Shown here: one piece after another, positions 1-64,000 of the stretch
How positions within the stretch are numbered: position 1 is the stretch's first letter
Layout: the number at the start of each line of letters is the position of its first letter
Origin: Carboxylicivirga sp.
GTDB taxonomy: Bacteria > Bacteroidota > Bacteroidia > Bacteroidales > Marinilabiliaceae
Direction: 5' to 3'
DNA length: 64,000 bases
Assembly (NCBI GenBank): GCA_025210475.1
Contig: JAOARW010000094.1
Location: 62,001-126,000 of the forward strand
The notes under the pieces: model-generated
The model's database searches: none
What the model saw: the letters and a program-made list of their open reading frames with translations, nothing else
What the model was told of the DNA's origin: nothing
Position numbers and translations under genes: made by a program

Positions 1-2
1 AG

Positions 3-179
3 TATTTCTCCGATGAAGATCACCTGAAAGATTGGCTGGTAGCTGAAAAAGACGAGATGCAACTGGAAGAGTTCATCGGTCATCACATCCTTTCTTCAAA
101 AGACTTTTATGAATACCTGGAGAAAAATGGTGGCATGAACAAAATGAGAAAGTTAATGCAAGCTGAGCACCTTTATTAA
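3..179 (+). CDS. CoA-transferase subunit A, 3' end only
   Basis: Only the last 58 codons are in the window, in the frame starting at base 3 and ending at TAA 177-179. The tail reads as the C-terminus of a family I CoA-transferase alpha subunit: a pattern like FIGHHILSSKDFYEYLEKNG resembles the conserved end of GctA/AtoD-type subunits (inference from memory of the family). The next gene, 74 bases downstream on the same strand, is a matching beta subunit, which supports the call. Together they would move CoA onto acetoacetate produced by Kce. The start, signal and most of the protein lie outside the window, so exact substrate cannot be judged. Confidence 0.7.
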   Translation, partial: YFSDEDHLKDWLVAEKDEMQLEEFIGHHILSSKDFYEYLEKNGGMNKMRKLMQAEHLY

Positions 180-252
180 GAAGTGAGAGGTGAGTACAAA
201 GTAATGAGTAACAAAAAAAATTACTGACTACTGAATATTAAAAACTAAAGAC

Positions 253-1026
253 ATGGAAAATACATATAATCCAATGGAACTAATGATCACCGTTGCAGCC
301 CGTAACCTGGAAGATGGCGCAATGGTGGTGGTGGGCACGGGTGTTCCTGTTGCAGCAGCCATGCTGGCCCAAATGACCCAGTCACCCAATTTAACCATTA
401 TGTTTGAGGCGGGTGGTATTGCACCGCTTTTACCAACCATGCCTATTTCGGTAGGTGATTCGCGAACCACACATAAAGGACTAAAAGCAACCTCAATGGC
501 CGAGATTATGGAACTTTGCCAGGCGGGTGTTGTGGACTACTGTTTCTTAGGTGGTGCTCAAATTGATAAATACGGAAACCTCAACTCCACTTTAATTGGA
601 GATGATTATAATAAACCAAAAACACGATTCCCGGGCAGTGGTGGCGCCAATGACCTTGCTTCTCTATGTTGGAGAACCATGGTGGTTACTCCTCAAAACC
701 CAAAACGCTTCGCAAATAAAGTCGATTTCATCACCACTCCGGGATTTTTAGAAGGTGGTACTTCAAGGGTGGATGCCGGCCTGCCAGCCAATACAGGACC
801 TTATAAGGTGATTACCGATATTGGTGTTTACGGCTATCATCCCGAATCTAAAGCCATGATGCTGCTTTCGCTTCATCCGGGCAAGTCACTGGACGATGTA
901 AAAGCCAATGCAGAGTTCGATATCATCATTCCTGATAATTACGAAACAACGGTTGAACCAAGCGCTGAAGAACTAAAGATTCTGCGCGAGAAGGTAGACC
1001 CATCCGGTGTAATAATCGGACGCTGA
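253..1026 (+). CDS. CoA-transferase subunit B (acetoacetate/acyl-CoA type)
   Basis: This 257-residue protein looks like the beta subunit of a heteromeric family I CoA-transferase (GctB-like). Visible features are the glycine-rich GTGVPVAAAMLAQ segment near residues 29-41, the FEAGG segment whose Glu52 is at the place expected for the catalytic glutamate that forms the glutamyl-CoA thioester, and the GGAQIDKYGNLN loop typical of the family. It lies directly behind the alpha subunit and directly before kce. In lysine fermenters the enzyme activates the acetoacetate released by Kce, usually with butyryl-CoA or another acyl-CoA as CoA donor. That substrate choice is inferred from context; the sequence alone would also fit glutaconate or 3-oxoacid CoA-transferases. 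Confidence 0.82.
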   Translation: MENTYNPMELMITVAARNLEDGAMVVVGTGVPVAAAMLAQMTQSPNLTIMFEAGGIAPLLPTMPISVGDSRTTHKGLKATSMAEIMELCQAGVVDYCFLGGAQIDKYGNLNSTLIGDDYNKPKTRFPGSGGANDLASLCWRTMVVTPQNPKRFANKVDFITTPGFLEGGTSRVDAGLPANTGPYKVITDIGVYGYHPESKAMMLLSLHPGKSLDDVKANAEFDIIIPDNYETTVEPSAEELKILREKVDPSGVIIGR

Positions 1027-1081
1027 TCATCCCTTCTTCACCCTTTAAACCTTTAAATCAACAACTAAAAAATCAAGAAAA

Positions 1082-1909
1082 ATGAGAAAGATGATAATTA
1101 CCTGTGCAGTGTGTGGAGCCGAAACAACACGTGAGCACAATCCGAATTTACCATTAACCCCCCTTGAAATAGCCGATGCCACTTACGATGCCTATAAAGC
1201 AGGTGCTTCGATTGTGCATTTACATGTGCGCGACGAGAATGGCGGTCCAACACAAGATCCGGAAGTATTTAAAGAAGCCATACGCCTGATTCGCGAGCGT
1301 TGTGACATTGTGATTGAAATTACAACCGGCGGTGCCGTGGGCATGACCGATGATGAGCGCGTAGCTGTTATCGAAGAGCTACAACCTGAAATGGCTTCAT
1401 TGGATTGTGGTACTGTGAATTTTGGCGATGAGTACATCGTAAACACCTTGCCAACCATGCGTCGTTTCGCCAGGGAAATGAACAAATACAACGTTCGTCC
1501 AACACTGGAGTGCTTTGACATTTCGCATGTGGCTGCTGCTGATATATTAATTAAGGAAGGCCTGTTAAAACCTCCTTATCACTATGGTTTTGTAATGAAC
1601 GTGCCAGCTGCCATTCCTTATGATATCGAATTATTAAACCTATTGGTTAGCCGCATTCCTGAAGGAGCTTTCTGGACGGTAATGGGTGTCGGTCGTGCTT
1701 GTGTACCGGCTCACTACGGTGCTTATGCCATTGGCAACGGTTTTATCCGCGTAGGTTTTGAAGACAATGTTTACTACGAAAAAGGTGTATTGGCCGATAG
1801 CAATGCGCAGTTGGTAGAGCGTACAGCTAAGTTGTCGCGCGATGCCGGTTACGAAATTGCAACGCCTGCCGATGTGCGCGAAATGTTGCAACTCAAAGGA
1901 ATTAAGTAA
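1082..1909 (+). CDS. kce: 3-keto-5-aminohexanoate cleavage enzyme
   Basis: The 275-residue product matches the BKACE/Kce family in length and motifs. Kce condenses 5-amino-3-oxohexanoate with acetyl-CoA and splits it into acetoacetate and L-3-aminobutyryl-CoA. The zinc ligands of the family are visible as H46 and H48 in HLHVRD, and a third acidic ligand is expected in the RVGFEDN segment (E227). The TIM-barrel phosphate/carboxylate loop segment TTGGAVGMTDDER follows. BKACE proteins act on many beta-keto acids, but the flanking kdd and kam genes make the lysine route the clear assignment. A strong hairpin with a T-run follows the stop codon, although the pathway continues downstream. Confidence 0.95.
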   Translation: MRKMIITCAVCGAETTREHNPNLPLTPLEIADATYDAYKAGASIVHLHVRDENGGPTQDPEVFKEAIRLIRERCDIVIEITTGGAVGMTDDERVAVIEELQPEMASLDCGTVNFGDEYIVNTLPTMRRFAREMNKYNVRPTLECFDISHVAAADILIKEGLLKPPYHYGFVMNVPAAIPYDIELLNLLVSRIPEGAFWTVMGVGRACVPAHYGAYAIGNGFIRVGFEDNVYYEKGVLADSNAQLVERTAKLSRDAGYEIATPADVREMLQLKGIK

Positions 1910-1915
1910 TTAAAT

Positions 1916-1952
1916 AAGCCATCAGCTGACAGCTATTAGCTGATGGCTTTTT
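1916..1952 (+). terminator. Hairpin with T-run between kce and kdd
   Basis: A perfect 12-bp stem (AAGCCATCAGCT at 1916-1927 with AGCTGATGGCTT at 1938-1949), a 10-base loop and a short T-run. It looks like a rho-independent terminator inside the lysine locus, only 15 bases before the kdd start, so it may lower readthrough into kdd and kamA. Confidence 0.7.
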
Positions 1953-1966
1953 ATCGATAGATAAAA

Positions 1967-3007
1967 ATGAAGACAGGTAATAAATACGGGACACATCGTG
2001 TCATTGAGCCGCAGGGAGTATTGCCACAGCCGGCAACGAAGGTGGATAACAACATGGATCAGATCTTTGACAATGAGATACTGATTGATGTGGATGTGCT
2101 GAACATTGACTCGGCCAGCTTTACACAGATTAAAGAACAGGCGAAGGGAAACACGGAAGAAATCAAATCCATCATATTGGATATTGTTGGCAAGCAGGGT
2201 AAGATGAAAAACCCGGTAACCGGCTCGGGCGGAATGCTAATTGGCTCCATCGAAAAGGTGGGTGATGCCTTAAAAGGTAAAATTGACCTCAACGAAGGCG
2301 ATCGCATTGCCACTTTGGTTTCATTATCCTTAACCCCCCTTCACATCGAAGAAATCATCGATATCAAACCCGATATCGACCAGGTTAAAATCAAAGGTAA
2401 AGCCATCTTGTTTGAAAGCGGCATCTATGCCAAATTACCCAATGACCTGTCTGAAACTTTGTCGCTGGCCGTATTGGATGTATGTGGTGCTCCGGCTCAG
2501 ACAGAGCGCCTGGTAAAAGAAGGCGACACCGTGGTTGTGCTGGGAGCCGGTGGTAAATCAGGTATCCTTTGTTGCGCTGTTGCCAAAGCAATGGTTGGTG
2601 ACAACGGCTTGGTGATTGGCGCAGATTATTCAGACGAAAACATCGAACGACTTAAGCAGGTTGGAGTGTGCCATCATGCCATTAAACTCAATGCCACGGA
2701 TGCTCTTCAGTGCTATGAAACCATTGATGAGCTCACCAAAAGCCAGATGGCCGATGTGGTGATCAATAATGTCAACATTCCGAATACCGAAATGGGTACC
2801 ATCCTGATGTGCAAAGACCGTGGTACGGTTTATTTCTTCAGCATGGCAACATCTTTTACCAAAGCAGCCCTCGGAGCTGAAGGCGTAGGTAAAGATGTGG
2901 ATATGCTCATCGGAAACGGATACGCCATCGGACATGCCGATATGGCGATTGATATCCTGCGAAAGAATGAGAAAATAAGAAAGTTATACGAAGAGTTGTA
3001 TACCTAG
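1967..3007 (+). CDS. kdd: L-erythro-3,5-diaminohexanoate dehydrogenase
   Basis: The 346-residue protein oxidises and deaminates 3,5-diaminohexanoate to 5-amino-3-oxohexanoate with NAD(P). A dinucleotide-binding motif VVLGAGGKSG is visible around residues 190-200, followed by a Rossmann-like beta-alpha pattern with GADYSDENIERL. Length, motif and position between kce and kamA fit Kdd, which has little similarity to other dehydrogenases beyond the cofactor fold. The start at 1967 is just downstream of a terminator-like hairpin, so expression could depend on readthrough or on a promoter within that short gap. No damage is seen in the reading frame. Confidence 0.93.
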   Translation: MKTGNKYGTHRVIEPQGVLPQPATKVDNNMDQIFDNEILIDVDVLNIDSASFTQIKEQAKGNTEEIKSIILDIVGKQGKMKNPVTGSGGMLIGSIEKVGDALKGKIDLNEGDRIATLVSLSLTPLHIEEIIDIKPDIDQVKIKGKAILFESGIYAKLPNDLSETLSLAVLDVCGAPAQTERLVKEGDTVVVLGAGGKSGILCCAVAKAMVGDNGLVIGADYSDENIERLKQVGVCHHAIKLNATDALQCYETIDELTKSQMADVVINNVNIPNTEMGTILMCKDRGTVYFFSMATSFTKAALGAEGVGKDVDMLIGNGYAIGHADMAIDILRKNEKIRKLYEELYT

Positions 3008-3129
3008 AAGAAGACAGAAGACGGAAGTAGGGAACCTGAAGGTATATCAATGGTTTAAGCAAACCATCAAATAAATAGCAAAGCCATAAGCTGGCAGCTA
3101 ATAGCTTTAAAAAATAAAAATCTACATAA

Positions 3130-4413
3130 ATGAAACGACAATTTTCAAACGTTGATTATAAAAGCATTCCACTGTTTAAGGATGTAAGCGAGGAGGATTG
3201 GAATAACTGGAAGTGGCAAATGCGCAATGCCATACGCGACATTCCCAGTTTACAAAAAGTATTGCCGTTGAGTGAAGAAGAACAAGAGCATCTTTCAAAT
3301 ACATTAAAGAAGTTTAAGATGGCCATTACGCCTTATTACGCTGCTTTAATGAGCAAGGACGATGTGAACTGTCCGGTACGCAAGCTGGCAGTACCGGAGC
3401 TTAACGAACTGCACATTGCCGAATCGGATTTAAGCGATCCACTTCACGAAGATGTTGACTCACCGGTTCCGGGATTAACGCACCGTTACCCCGATCGCGC
3501 ACTTCTGTTGGTAACCCACGAATGTTCCATGTACTGTCGCCATTGTACCCGCCGACGCATTGTGGGCGAAACCGATGAAGACATGGCACGTGGTCATCTG
3601 GAGCAGGCTTTTGAATACATTGCTAAAACACCGGAAATCAGAGATGTGGTTATCTCAGGTGGCGATCCTTTGATCTTAAGCGATAATCGCCTTGATTACA
3701 TTTTGAGCGAGTTACGCAAGATCGACCACGTGGAGGTGATCCGCATCGGAAGCCGCATGCCGGTAGTATTACCGCAGCGCATTACCGATGATTTGTGCAA
3801 CATCATTAAAAAGCACCACCCGGTGTATGTCAATACGCACTTTAATCATCCGAAAGAAGTAACTGAAGAAGCACGACAGGCCTGTGAAAAATTAGCCAAC
3901 TCGGGCGTTCAAATGGGTAACCAGTCGGTGCTGTTAAAAGGCGTAAACGATTGCTCCAACATCATGAAGGCCTTGATGCACGACCTGTTGCGCATCCGTG
4001 TGAAGCCATATTATATCTATCAGTGTGACCTGTCAGAAGGCATCTCTCACTTCCGAACAACCATCTCCAAGGGAATCGAAATCATCGAGAACCTGCGCGG
4101 ACATACATCCGGCATGGCTGTACCAACCTTTGTGGTGGACGCTCCAGGTGGTGGCGGAAAAATTCCGGTGATGCCTGATTACCTGATTTCACAAACCGAA
4201 AAGCGCGTGGTATTACGTAATTACGAAGGTATGATTACCAGCTATACGCAGCCATCAGATTACCAGGGACACGACAAGGACGATTGCAGCTTTTGCAACA
4301 ACGATTCGTTGATTGCCAAAGATGGCGTTGCCAAATTACTGAATGAAGGCGGCACCATTCGCCCGCAATCCATGCGACGTGAGATACGAACTAATGGGAA
4401 TGGGAAACATTAG
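3130..4413 (+). CDS. kamA: Lysine 2,3-aminomutase (radical SAM, PLP)
   Basis: The 427-residue enzyme converts L-lysine to L-beta-lysine, the first step of the pathway. The radical SAM cluster motif is visible as C132, C136 and C139 (CSMYCRHC), followed by the arginine-rich CTRRRIVG segment. The PLP lysine of the family sits in PGGGGKIP as K344. A C-terminal pair CSFC near residue 390 fits the zinc-binding cysteines known from clostridial KamA. Length is normal (about 416 in the clostridial enzyme). Paralogues in this family include EpmB and glutamate 2,3-aminomutase, but the flanking kdd and kamDE genes settle the function. Confidence 0.97.
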   Translation: MKRQFSNVDYKSIPLFKDVSEEDWNNWKWQMRNAIRDIPSLQKVLPLSEEEQEHLSNTLKKFKMAITPYYAALMSKDDVNCPVRKLAVPELNELHIAESDLSDPLHEDVDSPVPGLTHRYPDRALLLVTHECSMYCRHCTRRRIVGETDEDMARGHLEQAFEYIAKTPEIRDVVISGGDPLILSDNRLDYILSELRKIDHVEVIRIGSRMPVVLPQRITDDLCNIIKKHHPVYVNTHFNHPKEVTEEARQACEKLANSGVQMGNQSVLLKGVNDCSNIMKALMHDLLRIRVKPYYIYQCDLSEGISHFRTTISKGIEIIENLRGHTSGMAVPTFVVDAPGGGGKIPVMPDYLISQTEKRVVLRNYEGMITSYTQPSDYQGHDKDDCSFCNNDSLIAKDGVAKLLNEGGTIRPQSMRREIRTNGNGKH

Positions 4414-4431
4414 CAAGGAAAATAGCTACTG

Positions 4432-4468
4432 GAGACTAGAAGTTAGCTTAAAGCTAGTTTCTAATCTC
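4432..4468. repeat. Imperfect hairpin between kamA and kamB
   Basis: An inverted repeat with paired blocks GAGA/TCTC, AGAA/TTCT and TAGCTT/AAGCTA separated by symmetrical two-base mismatches. There is no T-run, so it is more likely an mRNA processing or stability hairpin than a terminator. Confidence 0.5.
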
Positions 4469-4489
4469 TAGCCTCTGGGAGCTTAATGA

Positions 4490-5353
4490 ATGGACACAAC
4501 TAACACAACATATCGTTTCATTAATACCACCACTTTTGTGATGGGGAATCGCAAAAATGCAGGTAAAACCACTTTTATGAATTGGGCACTGAACCAAATC
4601 AGGGAGGTTGAATCGCCTGCTTTTGCGACAATTGGTATTGATGGCGAGCGTCATGATCAGATCGATGGCCGCACAAAGCCAATGATCCATACTCAGGAAG
4701 GCGACGCCATTGTAACGAGTTATCCCATGTTGAAAAAGAGCAATGGGCAATTTCGAATCGAAAAGGCATTTCCCATTAAAACACCGCTGGGACAGCTGGT
4801 GGCAGCCACCACACTAAGAAGTGGAAACATTGAGTTAGTTGGTCCGGAGCACAACCAGCAACTTCAGCAGGTCAGCGACTATCTGATTAAGGAGTTGAAC
4901 TATCGCTCCATATTGATTGATGGTGCAGCCAGTCGTTTAACGCCGGTGAATGCCATTGCCAACAGCGGCTTTTATTACGTGCTCAACATCGACCGGCGCA
5001 ACCTGAAAAAAGCCTTGGAACAAATGCAGTTATTGTCCTTCGTTGCAAATCTGGATTCAGTTAAAGCAGACGATGATGCGTTTTTTCTGGAAGGCGCCCT
5101 GACGGCCGGTAAAATCAATCACTTGCCAATGGATGGCCGATGTCTGGTGATTAAAGACCTGACCTCCGTTTTTCTTAGCTACGAACAGATGAAGAAGCTA
5201 AATAACCAGATGAGGCTTAAGGTTAAAAATGTACTGAATCTTAAGGGATTCGTTAGCATACTCAAGGACATTCAACAAGCCGATTTTGAACGAGTGCTTC
5301 AAAACAAAGGCATCACAACCCCAATGATTTATAATCCATATGTGCATCAATAA
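4490..5353 (+). CDS. kamB: Lysine 5,6-aminomutase reactivase subunit KamB
   Basis: The 287-residue protein has a P-loop near its N-terminus (GNRKNAGKTT, K26) and no membrane segment. It sits between kamA and the MutS-like kamC, with which it overlaps by 14 bases, implying translational coupling. This gene order is the one known from lysine-fermenting Fusobacteria, Clostridia and Porphyromonas, where the pair has been named KamB and KamC and, as far as I recall, shown to reactivate lysine 5,6-aminomutase after its adenosylcobalamin is inactivated. The family name is from recall, the P-loop and coupling are seen directly. The nucleotide-binding call is firm, the exact mechanism is not. Confidence 0.8.
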   Translation: MDTTNTTYRFINTTTFVMGNRKNAGKTTFMNWALNQIREVESPAFATIGIDGERHDQIDGRTKPMIHTQEGDAIVTSYPMLKKSNGQFRIEKAFPIKTPLGQLVAATTLRSGNIELVGPEHNQQLQQVSDYLIKELNYRSILIDGAASRLTPVNAIANSGFYYVLNIDRRNLKKALEQMQLLSFVANLDSVKADDDAFFLEGALTAGKINHLPMDGRCLVIKDLTSVFLSYEQMKKLNNQMRLKVKNVLNLKGFVSILKDIQQADFERVLQNKGITTPMIYNPYVHQ

Positions 5354-6935
5354 AGTCATAGAGTTTACTGATTTCATGAGCTTTTACAAGAAGTATAAGC
5401 CCCTGACGCCTTATGGAGTTGATCACAAAAACGCCCTGCCATTTTACACACAGGCAAATGATCTGGATAACCTGCATGAGAAAACGGACTTACTGATCGA
5501 TCTGCTTAAAGCCGACGAGCACCAGGCGCTTAAAGTGGAACATCACCTGAGCCGCATCGATCGTCTAAATTCATTGGATAAAAGCGAATTTGATTCCGTT
5601 GATCTTCACCTGGTTAAAAAATTCCTGATTCACCACCGCGCCATTGTTCAAATATTGGCTAAAAAACACGCGGAAGCATTCGGTCTGCAATATAATGCGC
5701 AGGTGCTTTTGTCTGCATTAATGCCGGAGCAGGACAGCAGTGAATCCTTTTACCTGTCCTCTGCCTTTGATGAAAAGCTGCAGCAAACACGCCGGGCCAT
5801 CATCGAGCTGGACACCCGCTTAAAGGCCATCCGTGAAAACACCCTGGAGAACATCCAAAGCAAATACCAGCTGCAGTTCTCGGGACGCGAGTTTGTGCTG
5901 GTGAACAAGCAACGAAGCGAATTACTGGAAGCCAAAGAGCTGAACACTGAGTTTTACGATGCTCATCTGATCAAAATTAAACCGGCCTTTGGAAAAGAGT
6001 ATTTAGATACACTGCAAGAGAAAGAAGAGCTGCTGATCAGGGAGTCGGAGATTGAGAAAAGCATTCTCATCCGATTAAGCCTGACTATTCAGCAGCATAA
6101 AAACGAATTAATCAAGGCCGCTAATGCCATCTGTTTATTGGATACCTGCCTGGCCAAAGCGAGGTTAGCCCTTCAGCTTGATATGAGCAAACCCAATTAC
6201 AAGGCCACAAACATGAAGGTTAAAAATGGTATCTACTACCCGCTTCGGGAAAAGCATGCGGCTAAAAACCTCGACTACACACCATTAAACGCATCATTCG
6301 ACAGTAATACCATATTATTGTCGGGCTCAAATATGGGTGGCAAGACTGTGCTTTTTAAAACCCTGGCATTCTTGCAATTGTTAACGCAAAGCGGATTCAG
6401 GATTCCGGCTACTGAATTTCATACCAGGGTTTATTCTGCCATCCATATTTTGGGCACTTCTCCTAATAATGGGATTGAAGGACTCAGCTCCTTCGGTCAG
6501 GAAATACATCAACTAACAACAGCTTTTGAAAGCCAGGAATCGCGACTGATTTTTGTGGATGAGCTGGCCAAAACAACCAATGCCACCGAAGCCAAAGCCA
6601 TCCTGGTGGCGGCACTCAAACACACGGTGGACAAAGCCGAAATGAGTGGTTTCTTTTCAACACATTTTGTAAAAGTGCCCGATATAGAAGGTGTTTCCAA
6701 ATACCAGATGAAAGGCCTTAACAAGCAAGCTTTTGAACAACACTGTGCGCAACAAAGCGAAGATATAAATGAAAAAATTCGCCTCATCAATGCTTTTATG
6801 CAATACGAGGTGATAGCCGATAAGGACCAAGCCCAATCAAACGACGCTCTGACCATTGCCGGATTATTAGGCCTGCAGTCGGAGATACTAAACTATGCAA
6901 AGGACTACCTGGAAAGACAAAAAAAGGCTAAATGA
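5340..6935 (+). CDS. kamC: MutS-related ATPase KamC, lysine 5,6-aminomutase reactivase
   Basis: The 531-residue protein has the ATPase core of the MutS family at its C-terminal half: Walker A GSNMGGKT around residues 330-337 and a Walker B segment LIFVDELAKTTNATEA. The N-terminal half is helical, with a lever/clamp-like region, and lacks a mismatch-recognition domain and a Smr domain. This argues against a role in DNA repair. It overlaps kamB by 14 bases and ends 1 base before kamD, so the protein is made together with the B12 enzyme it is thought to repair. A second Met 12 codons downstream (MSFYKKYKPL) is a possible alternative start. Confidence 0.82.
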   Translation: MCINKVIEFTDFMSFYKKYKPLTPYGVDHKNALPFYTQANDLDNLHEKTDLLIDLLKADEHQALKVEHHLSRIDRLNSLDKSEFDSVDLHLVKKFLIHHRAIVQILAKKHAEAFGLQYNAQVLLSALMPEQDSSESFYLSSAFDEKLQQTRRAIIELDTRLKAIRENTLENIQSKYQLQFSGREFVLVNKQRSELLEAKELNTEFYDAHLIKIKPAFGKEYLDTLQEKEELLIRESEIEKSILIRLSLTIQQHKNELIKAANAICLLDTCLAKARLALQLDMSKPNYKATNMKVKNGIYYPLREKHAAKNLDYTPLNASFDSNTILLSGSNMGGKTVLFKTLAFLQLLTQSGFRIPATEFHTRVYSAIHILGTSPNNGIEGLSSFGQEIHQLTTAFESQESRLIFVDELAKTTNATEAKAILVAALKHTVDKAEMSGFFSTHFVKVPDIEGVSKYQMKGLNKQAFEQHCAQQSEDINEKIRLINAFMQYEVIADKDQAQSNDALTIAGLLGLQSEILNYAKDYLERQKKAK

Positions 6936-6936
6936 T

Positions 6937-8499
6937 ATGACAGCATCAAAACTAAATCTGGATAAAAACAAAATAAGCAGGGCACGGGAGCTCTCCAAAG
7001 AGATTACCCGACCAGTGAACGAGTACATCGAAAAGCACACCACGGTGGCCATTGAGCGGGCAACCTTGCGCATGCTGGGCGCCGACGGTGTAACGGCCGA
7101 CGATGTACCGGTGCCCAATGCCATTGTAAATGCGCTGGGCGATAATATACAATACGGTGCCTCGCTGTACTATGTGAATGCGATGATTCGCAAAAACCTG
7201 AGCGTGGAGCAACTGAATGAGGAAATTGCCAATGGTTTGGATATATCCACCCTTGAATTAACCGACAGGCAGCTGATTCAAGAGAAAGCTGATGAGCTGG
7301 TGGCCGGTTTTGGCCATCGGGTAAAAGGCAATGTGGCCTATCGTAATTCAAAGATTACCGAGTATAAAGAGAAGGAAAATGCCCCTCTCCTCTACCTCAT
7401 CGTGGCAACGGGTAATATCTACGAAGATGTCAACCAGGCACAGGCAGCAGCCCGTCAGGGAGCCGATATTATTGCGGTGATCCGTACCACCGGACAAAGC
7501 CTTTTGGATTTTGTTCCTTACGGCGCCACCACCGAAGGATTTGGCGGCACCTACGCCACCCAGGAGAATTTTAAGATTATGCGTAAGGCACTGGATGAAG
7601 TCGGCAATGAAGTCGGTAAATACATTCGCCTGGTCAACTATTGTTCAGGCCTGTGCATGCCAGAGATTGCAGCCATGGGAGCCATCGAGCGACTGGATAT
7701 GATGCTGAACGACTCCATGTACGGGGTGCTGTTTCGCGACATTAACATGTACCGCACCTTTGTGGATCAGAAATTCTCGCGCATGATCAATGCCTTTGCC
7801 GAAATCGTGATTAACTCGGGCGAAGACAATTACCTGACCACGTCGGATGCCTACGAAAAAGCATTTACCGTAACGGCCTCCCAGTTTATCAATGAGCAGT
7901 TTGCCTACGATTCGGGATTACCCGCCAAACTAATGGGTCTGGGACATGCCTTTGAGATGAACCCGGAAATTGAAAACGGCTTTTTATACGAGATGGCACA
8001 GGCACAAATGGCCCGCGAAATATTCCCCGAAGCACCTTTGAAATACATGCCTCCGACCAAGTACATGACCGGCGATGTGTTTAAAGGCTACATCATGAAT
8101 GCCATGTTTAATTTCATTGCCAAGTCGACCAACCAGGGTATTCTGCTGCTGGGTATGCTTACCGAAGCCATCCACACGCCATTTATGCAGGACCGCTTCC
8201 TGGCCGTTGAAAATGCGCGCTACATCCTGAATAACACCAAGGATTTTGCCAACGACATCGAGTTTAAAAAAGGCGGCATCATGCAAACACGCGCCCAGAG
8301 CGTATTGGATGAAACCATTGAATTTATGGAGCAGATTAACGACAAAGGCCTGTTTGATTCCATTGAGCAGAAGCTATTTGCCGAAGTAAGCCGACCCAAG
8401 CATGGTGGAAAAGGTTTTGACGGGGTGAAAGAAAAAGCAGCCGACTACTTTAACCCGGTTTACGATTATTTGGAAGTTGAACTAGGATTAAAAAAGTAA
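6937..8499 (+). CDS. kamD: Lysine 5,6-aminomutase alpha subunit
   Basis: The start at 6937 (MTASKLNLDK) is preferred over an in-frame ATG 42 bases upstream because that one lies inside kamC; the chosen start follows the kamC stop by one base. The 520-residue product is the normal length for the large, TIM-barrel subunit that holds the substrate-PLP complex and moves the epsilon amino group of beta-lysine to carbon 5. Motif-like stretches include TTGQSLLDFVPYGATTEGFGG and NYCSGLCMPEIAAMGAIERLD. KamE follows after four bases. The subunit needs KamE for cobalamin and for the PLP lysine. Confidence 0.95.
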   Translation: MTASKLNLDKNKISRARELSKEITRPVNEYIEKHTTVAIERATLRMLGADGVTADDVPVPNAIVNALGDNIQYGASLYYVNAMIRKNLSVEQLNEEIANGLDISTLELTDRQLIQEKADELVAGFGHRVKGNVAYRNSKITEYKEKENAPLLYLIVATGNIYEDVNQAQAAARQGADIIAVIRTTGQSLLDFVPYGATTEGFGGTYATQENFKIMRKALDEVGNEVGKYIRLVNYCSGLCMPEIAAMGAIERLDMMLNDSMYGVLFRDINMYRTFVDQKFSRMINAFAEIVINSGEDNYLTTSDAYEKAFTVTASQFINEQFAYDSGLPAKLMGLGHAFEMNPEIENGFLYEMAQAQMAREIFPEAPLKYMPPTKYMTGDVFKGYIMNAMFNFIAKSTNQGILLLGMLTEAIHTPFMQDRFLAVENARYILNNTKDFANDIEFKKGGIMQTRAQSVLDETIEFMEQINDKGLFDSIEQKLFAEVSRPKHGGKGFDGVKEKAADYFNPVYDYLEVELGLKK

Positions 8500-8503
8500 G
8501 GAA

Positions 8504-9238
8504 ATGGATAACATGATACGTCCCTATGGAGATACAATGAACGATGGTGCTGTGCAGCTTTCGTTCACCCTGCCTGTTCCGCATTCGGCCAAAGCCGACG
8601 AAGCAGCCAAACAATATGCACACAAACTGGGTTTCGAAGAAGTGGAAGTGGTACACTCCAATCCACTATCGGAGAACTTTTCCTTTTTTGTGGTTTACGG
8701 AAAGTCGCAGCAACAGCTCGATTACGATAAGATTGAGGTAGAAGCGGTTGAAAAATCAATGGACTTTTATGAAGTAAACAACTACATTAAGGAACATATC
8801 AAACGAAAAGTTGTGGTGGTAGGTGCCTGCACCGGAACCGATGCCCATACCGTTGGTATCGACGCCATTATGAACATGAAAGGTTTTGACCAGCACTACG
8901 GTCTTGAGCGCTATCCCATGATGGAAGCCTACAACCTGGGTGCGCAGGTTCCCAACGAGGAACTGATTAAAAAAGCCGTTGAGCTCAATGCCGACGCCAT
9001 ATTGGTTTCGCAGGTAGTAACACAAAAAGAGGTGCATATCCAGAACATGACCGACCTGGTGGAATTGCTCGAAGCCGAAGGATTACGCTCCAAATTGATT
9101 GTGTGTGCCGGCGGTCCGCGCATTAGCAATAAACTGGCACTGGAACTGGGTTACGATGTAGGCTTTGGCCGTGGCACCTACCCCGAGAATGTGGCTTCGT
9201 TTATTGTGGAGAAAATGGTGGAGAGAAGAGCTGAGTAG
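8504..9238 (+). CDS. kamE: Lysine 5,6-aminomutase beta subunit (B12-binding)
   Basis: The 244-residue protein carries the base-off cobalamin motif DxHxxG as D113, H115 and G118 (TDAHTVGID). K126 lies eleven residues after the cobalamin histidine, the same spacing as the PLP-binding lysine of the clostridial enzyme, so both cofactors can be placed. An N-terminal dimerisation segment precedes the Rossmann-like domain, and the end contains GGPRISNKLALELGYDVGFG, typical of B12 domains. It forms the active enzyme with KamD, encoded four bases upstream. A 400-base repetitive gap then separates it from atoB. Confidence 0.95.
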   Translation: MDNMIRPYGDTMNDGAVQLSFTLPVPHSAKADEAAKQYAHKLGFEEVEVVHSNPLSENFSFFVVYGKSQQQLDYDKIEVEAVEKSMDFYEVNNYIKEHIKRKVVVVGACTGTDAHTVGIDAIMNMKGFDQHYGLERYPMMEAYNLGAQVPNEELIKKAVELNADAILVSQVVTQKEVHIQNMTDLVELLEAEGLRSKLIVCAGGPRISNKLALELGYDVGFGRGTYPENVASFIVEKMVERRAE

Positions 9239-9288
9239 TGCGCAGTGCATTGTGCACAGTGTAAAACAATAAGCAATAATAAACCAGG

Positions 9289-9623
<335 letters not shown>

Positions 9624-9638
9624 AAATAAAAAAACATC

Positions 9639-10823
9639 ATGAAAGAAATCTATATCATAGACGCTGCCCGAACAGCAATCGGTAATTTCGGTGGAACTTT
9701 ATCAACTGTTTCTCCGGCTCAAATGGGTTCAACCATAGTTAAAGCCCTACTGGAAAGAAATAACTTAAACGGAAGTGAAGTAGACGAAGTACTGATGGGT
9801 AGTGTTCTGCAGGCTGGTCATGGTCAAAATGTGGCGCGCCAGATTGCCATGCAGGCCGGTATTCCCAAGGAAAAAACGGCCATGACCATCAACATGGTGT
9901 GTGGCTCGGGATTACGTACCGTTGCCATGGCGGCACAAACCATTAAGGCTGGCGATGCCGATTTAATTATTGCCGGTGGTGCCGAAAACATGTCGCAAGC
10001 ACCTTATATTTTACCAAAGGCTCGTACCGGTTACCGCATGGGCGATGGTCAGCTGGTGGATACCATGGTGGCCGATGGCTTAACCGATGTGTTTAACAAC
10101 TACCACATGGGTATTACGGCCGAGAATCTGGCCAACAAATACAACTTAACTCGCGAAGAACAGGATGCTTTTGCGGCCGACTCACAAAACAAAGCCGAGA
10201 AAGCCATTAACAATGGTCGGTTCGAAGAGGAGATTGTGCCTGTTGAGATTCCACAACGCCGAAAAGATCCCATCATTTTTAAGCAGGATGAATTTGTACG
10301 CTTTGGTGTAACGGCCGACTCATTGGCGAAATTACGCCCGGCCTTTACCAAGGAAGGTACCGTAACAGCTGCCAATGCATCGGGCATTAACGACGGGGCA
10401 GCCGCCATTATTGTGGCCAGCAAAGAAGCCGTTGAGAAATATAATCTGAAACCAATCGCCAAAATCGTTTCTTATGCCTGGCATGGTACCGAGCCATCAA
10501 TTATGGGCATTGGTCCGGTGGAAGCAATACGCAAAGCACTGGATAAGGCACAATGGCAGAAAGATGAATTGGAACTGATTGAAGCCAACGAAGCCTTTGC
10601 AGCCCAATCGCTATCGGTAATGATGGAGCTTGGCTTGAATCCTGATATCACCAATGTAAACGGTGGTGCCATCGCCTTGGGACATCCCATTGGCGCCAGC
10701 GGCACCCGCATCCTTACCACACTCGTGCACGAAATGAAAAAGCGCGAAGTTAACAAAGGATTAGCGACACTTTGTATTGGTGGTGGCATGGGTATTGCCA
10801 TGTGTATTGAACGAATGAAGTAA
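9639..10823 (+). CDS. atoB: Acetyl-CoA C-acetyltransferase (thiolase)
   Basis: The 394-residue thiolase has all three catalytic markers: the acyl-accepting Cys88 in NMVCGSGLR, His349 in GHPIGASG and Cys379 in LCIGGGMG. It would split acetoacetyl-CoA into two acetyl-CoA, closing the lysine route and returning the acetyl-CoA used by Kce; it could also run in the direction of butyrate synthesis. It is on the same strand as the kam genes but separated by a 400-base repetitive gap, so it may have its own promoter. A terminator follows about 60 bases after the stop. Confidence 0.95.
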   Translation: MKEIYIIDAARTAIGNFGGTLSTVSPAQMGSTIVKALLERNNLNGSEVDEVLMGSVLQAGHGQNVARQIAMQAGIPKEKTAMTINMVCGSGLRTVAMAAQTIKAGDADLIIAGGAENMSQAPYILPKARTGYRMGDGQLVDTMVADGLTDVFNNYHMGITAENLANKYNLTREEQDAFAADSQNKAEKAINNGRFEEEIVPVEIPQRRKDPIIFKQDEFVRFGVTADSLAKLRPAFTKEGTVTAANASGINDGAAAIIVASKEAVEKYNLKPIAKIVSYAWHGTEPSIMGIGPVEAIRKALDKAQWQKDELELIEANEAFAAQSLSVMMELGLNPDITNVNGGAIALGHPIGASGTRILTTLVHEMKKREVNKGLATLCIGGGMGIAMCIERMK

Positions 10824-10881
10824 AATTTCAATTTAGAAGTTTATTGTCCTATTATAAACTTGAACCTTTAGTCTATTGGAA

Positions 10882-10911
10882 GGGCTCGCTATTCTGGCGG
10901 GCTCTTTTTTT
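10882..10911 (+). terminator. Rho-independent terminator after atoB
   Basis: GGGCTCGC (10882-10889) pairs with GCGGGCTC with two G-U pairs, and is followed by a run of seven T. It ends the lysine locus. Confidence 0.8.
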
Positions 10912-11012
10912 AATGCCTCCAACCGCTCCACAAAAATACCTCAAAGAAACCTCCAGCCACTTATTAACTGATCGTCTCGTTTGTTGAAATCCCGCTCGAT
11001 AAACATTCTTCC

Positions 11013-11052
11013 CGCGCTAGCGCAGGTTTGCAATCTGCGCCTCGATTAAAAG
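11013..11052. repeat. Half copy of REP-like hairpin element
   Basis: GCTAGCGCAGGTTTGCAATC followed by TGCGCC and a TCGATTAAAA stretch matches the left half of the elements at 14212 and 15262. The surrounding gap 10912-11700 has no recognisable gene; it also holds the repeat at 11103 and the tandem array at 11277. Confidence 0.55.
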
Positions 11053-11102
11053 ATTTCTTCGCAGGAAAGAGAACTCACCCCATCTCTTTTTTCTTAGAGT
11101 AG

Positions 11103-11125
11103 TTCCCTGAGCGTAGTCGAAGGGA
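11103..11125. repeat. Dispersed hairpin repeat (GAGCGTAGTCGAA type)
   Basis: A short palindromic unit TCCCTGAGCGTAGTCGAAGG, related to CATCTCGGCTCCGCTCGATG at 9321 and 9506 and to the unit at 17688. Such units are common between genes in Bacteroidota. Confidence 0.6.
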
Positions 11126-11276
11126 CATCCAATCAACAACTAGGAATACCAAACGAATTTCCCAAAAACTCCAAGCCTTATTATGAAGGGTCTCGTTTCT
11201 TGAATTTTATCACACTCCATACCTACTTCATTTGGTGGTGGGTAAGCTCTTTCAAAACCCAATCTTCTATCAGCAG

Positions 11277-11507
11277 GTGAATAAATATTCATATAAACCT
11301 TCCTTTCCTCTCAGGGAAGCAATGTACAAATGTACAAACGCTCTTTTCTTCTCAGGGAACGCATAAATATTCATACAAACGCTCCCTGCTTATCAGGCAG
11401 TGCATAAACAAATGTACAAAGGCCGTTTTTCTTTCAGGGAGCTTATGTACAAACGTACAAAGCCTCCCCGCTTCTCAGCGAAGGAATGTACAGATGTATA
11501 AAGGGTC
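11277..11507. repeat. Degenerate 41-bp tandem array, about 5.5 units
   Basis: Five full units begin near 11303, 11344, 11385, 11426 and 11468, with a partial one before them. Each has a pyrimidine-rich start, a TCTCAGGGAA-like core that forms a small hairpin with TCAG in the loop, and an end such as ATGTACAAATGTACAAA. In several units the arms of the hairpin differ while still pairing (CTTCC/GGGAAG, CTGC/GCAG, CTTC/GAAG). No spacers separate the units. It lies 190 bases upstream of the DUF6119 gene. Confidence 0.8.
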
Positions 11508-11700
11508 ATTCCAGGCTATTTTATAAAATATTTTTAACAACATAATATTGTGTTATTGAAAATAAATAATAAATTGCATGCACTTAAGCGGAATTGACTT
11601 TTAGAGAGATTATAAATATTGATATATGACGGGTTTAAACACTTTGTTTATATCGCATAGTTAGCGATAATTACCTAGCAGCTTCACAAAAGTTAGAAAT

Positions 11701-13473
11701 ATGAACCAAACCCTTAAAATATACAGAATCAATAGACACCATAGACTATTGATAAATAAAGGTAATTCAGAATCTATTATTAAAATAATACTTGAAGCTT
11801 CATATAAAAAATATCAACAGCAAAAGACATTTCAGAAAGATAACCTTAGAACATTCTCCATTGATAATATAGTATACTATTTACATGTATTTACCTCTAA
11901 AGAAACTGTCTCTGATTGGGAAGAATTCTTACCTGATGACCTTACAAGGAATGAGGATTTTACCCAACAAAAGTTATCTCTTTTATTATTTATAGAAACT
12001 TTTACTGATCTTTACTGTGTAATTGGAGGAAATGCTTACCAAATAATATTACCATTCATAGATCATTCCTTTGGACTTAATACATATGCTAGAATAATGA
12101 ATCCAGCAACTGATGAACTAGCATCAATTAAATCAAGGGGTATTACAGGTGCAAGAGCTGGAATTAATGAACAATTTCGAGACAATTACAAAATAATAGA
12201 CTTTATTAAATTTGGAAAAATCCCACAAGAAATACACTTAAAACTTAGTGAGGAAACCTCAAACCTTCATTTTGACTTTCTCCAGAATAAGGTAAATGAA
12301 CGGATTCAAATATTTGTGAGCAAGGCCTTCAAAATTAAGAAAGGTATTGACTTTAGAATTCTTCACAGAATAATTGAAGAATTGACAATAATAGAAGAAC
12401 TAGTGCCTTCTGATTATCTTAGTTCATACAAAGAAATTACAGATGCTGACTTTATTAAAGATGTTTTAAGTGACTCTTTAATAACTAAAATATTTAATGA
12501 TACTATAAACATTGAAAGAAACATTTCAGATCCAGAAAAGGTATTTGAACATGATTTTTGTAATCCTAATAGTATTGAGCAATTCTATGAAGCAGATGAG
12601 TATAAACTAAAGGAACGTACGGAGAAAAAAGGGTACCGAACTTTCAAAACAGTTAACGATAGAAAAGAAATCTATAGAAGTGTTTTGTTGAGAGCAATGG
12701 AATTACATGGAGTAAATGACAAATTTAACTTTATGGTTTACCTTCAGGGAGTCAGGGTTGTTTGTTACCAAAGTAATAAACAAACAGTTGGTTCAAGTTT
12801 CTTGTTTCATATTACAACAGAATTATCTATAAAGGGTAAACCTTATTTTTTGATCGATACGAAATGGTATAGCTTAAGAGATTCTTTCGTAGAAGACCTA
12901 AAAGCTAATACATTGCATGTGCTAAAAACATACCAAGCTCCTGGAAATATATTGTTTCACAAATGGGACAAATCAAATATTAAAACAGAAAAAGAATATA
13001 ACGAATCCTATAATGACATACCTAATTACATTGTTATTGATACTATAATAATTGATGGTATTGAATTATGTGATTTACTATATTTTGATGACTCTAATCT
13101 ATATTTGATTCATGTTAAGTTTGGTTTTAGCTCAAAAGTTAGAGAATTAACCAATCAAATAACGATATCGGCAAGAAGACTAAGGGAAGTTCTTGCATCA
13201 CAAGATTCTGATTTTATGGAGAAGTTATTTAATAAGATTAGGTCTAAAAAACGAACTACTAGCAACTTGAATCTCGATGAATTTAAGAAGCTATTTGAAA
13301 AAAAGATATCATACATATTTGCATATACATCTCATTTAGGTGAAGACCTAATTATCCAAGATAATATAGAAAAGTTTGATTCTAATATCGCTAGATTTTC
13401 TCTTGTACAATGTTCTAGTGAAATGCGGGCAAACTACTACGATATGCTTAACTTTCAAATAATGAGAATTTAA
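11701..13473 (+). CDS. DUF6119 / TIGR04141-like putative defence nuclease
   Basis: The 590-residue protein fits the family of sporadically distributed DUF6119 (TIGR04141) proteins often found near phage defence genes (family recalled, not searched). Two regions support this: the GGNAYQIILPFIDHSFGLN segment near residue 120, and a C-terminal segment with E455, D458 and HVK at 471-473 followed by a QxxxSxRxL helix, which resembles a PD-(D/E)xK nuclease core with HVK as the final lysine motif. No signal peptide or membrane segment is seen. The gene is much more AT-rich than its surroundings and stands alone, flanked by a tandem array and REP-like elements, which suggests horizontal gain. The activity and target are not known. 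Confidence 0.7.
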   Translation: MNQTLKIYRINRHHRLLINKGNSESIIKIILEASYKKYQQQKTFQKDNLRTFSIDNIVYYLHVFTSKETVSDWEEFLPDDLTRNEDFTQQKLSLLLFIETFTDLYCVIGGNAYQIILPFIDHSFGLNTYARIMNPATDELASIKSRGITGARAGINEQFRDNYKIIDFIKFGKIPQEIHLKLSEETSNLHFDFLQNKVNERIQIFVSKAFKIKKGIDFRILHRIIEELTIIEELVPSDYLSSYKEITDADFIKDVLSDSLITKIFNDTINIERNISDPEKVFEHDFCNPNSIEQFYEADEYKLKERTEKKGYRTFKTVNDRKEIYRSVLLRAMELHGVNDKFNFMVYLQGVRVVCYQSNKQTVGSSFLFHITTELSIKGKPYFLIDTKWYSLRDSFVEDLKANTLHVLKTYQAPGNILFHKWDKSNIKTEKEYNESYNDIPNYIVIDTIIIDGIELCDLLYFDDSNLYLIHVKFGFSSKVRELTNQITISARRLREVLASQDSDFMEKLFNKIRSKKRTTSNLNLDEFKKLFEKKISYIFAYTSHLGEDLIIQDNIEKFDSNIARFSLVQCSSEMRANYYDMLNFQIMRI

Positions 13474-13481
13474 CTACCCAT

Positions 13482-13556
13482 CCGCTATCACAGATTTATT
13501 GCCGGTGCTATGATTAAGCTAACAGGGTACGGCTAACAAATCCGCGCCTGCGTAGG
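13482..13556. repeat. REP-like double hairpin, degenerate copy
   Basis: Starts 9 bases after the DUF6119 stop. Matches the order of the better copies: a CAGATTTAT.. hairpin half, GTGCTATGATTAA, then CGGCTAACAAATCCGCGCC. Decay is visible in both palindromes. Confidence 0.6.
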
Positions 13557-13625
13557 CCATTCAGCCAAACCTTTGGCAACAAGTCAAAAAACAACCGCCA
13601 GAAATAATCTTAACTTAAATAAAAC

Positions 13626-14156
13626 ATGAAGAAAAAATCAGGTTTAAACTTAGCTGCATTTTTAACAGTTATCATTTTAACTCAAAACGTATTCGGACAA
13701 AACAATCAGAACAGTGAAAATAGCGTATTCAACCCTAAAGGAATGGATAAAGAATTTTTCATATCAACTAATTCAGGAATCCTTAAAACTCCTTATGGAA
13801 TTAAAATTGGCTATATCTGTAATCCTGGAATTTATTTGGGATTTCGATACGGAACAGGTGAAGAATGGGAATATGACGAAGAAACAAAATCGACTAATTT
13901 ATACTCAATTGTTGCAGGACTCACAAAACCATTAATCATTAAGAATGACTTTTCGCTCGTTGCTCAATTAGGACTCGGGTATGGCCAATGGTGGGATTCT
14001 CGTCGAGTTAGCTGGACCAAGTCAGGAATTGAACTTGAAGGAGGACTGATGATGAAAAAGAAGCATTTCCTAGCGAATTTAACTGGTAATTGGTTAAACG
14101 GAAGTAAAACATATTCCACAGGCGATTTATGTTTAGGAGTAGGATATGTTTTCTAA
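13626..14156 (+). CDS. Small outer-membrane beta-barrel-like protein
   Basis: The 176-residue product begins with a signal peptide (a lysine-rich start, hydrophobic core to residue 24, cleavage near VFGQ). The rest alternates polar and hydrophobic residues with many Gly and aromatic residues and ends in GVGYVF, the terminal aromatic typical of outer-membrane barrels. No named family is recognised. It lies in the AT-rich accessory stretch between two REP-like elements and has no close operon partner. A porin or immunity-type role cannot be separated from a generic barrel on this evidence. Confidence 0.65.
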   Translation: MKKKSGLNLAAFLTVIILTQNVFGQNNQNSENSVFNPKGMDKEFFISTNSGILKTPYGIKIGYICNPGIYLGFRYGTGEEWEYDEETKSTNLYSIVAGLTKPLIIKNDFSLVAQLGLGYGQWWDSRRVSWTKSGIELEGGLMMKKKHFLANLTGNWLNGSKTYSTGDLCLGVGYVF

Positions 14157-14211
14157 ATAAAGCCCGGTTATCGAACTTTGTGCTTTACTAACAAAATCTC
14201 TAAAAAGACCA

Positions 14212-14284
14212 AGGCTAGCGTAAATTTGTAATCTGTGCTATGATTAAAACAAGAGGACACGGATTATAAATCCGCGCCAGCGGA
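14212..14284. repeat. REP-like double hairpin element
   Basis: Two palindromes, the second being CGGATTATAAATCCGCG, are joined by GCTATGATTAAAACAAGAGG. It is nearly identical to the copy at 15262. Confidence 0.8.
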
Positions 14285-14368
14285 TGTCATAGTTGGGGCG
14301 GTTAATCCCTAATCCGTTACTATCCTGAAATAAACGAATTATCATATTTAAAATCTAATTATAATACT

Positions 14369-15136
14369 ATGAAACATGTAATCACTGCATTTTTGATGTT
14401 ATTTATTAAGCTATCTGTGTTTGCTCAAATAACCCTAGAAAAGGAATATATTAATGGCGGTATGCAAGGTATCCCAAGTGCTTTTATTGCAAATGATAAA
14501 CTTTACTACTTTGAAATTGACAATAATTATAATACAAACTCCTGCTCATTTTTATTGTATGATGAAAACCATCAGTTAATTAAATCATCACTAATTCAAA
14601 TCTCAGGCATTGAGAGTATTGCCGAAGTTTATTTACCTAGTGACAATCTTTTTAATAAAGACGGACTTATTGAATTTATTGCATGTTATCAAAGTACATC
14701 ATCTGGCGACGGTACTTTAATGGCAATTATAAATGAAGATGGACAGAAGATTTATGATTTAGGACACTACAATAAAGCAACATATATCAAGACTCCAAAT
14801 AATAAATTTAAACTTTTAGTTCATTATCAATCCGATGCTAAGGGAATGAAAGTATATAACCTCCCAGGAATATTGACTTCTATTCAGGAAGAATCTTTAA
14901 AGAACATTTCAAGTATTGCATTTCCAAATCCGGCAAGTGATTTTATTAACATTACTCTAAACGGAAAGACAATAAATTCAAAAAAGATTGAAGTTTTTAA
15001 TGGTAAAGGACATTTCATAGACTCTAAACCAATTGACGTTGGCGCTAATTCTATAACATTGAACACGTCTGCATATGCAAAGGGTTTGTATATTTATAAA
15101 ATTGGTAACCAGCAAGGTAAATTTGTAATTAAATAA
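14369..15136 (+). CDS. Secreted protein with type IX sorting domain
   Basis: The 255-residue protein has an N-terminal signal peptide ending near FAQ and a C-terminal domain of about 75 residues with the marks of type IX secretion signals: FPNPASDFINI, an EVFNGKGHFID strand and a final GLYIYKIG...GKFVIK. The middle part (residues 20-170) is beta-rich and not recognised. The sorting domain implies export across the outer membrane and surface attachment or release, and shows that the host has a type IX system. It is flanked by REP-like elements on both sides and is AT-rich like the neighbouring accessory genes. Confidence 0.85.
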   Translation: MKHVITAFLMLFIKLSVFAQITLEKEYINGGMQGIPSAFIANDKLYYFEIDNNYNTNSCSFLLYDENHQLIKSSLIQISGIESIAEVYLPSDNLFNKDGLIEFIACYQSTSSGDGTLMAIINEDGQKIYDLGHYNKATYIKTPNNKFKLLVHYQSDAKGMKVYNLPGILTSIQEESLKNISSIAFPNPASDFINITLNGKTINSKKIEVFNGKGHFIDSKPIDVGANSITLNTSAYAKGLYIYKIGNQQGKFVIK

Positions 15137-15261
15137 AAACTAATGAAATACTAAAATACCATCTAAAGTAGCTTTAACTTATAAAAGACTATTCTATTAA
15201 GTTCATTATTAATGAAAGAAACAGTTAAGGCTACTAAAATGCTAAACAACTGGACTCACTA

Positions 15262-15335
15262 TCGCTAGCGCAGATTTATAATCTGTGCTATGATTAAAAC
15301 AAGAGGACACGGATTACAAATCCGCGCCAGCGGAG
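15262..15335. repeat. REP-like double hairpin, best copy
   Basis: GCAGATTTATAATCTGTGC is a perfect-core palindrome, followed by TATGATTAAAACAAGAGG and CGGATTACAAATCCGCG, with flanking CGCTAGCG and GCCAGCGG. The order and spacing are the same as at 14212 and 13482. Confidence 0.85.
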
Positions 15336-15372
15336 GGAATTCCACCTGACAAATGAAAGCAAATTTAAACAG

Positions 15373-16176
15373 ATGAAAAACAGCCTGATTCTTTTAATTA
15401 TTATTATTCTAAGCGCCTGCAATTCAGAAAAAACTGACCGGTCGGCGCAGAACGACCTTAAAAAGGAATTGCACGACCTTGAGCAGCTCGTAAACAATGG
15501 CAGTATAAGCCATAAGCTGGGAGAAAAATTAAAGGCCTATCTGTCTCAGGGTGGCCAGCTCGATTCCTCTGACTGGCTTTACTTCATTATGTCGGACTCT
15601 ATCCGATTTGAGAATCAAAGCATCGCCGATATAGTGCATATAAGAAATGAACAGCTGGTGGTAAAAACCTCCGAAATATATGCTACTCTGAAAAGAGCCG
15701 GTTTTTTTAAGGCCATTAAACCCAAACTAAGCGAACAAAGAACAATTCAACAAAAAGAATTCGTTGAGCTAACGGTTGATTACGCCCTTCAGGATTATAG
15801 CAAAATATTCTTAAAAGATCTGGAAGCCGATGTAGGTCAGGGCAATGATGCCTATATTGAATTTTTAGTACAATTGGCAAAGATATCAGACGGCAATTTC
15901 AATCCTGAAAAAATCACTGAAAAATGGGAATCAGAAGAGGGACCGGTACATTTTTCTTATACACATAAAGGCAAGGTTTATACGTCGACCGAAAAGTACA
16001 TGAACGATTGGATTGATGGAACATTCCTGCATTCGCTCAACCAGGCCCTCGATCATCCACACGCCGCTTTTTATACGTTTAGGGCTGATATATTGGATTA
16101 TGGCATTGTATTCCTTTACGATGATGAAGCAACTATTCTTAAAAATGAGTTAAATTGGCAATTGGAAAAAATTTAA
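15373..16176 (+). CDS. Lipoprotein of unknown function
   Basis: The 267-residue product starts with a hydrophobic signal ending in LSAC, a lipobox, so it is expected to be lipid-anchored at residue 16. The following 30 residues are charged and helical, and the remainder is a mixed alpha/beta region without a family I recognise. It begins 38 bases after a REP-like element and is followed after 18 bases by a small membrane protein, so the two may be co-transcribed. Base composition here returns towards that of the core genome, which places the edge of the accessory stretch near this gene. Confidence 0.7.
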   Translation: MKNSLILLIIIILSACNSEKTDRSAQNDLKKELHDLEQLVNNGSISHKLGEKLKAYLSQGGQLDSSDWLYFIMSDSIRFENQSIADIVHIRNEQLVVKTSEIYATLKRAGFFKAIKPKLSEQRTIQQKEFVELTVDYALQDYSKIFLKDLEADVGQGNDAYIEFLVQLAKISDGNFNPEKITEKWESEEGPVHFSYTHKGKVYTSTEKYMNDWIDGTFLHSLNQALDHPHAAFYTFRADILDYGIVFLYDDEATILKNELNWQLEKI

Positions 16177-16194
16177 ACCCAAATCCATACTCAA

Positions 16195-16617
16195 ATGACA
16201 CTAGAATACTGGAATAGCCTCGCCAATCAATTGATACTGATCAGTGCCCTGCTTAGCGGTTTTTCGATCGCCGTAATGGCCAACCTCATTGTTTCTGATC
16301 GCAACGATACCCTCAGTCGTCGCCTGTTAAAAATCTCCACCACATCGGCGGGCTGCTTTCTTGTGGCTGATTTTGCCATGACCAAGATCTCGATGATGAC
16401 CACCCCCGGTGGTTTACTGAAGAATGTGCTTGAGAGTGATTTTCTTTTGCCTCGTATCATTGGCCTATCTGCTTTTATGGTGGGACTAGTCGCCCTGGCC
16501 ATTCTAATTTCACTTTCGGGCTGGACAAAATCAAGAAAGGCAGGTGTTTTTTCAACCGTTGTGGGTATCGTTACACTTCTGCTGATTTTAATAACTATGA
16601 CGGACATTACCTTGTAG
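16195..16617 (+). CDS. Small membrane protein, four helices
   Basis: The 140-residue protein has four predicted membrane helices, roughly residues 7-28, 46-60, 82-105 and 114-136, with short charged loops between them. No motif for a known transporter or enzyme is seen. It follows the lipoprotein gene by 18 bases on the same strand, so the pair is likely co-transcribed. A membrane anchor or regulator for the lipoprotein is possible but purely speculative. Confidence 0.6.
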   Translation: MTLEYWNSLANQLILISALLSGFSIAVMANLIVSDRNDTLSRRLLKISTTSAGCFLVADFAMTKISMMTTPGGLLKNVLESDFLLPRIIGLSAFMVGLVALAILISLSGWTKSRKAGVFSTVVGIVTLLLILITMTDITL

Positions 16618-16725
16618 AGTGTTTAGTCCATCCTTCAAAATATGATCACTAATTTTAAGTACGTTCCCTAAAATAATTATGCCAATAAGGCGTTATTAAT
16701 CATGATGTAATCCAAACCTATTATC

Positions 16726-17070
16726 ATGCAAAACTTAAAACGAATCAGTTTACTATTACCCGAGTATTTATTAATTGTAGCCGTGGTGTTTTATTGGTTA
16801 TCAGCCTCTGTTGTTCTCAACCCTGTTGCTATTGCATTAGGTATTATTTTAATCCTTCAAATCATATTTAAAAACCGCATTGTAGGTACCATCATTCCGG
16901 TTGTGCTCATTATGGCGTGTTTATATATGTTGCTGGCACTTGCGTCGGAAGTCAGCGAGTTTCCGAGTTTTAATTACGAAGCCGCCCGATTGTTATTTGT
17001 TGGTCTCGCCTTCTTTTTATCCACCATGCTGGTGTCGGGCATCATGCTTTATAAGTATAATCGTTCGTAG
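16726..17070 (+). CDS. Small membrane protein
   Basis: The 114-residue product is almost wholly hydrophobic, with about four helices separated by short loops (one loop contains KNR near residue 50, another ASEVSEFPSFNYE near 70-82). No family is recognised. It is on the same strand as its neighbours, with about 100 bases before it and 50 bases after it to the DUF2809 gene. Confidence 0.6.
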   Translation: MQNLKRISLLLPEYLLIVAVVFYWLSASVVLNPVAIALGIILILQIIFKNRIVGTIIPVVLIMACLYMLLALASEVSEFPSFNYEAARLLFVGLAFFLSTMLVSGIMLYKYNRS

Positions 17071-17081
17071 TAATTAATAAT

Positions 17082-17108
17082 GGCGCGGAGTCATTCATAA
17101 TTCGCGCC
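17082..17108. repeat. GC-rich hairpin
   Basis: GGCGCGGAGT pairs with AATTCGCGCC around a CATTCAT loop (one mismatch). There is no T-run. It resembles a decayed half of the REP-like elements and lies between two small membrane-protein genes. Confidence 0.5.
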
Positions 17109-17121
17109 TGTTCCATCTTAT

Positions 17122-17541
17122 ATGTCAAGAAACAGAATCCTCTACTTCCTCCTGGTGATTACGACCATAATTGTAGGATTAGCCAGCAGAAAATTTGCCT
17201 ACCTCCTGCCCGATTTCATTAACCTGGGGCTGGGCGATGCCTTGTGGGCCTTAATGATGTATGGGATCATTGGTTTTATAGTGCCCCGGCTTAGCATCCG
17301 AAACCTCGCAATAGCTACATTAGTCATCTGTTTTGTGGTGGAGTTGAGCCAGCTTTGGCAGGCCGACTGGCTCAATGCCATACGTAATAATCGTTTCGGC
17401 GCCCTGGTTTTGGGTCGCGGATTTTTGTGGAGCGATTTAATCGCCTATTCATTGGGTGTTGGCATGGGCGTGTTGTTGGAGTATTTCTGCCTGAAATCAC
17501 TCCTTCAAAATAAGAAGCACAAGGTGATTGAACCTGAATAG
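17122..17541 (+). CDS. DUF2809 family membrane protein
   Basis: The 139-residue protein matches the DUF2809 pattern: ASRKFAYLLPDFI near the first helix, LGDALWALMMYGIIGFI, an acidic helix with VVELSQLWQADWLNAIR, and LVLGRGFLWSDLIAYSLG. About four membrane helices are visible. Members are small integral membrane proteins of unknown function. The gene is complete and followed by a 340-base gap without genes. Confidence 0.8.
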   Translation: MSRNRILYFLLVITTIIVGLASRKFAYLLPDFINLGLGDALWALMMYGIIGFIVPRLSIRNLAIATLVICFVVELSQLWQADWLNAIRNNRFGALVLGRGFLWSDLIAYSLGVGMGVLLEYFCLKSLLQNKKHKVIEPE

Positions 17542-17881
17542 AGGTGTCCCAAAACTTCTATCTAACTAAAATCAATCCCTCTAATTATTAAACAGTTATT
17601 AAAACGTTCAAATTTTCCCCCTTCGCCAAGGGGGAAATCCATTAGTTTATTGAATATTGCGCTAAGGCGCATGGGGTACTAAGTTCACTCATCGAGCTTA
17701 GTCGAGATGAAAGTTGATCCGAGCTCATTTGTTTAACCCGGATTATTAAGCCTTCGTAATGAGGATTGAAAAAGCAAAAAAACAGGCGTTTATAGAGATG
17801 AATCATAGCACCGCCATTATACTATTACTCACAAATTATAGGTTATTAATCAACTCTTTTGTTCGATCTGAGTTCTAAAAT
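17542..17881. other. Gene-free gap with two hairpin repeats
   Basis: The gap lies between converging genes. It holds a perfect 10-bp hairpin TTTCCCCCTT/AAGGGGGAAA with a CGCC loop (17614-17637) and a dispersed palindrome around CATCGAGCTTAGTCGAGATG (17688-17710). No ORF or RNA gene is seen. Confidence 0.6.
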
Positions 17882-18229
17882 TTAAATCCCACTCAGGTTA
17901 TTACTATCCCCAGGTGCTTCTTTGCGATCTGTCATCGTATAATCCCGCATCACCTCCGCCACACGTATACGGTAATCCGAAAAAATATGGTCGATGCCAT
18001 TGGCTTGTGCCTTGCGATGCAATGTGTGGTTACGCCACTTCGCCAGTGCCGCTTCATTTTCCCAAAACGATAACGACAAAAATTTGCCCTGAGTTTGCAG
18101 GCTTTCAAAACGTTCGATCGATAAAATTCCTTGGGCGTCGGCCAGCAATGGTTTCAACTGGGCGGCGATGTCTAAATACTCCTGCTTGTTTTCCTCTTTC
18201 GGAAATACTTCAAATATTACTACTATCAT
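17882..18229 (-). CDS. Antibiotic biosynthesis monooxygenase-like (ABM) protein
   Basis: The 115-residue protein has the ferredoxin-like ABM fold pattern: an initial strand MIVVIFEVFPKEE, a helix with AAQLKPLLADAQG, ILSIERFESL, FLSLSFWENEAALAKWRNH and RIRVAEVMRDY. Such proteins are small dimeric oxygenases or quinone/haem-degrading enzymes; many have no known substrate. It is 14 bases downstream of the ada gene on the same strand and probably shares its transcript. The last 12 residues after the domain are polar and not conserved in pattern. Confidence 0.82.
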   Translation of the reverse strand: MIVVIFEVFPKEENKQEYLDIAAQLKPLLADAQGILSIERFESLQTQGKFLSLSFWENEAALAKWRNHTLHRKAQANGIDHIFSDYRIRVAEVMRDYTMTDRKEAPGDSNNLSGI

Positions 18230-18243
18230 TTCAATTAATTATA

Positions 18244-19098
18244 TCACTTATCTATTATATCCGTTTGGGGATTCTTTGCTGCTTCCCAGGCAATCATGGC
18301 TTTTTTCCGAACACTTCCCCATCGGTAGTCACCTATCACTCCCGATGCCCGAATAACCCGGTGACAAGGTATTAAGTAGGCCACCGGGTTACTGCCAATG
18401 GCTGTTCCTACTGCCCTCGATGCTTTGGGATGATCAATCAGCTGTGCAATATCGCCATAACTTGCCAAAGCCCCGTCAGGCAACTTTAACAAAGCATCCC
18501 ATACCTTCAGCTGAAAAGGTGTGCCTTTCAAGTGCAGTTTAATTTGAGGAAGCTCCTGCCAGTTGGCATTAAAAAATCTGCTTACCGCCTGGTGCATCTC
18601 CACATCCCTTGCTTTCAGATCTGCATTGGGAAACAACAAACGAAGCTCATCCATTGAGGTTTGCTCCTGCTCCGAAAAAGCAATGTAGCAAAGGCCTTTA
18701 GCTGTAGCACCAATAAGTATTCGTCCGAAACAAGATGAAGCAAAGGCATAATCAATGCTCAGTTTTTTACCTCCACTCTTATACTCACCGGATGTCATTC
18801 CCTCAATATTTACAAACATATCGTGCAAGCGCCCCGTACCCGAAAGCCCCACCCGATGAGCCGTGGCTGCCAGGCTTTGCTGCTGCAAAACGGTCTTCGC
18901 ATAATTCACATTTAAAAACTGCAGATACTTTTTAGGGGATACACCAACCCAATCCGTAAAAAGTTTCTGAAAATGAAAGGGACTTATATTTACATGAGCT
19001 GCAATTTCGTTTAAGTCGGGCTGTTCAGTGAAATGACCTTCTATAAACGAAATAGCCTTCGCAATGGTATCTTAATAATATTGTTGAGTTGTTTCCAT
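18244..19098 (-). pseudogene. ada: Ada-like AraC-type regulator / O6-methylguanine methyltransferase, in-frame stop
   Basis: Read from ATG at 19098 the frame gives eight codons, then TAA (19074-19072), then continues without another stop to 18244. After the TAA an AraC-type helix-turn-helix is intact (DLNEIAAHVNISPFHFQKLF ... GVSPKKYLQFL), followed by the methyltransferase domain with its active site PCHR and the VIGDYRWGSVRKK tail. The family takes methyl groups from O6-methylguanine onto that cysteine and can act as a regulator. No ATG, GTG or TTG start exists between the TAA and a GTG at 18909, which would remove most of the DNA-binding domain. So the gene is either a fresh nonsense mutant, makes a shorter methyltransferase from the GTG, or contains a sequence error. 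Confidence 0.8.
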
Positions 19099-19474
19099 AA
19101 CACGAAGAACAAGTTTTTACATGGCAAAATTACCATTTGCCTCGAATTCTTAAAACCCGATTCTTGCGATTATACACCCAATAGTTGCAACCTGCTACAT
19201 CATTAAGACAGATTGGAACATTGATTCATAAGTGAAGAGCTGAATTGAAAATCGTGAACTCCATTCTGGATTTAGCATTACCAACCACTAAATACCTAAG
19301 CTTGAATAGAAAGTGCACAAAAACCAGGCTTACTCATCAAGCAGAACACTTTGTGTTAATTGATGAAATTTGTGATTTTATATTTTATGATCAATGTTTA
19401 AGGCGAAATCCCGGCTCTACCCTCATTCCAAAATACCTCCGAAACAAAAATTCACTATATTGCGCAGATAAACC
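19099..19474. other. Divergent intergenic region, no gene recognised
   Basis: It separates ada (minus) from the sigma factor gene (plus) and must hold both promoters. A TATATTGC sequence lies about 15 bases before the sigma factor start. A 77-codon open frame at 19245-19478 begins with a non-ATG codon and lacks protein-like features. Confidence 0.5.
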
Positions 19475-20056
19475 ATGAAAGAGTACGGTAAACAATCGGA
19501 TAATCTGCTTATACAGGAAATATTAGAAGATAGTCAGTATGCTTTTAATCAATTATTTGAAAAGTATTATGATTATGCCTTCGATGTTACCACGCTCTAC
19601 TGTACCTACCAGGATGCCGAAGAAGTTATAAGTGATGTCTTTGCGCGCATCTGGAATAATCGTCAGCAATTGCAGGACGTCAGTAATTTTAAAAGCTACT
19701 TGTTTATTTCCCTTAAGAACCAGTGTCTGAATTATCTGCGAAAAAAGAAAATAGACACCGTTTCCATTGACGACACCTTTAATCATTTAAAACAAAAAGA
19801 AATGAATCCACAATCTTTATTGGAAATGGATGAATTAAATGATAAGGTGGAACAAGTGATTACCGAGCTACCGCCCAAATGCAAGGAAGCTTTTAAGTTG
19901 GTTCGTGAGGAGGGTTTAAAATATAAAGAGGCAGCTAAGAAATTATCCATTACCGAAAACACCTTGGATGTTCATCTGAAAAAGGCAACCAGGCGAATAA
20001 TGGAAGTCATCAAAAACTATGGCTTAAAAATATTAGTGATTTTATTACAGCAGTAA
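19475..20056 (+). CDS. ECF RNA polymerase sigma factor
   Basis: The 193-residue protein has the two ECF domains: region 2 with FNQLFEKYYDYAFDVTTLYC and DAEEVISDVFARIWNNR, and region 4 with LPPKCKEAFKLVREEGLKYK and the recognition helix ITENTLDVHLKKATRRI. It matches the Bacteroidota group of sigma-70 factors that pair with FecR and drive SusC/SusD genes. The FecR gene follows after 100 bases and the SusCD genes lie 3 kb downstream on the same strand, so these are its likely targets. The signal sensed is not visible. Confidence 0.93.
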   Translation: MKEYGKQSDNLLIQEILEDSQYAFNQLFEKYYDYAFDVTTLYCTYQDAEEVISDVFARIWNNRQQLQDVSNFKSYLFISLKNQCLNYLRKKKIDTVSIDDTFNHLKQKEMNPQSLLEMDELNDKVEQVITELPPKCKEAFKLVREEGLKYKEAAKKLSITENTLDVHLKKATRRIMEVIKNYGLKILVILLQQ

Positions 20057-20156
20057 ACGCCTATCATGATGCACTTTAAAATTTTTCTTGATTTTTTTTC
20101 ATTTTCGGGTAACGGAAAAGCAATTGGATTGAGTCTTTACAATTAAGAAGAAAAAA

Positions 20157-21203
20157 ATGATTAAAAATAACGTTGACATAGAGCATATAATTGCCAAAAA
20201 GATTAGTGGCGACATTACGCCTTCCGAAACCAAAGATCTATTCGATTGGATTTCGGAAAGTAATGAGCATGCCCTTGTTTACGAAAAGATGATGCACAAC
20301 ATCGGCTTTAAGCAAAAGCAATTGCGAAAAAGTACCATCTGGAAAAAGATCGAAAACAAGTCAACGAAAAAAGAAAGCCGTCATCCACTATTCACTTTGA
20401 ATCGCTTTGTCAAAGTGGCGGCCATTTTGGTTCTAATTGCCCTTATACCGATTGCTTTAGGTAAATACGGAGAGGATGAACACGGACATGGCTTTACCAA
20501 TACGGTTACCGGAACCGAACTGGTGACATCATTTTACCTGCCCGATGGTACACGGGTATTTTTATCACGAGGCAGCGAATTAAGCTACAACGATAATTAC
20601 AATGTCAAAAATCGGGAGCTACTGTTAAAAGGGAAGGCCTATTTCGAAATTGATGAACAAGCGGCTCATCTTCCTTTAATTGTTAACTCAGGTAAACGAT
20701 GTGCCATAGCCCGAAAAGGTAAATTAGCCATCGAGGGAGAAGCCGATAATCTGGATGTATCTGTTGAAGAAGGCGAAGTAACCGTGGTGGATACGGTGTA
20801 CAAAGAAGTTATCATCCCCATGTTTAAGTTACAACCGGCACTGCCTGTGAATGGCAAAAAGAAGCTGGCGGAATTTGAAAGTACAAAACTTAAACAGGGA
20901 CAGCGCGTTACTTACACCGACGAGGATATACTGGCAAAAACAGAGGTAGGCAACTATTGCGAGGTGTTTAGCTGGAAAGACAAAGTATTTTGCTTTAGCA
21001 ATTTAAAACAACATGAATTAGCGTTTAAAATAGCCGATTGGTATGGCAAGCAAGTCGAATTTAAAGGCGACTTAAGACCATACATTAACTATTCAGGTAG
21101 TTACGACAACCCATCGGTAAGGGATTTAATAAAAGAGGTTTTCGGAAAAGAAGTAAAAGAGGTAAAGGAAACAAAGAGGAAAATAACAGTTATTTTTTCA
21201 TAA
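20157..21203 (+). CDS. FecR family anti-sigma factor
   Basis: The 348-residue protein has an N-terminal cytosolic part, one membrane helix (about residues 89-101, VAAILVLIALIPIALG) and a periplasmic FecR domain with the typical FYLPDGTRVFLSRGSELSY and LLLKGKAYFEIDE segments, ending in a DUF4974-like domain (FSWKDKVFCFSNLKQHEL... and PYINYSGSYDN). It would hold the sigma factor inactive until the SusC receptor, through its N-terminal domain and TonB, signals substrate uptake. One oddity is a proline-containing insert with PALPVNGKKKLAEFE near residues 226-240. Confidence 0.92.
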   Translation: MIKNNVDIEHIIAKKISGDITPSETKDLFDWISESNEHALVYEKMMHNIGFKQKQLRKSTIWKKIENKSTKKESRHPLFTLNRFVKVAAILVLIALIPIALGKYGEDEHGHGFTNTVTGTELVTSFYLPDGTRVFLSRGSELSYNDNYNVKNRELLLKGKAYFEIDEQAAHLPLIVNSGKRCAIARKGKLAIEGEADNLDVSVEEGEVTVVDTVYKEVIIPMFKLQPALPVNGKKKLAEFESTKLKQGQRVTYTDEDILAKTEVGNYCEVFSWKDKVFCFSNLKQHELAFKIADWYGKQVEFKGDLRPYINYSGSYDNPSVRDLIKEVFGKEVKEVKETKRKITVIFS

Positions 21204-21428
21204 GATAGCGAACAACATATGTGATTAACATGGACGTTGCCACATGACCGAAGGCATAATCTATGACCTTAAATCATTGACCCAATTAATGATGCTGGGA
21301 TAAATGTATCCTGTTGAGATTGAAAAATAATTTATTATTAACTATTTAATTACAAAAAGACAGTAGTCTGTATTATCACCCTTAATCAATACCAAACTAC
21401 CGTCTTCATTTACTAAAACTTAAATTGT

Positions 21429-22850
21429 ATGAAAACAAATTTATTAAAATTTGTAATGGGAATCCTATTACCCGTTACTTTAGTTATGACTTCGTGTGAA
21501 GATGATGCACCAAAGTCTTCTCTTACAGGTCTTACATCATTCAGTTTTATGGCAGATGATGCCATTCCGGGACTTGAAAATATTAAATTTGAAATCAACC
21601 AAACAACACATACCATTACTAACGCAGACGAATTGCCTTATATGGCAGATGTTTCGGCATTAGTGGCCGAATATGAAGCCATTGACAAAACCGTTGTTAC
21701 TGTGGGTACTACCGAGCAGGAAAGCGGTGTTACAGAAAATGATTTCAGCTCACCCTTAAGTTATGTCGTTACTGCAGAAGATGGTGTAACACAAATTACT
21801 TATCAGGTAACTGTAAATGTATCTCAGGTTAACCCTGAAGGTGTAAGCTGGGTGAAAGAGAACCCTGCAATTACTGATATGGCATACAATGCATCGCAAG
21901 CCATTTATTTTAAAGATAAGCATCTGGCTATCTTTAGTAGTGGTGGTTTCTCTTGCTCTTCGAAACTATTTAAGTCAACCGACGGTAAATCATGGGATGA
22001 GATTACACTTGAATCAAACTTCCCTGGTGCAGCTGCAGGTGCCTATTACACCTTCACAGTATTTAAAGAGAAGCTTTATGTAACTGGTTACACAGCACTT
22101 GCCGGCGGATGGGCTCCTTCTGACATTGCTGAAGTTTGGGAAAGTACTGATGGTGAAACTTTCACTAAGTTGGATAATGCCTTTACTACAGCAGGAGTTA
22201 CTACCGAAAACTTTGTTCATAACAACGCTCTTTGGGTAGTTGGTGGTCAAACATCTTTCTATGGTTCTATTACCGGAGCTAAAGGTGTAGATTCGGATTT
22301 CTTCGGTCCACAATCTGTTGTTAATAAAGTTAGAACAACTACTGACCTAACAACATGGACAGAAACAGATCTTCCGGAAGAAGCACCGCGTCGTTATGCA
22401 GCTAATGTTGTACACGATGGTAAAATGTTTATGATTGGTGGTCAGCTACAGGGCGGGTTCCTTTCAAGTGATGTATGGTCTAGCACTGATGGAACAACCT
22501 GGACAAAAAGCACACCTGTTGGATTAACAGAACGCATGGGTGCTGCTGCTATCTCATACGATGGTAAAATCTGGTTATTTGGTGGACAAACCGAACTTGG
22601 TGTTTGCTCAAACGAAGTATTGGTTTCTACAGATGGTATTAATTGGACTGCGCCGGATGAAGATGCTTTATTACCTGCTGAGTTCACAGCGCGTGCAGGA
22701 CACTCTGCATATCTCGATGCCGACAATAAAGTGTGGATCGTAGGAGGCTACACTGCTGTACAAACAACATCTGAAGGTGCAAGTGAACCTGATGGAGAAA
22801 CTGTAACTCCGCTTCACGATGTATGGAGTGGTAAACTAAATAAATTGTAA
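21429..22850 (+). CDS. DUF6242-like lipoprotein with kelch-type repeats
   Basis: The 473-residue protein starts with a signal and lipobox VMTSCED, so it is lipid-anchored. Residues about 30-135 form an Ig/cadherin-like domain with a VTAEDGVTQITYQVTV end, a pattern seen in DUF6242 proteins. The rest is a set of about five repeats with WESTDGETF, WSSTDGTTW, VSTDGINW and GGQT(E)LG, as in kelch-type beta-propellers. It is between FecR and SusC and ends in a strong hairpin, so it is probably a surface lipoprotein of the same uptake system. An imperfect hairpin AAGACAGTAGT/ACTACCGTCTT precedes the gene at 21358-21407. Confidence 0.75.
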   Translation: MKTNLLKFVMGILLPVTLVMTSCEDDAPKSSLTGLTSFSFMADDAIPGLENIKFEINQTTHTITNADELPYMADVSALVAEYEAIDKTVVTVGTTEQESGVTENDFSSPLSYVVTAEDGVTQITYQVTVNVSQVNPEGVSWVKENPAITDMAYNASQAIYFKDKHLAIFSSGGFSCSSKLFKSTDGKSWDEITLESNFPGAAAGAYYTFTVFKEKLYVTGYTALAGGWAPSDIAEVWESTDGETFTKLDNAFTTAGVTTENFVHNNALWVVGGQTSFYGSITGAKGVDSDFFGPQSVVNKVRTTTDLTTWTETDLPEEAPRRYAANVVHDGKMFMIGGQLQGGFLSSDVWSSTDGTTWTKSTPVGLTERMGAAAISYDGKIWLFGGQTELGVCSNEVLVSTDGINWTAPDEDALLPAEFTARAGHSAYLDADNKVWIVGGYTAVQTTSEGASEPDGETVTPLHDVWSGKLNKL

Positions 22851-22857
22851 GATTTTT

Positions 22858-22905
22858 AAAGGAGGTTACCTATCACCGGTATAACCAAATCAGGTAACCT
22901 CCTTT
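22858..22905 (+). terminator. Hairpin after the DUF6242-like gene
   Basis: AAAGGAGGTTACC pairs perfectly with GGTAACCTCCTTT around a 20-base loop, followed by a mixed C/T tract. It probably ends or weakens the transcript before susC, about 75 bases downstream. Confidence 0.7.
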
Positions 22906-22980
22906 CCCTTTACTTTCCAAACTTTTTTTCGTAACTAAAATCATATTATAATCTACCTGTCAGGTAATAAATCTACTGCC

Positions 22981-25900
22981 ATGCACAAAGCACTATATAT
23001 AATTGGCATATGGCTTTTATCTTCGATCAGCCTCCTTGCACAGGAAACTGTTGAAGCAGTCACGCTTCAGCCGGCAACCGTAAAAGGGATCGTTGTTGAT
23101 TCTAAAACAGGGGAACCCATCCCGGGAGCCAATGTATATATCAAAGAAACCATGCGAGGCGATGTGTCCGGCATGGAAGGAGAATTTCATATTCTTGAGA
23201 TTAAAGAAGGACAAACCATTTGCATCTCTTGCATTGGTTGTAAAGATCAGTATATCGTTTTCAGAGGTCAGGAATATATCAAGGCCGAATTAATTGAAGA
23301 TGTAGTCGCATTAGGTGAAGTGGTAACCGTAGGATATGGTGTTCAGGAACGTCGGGATCTGACAGGATCAGTAGCCAAAGTATCATCAGATGAGATTGCC
23401 GGCCTAGCACCTAGTTTTGACAACGCCCTGGTAGGTAAAGTAGCCGGAGTAAATGTCAACCTGAGTAGCGGTGCTCCGGGTAGTGCTACTTCTATTACTA
23501 TTCGCGGTTTATCGTCAATTAATGCCGACAGTAATCCATTAATCGTTATTGATGGTGTACCTGTTTATGGAACAGGTAAAGGGGTTAATAACCTCGATTT
23601 TGGTAATGGCACTGTTTCCGGAGCTGCTGTAGGCGGTAATTCGGTCAGCAATGGCTATTCACAACAACCCGAATTTGAACGCAATCCATTGGCTGCCTTA
23701 AATCCCGATGACATTGAATCCATTGAAATATTAAAAGATGCTTATTCAACAGCAATCTACGGATCGCGTGGTGCGGCTGGTGTTATTCTGGTAACCACCA
23801 AAAAAGGAAAAAAAGGAAAACCGCAGATAAACGTTGGTTATGCTGTTACCTTAAGTGAACCAATGGGTACTCCTGATCTGTTAAATGCTGAGGAATTTAG
23901 CAGTATCTATACCAAATTTAACAAAGACATTAACACAAATGGCGACTGGGCCTTTCCTACAACTCATAATACTGATTGGCTAAACGAAGTATTGCGCACT
24001 GGTGTAACGCATGAATCTCGTGCTTCTGTATCCGGAGGAACCGATAACACCTCCTACTTCATTAGTTTCAGTCAGTTTGATCAAGAGGGTTACATCATAA
24101 ATCAGGATTTTAACCGTAACAGTGTTCGAACAAATTTTGACTTCAGTCCTGCCGATTGGATCAACTTTGGAACCAATTCTTCATTTACACTTATCGACAA
24201 TTCAGCTCTCAATAGTCAGTCGGTGTATCGCGATGCCATTATGATGTCTCCGAACATCCCGATCTATCACCCGGATGGCTCCTACTTTTTTCATACACCA
24301 AGTAGCGACGAACACAATATCAATACTTTAGCGGGCCACCTCAGTAATCCTGTAGCAAAAGCCAACGAAGATAATTATTCGAAAGACACGCGTGTTATAT
24401 CAAACTTCTATGCCGAACTGAAGCCATTACCTTGGTTACGCTTTAAATCAGAGCTTGGATTTGATATCTATAACACTAAATCTTATAACCGTAATATAGC
24501 AACACCTCAAAACCCAGGTGGTACAGGAACTTCTGCTTCGAATCAAAATTTCAAGTACGTTGTCAATAACGTATTAACACTTCGTAAGATGACCGACAAC
24601 CATCTTTTCAATGCCATTATAGGTCAGAGTTTTGAGAAGTCGGAAGAAAGCAGAATGCGGGTTACGGGCAGTAACTTTTTTGATGATAGTGAAGGCAGCA
24701 TACAATCAGCAGCTGATAAACGTGTGCTCGATGCTTTAACCCAGGAGTGGGCTGTAGTATCTTATTTTACACGCCTCAACTATCGCTATAAAAACCGTTA
24801 CCTCGCAGGTTTCACTTATCGCATTGATGGTTCTTCAAGATTCAGTAAGAATGAGCGCTACCGCGGATTCCCCTCTGTTTCAGCTGGATGGATTGCCACG
24901 GAAGAGGGATTTATGGAAGGAACAAGATCATGGCTGAGCGAACTAAAAATCAGGGGTAGTTATGGACTTACCGGATTAGATGGCTCCTTTGGTGGGTACT
25001 ATGGCAACCAGGGCATTTGGGTGCGCGATAACCGAACACAAGGCGGAAGTACCCTGATATATAATGGTATTCCATTGCTATTTAACAAAGAACCGGTTAA
25101 TCCTAATCTCGAATGGGAAACCACCTCTTCGATTGACCTGGGTATTGATGCATCCTTATTTGGCGGCAAACTGGACATCACGCTTGATTACTTTTACAAA
25201 CGTACCAATAACCTCCTAGCCGATGATTATGTGCCACTTTACATGGGTTTTTCTACCCAACAACAAAACATTGGTGATATGAAAAGCGAAGGACTGGAAC
25301 TGTTGGTAAACGGTACCATTCTTCAAAATCAGGATTGGAACTGGACAGGCTCATTCAATATTTCGCGTATCACAGATAAGCTACTTAGTTTAACTGAGGC
25401 TGGTTATCAAATGGTAAATACTCAGTCGCAAAACAACAAGAAAGTATTTGTAGTTGGCGAAAGCCTGAACCAGTTTTATACCTACAACTGGATCGGAGTA
25501 GATCCTTTAACCGGTAATCCGATGTGGCGATATGACGACGGTACAGTAAGCGATGTTCCACCACAAGGTTTATTTGACAGTAATGATCCATTAGCCAACC
25601 GTTCGGCCTCAGGAAGCAGTATGCCTGACTTTTATGGTGGCTTTAGTAATAACATCCGATATAAAAACTGGGACTTGAATTTTGCCTTCTCATTCTCAGT
25701 TGGACAAAAACTTTATAATGGTACTCAAGCAACATTAATGACCTATACACTTCCTGAATCAAATAACCTATCAAGAGATATATTGGATTACTGGAAAATA
25801 AGCGGTCATAACACCGATGTACCAAAACTTGATAACAAAACAACGGTTTATAAATCGCCTGGATCTTCAGCCTATAGTGGGTTCAATGGTTACGATGTTA

Positions 25901-26174
25901 GCCGCGTTAACAACCGCTTTCTTGAGGATGCCTCATATTTACGATTGCGCAACATAACCTTAGGCTATTCATTCAAAGGCGAATGGGTTAAAAACTATAC
26001 ATGCAGCGGGTTCGGGTTTATGCTCAAGGCACAAACCTGTTAACGTTCACCAAATACAGCGGCATTGACCCTGAAGTGAGTGCCTTTGGATCCAGTGCCA
26101 TATTAGGCGGATACGACGAAATTACAATGCCACAGGCTAAAAGCATTAAAATAGGTGTTGACATTAGTTTTTAA
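22981..26174 (+). pseudogene. SusC/RagA TonB-linked outer-membrane protein, 3' frameshift
   Basis: A signal peptide, a CarboxypepD_reg-like domain (about residues 30-105), the VVTVGYGVQERRDLTGSV signature, a plug domain (GAPGSATSITIRGLSSINAD; AIYGSRGAAGVILVTTKKG) and a long barrel are all present. The frame as read ends at 26043 after 1020 residues. The lost C-terminus is intact in another frame: from about 25995 it reads LYMQRVRVYAQGTNLLTFTK and goes on to a TAA at 26172-26174 ending in KIGVDISF. A single A added to the A-run 25990-25994 restores one frame of 1064 residues. The final strands are needed for barrel assembly, so the gene is broken unless this is a sequence error. The susD gene starts 25 bases later. 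Confidence 0.9.
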
Positions 26175-26199
26175 GGATAACCAATAAGACAAAATTAGT

Positions 26200-27627
26200 A
26201 TGAGAACAATACATATATTTCTGACTCTTATAAGTATTGGTGTATTCTTTACATCATGCGACAAGCAGCTTGATTTAGCTCCTGAGGACACCATTGTCGA
26301 AGATAAGGTGTTTGAAAAGTTTTCTTCAGCTGAAGCAGCAGTTGCGGGTACTTACCACATGCTATTTACCGCCGCTACTAAAGATTATGTTATGGCTGAG
26401 GCTACCTCTTCCACTTGTAGGTATACAGCGGGCGCAGGACGAACTTATGATGAAATCAATAACGGAACCGTTCTACAGGATAATAATACACTCGAAAATA
26501 TCTATGGAGCCTATTACGAAGCTACTGTTCAGGCCAACTTATTACTTTATAAAATTCCTGAACTGGGTAAATATGAAGAATCGCTAATGAAACAGCACAT
26601 GGCTGAAGCCCGGTTCATCAGAGCCTATTCTTATATGCGTTTACTGGGTTTTTATGGCGATGGTGCTTTAATGAATCAGCCACAAAAAGATGGGATTGTA
26701 ATGTACCTGGAGCACTATGATGGTTTTAATCGTGATACCGATATTCTTCCCCGTAGTACTAATGAGGAAGTATTTCAACAAATAATCACCGACCTTGAAG
26801 ATGCCATTGATGACTTACCAGAGCCAATTGAGCAGGAAGGGATTGAAACAAAAGTAAGCCGGGCCAACAAAGCTATTTGCGAGGCTTTATTAACCCGTGT
26901 GTATATGTACAAACGTGACTATACAAATGCAGCTATATGGGCTGATAAAGTGCTGGTTCGCACAGAATATAAGGTGGAAGATAATTTACGAACAGTATTT
27001 CCACTAAATCCGGATGGTAGTGCAATGACATTCTCGCAAGAGCACATTTTTGGTTTCCCGGTAAGTACAAATGGGGGTAACTGGCAATTTGGCGGAAACA
27101 ACATTTACTACGTTTTTAAAGCCTTTTGGTACAGCCCGGAACTTATTGCAAGCTTTGCTGATACCGACGTACGTAAAACAGAATTGATGGTGGAAGGCAA
27201 AGATAATGGTAAAACCATCTTTGTTACCAACAAATACCCAAATCAAAATGGACGCGATAACATGACCATGATGCGTCTGCCAGAAATTATTCTGTCGAAA
27301 GCAGAGGCACTTGCTCACACATCAAGTACCGTTACTCAGGAGATGGTGGACTTATTAAACGACATTCACCTAAGGGCGAACCCGGGCGATGATGCCTTTG
27401 AAACAGAAGATTTTGCATCAACGGATTTATTCATCCAGCGGATTTTACTTGAGCGCGATAAAGAGTTAACATTCGAAGGATTCACTCGCTTCGATCATCT
27501 TAGAACAGATCGACCATTGTACAATCCCGATTTACCGGATAACAAAAAAGTATTCCCAATTCCATTGCGTGAAATACAAATTAGCAATGGTGTGGTCAAA
27601 CAAAATGAAGGTTACACAACCAATTAA
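26200..27627 (+). CDS. SusD/RagB family lipoprotein
   Basis: The 475-residue protein has a lipobox FFTSCDKQ, then the conserved SusD start (LDLAPEDTIVEDKVF, AVAGTYHMLF), TPR-like helices with MAEARFIRAYSYMRLLGFYG and the C-terminal LLERDKELTFEGFTRFDHLR motif. It is the surface substrate-binding partner of the SusC protein encoded just upstream. There are no nearby glycosidases; the companion genes are thioredoxins and an SRPBCC-like protein, so the substrate may not be a glycan. The last residues (FPIPLREIQISNGVVKQNEG) match the normal end of the family. Confidence 0.95.
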   Translation: MRTIHIFLTLISIGVFFTSCDKQLDLAPEDTIVEDKVFEKFSSAEAAVAGTYHMLFTAATKDYVMAEATSSTCRYTAGAGRTYDEINNGTVLQDNNTLENIYGAYYEATVQANLLLYKIPELGKYEESLMKQHMAEARFIRAYSYMRLLGFYGDGALMNQPQKDGIVMYLEHYDGFNRDTDILPRSTNEEVFQQIITDLEDAIDDLPEPIEQEGIETKVSRANKAICEALLTRVYMYKRDYTNAAIWADKVLVRTEYKVEDNLRTVFPLNPDGSAMTFSQEHIFGFPVSTNGGNWQFGGNNIYYVFKAFWYSPELIASFADTDVRKTELMVEGKDNGKTIFVTNKYPNQNGRDNMTMMRLPEIILSKAEALAHTSSTVTQEMVDLLNDIHLRANPGDDAFETEDFASTDLFIQRILLERDKELTFEGFTRFDHLRTDRPLYNPDLPDNKKVFPIPLREIQISNGVVKQNEGYTTN

Positions 27628-27645
27628 CAAACACTTACATACATA

Positions 27646-28161
27646 ATGAACAAGTTTAAAATCAGTAAAGCACTGGTAGTAATAGGTATTGCCCTATTGT
27701 TAGTTCCCAGCGTCAATGCACAGATGCAACCAGCTAAGCGAATTGAGCCTAAAATTATTAAGGGGATGTCCTTAAATGCTCCTGCATCAGAAGTATGGAA
27801 TCTAGTGGCTAGTCCAAAAAAGTTTTACGAGGCCATACCTGAGGTTAAGGAATTAAAATGTCCGGCCATTACTAAAGATGCCAAGATGAGTTTTGTTATC
27901 CCAGGAGATAGCAAGCGTCAGCAAGAAGTAAGTTTTTTTGATGAGCATGACCAATCAATTTCATATTATATCACTCAATCGGATTACTATCACCAGCCTC
28001 TGGTATATATCATTTCAGTGGGTAGTGATGAAGAAAACTCTTTCTTACAATTTAAAGCCGTTTTTAGCACCGGCAATAAGAAAGAAGATAAACGCATTGA
28101 AGAATTGGTACTTGGCGAATGGCTTTTAATTAAGAAGTCCCTCGAAAAGAAATTTAATTAA
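27646..28161 (+). CDS. Exported SRPBCC-like (START fold) protein
   Basis: The 171-residue protein has a signal peptide (cleavage near VNAQ, residue 25) and a body with the SRPBCC pattern: a first strand IIKGMSLNAPASEVWNLVA, the helix SPKKFYEAIPEV, and strands KMSFVIPGD, QEVSFFDEHDQSISYYI, FLQFKAVFSTG, then a long last helix RIEELVLGEWLLIKKSLEKK. This fold makes a deep pocket for hydrophobic ligands. An exported member inside a SusCD locus is unusual and suggests binding of an imported molecule in the periplasm. Fold assignment is by pattern only. Confidence 0.65.
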   Translation: MNKFKISKALVVIGIALLLVPSVNAQMQPAKRIEPKIIKGMSLNAPASEVWNLVASPKKFYEAIPEVKELKCPAITKDAKMSFVIPGDSKRQQEVSFFDEHDQSISYYITQSDYYHQPLVYIISVGSDEENSFLQFKAVFSTGNKKEDKRIEELVLGEWLLIKKSLEKKFN

Positions 28162-28181
28162 TACTCCTAATACATCAACAA

Positions 28182-29321
28182 ATGAACAAAGCAATTATAC
28201 TTGCTACTTTCGTATTAACAATACTTAGTGCCTGCAATAATCAACCTAAAGATACCATTACATTAAGTGGTAAAGTGAAGTTTCCGGATAACCGCTTTAA
28301 AATGTACATCTCACAGTACCGCGATGGTGAGAAGGTTGTAACGGATTCTTTTCAACTGGCTGAAGATGGCAGCTACCATTATCAGATGAACACTTCAATA
28401 CCCGGTGAATACTCTTTGGATTGTCAGAAATGGCAGTCAGTAAGGTTTTGGGCCGAAGATGAAGATTTAGCAATTGATTTTCGCGGACAAGATACTGCCA
28501 AAATAAAAATTAAGAACCCACCGTATGTCTACATCGATGGCGGTGATAAAAATGAGGTGATGAACCACCTTAACTATGCCAACTACCGTTCTTATCAGTT
28601 GATGATTGGCTTATCGCAAACGGTATATAAAGCTACAAAGGATATCCCTGAAGCTTATGGACAAATTGCTGGTAAAGTTTACGGTATTTTAGGTGATGAT
28701 GACCGTGCGCGCTTCCAGTTTTTGGCCAGAGAATATGCCGATCGAAACAGTGTATTAGCAGTTGTCAAGCGTCTTCGCGATAAAAACGATAAAGAACTGA
28801 TTGACGAAACACTGGCAACACTTAAAAAGAATAATCCGAATTATGCTCCTCTTTTAAAGTACATCAAAGACAAGGAAGATGCCCGCGCCGCTGCTGAAAA
28901 AGTAAAGCTGGGTAAAGTGGCACCTCACTTCTCGTACCCAACACCTGATGGTGCTATGGTATCGCCGGAAGATTACAAAGGAAAGATTGTGGTGATTGAT
29001 TTTTGGGCCTCGTGGTGTGGACCATGCCGTAACGAGATACCCCACCTGAAAGAAGTATACGAAAAATACCACCCTCAGGGAGTGGAAATTTTAAGTGTGT
29101 CAATCGACAAAAAAGAAGCTGCCTGGCGAAAAGCTTTGGCCGAAGAAGAGATGGCCTGGACACAGGTGTTAGCTCCTAAAGCCGGCAAACAAACAATGAA
29201 GGATTACCAGTTTAGTGGTATTCCGTTCATTATCATCCTCGACAAGCAAGGTAAAATTGTAGCCAAACAGCTAAGAGGTAAAAAAATAGATGAGAAACTC
29301 GATGAATTATTGTCAAAATAA
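28182..29321 (+). CDS. TlpA-type thioredoxin lipoprotein
   Basis: The 379-residue protein has a lipobox ILSACNNQ, an N-terminal beta-rich domain (about residues 25-120, DUF4369-like), a helical middle and a C-terminal redoxin domain with the active site WASWCGPCRNE and the cis-proline region GIPFIIILDKQGKI. Such proteins reduce disulphides in the periplasm. It starts 20 bases after the SRPBCC-like gene and is followed after 18 bases by another thioredoxin protein, so all belong to one operon with susCD. Confidence 0.9.
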   Translation: MNKAIILATFVLTILSACNNQPKDTITLSGKVKFPDNRFKMYISQYRDGEKVVTDSFQLAEDGSYHYQMNTSIPGEYSLDCQKWQSVRFWAEDEDLAIDFRGQDTAKIKIKNPPYVYIDGGDKNEVMNHLNYANYRSYQLMIGLSQTVYKATKDIPEAYGQIAGKVYGILGDDDRARFQFLAREYADRNSVLAVVKRLRDKNDKELIDETLATLKKNNPNYAPLLKYIKDKEDARAAAEKVKLGKVAPHFSYPTPDGAMVSPEDYKGKIVVIDFWASWCGPCRNEIPHLKEVYEKYHPQGVEILSVSIDKKEAAWRKALAEEEMAWTQVLAPKAGKQTMKDYQFSGIPFIIILDKQGKIVAKQLRGKKIDEKLDELLSK

Positions 29322-29339
29322 TCAGCAAAAAAACATAAA

Positions 29340-30650
29340 ATGAAAAAAGTATTAACGATAATTGCTGCATGCCTGTTATTATTAAACCACACACAGCTAG
29401 TTAAAGCTGACAATGAAGGTGGCGAAGGCATACAGTTTACACATGGTACCTGGCAGGAAGTTATTGCCAAAGCTAAAAAAGAAAACAAACTCATCTTTGC
29501 GGATTGCTACACCACATGGTGCGGTCCGTGTAAGATGCTGGCAAAAAAAGTATTTCCTCAAAAAGAGGTGGGTGACTATTTCAATGCCAATTTTATCAAT
29601 GTAAAAATTGATTGTGAAAAAGGCGAAGGCGTTGATTTAAAAACAAAATTTGGAGTATCGGCTTTCCCAACAATGTTATTTATCGACCCGGCCAATGAAA
29701 AAGTCTTGCACCGCGTTGTTGGCTTCCGCCCGGCTGAAGAGTTAATTAAAGAAGCCAAAGGCGCACCCGCCGAAGCGAAACGCGCAGAATCGTTGGCCGC
29801 AGCTTACAAAAAGAATAAAAAAGATCGTAAAACAACGGAAGACTATTTAAGCTACCTGGTTAAAGTAAGCGATCCTAAAGCCGAAGAAGTTGCTATACAC
29901 TACCTGAAGATGACGCCAAAAGAAGACTGGCACAAAAAGGATTACTTTTGGTTGATGAGCCGTTATATCAAAGATCCTTTCGGAAAAGAAGCTGCTTATT
30001 TCTTCAAGAACAAGCAAAAGTTCATTGATGAAAATGGTTTCAAAGCCGAATACTTCGAATCTGGATTATACTATGGATATGCCGGTGATTTGGCGGATGT
30101 AAGCAAGAAAGAAGACTTTAATCAGAAGAAATTTGACAAGTTGGTTAAATTCATGGAGACCAATGCTTTTGATCGCATCGAGAGCGTTAAAGATTATACC
30201 AACCGTGCTTTGCTAATCAATGTAGGTGACTACAACGGTTACATGGATGTGGTGGAAGCTAAATTTGCCGAAGGATTGGCAAAAAATCCTAAGTACTATG
30301 CCGAATCAGGCTTCAACTTACTTAACCGTTTGAAAAACTGTACTGATAAGGCAGTTCACAAGCGTGCCGCCGACCTGATGGATGATGTAATTGAGCAACA
30401 ATTGGGCAGTGAAGAATTGGATATGTTCAGCTTATCAATTGGCTATCGCGACAGCTATGAATTTATTCAAAATGCAGGTATTGATGGCGAGCGCCTGGCT
30501 GTAGCCAAAGCCATGAGTGAGTTATTTAAAAACATCGAACAAAAGCACCGACGTTTACTCGACAAAACATATAAAGAAGCGCAAAAAGCAAAAGCCGATG
30601 GTAAAACCGGTGGCCGCACCATACCTGCCATGAAGATGGGTGGTTTTTAA
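29340..30650 (+). CDS. Exported thioredoxin-domain protein with helical tail
   Basis: The 436-residue protein has a signal peptide, then a thioredoxin domain (about residues 35-140) with YTTWCGPCKML and FPTMLFIDPAN, and a long helical C-terminal region with TPR-like spacing (LAAAYKKNKKDRKTTEDYL and following). It resembles Bacteroidota thioredoxin-family proteins of 400-500 residues with no defined substrate. The next gene encodes a shorter paralogue with the same layout and the same HG(T/S)W.E..AKA/K segment, so the pair arose by duplication. Confidence 0.88.
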   Translation: MKKVLTIIAACLLLLNHTQLVKADNEGGEGIQFTHGTWQEVIAKAKKENKLIFADCYTTWCGPCKMLAKKVFPQKEVGDYFNANFINVKIDCEKGEGVDLKTKFGVSAFPTMLFIDPANEKVLHRVVGFRPAEELIKEAKGAPAEAKRAESLAAAYKKNKKDRKTTEDYLSYLVKVSDPKAEEVAIHYLKMTPKEDWHKKDYFWLMSRYIKDPFGKEAAYFFKNKQKFIDENGFKAEYFESGLYYGYAGDLADVSKKEDFNQKKFDKLVKFMETNAFDRIESVKDYTNRALLINVGDYNGYMDVVEAKFAEGLAKNPKYYAESGFNLLNRLKNCTDKAVHKRAADLMDDVIEQQLGSEELDMFSLSIGYRDSYEFIQNAGIDGERLAVAKAMSELFKNIEQKHRRLLDKTYKEAQKAKADGKTGGRTIPAMKMGGF

Positions 30651-30728
30651 GGATTGATTAATATTTGGTTTTATTTAATGAACGCTTTGGATTTTATATT
30701 CAGGGCGTTCGTTGTAAAAAATTAGACG

Positions 30729-31895
30729 ATGAAGTTATTATACAGCATACTTTTCACCTTCGCTTTTACAAATGCCATAGCCCAATCCGGTGATGGAATT
30801 CATTTTTCACACGGCTCCTGGGAGGAGATAAAGGAAATGGCAAAAGAACAAAACAAAGCCATATTTATTGATTGCTATACAGCCTGGTGTGGCCCTTGCA
30901 AAATGCTTTCGAAAAATGTTTTTCCCCAGGCAAAAGTCGGACAATTATTCAATACCCATTTTATCAATTACAAGGTGGATATGGAAAAAGGCGAAGGTCC
31001 GGAGCTCAAAAAGAAATTCAATGTCAAAGCCTTTCCAACACTGGTTTGGGTTGATAAAGATGGTAACGAGCTGCACAAATCGGTGGGAGCTCCCAAAGCC
31101 GAGGACCTGATAAAAACAGCACAACTGGTGATTGACGGTAAAGGACTGGCTGATTTACAACGAAAGTACGAAGCTCAAAAAGATGATTATGCAAGCATGC
31201 TTCAATACATCGAAGCATTGGCCAATGCCTATGAAAAAGAAAAAATTCAATCTGTTTTGCTTCGCTATTTCGAAAACGTTGATGGTGAAGATTTATTGAA
31301 CGAAAAGAACTATTCCCTGATTAAGAACTACCTGGGAGATATCTATTCAACGGCATTTGTTTGGTTTGACAAACACCAGGAAGCGTTTAAAAGCAGTTAT
31401 TCAGCAGAAGAGGTTGAGAAAAAATTATACCAGAGTTATTTAAGCTATGGTCATTCGCTGGTAAAGAAAAACAAAGTTGATTACGATGGCTTCAAAAAGT
31501 ATTGTAAAACTCTTAAAAAGCGAAAAGTGCCTGAAAGCAAAAAGGTGATTGCCTACATCGAAGAAAGCATTTGCCGCACCGAGAAAAACTGGGATGCCTA
31601 TATCAACAAGGTGAACGACAACATCGAAAAAGAGTATCACGATGCCGCTAATTCATTCCTTTATTACAACTGGGCCAAAGCCATCGATAACGATAAAAAG
31701 GCCGAAAGTAAGCATTACCTGCAAGCCGCTCAATGGATGGAAAAGGCCTTCGAAGTTAGTCAATGGCCGTTAGCAAATAACATTGTTTACCTGGATGAAA
31801 AACTGAAAATTTTAATGAAGGCAAAAGTAGACAGCTCCGAAACAAAGAAATTGGAAGATCGAATCAGTCAGCTTAAAGCCAAAGTTAAAAACTAG
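30729..31895 (+). CDS. Exported thioredoxin-domain protein, paralogue of previous gene
   Basis: The 388-residue protein has a signal peptide (cleavage near IAQS), a thioredoxin domain with YTAWCGPCKML and AFPTLVWVDKDG, and a helical tail with lysine-rich repeats. It shares the DGIHFSHGSWEEIKEMAKEQ opening with its neighbour. A 78-base gap with a hairpin (GAACGC...GGCGTTC, about 30679-30710) separates the two, so regulation of their ratio at the mRNA level is possible. A clear terminator follows, closing the locus. Confidence 0.88.
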   Translation: MKLLYSILFTFAFTNAIAQSGDGIHFSHGSWEEIKEMAKEQNKAIFIDCYTAWCGPCKMLSKNVFPQAKVGQLFNTHFINYKVDMEKGEGPELKKKFNVKAFPTLVWVDKDGNELHKSVGAPKAEDLIKTAQLVIDGKGLADLQRKYEAQKDDYASMLQYIEALANAYEKEKIQSVLLRYFENVDGEDLLNEKNYSLIKNYLGDIYSTAFVWFDKHQEAFKSSYSAEEVEKKLYQSYLSYGHSLVKKNKVDYDGFKKYCKTLKKRKVPESKKVIAYIEESICRTEKNWDAYINKVNDNIEKEYHDAANSFLYYNWAKAIDNDKKAESKHYLQAAQWMEKAFEVSQWPLANNIVYLDEKLKILMKAKVDSSETKKLEDRISQLKAKVKN

Positions 31896-31915
31896 CCTCA
31901 TATTCAATCATCTGT

Positions 31916-31944
31916 AAAGCTCGCCAATTGGTGGGCTTTTTTTA
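31916..31944 (+). terminator. Rho-independent terminator of the SusCD-thioredoxin operon
   Basis: AAAGCTCGCC pairs with GGTGGGCTTT (two G-U pairs) around AATT, followed by a T-run. The rest of the gap to 32223 holds no gene that I can see. Confidence 0.85.
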
Positions 31945-32223
31945 TATTTTTTTTTCGCACTGATGTCAGTATTTCTTTCATACAAAGGATAAAAGGTTAT
32001 TTTTGCCACGCATTACAAAATTCGCAATACCTGTCTGTAAATTGGAAAAGGCATTAAATTTAGCATTCAAAAAAGACTATCTGGATTAATTTCAGTTCAT
32101 TGCCATCTCACCTTACATCGGTATAGCGAATAGTAACAGATGAAAATAACCTATACACATGCCCCTTTGCCAATTTGATTTACTGACGGATAATCAAATT
32201 AATTGAGAAGTTGCATGTGACCA

Positions 32224-33348
32224 ATGAAAAACAATTTTGATATGAAAAAAATCATTTACAGCATTTTAATGCTATTTGCAGCAGGAAGCAATCTGTATTC
32301 TCAAAAAACGACTTACAACATTCCTAAACCAATCAACACAGATCAACTGAACGTTTCGTTTCAAAAAGTTGCCGTTTCGAGCACTTCGTACTACGTCAAT
32401 TTTAAAGCTGTTAACAATGGAAATGGCATACTACTGATTGACAGGGCACAGATTAACCTGGAACAAAACAATGGTCAGATCAATGCCAATTCAGATAAAT
32501 ACCATCTTAAAACAGGCAAAAACAAAACGGTTTATTGTCAATTCAGAATTAAAGCCCCCGTTAAAACCAATGCCGAGAAATTAACGCTTAACATGGATGG
32601 TTTTGGTTATGCCCAAACTGAGAAAACTATTAAGGCTGAAGATTTTGTTTTGGCCGAAAAAGCAAGCGCTGCATTTGGTGATTTCGCTTTTAAAATAATG
32701 GAATACAACACCTATCCGGATCGAATATATGCCAATGTTAAATGCACCTACAATGGAAATGCCAGCACTTTGGGTAAAATCGACTTGAGCAAAATAAATA
32801 TCAAGGGAGGCAAGGCCGAAATTGTAAAAAAAGGGGACATTATTTTGCCTGGTAAATCATATTCGTTCTCCATTAACATAGCTCCCAACGGTGAAGAAAC
32901 TGCCATTGTTTTTAATGATGCATTGGAATTAATGCGTATCAACAAAGTTCAGCTAGAACCAATTGTCATTACAAGCACTAACTATGTTGAGCCAGCGAAA
33001 ACAGAAGACAAGGAAGTAGCTAAAAAAGCGGAAGCCAAAGCAAATACTGTACCAGCAGAGTTATCATACACCGATTTGCATGCCTTAAAAAAGGATATCG
33101 AGACTGAGATGAAAAATGGTGGTAAGGCCGTTGAAATGGCTCATGAATTTCTAATGGAAAAGCAGCACATTAGCACGGCACAGGTTATTGATCTCATGTC
33201 GGTGTTTAGCCTCGATGGTTCTAAATTAAAATTTGCAAAAATGGCTTATCCCTTTACCTCTGATAAGCAGAAGTTTCATTTGGTAGTGCCTAAATTATCG
33301 TATGTGAAAAATAAGCAGGCACTTGAAGAATTTCTGGAGCAACAATAA
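32224..33348 (+). CDS. Exported protein with C-terminal DUF4476 domain
   Basis: The 374-residue protein has a signal peptide; an in-frame ATG at 32242 (MKKIIYSILM) gives the better signal and may be the real start. Residues about 25-240 are beta-rich and not recognised. After an Ala/Lys/Glu-rich linker, residues 280-374 match DUF4476: DLHALKKDIETE, MAHEFLMEKQHISTAQVIDL, then FSLDGSKLKFAKMAYPFTSD. DUF4476 is common in exported Bacteroidota proteins and has no known function. The gene stands alone, between a terminator and a convergent gene. Confidence 0.8.
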   Translation: MKNNFDMKKIIYSILMLFAAGSNLYSQKTTYNIPKPINTDQLNVSFQKVAVSSTSYYVNFKAVNNGNGILLIDRAQINLEQNNGQINANSDKYHLKTGKNKTVYCQFRIKAPVKTNAEKLTLNMDGFGYAQTEKTIKAEDFVLAEKASAAFGDFAFKIMEYNTYPDRIYANVKCTYNGNASTLGKIDLSKINIKGGKAEIVKKGDIILPGKSYSFSINIAPNGEETAIVFNDALELMRINKVQLEPIVITSTNYVEPAKTEDKEVAKKAEAKANTVPAELSYTDLHALKKDIETEMKNGGKAVEMAHEFLMEKQHISTAQVIDLMSVFSLDGSKLKFAKMAYPFTSDKQKFHLVVPKLSYVKNKQALEEFLEQQ

Positions 33349-33527
33349 ATCTCAAAAATAAGAGAAGATGTCCTCTATCGTTTGTCGGGCGGAATCGAGA
33401 TGAATATTCAACAATTCTGATTATCAGTAAATATTCACTTCGGTTCTGCTTACTTAACGAATTATTTTATGCTTATAAGCTTCTGAGATATCGAAAACAA
33501 TTTGATATTACGACCTAAGAACATTCT

Positions 33528-34283
33528 TTATTGCTCGTTTAAAGACGGTTGATTGACAATGCGCTCATTATTTTTATAAACATTCAACTCGGCTGAAGCC
33601 CCCTCACCTATCTCGTATACATATACTTCGTAGGTATAAATGCCATTCTTAAATCGATACGCGTGATTTCCTCCACTCCCATCAAAGGTAATTTTACCGT
33701 TATATAGAACCAGATCGGGTTTATGAGTCATGTCGATACCAGACGACCAGGATGCATAGCGGTAAGAACCATTTTTCAATTGATCAATTCTTACCTTAAA
33801 CTTTTTCGTCGTAATAAAATAAACCGGCTTCCCAAAGTTCCTGATACTTTCATGCACCGTTTCTTTGCTTTTGCCAATTAAAAGTAGCCGCTTCATTTTT
33901 TCCTTATCCGATTCGTAGTTAAGCGCAATGATGCGCCCATCTGTATCAAGCCATAACAATCCGTTTTCGAACATGATGCCTTTGGCTCCAAGCAACGACC
34001 AGTCTGTTTCCATATCAGAAGTCGTAATCATCTTTTTTAAGTTATCATCAAATAATTCGGAATAACGCACAACAAAATCATCGGCGTCAATCACTGCTTT
34101 TAAAGGATCCTGCCTTTTGATTGGATAAGCTAACATCGACTTCAATTCATCCACATTATCTTGACGAAGACAATCTATAATCTTTTGGATTTGCTGTTTC
34201 TGATTAGTGTTTAAACTCTGCTGTGCGTTTACACTAACAGCAAAGGAGATCAGAACTAATAAAATAATAATCAGTTTATTCAT
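33528..34283 (-). CDS. Exported protein of unknown function
   Basis: The start at 34283 (MNKLIIILLVLISFAVSVNA) is chosen over one 102 bases upstream because it begins a clean signal peptide with cleavage near VNAQ. The mature part of about 230 residues starts with a helical segment (NQKQQIQKIIDCLRQDNVDEL) followed by an NTF2-like or SnoaL-like pattern and then beta strands with IRNFGKPVYFITTKKFKVRI. No family is recognised. It is transcribed away from the AlkC-like gene. Confidence 0.65.
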   Translation of the reverse strand: MNKLIIILLVLISFAVSVNAQQSLNTNQKQQIQKIIDCLRQDNVDELKSMLAYPIKRQDPLKAVIDADDFVVRYSELFDDNLKKMITTSDMETDWSLLGAKGIMFENGLLWLDTDGRIIALNYESDKEKMKRLLLIGKSKETVHESIRNFGKPVYFITTKKFKVRIDQLKNGSYRYASWSSGIDMTHKPDLVLYNGKITFDGSGGNHAYRFKNGIYTYEVYVYEIGEGASAELNVYKNNERIVNQPSLNEQ

Positions 34284-34600
34284 CTGTTTAAATTTATTTT
34301 CATCTGTCATAACTTGTCCCGCCTGGCGGGATGGAACTCCCAAACAAATATGATCTTCCACAAGAATATTTATGTGGACAATCAAAATTGCATGATCGCT
34401 TCATCTGTTTTTACCATTCTACTATTGATAAAAATTGGCGTTATCTCACCTTGCAAATATAAGATCTCAGATCACTAACCTTCTAATATTGACGATGAAT
34501 TTCACCTTTCGCTTTGCAACTTTATAAAGACTTGTCTATTTTGCCTTCGTTTAAGTTGGATACATTATTAATCCACTCCAAAATAATATAGGCAAACACC
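34284..34600. other. Divergent intergenic region
   Basis: It holds the promoters of two diverging genes. The only structure seen is a small palindrome TCCCGCCTGGCGGGA at about 34318-34332. No gene is seen. Confidence 0.5.
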
Positions 34601-35716
34601 ATGGCAGAGTTATTTAAAAACCTTTATTCACCACAGTTTTTCGATGTTTTTACCGAAGCATTGGATGCGGTAATTGATCATTTTGATAAAGAATCCTTTC
34701 TCAAAAAAGTATATGTTGCAGAATGGGAGGACATGGAGTTAAAGCAACGCATGCATCATATTTCAATGCTCATGGCTACCTACCTTTCCAACGATTATAA
34801 GAGCAGCATTGAACAAATACATGAAATAATAGCTGTACTTAAAGAGAATGACGTTGATAATCGGGTTAAATACCGCGATTTGGTTTTTATTCTGCTGCCT
34901 AATTACATCGAACATTATGGTATTAATGACTTTCAGGCTTCAGTGGAGGCTTTTAGAGGCATCACCCCATTTTCGACTTGCGAGCTGGCTGTTCGTCCTT
35001 TTATTATAAAATTTGAAGATCAAATGATGGAACGATTTCTGGAATGGACCAAGGACACGAACCATCATGTTCGACGACTGGCCTCCGAAGGTTGTCGTCC
35101 GCGATTACCCTGGGGTATGGCATTGAGAGCCTTTAAAAGTAATCCTTCCCCTATCCTGCCCATTCTGGAAGCCTTAAAAAACGACCCTTCGGAATATGTT
35201 CGAAAAAGCGTAGCCAATAACCTCAACGATATTTCGAAGGATAATCCGCAAATAACCATCGATATTGCCAAACGATGGAAAGGCCATTCAAAAGAGACTG
35301 ACTGGATCGTTAAACACGCCTGTCGCACACTGCTTAAAGCCGGCAACCAGGAAATGATGAAACTATTCGGCTATGGTTCCATTGAAAACATCGAAATTCA
35401 AAACTTTGAACTGTCATCTTCTTTTGTACGTGTGGGTGATGCATTGGAATTCTCTTTCGACCTGAATAATCACTCCGATAAGTCGGAGTTAATTCGTTTA
35501 GAATACGCGATTTACTTCCTAAAAAAGAATGGCAGTCACACTAAAAAGGTATTTAAAATCAGTGAGAAGAATTATCCTCCTCACTCAAGCACTTCAATAA
35601 GCCGCAAGCAATCATTCAAACTGGTTTCTACGCGAAAATACCACTTGGGCGAACATTTGGTCAGCCTGATTATTAATGGTGTAGAAGTTGAAGAAGGATC
35701 TTTTGAATTAAAATAA
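34601..35716 (+). CDS. AlkC-like DNA alkylation repair protein
   Basis: The 371-residue protein has HEAT-like repeats over residues 1-255, including WTKDTNHHVRRLASEGCRPR, which is typical of AlkC/AlkD glycosylases, and KNDPSEYVRKSVANNLNDIS. The last 100 residues form an Ig-like domain (NFELSSSFVRVGDALEFSFD ... EHLVSLIINGVEVEEGSFEL), the layout of AlkC, which excises 3-methyladenine-type bases. No signal or membrane segments are seen. It is followed after 16 bases by a CDF transporter, though no shared role is apparent. Confidence 0.88.
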   Translation: MAELFKNLYSPQFFDVFTEALDAVIDHFDKESFLKKVYVAEWEDMELKQRMHHISMLMATYLSNDYKSSIEQIHEIIAVLKENDVDNRVKYRDLVFILLPNYIEHYGINDFQASVEAFRGITPFSTCELAVRPFIIKFEDQMMERFLEWTKDTNHHVRRLASEGCRPRLPWGMALRAFKSNPSPILPILEALKNDPSEYVRKSVANNLNDISKDNPQITIDIAKRWKGHSKETDWIVKHACRTLLKAGNQEMMKLFGYGSIENIEIQNFELSSSFVRVGDALEFSFDLNNHSDKSELIRLEYAIYFLKKNGSHTKKVFKISEKNYPPHSSTSISRKQSFKLVSTRKYHLGEHLVSLIINGVEVEEGSFELK

Positions 35717-35732
35717 TAAATAATTCATTGAT

Positions 35733-36620
35733 ATGGGACATCACCATCACGGGTCTAATAACTACAATAAATCATTTGCATTGGGCATTGGCCTTAATGT
35801 CATTTTCATCGCCGTTGAATTATTCTATGGCTTTATAGCTAATTCATCTGCACTTATTGCCGATGCAGGTCATAACGCAAGCGATGTTCTGGGACTTATT
35901 TTTGCCTGGTTTGCTATTTGGCTGGCCTCTAAAAAACCACAAAAACGGTACAGTTATGGCTTCAAGAAAAGTACGATTCTTATATCTCTACTAAACGCAA
36001 TATTGCTTTTTGTTGCAGTCTTTTTTATTGCCTGGGATGCCATTGGCAAGTTCTATAATCCCGAACCTGTTGGAGGCAAGCAAGTAATGATTGTTGCCGG
36101 GATAGGCGTTTTTATCAACACATTAACAGCCTTATTATTTATAAAAGGTCAAAAAAACGATTTGAACATTAAAGGAGCCTTTTTACACATGGCAGCTGAT
36201 GCCGCAGTTTCATTAGGTGTCGTTATTGGCGGATTGCTTATAAAACAAACTGGCGTACAATGGATCGATCCTCTAATGAGTCTACTCATTGTACTGGTCA
36301 TTTTATGGGGAACATGGGGTTTATTTATTGAATCAATCAACTTAGCTCTGGATGCGGTACCTCGCAACATTGATTACCAAAAGGTCGAACAAAAACTTTT
36401 GGAAATTAAAGATGTTACTGAACTACATGACCTGCATATCTGGGCACTTAGCACCAATGAAAATGCCCTATCCGTTCACCTGGTTGCCAATACCAACAAT
36501 ACTGATACACTACTAATTGAGGTCAGAAAGATGTTGGAAAGCGAGTTTCATCTGCACCATACCACTATTCAAATCGAAAAGAACAGTAATCTCCATTGTC
36601 ACGATTGCCAACAATCGTAA
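35733..36620 (+). CDS. Cation diffusion facilitator (CDF/ZnT) transporter
   Basis: The 295-residue protein has a His-rich N-terminus (GHHHHGS), six membrane helices, the metal-binding HxxxD motifs in IADAGHNASDV and HMAADAAVS, and a C-terminal cytosolic domain with ELHDLHIWALSTNENALSVH. It exports zinc or similar divalent cations. It is closer in pattern to the CzcD/ZitB group than to Fe-exporting FieF. It probably shares a transcript with the AlkC-like gene. The end is complete and a hairpin follows at 36699. Confidence 0.93.
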   Translation: MGHHHHGSNNYNKSFALGIGLNVIFIAVELFYGFIANSSALIADAGHNASDVLGLIFAWFAIWLASKKPQKRYSYGFKKSTILISLLNAILLFVAVFFIAWDAIGKFYNPEPVGGKQVMIVAGIGVFINTLTALLFIKGQKNDLNIKGAFLHMAADAAVSLGVVIGGLLIKQTGVQWIDPLMSLLIVLVILWGTWGLFIESINLALDAVPRNIDYQKVEQKLLEIKDVTELHDLHIWALSTNENALSVHLVANTNNTDTLLIEVRKMLESEFHLHHTTIQIEKNSNLHCHDCQQS

Positions 36621-36698
36621 AATAGATAACTCATAAAGTCACCTATCCCCGAGGCAAGCCACTGGGAATTTTATTGATTATAAAATCGCATAAAAAAA

Positions 36699-36733
36699 AA
36701 ATGGGACCTAAACCGTTGTTTAGAACCCCATTT
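36699..36733. repeat. Hairpin before mini-ORF, copy 1
   Basis: AATGGG and CTAAA pair with TTTAG and CCCATT around a CCGTTG loop with an internal bulge. The same arrangement, with different arm sequences, precedes the mini-ORF at 63827. Confidence 0.6.
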
Positions 36734-36752
36734 ACTAACCTAACCCAAATCT

Positions 36753-36824
36753 ATGAAAAAAATGTACAAGTTTAAAAGCAAGCACTATGCCAAAAGAGGT
36801 GGTATTAATGTTATAGAATATTAA
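36753..36824 (+). CDS. Mini-ORF of 23 codons after an AACCTAACCC leader
   Basis: The ORF starts MKKMYKFKSKHYAKRGG, is strongly basic and ends in TAA at 36822-36824. It is preceded by ACTAACCTAACCCAAATCT directly before the ATG, almost the same as at 63827. It lies between a hairpin and a bidirectional terminator. Whether it is translated, or is part of a small RNA, cannot be told; shared leader and start context in two places make chance less likely. Confidence 0.4.
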   Translation: MKKMYKFKSKHYAKRGGINVIEY

Positions 36825-36866
36825 AAGAAGTGAATTTATCTACATATTAACATTCTTACATATCAA

Positions 36867-36903
36867 AAAAGCCTCAGTCGATAAAATACCGACTGAGGCT
36901 TTT
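36867..36903. terminator. Bidirectional terminator between cdf/mini-ORF and purF paralogue
   Basis: AAAAGCCTCAGTCG pairs perfectly with CGACTGAGGCTTTT around a 9-base loop, with A-rich and T-rich flanks on both sides. It serves the purF-like gene on the minus strand and the genes before it on the plus strand. Confidence 0.88.
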
Positions 36904-36926
36904 CTATATTGTTTTAGATGACTCTG

Positions 36927-38828
36927 TTAATAGGCGCGTCCGCTATTTCCTTCCACAAAGTTGATAAACGAAGTATTTACTACCTTGTTACCACCTGGTG
37001 TAGGATAGTCGCCGGTAAAATACCAGTCTCCATTATCATCAGGGCAAGCTGCATGTAGATTTTCAACACTCTGATATACCAATTCCACCTCAGCATCGAT
37101 ATCTTCAGGACGCAGCATCTCGGCAATCTTATCAGAAATCTGTTCAGCTGTAAAAGGACGGTAAATATCCTTCACATGATTAACGATTTCTTCTTTTGGT
37201 AAAAACTGTTGCTCCTTACATTTCTTATAAACCTCATCGATAACATTCGCCTTACCACTTTCATTAAGCAATTCAATAGCTGCCGAAAAAGCACAGAAGT
37301 CTTTCAATTTAGCCATATCAATTCCATAACAATCCGGGTAACGAATTTGGGGAGCTGAAGAAACCACAATTATCTTCTTCGGATGCAAACGATCCAGAAT
37401 GCGAAGGATACTTTTCTTTAAAGTGGTACCGCGCACTATTGAATCATCAATAATAACCAGGGTATCTACTCCATTTTTCACTATTCCATATGTCACATCG
37501 TAAACGTGAGCGACCATATCATCACGGCTATCATCGTCTGCAATAAATGTGCGCATTTTCACATCTTTTATTGCAATCTTTTCAACACGAGGCTCCTTGC
37601 TCAAAATCTCATCCAACTTCTCAGGTGTAATATCCGAACCTAAATCCAGAATCTGCTGTTTTTTCACCTGATCCATTTCTTTTCGAACCCCATCCATCAT
37701 TCCGTAAAATGCTGTCTCGGCCGTATTGGGAATATATGAAAATACGGTGTTATCGATATCGTAATTAACTTTTTCGAGGATGGTTTTCGCCAATCGTCGC
37801 CCAAGTTCTTTACGCTCTTCATAAATTTTTCGATCACTTCCTCTTGAGAAATAGATTCGCTCGAAAGAACACGAACGGCGCTTTTGCGGTACACGCACCA
37901 ATTCCTCGCTTACACTTCCGTTTTTCTTAATGATCAGCGCATGACCTGGTTTAAGCTCCTTCACCTCCACCGAACGCACATTCATGGCTGTTTGTATTAC
38001 CGGACGCTCCGACGCTACTACCACAATTTCATCATCTGCATAATAACAGGCCGGACGAATACCCCATGGATCGCGTGTTACAAAGGCATCACCATGACCA
38101 ACTACACCTGCAATGGCATAACCACCATCCCATCGGCGGCTTGATCGTTCCAGAATTTCACGAATGTTCAACTCTTCTTCGATACATTCCGAGATCTCTT
38201 GGTTCGATTTGCCTTCATTCTTATATTTTCTGAAAAGCAATTGATTTTCTTCATCCAAAAAGTGACCAACATTCTCAAGGATTGTTACCGTATCGGTATA
38301 ATCTTTTGGGTGCTGCCCCAGCTCGGTTAATGACTGAAAAATCTCATCCACATTTGTCAGGTTGAAATTACCCGCCAAAGTCAGGTTACGAGAGCGCCAG
38401 TTATTTTCACGCATCACCGGATGCACATAATCGATGCTGTGATTACCAAAGGTTCCGTAGCGCAAATGCCCAAGATATAACTCTCCCGCAAATGGTAAAT
38501 GCGCCTTTGCATATACAGGATCATTTAAAAGCTCTGCATCTTTCTCCTGTTGCTTAATAAACGGCTCGTTAATCTTTTTAAAAACATCCTTTATCGGATT
38601 CGCCCTGTTGGAACGATGCCGGGAGAAATACTTCTGGCCGGCAGGCTGATCAATCTTCAGGTTAACGGCACCTGCTCCATCTTGTCCTCTATTGTGTTGC
38701 TTTTCCATCAGCAGATACAATTTGTTCAGGCCATAACGCCATGTACCATATTTCTCCTGATAATACTCAAGTGGTTTTAGCAAACGGATAAGAACAATCC
38801 CACATTCGTGCTTAATCTGGTCACTCAT
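36927..38828 (-). CDS. purF: PurF-like amidophosphoribosyltransferase, long Bacteroidota form
   Basis: The 633-residue protein begins MSDQIKHECGI, placing the nucleophilic Cys9 of the class II glutamine amidotransferase near the start as in PurF, and has NRGQDGAG and LGHLRYGTFG in the first domain. The phosphoribosyltransferase domain has TLVIIDDSIVRGTTL, the PRPP loop. The family makes phosphoribosylamine, the first step of purine synthesis. It is about 130-160 residues longer than canonical PurF, with inserts in the glutaminase half and an extra C-terminal part. Bacteroidota often have a second, normal PurF, so this one may have a different or regulatory role. Confidence 0.85.
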   Translation of the reverse strand: MSDQIKHECGIVLIRLLKPLEYYQEKYGTWRYGLNKLYLLMEKQHNRGQDGAGAVNLKIDQPAGQKYFSRHRSNRANPIKDVFKKINEPFIKQQEKDAELLNDPVYAKAHLPFAGELYLGHLRYGTFGNHSIDYVHPVMRENNWRSRNLTLAGNFNLTNVDEIFQSLTELGQHPKDYTDTVTILENVGHFLDEENQLLFRKYKNEGKSNQEISECIEEELNIREILERSSRRWDGGYAIAGVVGHGDAFVTRDPWGIRPACYYADDEIVVVASERPVIQTAMNVRSVEVKELKPGHALIIKKNGSVSEELVRVPQKRRSCSFERIYFSRGSDRKIYEERKELGRRLAKTILEKVNYDIDNTVFSYIPNTAETAFYGMMDGVRKEMDQVKKQQILDLGSDITPEKLDEILSKEPRVEKIAIKDVKMRTFIADDDSRDDMVAHVYDVTYGIVKNGVDTLVIIDDSIVRGTTLKKSILRILDRLHPKKIIVVSSAPQIRYPDCYGIDMAKLKDFCAFSAAIELLNESGKANVIDEVYKKCKEQQFLPKEEIVNHVKDIYRPFTAEQISDKIAEMLRPEDIDAEVELVYQSVENLHAACPDDNGDWYFTGDYPTPGGNKVVNTSFINFVEGNSGRAY

Positions 38829-38855
38829 GATTTTTTCCCTCTAAAAAATAAAGCG

Positions 38856-38886
38856 CAAATTTATTTCTATTTTTTCAATCACCCAA
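38856..38886 (-). promoter_or_regulatory. Bacteroidota-type promoter for the purF-like gene
   Basis: On the minus strand TTG (38886-38884), 20 bases, then TAAATTTG (38863-38856), matching the TAnnTTTG consensus, 28 bases before the start codon. Confidence 0.5.
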
Positions 38887-38904
38887 CCGGTATTGTAAAA
38901 AGAA

Positions 38905-38927
38905 AAAGCCGGAAAAATTCCGGCTTT
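38905..38927 (-). terminator. Terminator of the SPOR-domain gene
   Basis: AAAGCCGGAA pairs perfectly with TTCCGGCTTT around three bases; reading on the minus strand it is followed by TTCTTTTT. Confidence 0.85.
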
Positions 38928-38944
38928 GCACATTTCATATCTAT

Positions 38945-39394
38945 TTATAACTTATTCATTTTCACATTCCCATCCTTCACAATATAGCAGTTGGGAAACA
39001 ACTTTCTTAAATCATTAAGCAGGGGCAGCGCCTCATGCTTGTGTCGATAGTTTCCGACCCTTACACGCCACCAGGGCGAGGTAAAGGATAAATCAACATT
39101 ATTATCCGGAAAACTATTTAAAACCTTACTTTTTACTTTTAGTGCATTGCTTTTACCTGTAGGTCCCGAGCCGGAAAATAATTGTATTCGCCAACCATCA
39201 ACACCACTTCGACGGCGATTCACCTCACTTTGAATAATAACTAACTCTTCAATACCACTCTCATCGTAAATGGTAATCTTACCTTCTCCTTCCACTTGTT
39301 CCTGAAGAGCACTGGTAATGGTCTTGTCATCTTGCGCATTAGCCAAAAACGGCACCAGGCATAGTATTATAATCACTAGTTTTTGCATATTCAA
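38945..39394 (-). CDS. Exported SPOR-domain protein
   Basis: The 149-residue protein has a signal peptide (cleavage near ANAQ) and a C-terminal SPOR-like domain: GWRIQLFSGSGPTGKSNALK, VDLSFTSPWWRVRVGNYRHK and EALPLLNDLRKLFPNCYIVK. SPOR domains bind peptidoglycan lacking stem peptides, often at the division site. The second Met (MQKLVIIILC) is an equally good start. It is flanked by its own terminator and by a universal stress gene on the same strand, 34 bases upstream. Confidence 0.88.
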   Translation of the reverse strand: MNMQKLVIIILCLVPFLANAQDDKTITSALQEQVEGEGKITIYDESGIEELVIIQSEVNRRRSGVDGWRIQLFSGSGPTGKSNALKVKSKVLNSFPDNNVDLSFTSPWWRVRVGNYRHKHEALPLLNDLRKLFPNCYIVKDGNVKMNKL

Positions 39395-39428
39395 TCTGCT
39401 AATTGAAGAGGCAAAGATAATGATTAGA

Positions 39429-40271
39429 TTAATCTTTTGTTGGAATTACAAGAACTGGTTTCAAAGATTTATTAATCAACTCATTTGTAAAAGGTTGAAA
39501 CTCCCTGACGAAAGGATTACTGGTGTGATGTACATGCGTGGTTATTAAATCGATGGCCATCTCCTGCGCATAATTCATAATGTTTTTCGCATGATCTTTT
39601 CCCGTTAATTGATTATGAATTACCTCCACCTTAGCCCGGCTGCTCACAAATTTTTCAACCATGGATACAAATGAATTCATTTGCTGATTCATCCATTGAA
39701 TATCACTCGACTTTAAACCTGTAACATACACTTTGGCATCAAAAAGCCTGGCCACCCCAGCAATCGCCGGCACTTTTTTACGACTGGCAATGCTGTAATC
39801 CACCGGCAAGCAGATACTGTCAATGTCTCGCTTCAAATTCATGCGCTTGTTAACCACCAACACCGGACAGGGCGAATGAGCCACTAAACGATAAGCCGGA
39901 CTGCCCACCCACTTGTAAGTAGCCGACTCCCGATTATGCGATCCCATCACGATTAATGTTGAATCGCCATATTTGGCCTGATTACAAATCTCTTTAACAA
40001 TGTTACCTTCCCGAATTTTATAATCGAACAAACCACATTCAACATTATATTTTACTTTGAACTTGTTGTGCAGATGTTCGGCCCATTTTTCAACATCCTG
40101 GCTCATTCGGTCATCCGCTTCGTTATTGGTAAAAAACGGAACAATCACCGAATCTGTTTTAACATGAATAACGCGTACATTTGCCTGCAGATGATTAGCA
40201 ATGTCAATACCGTGTTCTAAAGCTATAAGCGACTCTTCAGAAAAATCGATTGGTACTAAAACTTCTTTCAT
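39429..40271 (-). CDS. Universal stress protein, two tandem domains
   Basis: The 280-residue protein holds two UspA domains. The first has the full nucleotide-binding motif (VLVPIDFSEESLIALEHG and VMGSHNRESATYKWVGSPAY...PVLVV); the second, from about residue 150, is degenerate, with PVDYSIASRKKVPAIAG and a weak end TTHVHHTSNPFVREF. Proteins of this type bind ATP and act in stress survival. It is divergent from miaB, with about 215 bases between the two. Confidence 0.9.
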   Translation of the reverse strand: MKEVLVPIDFSEESLIALEHGIDIANHLQANVRVIHVKTDSVIVPFFTNNEADDRMSQDVEKWAEHLHNKFKVKYNVECGLFDYKIREGNIVKEICNQAKYGDSTLIVMGSHNRESATYKWVGSPAYRLVAHSPCPVLVVNKRMNLKRDIDSICLPVDYSIASRKKVPAIAGVARLFDAKVYVTGLKSSDIQWMNQQMNSFVSMVEKFVSSRAKVEVIHNQLTGKDHAKNIMNYAQEMAIDLITTHVHHTSNPFVREFQPFTNELINKSLKPVLVIPTKD

Positions 40272-40408
40272 GGTGAGGAGGTTTTGAGATTCGTATTGTC
40301 AATAAAGTTATTGAATTACAATTTAAATAGCTAGTACCTAAGGCGCAATAGAGATTCCATATTTTGGAAAAACAATCTGAACGTTTCGGTAATTCAGAGC
40401 ATTTTTAC

Positions 40409-40438
40409 TTGTCTTTAAAAGTACAAGCATTAACTTTG
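40409..40438 (+). promoter_or_regulatory. Bacteroidota-type promoter for miaB
   Basis: TTG (40409-40411), 19 bases, TAACTTTG (40431-40438), a full match to TAnnTTTG, 48 bases before the miaB start. Confidence 0.6.
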
Positions 40439-40486
40439 CAGCTCCTAAAAAAATGACAATCAATAAGAAATATAAGCCAGGACAAA

Positions 40487-41848
40487 ATGATGGAGTTTAG
40501 TGATGTTAAGCCTGTAATAAAAAGTAAAAGTGGAAAAAAGCTTTTTATTGAAACCTATGGCTGCCAAATGAATGTGGCAGATAGTGAAGTTGTTGCATCT
40601 GTTATGGAAATGGATGGATATGGAGTTAGTTACGATATTAATGATGCCGATGCCATTTTTATAAATACCTGTTCGATAAGAGATAATGCCGAACAACGTG
40701 TAATGGGGCGTCTGAAGCAATTAACTGCCATGCGCAAAACCAAGCCTAAACTTATTATTGGAATTATTGGCTGTATGGCCGAAAGGGTTAAAGAATCATT
40801 ATTCGAACAAGGAGCTAATATTGTAGTTGGACCGGATGCTTATATGGATTTACCCAATTTGATTGGAATGGCCGAACGGGGTGATAAAGCAATCAATGTT
40901 GAATTATCGACCAATGAAACCTATGCCGATGTTATTCCTTCGCGCTTAAGTAAAAACAAAATATCGGGTTTTGTTTCCATCATGCGCGGCTGTAATAATT
41001 TCTGCTCTTATTGTATTGTGCCTTACACAAGAGGTCGCGAAAGAAGCCGACAGCCTGAAAGTATTAAAAAAGAAATTCAGGATTTATACGATAAAGGATT
41101 TAAAGAGGTAACCCTGTTGGGACAAAATGTTAACTCTTACAACTACGAAGCTGAAGGTTGTAACAACATGACTTTTCCTGGTTTATTAAATTTTGTAGCC
41201 GGAAACTTCCCAACCATGCGCATTCGTTTCACCACTTCCCATCCAAAAGATATGTGTGATGAAACACTGGAAGTAATGGCCAAACACAATAACATCTGTA
41301 AATTCATTCATTTGCCACTTCAATCGGGTAGCTCTAAAATTCTAAAACTAATGAACCGCAAATACGATCGCGAATGGTACATGGGGCGTATCGAAGCCAT
41401 TCGTCGCATATTACCGGGATGCGGATTATCAACAGATGTATTCTGCGGCTTCCATAATGAAACAGAAGAAGATCATCAGGAAACTCTAAGTTTGATGAAA
41501 TGGGCCGGATACGACTCTGCCTTTATGTTTAAGTACTCCGAGCGTCCTGGCACCTATGCGGCTAAAAACCTTGAAGACAACGTACCTGAAGCTATAAAAG
41601 GCCGACGTTTACAAGAGATCATTGATCTTCAGAATCAGCTGTCGTTTGAAAGTAGCCAGCGCGATATTGGGCAAACCTATGAAGTGTTGGTAGAAGGTAC
41701 CTCAAAAAAGTCAAAGGAGGAGTTATATGGTCGTACATCACAAAATAAAGTTGTTGTTTTCCCTAAAAAAGAATTCAAAACCGGCGATTTGGTAAATGTG
41801 GTGATTAAAGAAGCCACTCAGGCAACTTTAAAAGGCGAAGCGATTTAA
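40487..41848 (+). CDS. miaB: tRNA-2-methylthio-N6-dimethylallyladenosine synthase
   Basis: The 453-residue protein is a methylthiotransferase: an N-terminal UPF0004 domain (FIETYGCQMNVADSE, INTCSIRDNAEQR, GCMAERVKE with three cluster cysteines), a radical SAM domain with MRGCNNFCSYCIVPYTRGRE and a C-terminal TRAM domain (residues about 385-450). It adds the methylthio group to A37 of tRNAs reading UNN codons. Length and the SIRDNAEQR wording separate it from RimO and MtaB. A carboxymuconolactone decarboxylase-like gene follows. Confidence 0.97.
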   Translation: MMEFSDVKPVIKSKSGKKLFIETYGCQMNVADSEVVASVMEMDGYGVSYDINDADAIFINTCSIRDNAEQRVMGRLKQLTAMRKTKPKLIIGIIGCMAERVKESLFEQGANIVVGPDAYMDLPNLIGMAERGDKAINVELSTNETYADVIPSRLSKNKISGFVSIMRGCNNFCSYCIVPYTRGRERSRQPESIKKEIQDLYDKGFKEVTLLGQNVNSYNYEAEGCNNMTFPGLLNFVAGNFPTMRIRFTTSHPKDMCDETLEVMAKHNNICKFIHLPLQSGSSKILKLMNRKYDREWYMGRIEAIRRILPGCGLSTDVFCGFHNETEEDHQETLSLMKWAGYDSAFMFKYSERPGTYAAKNLEDNVPEAIKGRRLQEIIDLQNQLSFESSQRDIGQTYEVLVEGTSKKSKEELYGRTSQNKVVVFPKKEFKTGDLVNVVIKEATQATLKGEAI

Positions 41849-41896
41849 TCTCAGAAATAAACCAACAAATAACCAAGCATTAAAACAATTAGAGTT

Positions 41897-42244
41897 ATGA
41901 ACGAAAAAGTAAAAGAGTTCAGACAATACCGGGAAGCCATGAATGAGAAAATATTGGCAGCCGATAATAAGGTAATGAAACGTATCTTTAATCTGGATAC
42001 CAATACTTATATGGAAGGTGCCTTATCGACCAGAGTAAAGGAAATGCTTGGTTTGGTGAGCTCCATGGTGCTACGATGCGACGATTGCATCAAGTATCAC
42101 CTCGAAAAGTGTTACGAACAAGGTGTTACAACTGATGAAATGATGGAAATCTTTGCTGTTGCCAACCTGGTAGGTGGAACCATAGTTATTCCACATACAC
42201 GAAGAGCAATCGAATATTGGGAAATTATAAACCAGGAGGCATAG
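41897..42244 (+). CDS. Carboxymuconolactone decarboxylase / AhpD-like protein
   Basis: The 115-residue protein has the all-helical AhpD-like fold with the CxxC motif in LRCDDCIKYHLEKCYEQG, and a later VANLVGGTIVIPHTRRA helix. Such proteins can be alkylhydroperoxidases or decarboxylases; the CxxC with a nearby His points to the redox type. It is 48 bases after miaB and may be transcribed with it. Convergent with the STAS gene. Confidence 0.88.
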   Translation: MNEKVKEFRQYREAMNEKILAADNKVMKRIFNLDTNTYMEGALSTRVKEMLGLVSSMVLRCDDCIKYHLEKCYEQGVTTDEMMEIFAVANLVGGTIVIPHTRRAIEYWEIINQEA

Positions 42245-42263
42245 CCTCCTGGTATCCTTAACT

Positions 42264-42608
42264 TTAAACCATTAACAGGTCATCAGAAAAGGGCTTTGGA
42301 CGGTCACAAAAAAAGAAATAATTGTCGAGGTCGTACTTTTTCATTGACTCAAGTACCTCCTCCTTCACGTTAAACAAGCTCAACTGACTTTGATTCATTT
42401 CCGATAAGCGTTGGCCTGCCATTAAAGTATTCAACCCCTCTGCATCAACATTTTCTACCTTCTCCAAATCCACAAAAAGATTTGTAAAAGGTTTCTTTAA
42501 TATATCCATCATTTGATTTCTGAAGTCATTAGATGTTTTAAGATCTAATTTCTCCTTTTTCTCAAAGGATATTAACGTGGTGTTTTTAAATACTTTTACT
42601 CGTATCAT
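42264..42608 (-). CDS. STAS-domain protein (anti-anti-sigma type)
   Basis: The start at 42608 (MIRVKVFKNTTLISFEKKEK) is chosen because the 14 residues before it in the open frame lack the domain pattern. The 114-residue protein is a lone STAS domain: a first beta strand, NLFVDLEKVENVDAEGLNTL as the central segment with the place of the usual phosphorylated Ser taken by ..DAEGL.., and a final helix VLESMKKYDLDNYF. The Ser seen in many anti-sigma antagonists is replaced by Ala, so classical phosphorylation may not occur. Family members work in partner switching. Confidence 0.8.
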   Translation of the reverse strand: MIRVKVFKNTTLISFEKKEKLDLKTSNDFRNQMMDILKKPFTNLFVDLEKVENVDAEGLNTLMAGQRLSEMNQSQLSLFNVKEEVLESMKKYDLDNYFFFCDRPKPFSDDLLMV

Positions 42609-43011
42609 AATATTGGATGTTTGACTCCATATCACCAAGCCATGTGCCACAAACCCTAAACACCTGACTATCTGCCTGTTTAAATTTCTACTATATTACT
42701 TTAATCCACAATACAGAATAGTTTCCATATTTTGGAATTTATCTCGTATTTGATTTCTCTTATACCATAAGCACGTAACACACTGTCATTCTGAACCTAA
42801 CACAGCATACCAATCAAAAGCATCTTTTGAATTCCTGTTTGATGGATCAGGATAATAAATAAGGAGGAGTTTTAAAAAAAATCAGACAGCATATAGCCGT
42901 AAGCCGTTAAGTATAACAACAGATAACACTTAGATAACTTCTTAATTGGGTATATAATTTCATAAACACAATACTTTGGGTTAATTTTGTCACAAACTTT
43001 ATTGAATAGAA
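42609..43011. other. Divergent intergenic region
   Basis: Holds promoters of the STAS gene and the acyltransferase. TAATTTTG at 42982-42989 fits a -7 box for the latter. No ORF, repeat or RNA gene is recognised. Confidence 0.5.
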
Positions 43012-44154
43012 ATGGGAAATGAAATAAACTTTGATTCGATTCGTCCATACAAAGACGAAGAGATTCATGAGGTATTTGAGCGTTTAGTGAGTGAAGTTAA
43101 CTTTCTGGAACTAATTAAGTTTTTATACCCTAACTTTTCAACCGAGCAATTCCTTAATAAATTATTAAACATACAGTCAATTCGCGAATTTCAAACAGAG
43201 GTCATTTATCCTTACGTCAAAGAAGTTCTGCGAACAACTACTAAAGGAATCACACATTCGGGACTGGATAAACTCGATCCGAAAGGACACTATTTGTTTA
43301 TATCAAATCATCGGGATATCGTATTGGATTCAGCCATTTTAAATATATTAATGGTTGAAAATAAATTAAATACCACCGAGATTGCCATTGGGGACAACCT
43401 TTTAATTTACCCGTGGATAACCGATTTGGTAAAGCTAAATAAATCCTTTATCGTTCAGCGAAACTTGCCGGTACGCCAAATGATGGAAAGCACTCAACGC
43501 TTATCCTCATACATTCGTCAAACATTAACAGAACGCAATCAGAGCATATGGATCGCACAACGTGAAGGCCGTTCGAAAGATGGTGACGACCGTACACAGG
43601 CCAGCCTGTTGAAGATGATTAACATGAGCGGCAATGGCGATTTCGTTAAAAACTTTGAGGAAATAAACATTGTACCACTTTCCATCTCCTACGAATACGA
43701 TCCGTGCGATTATTTAAAGGCACTTGAGTTTCAGCTTAAGCGGGATAATCCGGATTATAAAAAGTCGCAGTCCGATGACCTGAAGCACATGGGTGCAGGT
43801 CTTAGAGGTAGAAAAGGACGGGTTCACTTTGGTTTTGGCACACCGATTAAAACCGAACTCAACCAACTTGAGTCACTGGCTAAAAATGATCAGCTTCAAG
43901 GATTAGCCGAAATCATCGACAAACAAATTCATAACAATTATAAGTTCTACCCGGGTAACTTTATTGCTGACGATTTATTTACCAATCATCAGCGCCACAT
44001 CGATAAATACACCGAAGAAGATAAAAGTACATTCTTATCTTATCTGGATGAACATTTATCGCGAATTAAGGGCGATAAAGAATTCTTGCACAATGCCCTG
44101 TTGGAGATGTATGCCAACCCGGTTAAGAATTTTTATACCATCGACGAAAAGTAA
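43012..44154 (+). CDS. PlsC-like 1-acyl-glycerol-3-phosphate acyltransferase
   Basis: The 380-residue protein carries the HX4D catalytic motif in SNHRDIVLDS (about residues 97-106) and the second motif WIAQREGRSKDGDDRTQ. It lacks membrane helices beyond a weak one. The N-terminal 80 residues and the C-terminal 100 residues go beyond the core domain, as in larger bacterial acyltransferases of this family in Bacteroidota. It would acylate lysophosphatidate or a related lipid on the inner membrane. A clear terminator follows. Confidence 0.88.
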   Translation: MGNEINFDSIRPYKDEEIHEVFERLVSEVNFLELIKFLYPNFSTEQFLNKLLNIQSIREFQTEVIYPYVKEVLRTTTKGITHSGLDKLDPKGHYLFISNHRDIVLDSAILNILMVENKLNTTEIAIGDNLLIYPWITDLVKLNKSFIVQRNLPVRQMMESTQRLSSYIRQTLTERNQSIWIAQREGRSKDGDDRTQASLLKMINMSGNGDFVKNFEEINIVPLSISYEYDPCDYLKALEFQLKRDNPDYKKSQSDDLKHMGAGLRGRKGRVHFGFGTPIKTELNQLESLAKNDQLQGLAEIIDKQIHNNYKFYPGNFIADDLFTNHQRHIDKYTEEDKSTFLSYLDEHLSRIKGDKEFLHNALLEMYANPVKNFYTIDEK

Positions 44155-44176
44155 AAAACACATTATATTATTACGA

Positions 44177-44207
44177 AACGACTTGCTCACTGGAGCAAGT
44201 CGTTTTT
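44177..44207 (+). terminator. Rho-independent terminator after the acyltransferase
   Basis: AACGACTTGCTC pairs perfectly with GAGCAAGTCGTT around four bases, followed by TTT. Confidence 0.88.
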
Positions 44208-44219
44208 ATTACTGCCAAA

Positions 44220-44905
44220 TTAAGGCAAATCAAACTCAACTGATAAAATTCTCGGACGTGCCTCCCCTCTTGTTTCAACAACTTGGATACCTCCGGTTTG
44301 GGTTTGAAAACCATTTGTACTGTTCTCATCATTAACAAGTCCAATATCAGTAAGAAAATTGATGGTTTGTTGGCCCCCTTCCACTATAACTTTTCTAATG
44401 CCTTTGATTTTATTACGATGATTAAGAAGATGGTCTTTTCAATGAAATTAAAGTGATATTCTATAAAGAAAAAGGGCGCTAGCTCTGAAGTTTCAGAAAA
44501 GGTGATGTAGTCCCAAAGTTTCCCTTTAGTGTACTTGTATTTATATCCTTTATTCGCCAAAAGCGAGGATAATTTATCAAAACTTATACCAGATAAACAG
44601 ATGTAGACTATACCTTCACCTTCCTTAAGCAGTTTTGAATATTGCATCGAAATTGAATCTTTCGTTTTTCCGACAACAGTCATTATTTCTAAAGACGATT
44701 GATTGGCAAACTTGATATGTGCATTTTTTAATCCATTATGATGCAACCTGCCAGCCTTAATTGTAAAGCCTTTGTTTGAATATTCATCTATGGTCTTATC
44801 CAGATCATTCACTACTTCAATAATATGATCAATATAAATCTCCTGACAATTAGCATAAGAAGTAAAAGTCAAAATCAACAGTACCAGAAATGTTTTGAAG
44901 CTCAT
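44220..44905 (-). pseudogene. Exported glyoxalase-like (VOC) protein, frameshifted
   Basis: From ATG 44905 (MSFKTFLVLLILTF) a signal peptide and a Glyoxalase_3-like VOC domain are read (YIDHIIEVVNDLDKTIDEYS ... AHIKFANQSSLEIMTVVGKT ... PFFFIEYHF). The frame then runs into a meaningless tail and stops at 44384. In the next frame the natural continuation is open, HLLNHRNKIKGIRKVIVEGG and on to ILSVEFDLP, with stop at 44222-44220. Restoring one base at the T-run 44426-44429 (an A in the gene) gives one frame of 228 residues with KDHLLNH at the junction. It is a pseudogene or a sequence error. Confidence 0.8.
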
Positions 44906-45027
44906 GTCGAATATTCTTTTAACGATAAACCTTCTGTGTAACAAACCGCACTTAGTTACATTGACGGATATAAATATAATAATTTGGATAAGGACAGACT
45001 TTCACCAACTAATACGTTCTTAAATAT

Positions 45028-45035
45028 TACCTTTG
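45028..45035 (+). promoter_or_regulatory. -7 box TACCTTTG before the ABC-F gene
   Basis: Full match to TAnnTTTG, 20 bases before the start codon at 45056, which implies a very short leader. No clear -33 box is seen. Confidence 0.45.
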
Positions 45036-45055
45036 CCAACTGATATTTTTAGGTT

Positions 45056-46927
45056 ATGGTGAATTATTTATCGGTCGAGAATCTGACACAACATTGGGGA
45101 GATATACGCCTCTTTAATAATATTACATTTGGTTTAAACGAAGGACAGAAAGTAGCTTTAATCGCCCGTAATGGAGCCGGTAAAACTACTTTGCTTAATA
45201 TTTTAGGTGGAAAAATTCCCGCTAACGAGGGAAATATCACCCTTCGTAATGGCATAAAACTGGGATATCTGCCACAGGACCCATACCTAAATAAAGATCA
45301 TACCGTTATTGAAGAAGTATTTAATACGGATAGTGAGGTGGTTCAAACCATTAAAGCCTATGAGCAGGCAATTGCCAACAATGATGAGCAAAACATGGGG
45401 GCGCTCATTGAAAAAATGGATACCCTGCAGGCATGGGATTATGAACTGCGCATCAAGCAAATTTTATCTCAATTAAAAATTACTCGTTACGACCAGCCCG
45501 TTTCTGAATTATCCGGTGGACAGCAAAAACGAGTATCCTTAGCCAGCATCTTAATAAGTGAACCTGACCTTTTGATTCTGGATGAGCCAACCAACCACCT
45601 CGATCTGGAAATGGTTGATTGGTTGGAGCAATACCTTTCCAAATCAAAATCTACTTTGTTAATGGTTACCCACGATCGGTATTTTCTCGATCGCGTGTGT
45701 AATGAAATAATCGAGTTGGCCGATGAAACCATATACCACTACCAGGGCAACTACTCTTATTTTTTAAGAAAACGCCAGGAAAGATTGGCTAATAAAAAAG
45801 CCGAAATTGAGAAGGCACGCAATCTATTAAAAACAGAACAAGAGTGGATGAACCGAATGCCACAGGCTCGTGCCACTAAAGCCAAATATCGAATTGATGC
45901 CTTTCATGAATTAAAGGATAAAGCTCATCAAAACATCAACGAGCAAAATCTGGAATTAGGTATATCGCAAGCCCGCTTAGGAAAAAAGGTGATTAACCTG
46001 CATAATATTTCCAAATCTTTTGATAATCTTGAATTAATAAAGGACTTTTCATACAAATTTGCACCTTATGAAAAGGTGGGTATCGTTGGAAAAAACGGAA
46101 CCGGCAAATCAACTTTTCTGAATATTTTAACCGAATCACTGCAACCTGATTCGGGCGAAGTAGAAAAAGGCGAAACCGTTGTTTTTGGCTATTACCGACA
46201 GGAAGGTATTAAAATTGATGATAACAAAAAGGTAATTGAAGTCATCTCGGACATTGCCGACGACATCTCACTTGGTGAAGGGAAACGTATGTCTTCCACT
46301 CAATTTCTGCGCTACTTTCTTTTTCCCAATGAAATGCATCACGTTCAAGTCAACAAACTTAGCGGTGGTGAAAAGAAGCGACTGTTGTTAATGACGGTTC
46401 TAATGAGAAATCCCAATTTCTTAATACTCGATGAGCCGACAAATGACCTGGATATATTCACTTTAAATGTACTGGAAGAGTATTTAAGCAACTTTAAAGG
46501 ATGTGTCATTGTGGTTTCTCACGACCGCTATTTCCTGGATAAAGTTACAGATCACTTGTTTGCCTTTGAAGGCAACTGTGTAATTAAAGATTTTGTTGGA
46601 AGCTATAGCGATTACAGTCGCCAAAAGAAGAATGAGGAAAAAATTCAGACGAAGGCTGTTAAAAAAGAAAAGACACCGGATAAAAAACAAAACCCTGCTC
46701 CAAAGGCCAAGAAGTTAAGTTATAAGGAAAAACGTGAATTGGAGCAAATTGAGCTTGAACTGGAAGAACTGGAATCGAAAAAAAGCACGCTTCAGGAAGA
46801 ATTAAACAACGGAACACTGGCTACCGATGCCTTGGTTGAAAAATCACAAGAGCTTTCAAATGTTATGGAAGAGCTTGAAACAAAAGAGATGCGTTGGCTT
46901 GAACTAAAAGAAATAGAAGATAATTAA
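45056..46927 (+). CDS. uup: ABC-F ATPase, Uup-like
   Basis: The 623-residue protein has two ABC domains without membrane segments: Walker A GAGKTT and GTGKST, signature ELSGGQQKRV and KLSGGEKKRL, and Walker B LLILDEPTNHLD and FLILDEPTNDLD. A charged coiled-coil tail after residue 540 (rich in Lys and Glu) is the mark of Uup rather than EttA. ABC-F proteins act on the ribosome; Uup is also linked to branched DNA. The gene starts within 20 bases of its -7 box. Confidence 0.9.
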   Translation: MVNYLSVENLTQHWGDIRLFNNITFGLNEGQKVALIARNGAGKTTLLNILGGKIPANEGNITLRNGIKLGYLPQDPYLNKDHTVIEEVFNTDSEVVQTIKAYEQAIANNDEQNMGALIEKMDTLQAWDYELRIKQILSQLKITRYDQPVSELSGGQQKRVSLASILISEPDLLILDEPTNHLDLEMVDWLEQYLSKSKSTLLMVTHDRYFLDRVCNEIIELADETIYHYQGNYSYFLRKRQERLANKKAEIEKARNLLKTEQEWMNRMPQARATKAKYRIDAFHELKDKAHQNINEQNLELGISQARLGKKVINLHNISKSFDNLELIKDFSYKFAPYEKVGIVGKNGTGKSTFLNILTESLQPDSGEVEKGETVVFGYYRQEGIKIDDNKKVIEVISDIADDISLGEGKRMSSTQFLRYFLFPNEMHHVQVNKLSGGEKKRLLLMTVLMRNPNFLILDEPTNDLDIFTLNVLEEYLSNFKGCVIVVSHDRYFLDKVTDHLFAFEGNCVIKDFVGSYSDYSRQKKNEEKIQTKAVKKEKTPDKKQNPAPKAKKLSYKEKRELEQIELELEELESKKSTLQEELNNGTLATDALVEKSQELSNVMEELETKEMRWLELKEIEDN

Positions 46928-46982
46928 TTCGAATAGTGTAATTTAGCTAAATTATTATCTTTGTAAATGTCAACCCATTTGC

Positions 46983-49037
46983 ATGATAAGAAAATCAATT
47001 ATAATTACGCTAATTTTCCTGACTAGTCTCAGCGGATTTGTAAAAGCTGGTATTAACCAGCATGTAAAAGTGGGCGTGCATTATAATCCGCCTTTATGCT
47101 CAATCGATTCATCAAACAAGGCAAAGGGCATTTTTATCGATATTATCGATAAAGTTGCCACTTCGCAAAACTGGTCAGTTGAATATGTGCCAATAACCTT
47201 TGCTGAAGGCATGGATGCTCTTCAATATGGTAAAATTGATTTACTGACTACAGTTGCAAAAACCAAAGAACGGGAACAAATCGTATATTTCTCCGAAGAA
47301 ACCATTTTCACCAATTGGGGAGTAATTTATTCATCGAAGAAAAATGACATTAATGACATAACAGATTTGCAGGGTAAGAATCTGGCAATTGAGGTTGGAG
47401 ATATCCATGCTCAAGCGATTTCTCAACTTTTAAAGGATTTTAATATTGAGGCTAATCTAATCTGGTGCGACGACCTCAAAATGATCTTCGATAAACTATC
47501 GAATAATGAGGCAGATGCCGGTGCTGTTAATAAGATTTATGGGTACCAGCAAAACATGGATCAACACCTGAAAGCCACTTCAATAATATTTAACCCGGTT
47601 AACTTACATTTGGCCGGCGGTCCACTGTCAGTTGACTTATTGCAACAGTTTGACAAAGCTCTGATCCAAATAAAAGCATCCAAGCCTGATTTTTACCAGG
47701 AAGTTATTAACCAGTGGTTATCTAAAGATGTTAGAAAAACTCCTGCATGGCTTCACAGTCTTTTATATTCGCTTCTTTTCCTGACAATTATACTCCTGAT
47801 AATCTTGCTGTTTCAGCGAAGCATGGTCAAAAAAAGAACTGAGAGTCTAAACGAAGCTCAGAAAATTGGTGACCAAAGAGCTAAAACCATCAAGCAAATC
47901 GAACACGAAAAAACACTGATTTTAAATAGTCTTGATGAGCAGGTTGTGTTTATGGATCATCAATACAATCTGATTTGGGCAAACAATGCCTTCAAAAACA
48001 CATCGTCGCAACCTTTTGAAGAACTGATTGGCAAGAAATGTTATTCCGTTTATTTCAATCGGGATACCCCCTGTGAGTTTTGTCAATATGAAAAATCGCT
48101 AAAAACCAACCGGACCGAAGTAAGAGAACATGTTAGCGAAAGAGCGGGCAAAGTCTTTACACATAAAACACACCCGGTTTTTAATACCGAGCAACAACCC
48201 ATTGGTTTTGTTGAAATTTTGTCAGACATTACTAATAAAAAGAAACAGGAAGCCGAATTAATTGCTGCAAAAGAAAAAGCCGAACAGTCGGATTATTTAA
48301 AATCGGCCTTCTTAGCCAATATGTCGCACGAAATCAGAACCCCAATGAATGCGATTATCGGTTTTTCTGAATTATTGGAGGATGATACCTTAACCAAGGA
48401 TGAAAAGCACAACTACCTGAAAATCATCCAATCCAATGGCAACCAATTATTAAAACTTATTTCTGATATCCTAATATTCTCGCAAATTGAATCTGGCCAT
48501 GTTAACCTGCAGTTTAGCATGGTGGTAATCAAGAATTTCTTAATCGATATATTTAAGCAATTTGAAAATGAGATAAGCAAATATGATAAACCTGTTGCTA
48601 TTAAACTCGATCTACAAATTAATGACCAACTTGAACTTGAAACCGATGCTGTACGTTTAAAGCAAATAATTTTCAACCTTTTGACCAATGCCATTAAGTT
48701 TACCGAGAAAGGTAGCATCACACTTGGCGCAATAGTAAGTGATTCGAATTTAAACATGTACGTAAAAGATACGGGCATTGGCATTGCTCCAGACAAGCAA
48801 AAGGTTGTTTTTAAGCGTTTTTCGCAGATAGAAAATCCGAACCTCAAAAAAGCTTCCGGCTCCGGTTTAGGTCTCACCATTGCTCATGATTTAATCCACC
48901 AGCTAGGTGGTTGCATCCAACTGGAATCGGAAGTTAATGTTGGAAGTAAGTTCATTTTATCGCACCCTTTAAACCGTTATAAATTGGACAAAGGAGCAGA
49001 TTTCAACAAACCGCATATTCTTAATAATAAAAAGTAG
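46983..49037 (+). CDS. Sensor histidine kinase with periplasmic solute-binding domain
   Basis: The 684-residue protein has, in order: a signal peptide, an SBP_bac_3-type binding domain (about residues 28-245), one membrane helix (260-279), a coiled coil, a PAS domain (about 310-420), a HisKA domain with FLANMSHEIRTPMNAIIGFS, and an HATPase_c domain with NLLTNAIKFT, DTGIGI and GSGLGLTIAHDL. No receiver domain is attached. The PAS domain has a CEFCQY motif with a further cysteine (KKCYSVYF) that may bind metal or sense redox. No response regulator gene is adjacent, so its partner lies elsewhere. Confidence 0.92.
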   Translation: MIRKSIIITLIFLTSLSGFVKAGINQHVKVGVHYNPPLCSIDSSNKAKGIFIDIIDKVATSQNWSVEYVPITFAEGMDALQYGKIDLLTTVAKTKEREQIVYFSEETIFTNWGVIYSSKKNDINDITDLQGKNLAIEVGDIHAQAISQLLKDFNIEANLIWCDDLKMIFDKLSNNEADAGAVNKIYGYQQNMDQHLKATSIIFNPVNLHLAGGPLSVDLLQQFDKALIQIKASKPDFYQEVINQWLSKDVRKTPAWLHSLLYSLLFLTIILLIILLFQRSMVKKRTESLNEAQKIGDQRAKTIKQIEHEKTLILNSLDEQVVFMDHQYNLIWANNAFKNTSSQPFEELIGKKCYSVYFNRDTPCEFCQYEKSLKTNRTEVREHVSERAGKVFTHKTHPVFNTEQQPIGFVEILSDITNKKKQEAELIAAKEKAEQSDYLKSAFLANMSHEIRTPMNAIIGFSELLEDDTLTKDEKHNYLKIIQSNGNQLLKLISDILIFSQIESGHVNLQFSMVVIKNFLIDIFKQFENEISKYDKPVAIKLDLQINDQLELETDAVRLKQIIFNLLTNAIKFTEKGSITLGAIVSDSNLNMYVKDTGIGIAPDKQKVVFKRFSQIENPNLKKASGSGLGLTIAHDLIHQLGGCIQLESEVNVGSKFILSHPLNRYKLDKGADFNKPHILNNKK

Positions 49038-49118
49038 TTGGACAAACACTTTCAACCTATAAGCTAATGTGACGAAAAAATTATAAATTATTTTTTCATT
49101 AAAATATTTACTCACAGT

Positions 49119-49148
49119 TTTGCAATTGCAAATATATTCATACATTTG
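49119..49148 (+). promoter_or_regulatory. Promoter of the pheA leader
   Basis: TTTG (49119-49122), 18 bases, then TACATTTG (49141-49148), both full matches to the Bacteroidota housekeeping promoter, 19 bases before the leader peptide ATG. Confidence 0.7.
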
Positions 49149-49166
49149 CATCTAAATAACAAAGCA

Positions 49167-49223
49167 ATGATGGCTCACACTTTCTTTTATAACTATTATT
49201 ATTTCTTTTTTAGCAACAGTTAA
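49167..49223 (+). CDS. Phe/Tyr leader peptide
   Basis: An 18-residue ORF reading MMAHTFFYNYYYFFFSNS holds five Phe and four Tyr codons. It starts 19 bases after a good promoter and ends at TAA 49221-49223. Its stop overlaps the antiterminator arm. The layout is that of a classical attenuator: stalling at Phe/Tyr codons near the end leaves the arm free, while reaching the stop covers it. Confidence 0.9.
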   Translation: MMAHTFFYNYYYFFFSNS

Positions 49224-49297
49224 AGAGGTGGGCATTGTATGATATAAACGAAACAACATAAATTTTTAAAACCCGCCTCTTACAGGCGGGTTTTTTT
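49223..49297 (+). promoter_or_regulatory. Transcription attenuator for the pheA operon
   Basis: The terminator is a stem AAACCCGCCT/AGGCGGGTTT (about 49269-49293) with seven T to 49297, ending 20 bases before pheA. The antiterminator arm AAGAGGTGGG (49223-49232) can pair over ten bases (one G-U) with CCCGCCTCTT (49272-49281), which contains the left arm of the terminator stem. The two structures exclude each other. Confidence 0.9.
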
Positions 49298-49316
49298 ATG
49301 ACCATAAGTTAAAACC

Positions 49317-50216
49317 ATGAATCAAACAAAGAAGAAAATAGCCATTCAGGGATGGCCGGGAGCAAACCATGAAATTGCAGCTAAGGCATTTTTCGAGGAA
49401 GACAACATTGAGGTAGTACCGTGCCTTACCTTTCCTGATTTGTTTGAAACCCTAAAGAAAGATCGCGATTGCTATGGCATTATTGCCATCGAAAATACAT
49501 TAGTTGGCAGCCTGTTACCCAACTACACCATGCTAAAAGACAGCGACCTGGTAATTATCGGAGAATACAAGCTCCGCATCAAGCACCAGTTCCTAGCACT
49601 GCCGGGCCAATCAATTGAAGATATAAAAGAAGTATACTCGCACCCAATGGCGATTGCTCAATGTGAAGCCTTCTTTAAAAACTATCCGCACATTAAACTA
49701 ATTGAATCAGAAGATACAGCCCTTAGCGCCAAACGTATTGCCGATGAACAAATTAAAGGTATTGGTGCCATTGCTTCCGAGTTAGCAGCTGAAATGTATC
49801 AATTAGAAACGCTGGCAAAGAATATTGAAACCAATAAAAAGAATTTCACCCGCTTTCTTGTCATTACAGATAAAGCAAAAACAGAGGTAGACGAACTTCT
49901 GGAACAAAACAGAGTCAATAAATCATCCATTGTTTTTGCCTTGCCTCACGAAGAAGGAAGCTTATCGAAAATACTGACCATACTGGCTTTTTATAATATC
50001 AACCTAACAAAAATTCAATCCTTACCCATTGTTGGACAGGAGTGGGAATATTTATTCTACGTTGATCTTACATTTAACGATTACAAAAGGTATTTGCAGT
50101 CTTTGAATGCCATAAAGCCGCTTACCAGCAAATTAAAATCGCTTGGTGAATATGAAAAAGGGCGACAGTCATACCCCGTTAACAATGGACATTTTGAAAC
50201 CGAACAAGCAATATAA
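49317..50216 (+). CDS. pheA: Prephenate dehydratase
   Basis: The 299-residue protein turns prephenate into phenylpyruvate. It has the dehydratase domain (AIQGWPGANHEIAAKAFF, IIAIENTLVGSLLPNY, VYSHPMAIAQCEAF, IGAIASELAAEMY, NKKNFTRFLVI) and a C-terminal ACT domain starting near residue 198 (SSIVFALPHEEGSLSKILTI) that in the family binds phenylalanine for feedback control. It is the first gene after the attenuator and is two bases from the next gene, so expression is controlled by leader translation. No chorismate mutase domain is fused here; that is on the DAHP synthase. Confidence 0.96.
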   Translation: MNQTKKKIAIQGWPGANHEIAAKAFFEEDNIEVVPCLTFPDLFETLKKDRDCYGIIAIENTLVGSLLPNYTMLKDSDLVIIGEYKLRIKHQFLALPGQSIEDIKEVYSHPMAIAQCEAFFKNYPHIKLIESEDTALSAKRIADEQIKGIGAIASELAAEMYQLETLAKNIETNKKNFTRFLVITDKAKTEVDELLEQNRVNKSSIVFALPHEEGSLSKILTILAFYNINLTKIQSLPIVGQEWEYLFYVDLTFNDYKRYLQSLNAIKPLTSKLKSLGEYEKGRQSYPVNNGHFETEQAI

Positions 50217-50218
50217 GC

Positions 50219-51397
50219 ATGCAAACAATTAACTCTATAGAACCCGCCAATCGAATTGGAACAGTTGAAGAGTACTACTTCTCGATCAAATTGAAGGAGT
50301 TAGAACAACTCAGGCAAGCCGGCAAGCCTATTATTAATATGGGTATCGGTAATCCTGATTTACCACCTGCACCAGAGGTTCTGGCTGAATTAAACAAACA
50401 AAGTTCTTCGGAAAGCAACCATGGCTACCAAAGCTATGTTGGCATACCAGAACTACGCGAGGCCATGAGCCAGTGGTACAAAAACTATTACCAAATAGAG
50501 GTAAATGCCACTAATGAAGTTCTGCCATTAATGGGCTCAAAAGAAGGCATTATGCACATTACCCTGGCTTTTGTTAATCCCGGCGATGGCGTCTTGGTTC
50601 CGAACCCGGGCTATCCCACTTACGCATCGGTAAGCAAAATTGCCGAAGCCAATCTTATTCACTACGATTTGGATGAGCAAAACAACTGGCTACCCAAGCT
50701 TGACGAACTGGAGAAACAGGACTTGAGCAAGGTGAAATTAATGTGGATTAACTACCCGAACATGCCAACAGGAGCCAATGCCAGCAAGGATTTCTTTGAG
50801 AAAATTATTGCCTTTGGCAAAAAGCACAACATTGTTATTGTTAACGATAATCCCTATAGTTTTATCCTGAACGATCAACATCTAAGCATTCTGTCCATTG
50901 AAGGCGCCAAAGACATTGCCATTGAGTTAAACTCCTTGAGCAAATCGCACAACATGGCCGGCTGGCGTGTAGGTATGGCCGTATCCAACCCACAGTTTAT
51001 CCAATACATCCTGCGCGTAAAAAGCAACATGGATTCGGGCATGTTCAAGCCGCTGCAACTGGCCGCTGCAAAAGCACTGCAGTTGGGATCTGATTGGTAT
51101 GCCAACATCAACAATGAGTACCTTAAACGTCGTACACTGGTGTTTGAGATCATGGATTTGCTCGAATGTGAATACGACACAAACCAAACCGGCATGTTCG
51201 TTTGGGCACGCATTCCCGATCGCTACAAAGACAGTGCTGAATTATCGGACGAAATACTCTACGGATGTGATGTTTTTATTACACCCGGATTTATTTTTGG
51301 CGATAATGGCAAACGCTACATACGCATCAGCCTATGCACCAACCAAGAAGTACTAAAAGAGTCACAACAACGCATTAAAACATTAAAAACAAAATAA
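50219..51397 (+). CDS. Class I/II aminotransferase, aromatic pathway
   Basis: The 392-residue PLP enzyme has the fold type I pattern: NMGIGNPDLPPAPEV, GSKEGIMH, PNPGYPTYASV, WINYPNMPTGANAS, NDNPYSFIL and the PLP lysine in SLSKSHNMAGWRVG. It lies between pheA and the DAHP synthase with gaps of two bases each side, so it most likely transaminates phenylpyruvate, 4-hydroxyphenylpyruvate or prephenate. The family also includes LL-diaminopimelate and alanine aminotransferases; the aromatic role rests on context. Confidence 0.88.
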   Translation: MQTINSIEPANRIGTVEEYYFSIKLKELEQLRQAGKPIINMGIGNPDLPPAPEVLAELNKQSSSESNHGYQSYVGIPELREAMSQWYKNYYQIEVNATNEVLPLMGSKEGIMHITLAFVNPGDGVLVPNPGYPTYASVSKIAEANLIHYDLDEQNNWLPKLDELEKQDLSKVKLMWINYPNMPTGANASKDFFEKIIAFGKKHNIVIVNDNPYSFILNDQHLSILSIEGAKDIAIELNSLSKSHNMAGWRVGMAVSNPQFIQYILRVKSNMDSGMFKPLQLAAAKALQLGSDWYANINNEYLKRRTLVFEIMDLLECEYDTNQTGMFVWARIPDRYKDSAELSDEILYGCDVFITPGFIFGDNGKRYIRISLCTNQEVLKESQQRIKTLKTK

Positions 51398-51399
51398 CC

Positions 51400-52497
51400 A
51401 TGGAAAATCAATTAGATCTGCAACCATTAGCGCTTCCCGGCCTGGAATTGAAGCGCCCCATTATTATTGCCGGGCCATGTAGTGCCGAAACGGAAGAGCA
51501 AACACTTGAAACAGCCAGACAACTGGCCGCACAGGGTGTGAATATATTTCGTGCCGGTATCTGGAAGCCACGAACCCGTCCCGGTGCTTTCGAAGGCGTT
51601 GGAACCGTTGGTTTACCTTGGTTAAAGAAGGTAAAAGAAGAAACCGGCATGTTTGTAGCGGTTGAAGTAGCCAATGCCCACCATGTATACGAAGCACTTA
51701 AGTTTGGTGTGGACATGTTATGGATTGGTGCCCGTACCACAGCCAACCCTTTTGCCGTTCAAGAAGTGGCCGATGCTTTGGCAGGCGTTGACAAACCTGT
51801 ATTAATCAAAAATCCAGTGAACCCTGATCTGGAGCTTTGGATTGGTGCCATCGAGCGGGTCAATCGTGCGGGTGTTAAAATGATTGGAGCTATTCATCGC
51901 GGATTCAGCACTTACGACAAAACCAAATACCGCAACAACCCGGAATGGCAGATTCCAATTGAGCTGCGTCGTCGTATTCCAGAATTACCAATCATTACCG
52001 ATCCGAGCCACATTAGCGGCAAGAGTGAAATGATTGCTCAAATTTCTCAGGAAGCCATGGACCTGAACTTCAACGGACTGATCATCGAATCGCATCGTTG
52101 CCCGGAAAAGGCCTGGAGTGACGCCAGCCAGCAGGTGACACCACAACATCTTGGCGAGATCAAACAAAACCTCGTAGTGCGTCGTTCTGCCATTGGTGAT
52201 ACGCCCCGTGTTACATTGGATGAATTGCGCCAAAAAATTGACCAGGTGGATATGCAGATTTTGGAGATTTTAAAATCACGCATGAAAATCTCGGAAGCCA
52301 TTGGTAAATACAAACACGAAAACAACATCACGATCCTTCAGACTCGCCGCTACGACGAAGTGATGAACAACCGTCGTAAACTGGCTGAAGAAGTTGGTTT
52401 AAGCCCGGAATTTGTGGTGAAAGTTTACGAGCACATTCATGAGGAATCAATCAACCGCCAGAACCAGATTATGAATAAGGAACTGGCTAAGAAATAA
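51400..52497 (+). CDS. Bifunctional DAHP synthase / chorismate mutase
   Basis: The 365-residue protein joins a class I-beta DAHP synthase (residues 1-260, with IIAGPCSAETEEQ, RAGIWKPRTRPGAFEG, GARTTANPFAVQE, KNPVNPDLELW, ITDPSHISGKSE and IIESHRCPEKAWSD) to a C-terminal chorismate mutase of the AroQ type (VTLDELRQKIDQVDMQILEI ... RMKISEAIGKYK). It makes the first committed compound of the shikimate path and also prephenate from chorismate. The fusion lets mutase-bound prephenate control the synthase in relatives. It is part of the attenuated operon. Confidence 0.95.
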   Translation: MENQLDLQPLALPGLELKRPIIIAGPCSAETEEQTLETARQLAAQGVNIFRAGIWKPRTRPGAFEGVGTVGLPWLKKVKEETGMFVAVEVANAHHVYEALKFGVDMLWIGARTTANPFAVQEVADALAGVDKPVLIKNPVNPDLELWIGAIERVNRAGVKMIGAIHRGFSTYDKTKYRNNPEWQIPIELRRRIPELPIITDPSHISGKSEMIAQISQEAMDLNFNGLIIESHRCPEKAWSDASQQVTPQHLGEIKQNLVVRRSAIGDTPRVTLDELRQKIDQVDMQILEILKSRMKISEAIGKYKHENNITILQTRRYDEVMNNRRKLAEEVGLSPEFVVKVYEHIHEESINRQNQIMNKELAKK

Positions 52498-52510
52498 GAG
52501 ATGAGTTAAT

Positions 52511-52554
52511 AGAGATGAGAAGTGAGAAACTCATCTCTCACTCTTCTCACTTCT
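52511..52554. repeat. Alternative hairpins between DAHP synthase gene and tyrA
   Basis: AGAGATGAG (52511-52519) pairs with CTCATCTCT (52530-52538), while the overlapping AGAAGTGAGAA (52518-52528) pairs with TTCTCACTTCT (52544-52554). The two are mutually exclusive and lie 26 bases before the tyrA start. No T-run follows. Confidence 0.6.
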
Positions 52555-52579
52555 GACTACTGACTATTAAACGAAAAAA

Positions 52580-53356
52580 ATGAAAATTTGTATTCTAGGA
52601 GCTGGAAAAATGGGTACCTGGCTAACCGATGCCCTTTGCCTGCAGCATGAGGTAGCAATTTTTGACAAAGACATTACCCGGCTTCGCTATGTTTTTAATA
52701 CGCAACGACTAACTAAACTGGAGGAAATAAGCGAGTTTGCACCTGAACTCCTGATCAATGCGGTAAGCCTAAAATATACCCTGCCTGCCTTTGAGGAGGT
52801 ACTTCCCTATCTGCCTAAAGAATGTATTATTTCTGATATTTCTTCGGTAAAAACAGGTTTGCAAAGCTTTTACGAAAACAGTGGCATGCGTTACGTTTCC
52901 ACCCACCCTATGTTTGGCCCCACCTTTGCCAATCTGAAGGATTTGAGCATGCACCATGCCATTATCATTACCCAGAGCGATCATTTGGGCAAAGCCTTCT
53001 TTAAGGATTTTTATGCCTCGCTGGGCTTAAACATTCACGAGTACAGCTTCGATGCCCACGATGAAACCATCGCCTACTCTCTGTCCATCCCCTTTTCTTC
53101 GTCACTGGTTTTTGCCGCTTGCATGAAACATCAGAAAGCACCCGGAACCACCTTTAATAAGCACATGAACATTGCCAAAGGTTTGCTTTCGGAGGAAGAT
53201 CACCTGCTGACCGAAATTCTTTTTAACCCATTCACCTATGAACAAGTAGAAAACATTCGCTTTCAGCTAAAGCACCTCCTGGAGCTAATTGACAAAAAAG
53301 ACTCCAAAGGCATGCAGGATTTTCTGAACATGGTTCGAAAAAACATTGAAGAGTAA
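52580..53356 (+). CDS. tyrA: Prephenate dehydrogenase
   Basis: The 258-residue protein has an N-terminal NAD-binding motif ILGAGKMGTWLTDAL and the prephenate dehydrogenase segments CIISDISSVKTGLQSFYE, YVSTHPMFGPTFANL and LGLNIHEYSFDAHDETIAYS. It oxidatively decarboxylates prephenate to 4-hydroxyphenylpyruvate on the way to tyrosine. There is no ACT domain, so feedback by tyrosine must come from elsewhere, perhaps the leader peptide. It is the last gene of the operon and is followed by a terminator. Confidence 0.95.
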   Translation: MKICILGAGKMGTWLTDALCLQHEVAIFDKDITRLRYVFNTQRLTKLEEISEFAPELLINAVSLKYTLPAFEEVLPYLPKECIISDISSVKTGLQSFYENSGMRYVSTHPMFGPTFANLKDLSMHHAIIITQSDHLGKAFFKDFYASLGLNIHEYSFDAHDETIAYSLSIPFSSSLVFAACMKHQKAPGTTFNKHMNIAKGLLSEEDHLLTEILFNPFTYEQVENIRFQLKHLLELIDKKDSKGMQDFLNMVRKNIEE

Positions 53357-53363
53357 TCAAAAA

Positions 53364-53398
53364 CTATCAGCTGAAGATTTTTGGCTGATAGCTTTTTT
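53364..53398 (+). terminator. Terminator of the aromatic operon
   Basis: CTATCAGC pairs with GCTGATAG around 12 bases, followed by CTTTTTT. Confidence 0.8.
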
Positions 53399-53546
53399 CA
53401 CCTCCTCACCCCTCACTTTTTACCTTTTACCTTTTACCCCTCTTTAACAGCTACTGAGTTCATCTTAACTCTTATTTTCAACTCGCCACAAAGCTGCGCC
53501 CTTTTCGTCTAAACAATATTTACTATTTTCGCCACAAAACGTGCAG

Positions 53547-54593
53547 ATGGAACAACAACGGGTTTTATTGGGGATGAGTGGTGGAATGGATAGTTCCATG
53601 TCGGCAGTACTTTTGCAGGAACAGGGCTACGAAGTAATTGGTGCCACCCTGCTCACACATACAGACAAAAATGATGAAAGCATTGTGGCCGCACAGCAAC
53701 TGGCCAGTGAGCGCCAGATAAAGCACCACCTGATTGATTGCCGGAAGGAATTTAAAGAAACCGTTATCCAATATTTTAGCGACGAGTACCTGAAGGGGCG
53801 CACTCCCAATCCTTGTATCCGCTGCAACGAAACCATCAAATGGAAGTTACTGCTCGAATTGGCCGATCAGCTCAACTGCCACCACATTGCCACGGGCCAT
53901 TATGTACAAAAAGTAGAGATCGAGGGGCAATGGTACATTAAAAAAGGTATCGATCCCAACAAAGATCAATCGTATTTTCTATGGAACCTCAACCAGCCAA
54001 CCATCAGCCGGGCTTTATTTCCGCTTGGAGAGCTACATAAAGATGAAGTCAGAACATTGGCCCGAAAGTGTGGTTATGATCATTTTGCGGATAAAAAAGA
54101 AAGCATGGGCGTATGCTTTTTATCCGGCACTGATTACCGCGACTATCTTAAACACCTCCTGGGCAACGATCATCCGGCTTTTGCCGAAGGATTGGTCGTT
54201 GATCAAAACAAAAATGTGCTGGGACACCACGAGGGATTTCCGTTTTACACCATCGGTCAGCGCCGAGGAATCGAAGGAGTAGCCAAAGGTATGTGTGTGG
54301 TGGCCATCGATGCCAAAAGCAAACAAGTGATTGCCGGTGATCGGGATTTCTTACTTCGCTCATCGCTTCAACTCACTGAATACTCTTTAACCAGCAATCA
54401 ATCATTGTGGTTCGATCGAAAAGTATTTATCCGAATCCGAGGATTGGATAGTGTACCTGGCTATGATGGACAAATTAGCCGAACAGCAAATGGCTTATCG
54501 GTAAAATTCGATAACGATGTATGGGCAGTTACACCTGGCCAATCCATTGTGTTTTATCAAAATGATTGCATTATTGGCGGAGGCATATTGTGA
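53547..54593 (+). CDS. mnmA: tRNA-specific 2-thiouridylase
   Basis: The ATG at 53547 is preferred over a GTG two codons upstream. The 348-residue protein thiolates U34 of Lys, Glu and Gln tRNAs. The PP-loop is SGGMDSSMSAVLL; the catalytic cysteines are in TPNPCIRCNETIKW and KESMGVCFLSGTDYRDYL; the KKGIDPNKDQSYFLWNL and FYTIGQRRGI segments are diagnostic. It is slightly shorter than the Escherichia coli enzyme, as is usual in Bacteroidota. A 150-base gap follows. Confidence 0.96.
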   Translation: MEQQRVLLGMSGGMDSSMSAVLLQEQGYEVIGATLLTHTDKNDESIVAAQQLASERQIKHHLIDCRKEFKETVIQYFSDEYLKGRTPNPCIRCNETIKWKLLLELADQLNCHHIATGHYVQKVEIEGQWYIKKGIDPNKDQSYFLWNLNQPTISRALFPLGELHKDEVRTLARKCGYDHFADKKESMGVCFLSGTDYRDYLKHLLGNDHPAFAEGLVVDQNKNVLGHHEGFPFYTIGQRRGIEGVAKGMCVVAIDAKSKQVIAGDRDFLLRSSLQLTEYSLTSNQSLWFDRKVFIRIRGLDSVPGYDGQISRTANGLSVKFDNDVWAVTPGQSIVFYQNDCIIGGGIL

Positions 54594-54745
54594 TATTGTT
54601 AAGATCCGGAGGGTTATGAAACTCGTTTTATTTTAGAATCCCAGAAGGAATCAACTTTTGAATGCAAAAACCACTATGGACAGGCCACTCCCAACAAGCA
54701 TTACAACTTAATTAACTATATTCGTTGCCATAAACCTGTCTGATC

Positions 54746-55279
54746 ATGAAAGAACTTAGATATACATTGCCGATATTGCTGATTTGTTTTTTTAACAACA
54801 CCAAAGCTCAAGAACTTAAGATAGGAGATGTTGCCCCCGACTTTACTCAAAAGTCGCTTAATGGTGAGTCACTGTCTCTTTCTTCCCTTCGTGGACAAAT
54901 TGTTCTGATAGATTTCTGGGCCTCGTGGTGTGCCCCCTGCCGCAAGGAAAATCCACACCTTGTAGAAGCCTATAACCGTTATAAAGACACGACCTTTATT
55001 AATGCCAATGGTTTTGCCATCCTAAGCGTTTCGCTGGACATGAAAGATAAAGCATGGAAAAAAGCCATTAAAGACGATGGCATGATCTGGCCTTACCATA
55101 CGAGCGATCTGCGTGGCTGGCGCAATGAGGTGGCTCAGCTATATGGTGTGCGTAAAATTCCTGGCAACTACCTGATTGATGAAAATGGTGTGATTGTGGC
55201 CATCAACCTGCGAGGAGAAGCCTTAGAGAAAAAGCTTAAAAAACTCAAACGAAAAGGTTGGTATCGATTTTGGGAGTAG
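54746..55279 (+). CDS. TlpA-type exported thioredoxin
   Basis: The 177-residue protein has a signal peptide (cleavage near TKAQ) and a single redoxin domain with FWASWCAPCRKENPHL and the cis-proline segment IPGNYLIDENGVI. It is a compact relative of the larger TlpA protein at 28182. It converges with the Cys-rich lipoprotein and DsbA-like genes on the other strand, from which only a shared terminator separates it, so a reducing TlpA and an oxidising or isomerising DsbA sit side by side. Confidence 0.92.
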   Translation: MKELRYTLPILLICFFNNTKAQELKIGDVAPDFTQKSLNGESLSLSSLRGQIVLIDFWASWCAPCRKENPHLVEAYNRYKDTTFINANGFAILSVSLDMKDKAWKKAIKDDGMIWPYHTSDLRGWRNEVAQLYGVRKIPGNYLIDENGVIVAINLRGEALEKKLKKLKRKGWYRFWE

Positions 55280-55285
55280 ATATCA

Positions 55286-55330
55286 TAAAAAAAGACCTGA
55301 TAAGTACATTGCCTATCAGGTCTTTTTTTT
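55286..55330. terminator. Bidirectional terminator
   Basis: AGACCTGATA and TATCAGGTCT pair perfectly, with an A-run before and a T-run after, so it ends transcription from both sides. Confidence 0.9.
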
Positions 55331-55343
55331 ATGCGTAGCCTTT

Positions 55344-55667
55344 TTAATTGCAAATAGCGGCAGAACGAGCTTCATCCAACAATTGCATGGTGTGCTTATC
55401 CAATTCCATTTGCATCAATTGTATTTCCTGAGCACTGGCTTTTGGCTTACAAAGTGCTACAATATCATCTTTTGATGTGTATTTATCGCCATTATAGATA
55501 TAATAACAATCACCATCATCAGGGCAACAAGTAGCAATATCAGCACTTGGACATTGAGATAATGGAGTATCATCACATGTTTCTTCATCATCTGATTCGC
55601 ACGACGTAAATGAAACCATTAATGCTAATGCAAATAAATAAGTTAGTAAGGAAAGTTGCTTTTTCAT
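55344..55667 (-). CDS. Small Cys-rich lipoprotein
   Basis: The start at 55667 (MKKQLSLLTYLFAL) begins a clean lipoprotein signal ending in FTSCES. The mature part of about 83 residues holds seven further cysteines (ETCDDTPLSQCPS, ATCCPDDGDCYY, LCKP and a C-terminal ICN). No family is recognised. It lies 25 bases after the DsbA-like gene, so it is a likely folding client or partner of that protein. The spacing of the cysteines does not match a known metal or haem motif. Confidence 0.7.
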   Translation of the reverse strand: MKKQLSLLTYLFALALMVSFTSCESDDEETCDDTPLSQCPSADIATCCPDDGDCYYIYNGDKYTSKDDIVALCKPKASAQEIQLMQMELDKHTMQLLDEARSAAICN

Positions 55668-55692
55668 ATCTATCATTTTATTGATCTACAAA

Positions 55693-56307
55693 TTAATTAT
55701 TTAACAATTTCTTTTCAAAAGTACTAAAGTCAGCGTAACCACTTTTCACTTTATTCTTAAATACAAAGGTAGGCGTTCCATTTGTCTTTAGTTCACCTAA
55801 TGCCTGATTATTTATTTTAACAGCACGAAAATCGTTGTTTTCAACAATGCATTCCCCCAACTCTTCATTAATGGCTATAAAGTCATCAACCAATCCTTGA
55901 AAATGTGTAGTATACATGACCTTACTATTATGCATAAACAGCTTATGAATTTTATCAAACAAACCAATGCCATTGACACAAATTGCAGTTTGATAAGCCT
56001 TAAGAGCAACTTCATCTCCCAAAGGACAAGTAAGTCTCAATCTCAGATTAATTTGCCCGGTATCAAGGTATTTATTTTTAATAATTGGATAAGCCTCATT
56101 CATAAATCCCTTACAAAAAGTACAATTGTAGTTAAAATAAACTATCAAACTTTCAGGAGCATCTGCATTACCTAAAACAATATCACCTGGTAAAGGCATT
56201 GTAATATCATGAACTTTTTCCTGCTGGGTGAGATACTTTTTAACAACCAACAGCATTGATGATAATGCTATAACGACAACAATTATAATCCAACCCTTCC
56301 GACTCAT
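55693..56307 (-). CDS. Membrane-anchored DsbA-like thioredoxin protein
   Basis: The 204-residue protein has an N-terminal membrane anchor (residues 5-22) and a DsbA/DsbG-like thioredoxin domain: PLPGDIVLGNADAPESLIVY, the active site NCTFCKGFM, a helical insert, and the cis-proline strand TNGTPTFVFKNK. It would handle disulphides in the periplasm. It starts right after the AsmA-like gene and is followed by the Cys-rich lipoprotein gene; all three are probably one transcript. Confidence 0.88.
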   Translation of the reverse strand: MSRKGWIIIVVVIALSSMLLVVKKYLTQQEKVHDITMPLPGDIVLGNADAPESLIVYFNYNCTFCKGFMNEAYPIIKNKYLDTGQINLRLRLTCPLGDEVALKAYQTAICVNGIGLFDKIHKLFMHNSKVMYTTHFQGLVDDFIAINEELGECIVENNDFRAVKINNQALGELKTNGTPTFVFKNKVKSGYADFSTFEKKLLNN

Positions 56308-56308
56308 A

Positions 56309-59281
56309 TTATCGATTTACTCCTGTTTCATATTCTACTAAGCCCTGATCAAAGATCAAATCTACCTGGCTTTGTTTTACCCTTAACTTTCGCTTCATTG
56401 CACGTCTTTCGTCAGATTTTTCAGATTCCAACCCACTCTTTGTTATTCCATTATTAATTATATAATAAGCAAACATAGAAGTCAATCCTTTGACTCCTCC
56501 ACCATCTTTAGTGTTTCCTTCATTCTTGGTTTGCTTTTTCTCAAGACGTTTAGTTTGCCCCTTTCGCAATATCTCTTTTAAATAAAATCGAAGATGATAC
56601 TCACAATCTAGGTTAAAATTTTGCATACCAAACAGAGTCACATTAAACTTATTGGTTTTAATATCTGTTTGAGGTGCATAAATAGAATTATCAAACACAA
56701 ATAACTTTGTATCTATTGTTTTAAAAACAATATCTTCCATTCCATCAATACCATACTCCTGCCCCATTTCAACTGCAATATCATAATTCTGAAGTCTTCC
56801 ATCCTCCAGAAGCATACCTCCCTGAACCCTTATTTTATCAGTAATCACCGAATCTCTGATTACCACCTCTCCCAAAAGATCAGTGCTTAACAAACCAGTC
56901 CACTGTTCATGATCTATAAAGGTATTTCCATATTCTTTAAAGTCATCAAATTCAGTAAGAATCTGATAAATATCCATCTTATTGGTTTTGTTTTTGAAAA
57001 ACATTCGCATCTCATCTTCATTATATGCTTCAAACCTCAATGAAGAATTCATCTCACCTTTAAAAGCATGAAGTTTCAATTCATCAATTAAATAAAGCGT
57101 ATCGCAAACTTTATACAGGGCACTCATATTTTCAATTAAAGCCTTACCATATTTAAATCGATTAACTTTTAACTGTCCCTTCGCCTGAAAACTATAATTA
57201 ACAGGTTCTGAAGCCTGAACAACCGGTTCCTTTTTAGCCGTGGTATCTTCTGTTACAAACGATTCTATAAGCGCATAGTCGATATCACCTGCATTAAAAT
57301 AACCTTCTGCTTTTATGGTATCGGCTCGGTTTAGCCAGTAAGCATTGTAAAAGTTTTGCACCCATGTTGAATCCGATTCAAAAGTAATGCCAGAAAAAGC
57401 GCCATGCAGCTTATTAATGGCAATGGAATCGTTCTGCAAGGATATTTGTCCACTAACACCCTTAAGCTGCATCGATGGATCTTGCATCAACACGGTAACA
57501 TCCTGCATTTGGGTTTCCAATTGACTGGAAGTAAAAAGCTTTTCCATGGTACTTTCTACCAGGTCATCCATGTCGAGTGTACCTTCAGATTTTAACTGTG
57601 CATTAACCACACCACTCATATCTTTAATTAAAGAATCGGGGGCAAAACCTTTAAAATCGGCTAGATTAGCTATTACATCCGCCTCCATCTGATAACGAGG
57701 AGCACCTAAACTATCAATGCTCAAGTGCCCAAGTAGATGACTCCCTGGCGTGGATAGTTCAATATCTTCAAGAATAACATCCATGGCATCAACATCTTTT
57801 AAGCTTCCGTTAAACCGTCCTTTAATAGCCGCATCATCGATGTTTAAAGCATAGGTATTAATCGTTCCGCTCAATTTGCTCAATTGAAAGTTTTGCTTTT
57901 GGTAATCCATCACGGCATCCATACCACTTACCAGAATAAGGGAATCCATATCGATTCCAAAATCCTTCATTTGCAATTGCACAATACTGCGATCGAGCAT
58001 ATAATCAGCGAAGGCCAAATCGTATTTTTCAGGTAATGTACCCTGAGTTTGAAAATTCAACTGAACTTCACCGGCTATACTTTTCACCAACGAATCGGGA
58101 ATAAAAGGCTTCAGGTCTGCCATATTTAACAATAGATCCGATTTCAGAGAGTAATCTATTTTTTCAAGATTATTAATTATTCCACTAAACAAACCTTTAC
58201 TTTCGCCACTCACGAAAGCAAAAGTGTCTATTTCAACCTTGCTTGTTTCATTGTTCATTAAACTCCCATTGGTATAACTACCAACCAAATTGATATTGCC
58301 TACCAAAGGGTAATCGCCCATTTTAACAGCTCCATTTTTAAAATTCAAACGGACATCTAACTTTGGCATGGTGCTGTCATTATACATACCACTTATGCTC
58401 GACTCCGCTTTAAGTAGGCCTTGTAGCTGACTCAACTCGAAGGCGCGCATCAAGCTATCGGGCACATATTTATTTAAAATTCCCAAATCCAGTCTCTCAG
58501 CCTTTACCTTTAAATCAGCATAAACAGAAGAATCATTCTTCAGTTCTCCACTGGCCTGCAATGCTATACCATCCGAATTCAACTGCAAATCTTTAATACT
58601 AATCAAATCATTAAAGTAAGTCACATCCATGTTTAACTTCAGTTCATTCATCAAATGCAAGGGGCTTTCCGGATAGCGACATTGATTGGCCCTTAACTGT
58701 CCTTTAAAACTTGCTTTTGTATTTTCATCATCAATGTAAATACTCGTTAAGCCTTCGTCGATATACAAACAAGCACTCACATGATTAACATCATCGTTAA
58801 AGGAGCATAACAAATTATTCAACTCCAGATGCTCCAAAGACAAATACAGAGTGCCCGAAGATGTTGTATCAGTGGTTTCATCACTCGAATCGGACAAAAA
58901 CACATCAAAATTGGTACGGCCGGTCGAATCAATCTGGTAGTTCGCCATTCCGCCCTCAACACTTACTTTTTTAATAAAAAATTCACTGGATATCAAAGGC
59001 ATTAATTCCACCGATATAAACAAGCGGTGAATACCGGCCAGAGAATCATTGGATGCAGTAATACCAACATCCTGCAATTCCACCATCGCATCAGGAAAAT
59101 CTTTTAAGAGTGAAAAGTCAATACTCTTCACCGAAATATTAGCATCTACCTGCTGATTAAGCTTATTTAATGCAATTTTCGCAACGCGCTCTTCAGCCAG
59201 CTCTGCAATTAAAATCAGAACCAATACCAAAGCGAAAACAATGATGGAAAAGTAGGCCAGAAACCTTTTTAAATTCTTCAT
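56309..59281 (-). CDS. AsmA-like (TamB/AsmA-type) envelope protein
   Basis: The start at 59281 (MKNLKRFLAYFSIIVFALVL) is chosen because it begins the single N-terminal membrane helix. The 990-residue protein then has an AsmA-type N-domain (ALNKLNQQVDANISVKSIDF, LLKDFPDAMVELQDVGI) and a long series of beta-strand repeats, several with DMADLKPFIPDSLVKS / NLADFKGFAPDSLIKD units, typical of bridge-like lipid-transfer proteins. It ends in a basic C-terminus. It would span the periplasm and carry phospholipids to the outer membrane. Confidence 0.88.
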   Translation of the reverse strand: MKNLKRFLAYFSIIVFALVLVLILIAELAEERVAKIALNKLNQQVDANISVKSIDFSLLKDFPDAMVELQDVGITASNDSLAGIHRLFISVELMPLISSEFFIKKVSVEGGMANYQIDSTGRTNFDVFLSDSSDETTDTTSSGTLYLSLEHLELNNLLCSFNDDVNHVSACLYIDEGLTSIYIDDENTKASFKGQLRANQCRYPESPLHLMNELKLNMDVTYFNDLISIKDLQLNSDGIALQASGELKNDSSVYADLKVKAERLDLGILNKYVPDSLMRAFELSQLQGLLKAESSISGMYNDSTMPKLDVRLNFKNGAVKMGDYPLVGNINLVGSYTNGSLMNNETSKVEIDTFAFVSGESKGLFSGIINNLEKIDYSLKSDLLLNMADLKPFIPDSLVKSIAGEVQLNFQTQGTLPEKYDLAFADYMLDRSIVQLQMKDFGIDMDSLILVSGMDAVMDYQKQNFQLSKLSGTINTYALNIDDAAIKGRFNGSLKDVDAMDVILEDIELSTPGSHLLGHLSIDSLGAPRYQMEADVIANLADFKGFAPDSLIKDMSGVVNAQLKSEGTLDMDDLVESTMEKLFTSSQLETQMQDVTVLMQDPSMQLKGVSGQISLQNDSIAINKLHGAFSGITFESDSTWVQNFYNAYWLNRADTIKAEGYFNAGDIDYALIESFVTEDTTAKKEPVVQASEPVNYSFQAKGQLKVNRFKYGKALIENMSALYKVCDTLYLIDELKLHAFKGEMNSSLRFEAYNEDEMRMFFKNKTNKMDIYQILTEFDDFKEYGNTFIDHEQWTGLLSTDLLGEVVIRDSVITDKIRVQGGMLLEDGRLQNYDIAVEMGQEYGIDGMEDIVFKTIDTKLFVFDNSIYAPQTDIKTNKFNVTLFGMQNFNLDCEYHLRFYLKEILRKGQTKRLEKKQTKNEGNTKDGGGVKGLTSMFAYYIINNGITKSGLESEKSDERRAMKRKLRVKQSQVDLIFDQGLVEYETGVNR

Positions 59282-59484
59282 GGTAAACAATGCAATTAAG
59301 CGGAAATTCGATTTGAGTTTATTCCGCAATTTATCCTACAAAATTAGGTTAAACAAATTTAGGATTTAAACATTTTATCACGACAATTTTTCATCGAAGA
59401 ACTTACTATTTTAATCAAACAGTCTAAAAAAAGTGCCAATTAAGTTGACACCACCAAAAAGTTGCCGTAAATTGACTTTGTCTC

Positions 59485-59617
59485 ATGGATGAGATTTCGA
59501 ATTCAGTTATGGAGCCAAAAGCTGTGGCACCTCGCTATAATAAGGGTACGAGGATCCTGGTAAAAGTTTTGCCATCAAAGGATAACGAGAGTTGAAACGG
59601 CTTTTAGCTCTTTTTTT
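59485..59617 (+). ncRNA. Candidate structured RNA (or 36-codon ORF)
   Basis: GAGCCAAAAGC (59512-59522) pairs with GCTTTTAGCTC (59600-59610), with one mismatch, and seven T follow. Inside are CCTCG/CGAGG (59530/59549) and a nested ATCC...GGAT arm with GGTAA/TTGCC. A TGACTTTG box lies at 59473-59480. The same stretch also holds an ORF of 36 codons (59485-59595, MDEISNSVMEPKAVAPRYNK at its start). The rest of the gap 59282-59723 has no other gene. Confidence 0.45.
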
Positions 59618-59723
59618 GTGCCTTTTTTATCGCTTTTCACAAACCTTTTCCTGAAACTTTGCCCCACGCAAGGCGTATAGATGCCTCGTATGTTGTATAT
59701 TCGTTAGAAAAAGCACCTCATCT

Positions 59724-61322
59724 ATGATTAAAAGACTTTTCGCTATACTCGGCGTTATTTTGCTCGGACAGTATGTTATGTCGCAAGCTGTCAGCCATTA
59801 CGAAAATCCTTATTATTCGCCATTTGAGCGATACGTTTATAAGCCCGGAACCAATTTCCACACTTCCATCAGGCAATACCGAATGGATCAGTTAAATGTC
59901 ATTGTTAATACCGACTCTGTGCTATACGATGGATTAAAAGTGCCGGAAGGTCACCTAAACTTCTGGAAACGCCTTTTACATGATGATTTATTCACCCTTG
60001 ATAAAGGTGATGTAAATATTGTCGTTAATCCCATATTCAACTTTGAAGGCGGAAGAGAAAATAATGAAGGCATCAATACCTGGACCAATTCGCGTGGTTT
60101 ATACATTAAAGGAAACATTGGTAAACACCTGTATTTTTATACCGATTTTGTGGAGAATCAGGCGGTATTGCCAAACTATCTGGATGCATTTGCCAACAAA
60201 ACCAATATGATGCCAGGCGAAGGCCAACGTAAAAATTTTGGTAGTAATGGCCATGATTATGCACAGGCGACAGGTTACATCGCATTTAACTTTGCCAAAT
60301 ATTTCAATCTGCAGGTCGGTAATGGAAAGCAGTTTATTGGAGATGGACACCGTTCTTTATTGCTTTCAGATGGAGCTTTCAGTTACCCGTATGTGAAATT
60401 AACGGCTGATTTCTGGAATATCAAGTACATGGTGATGTGGAACAAAATGCTGAATTACGATGAAATTGCCGACCAAACCGATTTTCGCTACCCTGGCAAA
60501 TACAGTGTTCAACAATACCTTGACTGGAATATTACTAAGCGCTTTAGCCTTGGTTTGTACGCCAATGTGGTTTATGCCGAGCAAGACACAAGCGGTTACC
60601 GCGGATTCGACATTCATTATCTCAATCCTGTGAATTTTTTCAGACCGGTCGAATACAACCTGGGATCTCCCGATAATGTAACAATGGGATTCAACACAAG
60701 GTATATAGCAGCAGACTGGCTAACCCTTTACGGACAGTTTGTATTGGGAGAGTTTAAATTTGATGAAGTATTCAGCGGTGAGAAATGGTGGGCCAATAAG
60801 CATGGTTTCCAGATAGGTGCCCGTTCATTTGATTTATTTGGAATTGAGAAGCTGGATTTGCAATTGGAATATAACCAGGTTCGACCTTATACTTATTCTC
60901 ACTATACCAGCATTTATTCATATAGTCATATGGGGCAACCAATGGCACATGTGTTCGGTGCCAACTTTCGGGAAGGCTTAGCCATATTAAAGTATCGAAA
61001 AAACCGCTGGTTGTTTAAGGCTGAATTAATGGCAACTACGTATGGTGATGATTTCGGCGATGGGGTTAGTTGGGGTAAAGATGTATTAATGCCAAATACA
61101 GAACGGCCATTTGACCATGGACATACCATTGGGCAAGGCCTGGAAACCAATGTATATAATGCCGATGTTAATGTATCTTACCTGATCAATCCTCGCAACA
61201 TGTTTAATATTGTGGCCGGAGCCAGAATCAGGAAACTTAAGAATGATAACGAAACAATGGATACTCAACATTTTTATTTTGGTGTTCGAACATCATTAAA
61301 AGCTCTGTATCATAATTTCTAA
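59724..61322 (+). CDS. RemB/Wzi-like outer-membrane beta-barrel protein
   Basis: The 532-residue protein has a signal peptide (cleavage near VMSQ) and a long beta-barrel pattern of alternating aromatic strands, with LQVGNGKQFIGDGHRSLLLS and DFWNIKYMVMWNKM, which recall RemB and the Wzi capsule assembly family in Bacteroidota. It ends in an aromatic residue (KALYHNF). RemB is an outer-membrane gliding-motility protein in flavobacteria; no gliding gene is nearby, so a capsule or generic porin-like function is as likely. Confidence 0.7.
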   Translation: MIKRLFAILGVILLGQYVMSQAVSHYENPYYSPFERYVYKPGTNFHTSIRQYRMDQLNVIVNTDSVLYDGLKVPEGHLNFWKRLLHDDLFTLDKGDVNIVVNPIFNFEGGRENNEGINTWTNSRGLYIKGNIGKHLYFYTDFVENQAVLPNYLDAFANKTNMMPGEGQRKNFGSNGHDYAQATGYIAFNFAKYFNLQVGNGKQFIGDGHRSLLLSDGAFSYPYVKLTADFWNIKYMVMWNKMLNYDEIADQTDFRYPGKYSVQQYLDWNITKRFSLGLYANVVYAEQDTSGYRGFDIHYLNPVNFFRPVEYNLGSPDNVTMGFNTRYIAADWLTLYGQFVLGEFKFDEVFSGEKWWANKHGFQIGARSFDLFGIEKLDLQLEYNQVRPYTYSHYTSIYSYSHMGQPMAHVFGANFREGLAILKYRKNRWLFKAELMATTYGDDFGDGVSWGKDVLMPNTERPFDHGHTIGQGLETNVYNADVNVSYLINPRNMFNIVAGARIRKLKNDNETMDTQHFYFGVRTSLKALYHNF

Positions 61323-61349
61323 ACACATTTATCTAAGATATAATAACAA

Positions 61350-61377
61350 AAAAAGCGCCTCCAACAGGGCGCTTTTT
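61350..61377. terminator. Bidirectional terminator
   Basis: AAAAAGCGCC pairs with GGCGCTTTTT around a loop of about eight bases with A- and T-rich flanks; it serves the barrel gene and the converging yitT-like gene. Confidence 0.85.
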
Positions 61378-61399
61378 GTTATATTTCTATTGAATCAGA

Positions 61400-62332
61400 T
61401 TAGTGTCCTCCACTATCCGACTCAATTGCTTTAAATCCTTCACCCAATACCTGGCTACTATCCATTACATTTACGAAAGCCTTAGGGTCAATTTTCGAAA
61501 TGTGACTCAACAGAATCTGTGACTCCCGACGAGTGACAGTGGTATAAATCACTTTTCTTTCTACTCCTTCGTACATGCCCATGGCTGTAATCATGGTACC
61601 TCCACGTTGAATGTTGTTCAGAAGTTTATCCTGAATCGCCTCCGCTTTATCGGATATAATAAACAAGGTTTTATTCACTTTCATACCATCGATTACCATG
61701 TCAATGATTTTACCTTCAATAAAGATAACCACCCACGAATAAATTGGTAATGTCCAGTCGATACCTCTAAAGGTAAAATCTCCACCTTCCTGTGGCATAA
61801 AAATCGTCAACATAGTAATAGTACCATCCACAATCATTACCAGTTTACCCAAGGACATGCGCGTATACTTATTCAGAATCATGGATATGATATCGGATCC
61901 TCCTGATGTAGCGCGAGACTTAAAAATAAAACCAATGGCTACACCATAAATTATACCTGATATGATGGTATTTAGTATGGGTTCGTTTGGAATAAATGCG
62001 TCGTGTCCCCATACCGATGGTAATTCAAGCACATAGACAAATCCCATAATAGCAAAGGTACTTACCAATGTTTTTATCCCGAATCGTGGCCCCAGGATGA
62101 TGGTACCAATGATTAACAAAGGAATTTCCATAAATAAGACGGAAGTACTGATATTAAATCCGATTGTGTGATACATAAAGTTAGCGATCCCATAAACACC
62201 ACCTGGTGCTAACATGTACGGATTAACAAACAATACATCTCCAATTGCAAACAAAAGGCTACCCATAATAATATACGAGTAGGCAACAAACCAGTCCTTT
62301 GAGAAGAACTTTTCCTTAGTAACAAAAGCCAT
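61400..62332 (-). CDS. YitT family membrane protein
   Basis: The 310-residue protein has five to six membrane helices over residues 15-200, with ATSGGSDIISMILNKYTRM as the hallmark segment, and a C-terminal cytosolic DUF2179 domain (IQRGGTMITAMGMYEGVERK and SHISKIDPKAFVNVMDSSQV). The family is of unknown function; a role in transport or signalling is assumed. It lies 135 bases downstream of the MFS gene on the same strand. Confidence 0.92.
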   Translation of the reverse strand: MAFVTKEKFFSKDWFVAYSYIIMGSLLFAIGDVLFVNPYMLAPGGVYGIANFMYHTIGFNISTSVLFMEIPLLIIGTIILGPRFGIKTLVSTFAIMGFVYVLELPSVWGHDAFIPNEPILNTIISGIIYGVAIGFIFKSRATSGGSDIISMILNKYTRMSLGKLVMIVDGTITMLTIFMPQEGGDFTFRGIDWTLPIYSWVVIFIEGKIIDMVIDGMKVNKTLFIISDKAEAIQDKLLNNIQRGGTMITAMGMYEGVERKVIYTTVTRRESQILLSHISKIDPKAFVNVMDSSQVLGEGFKAIESDSGGH

Positions 62333-62467
62333 AATTCAATTTAAATTTTTGTGTTCATTCAAAAAATCGCGCGAAGGTCGGCTCATTTAAGCAATTGAGA
62401 AATGATAAAATTCACTATTCGAAAAAAACACCTGACTAGTGCAAGATTATTTTACCCTATTAAAATT

Positions 62468-63694
62468 TTAGATTCGACGATGAATGAGAGTAGTCGCAAA
62501 AAGCAAGGCAGATATAGAAGTAATTCCCCACCCCAATCCAAAATAATTAACAACAAAACCCAATATCAATGCCATTAATGCTGCAAATAAAGTTTCACTT
62601 TGCGATTCGACAGACATGACACTGGCCATAATTTTTTCTTCAAACTGCTGCGAAATGTATTTTACTCCCAATGGACGCCTTAGATTTTGAAATATCAGTA
62701 TAGCACCAAAGCAAAGTAATGCAGGAAAATACAACGACATCAAAAATAAAACACCCGCCAAGATTCCAAGACCATAGCCCAGCAGCTGAATTTTAAACAA
62801 ACCTGATTTAATCGATCGACTATTCTGTTCGACCCTAAATGCATTACGCGATGCGTATGAACTAAGGAAATAAAGTAAGAAATAAACCCCACCAATTAAG
62901 ATTGCCTCATTTTGCTTTACTGTAAAATCCGGCGACAAAACAAAAACTGCCGAAAAACTGGCCACTATGATTTGAATATAATCTTTCACAGCCTTATAGT
63001 AACCCGTGTAACTACTCGTTAACACTATGGCATTTATTTTCAGGGATGATTTAAGTGCTGTAAATACCGCCTTTATTTGCCCAATCAGTGTTTTCCATAT
63101 TGAATCATATTCTCCGAATGAATCACCATTGAGGTAACTTGGGTATGAACTCAATAATATTAAATCGAAAAGATATGGAATGGCCGTGAGTAAAAACATC
63201 AAGGCATAATTACCTGTATAAAAAAACAATGCGGCACTTAAAGCTGATGATATTGCTGATCCTCTTTGTGACCACGCCCTGGTACGACCATAATACCTCG
63301 CTTTCTCATCCTGCCAGTTATTCTTGACCAGATAGGCGTTAATCATTGCTTTATGCGTGCCTGTTCTAAAAGCATCACCCACCCCATAAAATAAGAACGC
63401 CACCAAATATCCAATAAAATCATTCAATGCATAAAAAAGAAAAAAACTTATCAGGTAGCTGACAAAGGCCATGATCATGGCCTTCTTTCGTCCAATAACA
63501 TCGGCAATAATTCCTGATATAATTTCAAATAAATTTATGATGAACTCGCGAAACGCATATAAAATACCAATCTCGGTATAGTTAATGCCCCGACTTATAA
63601 AGAATAGCAATAGAAAAGGATCAAAGAGCTTCAGGTTTTTAAAAAAACCATAGAAACTAAACTTATAATATTGCTTGTCTTTTTTGAACTTCAA
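62468..63694 (-). CDS. MFS transporter
   Basis: The 408-residue protein has about twelve helices and the MFS motif A between helices 2 and 3 (GIIADVIGRKKAMIMAF). The later GDAFRTGTHKAMINAYLVKN segment is shared with other putative sugar or drug exporters. The substrate is unknown. It is followed by the YitT-like gene and preceded by a region with a conserved hairpin on the other strand. Confidence 0.85.
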   Translation of the reverse strand: MKFKKDKQYYKFSFYGFFKNLKLFDPFLLLFFISRGINYTEIGILYAFREFIINLFEIISGIIADVIGRKKAMIMAFVSYLISFFLFYALNDFIGYLVAFLFYGVGDAFRTGTHKAMINAYLVKNNWQDEKARYYGRTRAWSQRGSAISSALSAALFFYTGNYALMFLLTAIPYLFDLILLSSYPSYLNGDSFGEYDSIWKTLIGQIKAVFTALKSSLKINAIVLTSSYTGYYKAVKDYIQIIVASFSAVFVLSPDFTVKQNEAILIGGVYFLLYFLSSYASRNAFRVEQNSRSIKSGLFKIQLLGYGLGILAGVLFLMSLYFPALLCFGAILIFQNLRRPLGVKYISQQFEEKIMASVMSVESQSETLFAALMALILGFVVNYFGLGWGITSISALLFATTLIHRRI

Positions 63695-63763
63695 CTCAAA
63701 CGTGTTAGTTGTAGCGATATAACAAATTGTGCTGAATTTGGTTTTTGGAACGGGTATAAAAAG

Positions 63764-63797
63764 AAAGCCGCCTTAAAGCATTCTTTAAGACGACTTT
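63764..63797. repeat. Hairpin before mini-ORF, copy 2
   Basis: AAAG, CG and CTTAAAG pair with CTTTAAG, CG and CTTT around a CATT loop. Arms differ from copy 1 at 36699 but the placement before AACCTAACCC is the same. The gap 63695-64000 has no other gene. Confidence 0.6.
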
Positions 63798-63826
63798 CAA
63801 CTTTTAACCAAACCTAACCCTAAACT

Positions 63827-63922
63827 ATGAGAAAACTTACTCAATATCTTTATAGCAACTTAATGCTTTTTAATAATCTTCTACGTAAAAAAAACTTAAC
63901 AGTTACAAAATGTTTCCCTTAA
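63827..63922 (+). CDS. Mini-ORF of 31 codons after an AACCTAACCC leader
   Basis: The ORF begins MRKLTQYLYSNLMLFNNLL and ends at TAA 63920-63922. It is preceded by AACCTAACCCTAAACT right before the ATG, matching the leader at 36753. The product is basic and hydrophobic at the start. No homologue is recognised. It may be a small protein or part of a small RNA. Confidence 0.4.
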   Translation: MRKLTQYLYSNLMLFNNLLRKKNLTVTKCFP

Positions 63923-64000
63923 TTCTACTTTGCAAATATACTTGGATTGTTAATGAATACATAATAACTAAAGTTAAAAGAAGTTAAATTTTAAATTATC

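Follow-up and report, generated by a model that had tools for sequence, protein, structure and literature searches.

The window analysed here, a 64 000-nt stretch of the 7.4-Mb genome of Carboxylicivirga sp., carries on its forward strand the gene order pheA, aminotransferase, DAHP synthase-chorismate mutase (DAHPS-CM) and tyrA. This operon had been proposed in an original prediction from the sequence, and the gene identities were confirmed by Pfam. A histidine-kinase gene (46983-49037) lies upstream on the same strand, and the following features were annotated between it and the end of the operon.

49119..49148, +, predicted Bacteroidota-type promoter (TTTG at 49119-49122, an 18-nt spacer and TACATTTG at 49141-49148)
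49167..49223, +, leader peptide ORF MMAHTFFYNYYYFFFSNS up to its stop (control codons 49182-49211; Phe/Tyr run in 62/62 scored family genomes)
49173..49178, +, candidate protector arm 1, GCTCAC (pairs with GTGGGC at 49228-49233; 6 bp, -7.2 kcal/mol)
49205..49210, +, second candidate protector arm, CTTTTT, within the final control codons (pairs with AAAGAG at 49222-49227; six-pair helix by RNAalifold)
49223..49232, +, antiterminator arm 2, AAGAGGTGGG (10 bp with 49272-49281; the 8-bp core covaries over 53 sequences)
49269..49297, +, intrinsic terminator of arms 3 and 4, loop CTTAC and T-run (-15.8 kcal/mol; covariation; RNAalifold)
49317..50216, +, pheA, prephenate dehydratase (PF00800, PDT, E 2.5e-56)
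50219..51397, +, class I/II aminotransferase (PF00155, Aminotran_1_2, E 4.7e-58)
51400..52497, +, DAHPS-CM fusion (PF00793, DAHP_synth_1, and PF01817, CM_2)
52580..53356, +, tyrA, prephenate dehydrogenase (PF02153, PDH_N, E 1.9e-09)
53364..53391, +, terminator-like site after tyrA, the likely operon end (12-pair stem and T-run; generic terminator scan)

The leader ORF was read by eye and checked by script. Counted from the first of two adjacent ATGs, it has the predicted 18 sense codons with five Phe and four Tyr (ATG ATG GCT CAC ACT TTC TTT TAT AAC TAT TAT TAT TTC TTT TTT AGC AAC AGT TAA). The prediction that the ORF ends exactly where a pairing arm begins was right to within one base, the first base of arm 2 being the last A of the stop codon. 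The ten-base arm was also found to pair as foreseen with the left side of the terminator: arm 2 and CCCGCCTCTT (49272-49281) pair at 10/10 positions with one G-U, and this pairing excludes that of the terminator. The terminator hairpin, AAACCCGCCT-CTTAC-AGGCGGGTTT, spans 49269-49293 and is followed by a T-run up to 49297, leaving 19 nt to the pheA ATG at 49317 where 20 bases had been predicted. The duplex energies of the two competing arm pairs are equal (2:3 and 3:4, -16.7 kcal/mol each), and the leader RNA from 49160 to 49300 folds with a z-score of -4.5, none of 200 dinucleotide shuffles being as stable. A generic terminator scan of the window reported six terminator-like sites, a number not above that in shuffles (mean 8.2), and the attenuator terminator was not among them. 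For the promoter type, the consensus TAnnTTTG/TTTG is quoted in PMC7366714; the motif TANNTTTG was present in the 80 nt before the leader start at 88 of 103 loci, as against 107 of 1030 shuffles.

Covariation was evaluated on 53 distinct family sequences aligned with MAFFT; every one was a full match of the scan described below and so selected for having the parts. In the terminator, 94.3% of 530 cells were paired, as against 29.7 to 62.5% in slid registers, and 7 of 10 pairs had changed on both sides; cells with a double change numbered 73 where shuffling gave 27.8, and the number of pair types was not special, being reached by 73 of 500 shuffles. In the antiterminator core, pairing held in 92.2% of 423 cells (38 to 56% in slid registers), and there were 34 double-change cells (10.3 shuffled), with a double change in four of its eight pairs, a count that 19 of 500 shuffles reached. 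Because arm 3 serves both the terminator and the antiterminator, its changes (CCCGCC, CCCACC, CTCACT) need matching in arms 2 and 4 together. Apart from the terminator, which it recovered unprompted, the RNAalifold consensus of the 53 relatives contained a single weak helix, in which the last control codons pair with the beginning of arm 2. In this second helix (CTTTTT with AAAGAG, consensus columns 45-50 with 69-74), a single cell had changed on both sides.

The presence of a protector helix is uncertain, with partial support from a free duplex test of arms 1 and 2. Over 96 loci, the mean 1:2 energy was -8.7 kcal/mol, as against -6.6 kcal/mol with arm 1 shuffled and -6.7 kcal/mol when arms were swapped between loci (sd 0.2, 20 permutations), and 70 of the 96 loci were better than their own shuffled mean. 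When the register was fixed, 1:2 pairing was not above shuffles on four of five measures.

To score conservation, one fixed rule set was applied to the 420 nt before pheA: a leader was an ORF in which 10 codons included at least 5 Phe/Tyr, a terminator had to lie within 130 nt of the gene, an antiterminator arm needed at least six pairs and at least three G-C, and a locus with all three parts was called full. Within the family, 65 genomes matched (own genome included) and 62 were scored, with a leader in 62/62 and a terminator in 59/62; 54 were full, 5 had leader and terminator with no antiterminator arm by the scan, and 3 had the leader only. Of 22 matching genomes in the order, 19 were scored (17 full, 1 leader only, 1 none), and ten further GTDB loci gave 7 full, 1 leader and terminator (L057, probably a chance match), 1 leader only and 1 none. 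A class draw had 41 matching genomes besides the own genome, of which 40 were scored as 18 full, 1 leader and terminator, 5 leader only and 16 none; without four loci of the same order (L130, L138, L142 and L149), the remaining 36 comprised 16, 1, 3 and 16, respectively. Forty more order genomes, picked independently of the leader, gave 26 full, 3 leader and terminator, 6 leader only and 5 none. By this sequence scoring, the attenuator is common in Bacteroidales and occurs in some of the rest of the class sample, and it was detected in 0 of 28 scored loci outside the class (67 matching genomes there). Conserved Phe/Tyr codons and covarying stems in relatives, the check named with the original prediction, were thus both found.

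The first conservation count leaves out L009, L020 and L102 (upstream cut or missing), L031-L047, L058 and L059 (for the most part contigs already represented by other loci; L059 is partial), L134 (a repeat of the own genome), L109, L110 and L151 (no usable start) and G076. A prephenate dehydratase match was obtained in 42 of 159 class genomes versus 88 of 99 in the phylum draw, which sampling or search sensitivity may explain. Tandem Phe/Tyr-rich leaders before pheA, each with its own terminator, were found by script in 3 of 128 upstreams (L091, L144 and L156), and L148 showed tandem leaders by eye without being among these three.

From sequence and comparison, namely the ORF, the alternative stems, their covariation and conservation, the operon content and a partial match of codons to operon content, this region is very probably a ribosome-mediated transcription attenuator responding jointly to the charging of tRNA-Phe and of tRNA-Tyr. 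For promoter use, ribosome position, coupling, termination and the amino-acid response, we infer the following course of events. Transcription would begin shortly upstream of the leader, with a ribosome trailing RNA polymerase through the 18 codons of the ORF. A shortage of Phe- or Tyr-tRNA would make the ribosome stall on codons 6-15, its leading edge not yet at arm 2, so that arm 2 could pair with arm 3, no terminator would form and pheA-aminotransferase-DAHPS/CM-tyrA would be transcribed. When both tRNAs are charged, it would reach the stop codon at 49221-49223 and cover arm 2, arms 3 and 4 would pair, and transcription would stop near 49297. Without a translating ribosome, an upstream arm may sequester arm 2.

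The spacing of the parts was compared with this scheme. The stop codon adjoins arm 2 in the window, and in many relatives the ORF runs through arm 2 with the stop just beyond (e.g. ...KEVGL, AAA GAG GTG GGT); the median distance from the last Phe/Tyr control codon to arm 2 is 14 nt. Assuming that the ribosome footprint spans -15 to +16 relative to the P site, half of arm 2 or more would be masked by a ribosome at the stop codon in 79 of 96 full loci, and less than half in the other 17. The geometry thus fits arm 2 being free while a ribosome is stalled and masked by one that has finished, except in those 17 of 96 loci.

We then compared the leader codons with operon content in 100 genomes in four sets, of which 90 had a scan-detected leader and enough downstream sequence. 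Set A (L210-L229) included three genomes chosen for Tyr-less leaders, set B (L230-L269) was chosen independently of the leader, set C (L270-L289) had 15 genomes chosen independently of the leader and 5 with known leaders, and set D (L290-L309) consisted mostly of known leaders, with L290 chosen for its lack of Tyr. Nine rows were left out of the table for sets A-C: L246, L247, L261, L277 and L280 had no detected leader, the upstream of L220 lay outside the scoring, that of L262 was cut off, the contig of L283 ended too soon, and L268 had a mixed leader by eye and none by the detector, its gene start probably being mis-set.

Of the 103 loci that had both leader and terminator, 98 carried two or more Phe codons together with two or more Tyr codons. 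All 83 leaders with at least two Tyr codons in the control run preceded DAHPS-CM (65 in the first three sets, 18 in set D). Of the seven with at most one Tyr codon, four, from four different families, preceded a stand-alone pheA (L210, L211, L212 and L241), and three preceded an operon with DAHPS-CM, namely L278 and L285 (one Tyr) and L290 (none). The eight stand-alone pheA genes comprised those four and four without a leader by the scan (L246, L247, L277 and L280); none had a mixed leader. Fisher p values were 1.5e-05 for the first three sets, 0.058 for sets B and C, 0.029 for the unselected set B alone (one genome) and, computed by hand with set D included (table 4, 3 / 0, 83), 1.4e-05, and they are only a guide because of the relatedness of the genomes and because three of the four loci with a stand-alone pheA had been fetched for their Tyr-less leaders, their operon content being unknown then. 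Both arrangements occur within one family (f19), which has a Phe-only leader before a stand-alone pheA (G088, L210) and a mixed leader before pheA with aminotransferase and DAHPS-CM (G440, L250). The predicted reading of Phe and Tyr by one leader is supported by this match, with three exceptions in 90.

A rule that Tyr-less leaders always precede a stand-alone pheA was dropped, as L290 has no Tyr codon in its detected run and a full operon. In this genome (G025, also L066), the Phe-rich run occupies a reading frame different from that in the near relatives L064 and L070, and the exception may reflect a frame difference or an assembly error. L309 (G129, set D) has pheA followed by an aminotransferase, with no DAHPS-CM within 5.1 kb and no leader detected. 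In L261 (G400, a 1.2-Mb genome), no leader was detected before a pheA-aminotransferase-DAHPS-tyrA operon, and the attenuator may have been lost there.

The same attenuator could respond to Phe limitation alone, with the Tyr codons tolerated as neighbours of Phe codons one base apart. Phe codons do outnumber Tyr codons in full loci (555 F and 359 Y of 2278 leader residues), F and Y exchange at single positions among relatives, and full or partial operons follow the three exceptional leaders, which have no more than one Tyr codon. We nevertheless consider Phe-only sensing unlikely, since it does not account for the presence of DAHPS-CM behind all 83 leaders with two or more Tyr codons or for the lack of a mixed leader at any stand-alone pheA. 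Antitermination by sequence-specific arrest of the nascent peptide, as in TnaC, in place of stalling at hungry codons, would agree with the strong conservation of a FYFYFF core within some genera; it is very improbable given that F/Y order, flanking residues and leader length differ widely between families and that the same RNA switch occurs with both Phe-only and Phe/Tyr leaders.

Sensing of Trp is not claimed: 35 Trp among the 2278 leader residues (1.5%) represent no clear excess over its ordinary frequency. In most of eight leaders (L063, L067, L071, L075, L077, L079, L100 and L115), the Phe/Tyr run is followed by a Trp codon, with a second Trp codon within or close to arm 2.

Chance occurrence was measured with two controls. 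Leader and terminator together appeared in 0 of 477 dinucleotide shuffles and a leader alone in 66; among 336 gene upstreams of the same genome (the window and 400 kb), one was full, which was pheA itself, and 30 had a leader only. A lone leader is therefore weak evidence and the combination strong, as the former is frequent in both controls and the latter is not. These counts bear on the reading that the terminator merely ends the transcript of the upstream histidine-kinase gene and that the ORF is a chance product of AT-rich DNA. The kinase gene is indeed on the same strand, and F/Y-rich ORFs without the other parts do occur at those 30 upstreams; yet the combination is found once in 336, and leader, arm 2 and terminator stay together before pheA across families and covary, which makes this reading hardly tenable. 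Regulation by a metabolite riboswitch, a T-box or a protein-bound leader with an incidental ORF, to which the structured 5' region might point, is extremely doubtful in view of the consensus fold, which has nothing beyond the terminator and the weak intra-leader helix, and of the comparison with Rfam, in which no family reached its gathering score in the window.

The best of the Rfam matches, all sub-threshold, was Phe_leader (RF01859; 41.3 bits, E 8.6e-06). The gathering score of this family is 55 bits, so by the family cut-off the Carboxylicivirga leader is not a member. It shares with the enterobacterial pheA leader (pheL, RF01859) a short Phe-rich leader ORF, alternative antiterminator and terminator, and the position before pheA. 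Unlike pheL, which has Phe codons and is not known to have Tyr codons, it mixes codons for Phe and Tyr, stands before four genes that include DAHPS-CM and tyrA, and has a predicted Bacteroidota-type promoter. The Phe/Tyr attenuator would be a textbook kind of control, an interpretation that is well supported by the sequence comparisons, and the enterobacterial pheL and trpL attenuators work in the way proposed here. Enterobacterial multivalent attenuators, namely thr (Thr/Ile) and ilv (Ile/Val/Leu), likewise use one leader for several end products, with other amino acids and in another phylum. The Bacteroid-trp RNA motif (RF01692), which precedes trp genes, differs from the present attenuator in its amino acid; it had no match in the Carboxylicivirga genome among 150 scored of 2027 first-look candidates and matched 1 of 14 control genomes (Bacteroides ihuae). 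It is described as a probable cis-regulatory RNA of Bacteroidetes (PMC2864571).

The view in the original prediction that such attenuators are less well described in Bacteroidota was fair, but they are not unreported: a pheA 5' element, and signs of leader peptides ahead of amino-acid operons, were given for Flavobacteriaceae in 2021 (PMC9723704), the elements of Flavobacterium psychrophilum coming from the same phylum as the one described here. The passages concerned in PMC9723704, unlike the present analysis, give no Phe/Tyr codons, arms or link between codons and operon. In titles and the beginnings of abstracts, among the matches listed, we found no other Bacteroidota Phe/Tyr attenuator. 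Added here are the anatomy, the extent across Bacteroidales and into part of Bacteroidia, the evidence of covariation and the finding that Tyr codons partly match operon content; the most interesting feature is the bivalent codon set, which mostly tracks what the operon contains. Tentatively, and without favouring it over other histories, we suggest that a bivalent Phe/Tyr attenuator may be widespread and perhaps ancestral in Bacteroidia, with control codons re-tuned to the remaining operon products (Tyr lost where pheA stands alone) and occasional tandem duplication.

The locus provides a clear candidate, in many Bacteroidales, for control of aromatic amino-acid synthesis through leader translation and, since Tyr codons are absent from some leaders of stand-alone pheA genes, a natural test of codon sensing. 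In Bacteroides thetaiotaomicron, short ORFs reminiscent of leader peptides have been noted, and classical Shine-Dalgarno sequences are lacking (PMC7366714). The leader also opens transcription-translation coupling to testing in a phylum that lacks such sequences; if the bivalent attenuator is truly widespread, ribosomes must track RNA polymerase closely despite mRNAs without classical Shine-Dalgarno sequences.

The same attenuator test was run for other amino acids over the same 336 gene upstreams. Upstream of hisG (L206, ~16096 of G000:C37), a His-rich leader MKTRQNHIHHHHHYFSIRMS was found with a terminator and an antiterminator arm, and upstream of ilvD (L191, ~13729-13750 of G000:C37), an Ile/Leu/Val-rich leader MKFNLSLILNIIIILVVIIRT also with both parts. 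With His and Ile/Leu/Val leaders in the same genome, attenuation may be a general habit of this organism. A Thr/Ile-rich ORF, MINITTNTTILTTTTPWGV, not an attenuator by the scan, was found by eye within 300 nt before position 11814 of G000:C10 (L208), and the gene downstream of it is an 811-residue frame matching homoserine dehydrogenase.
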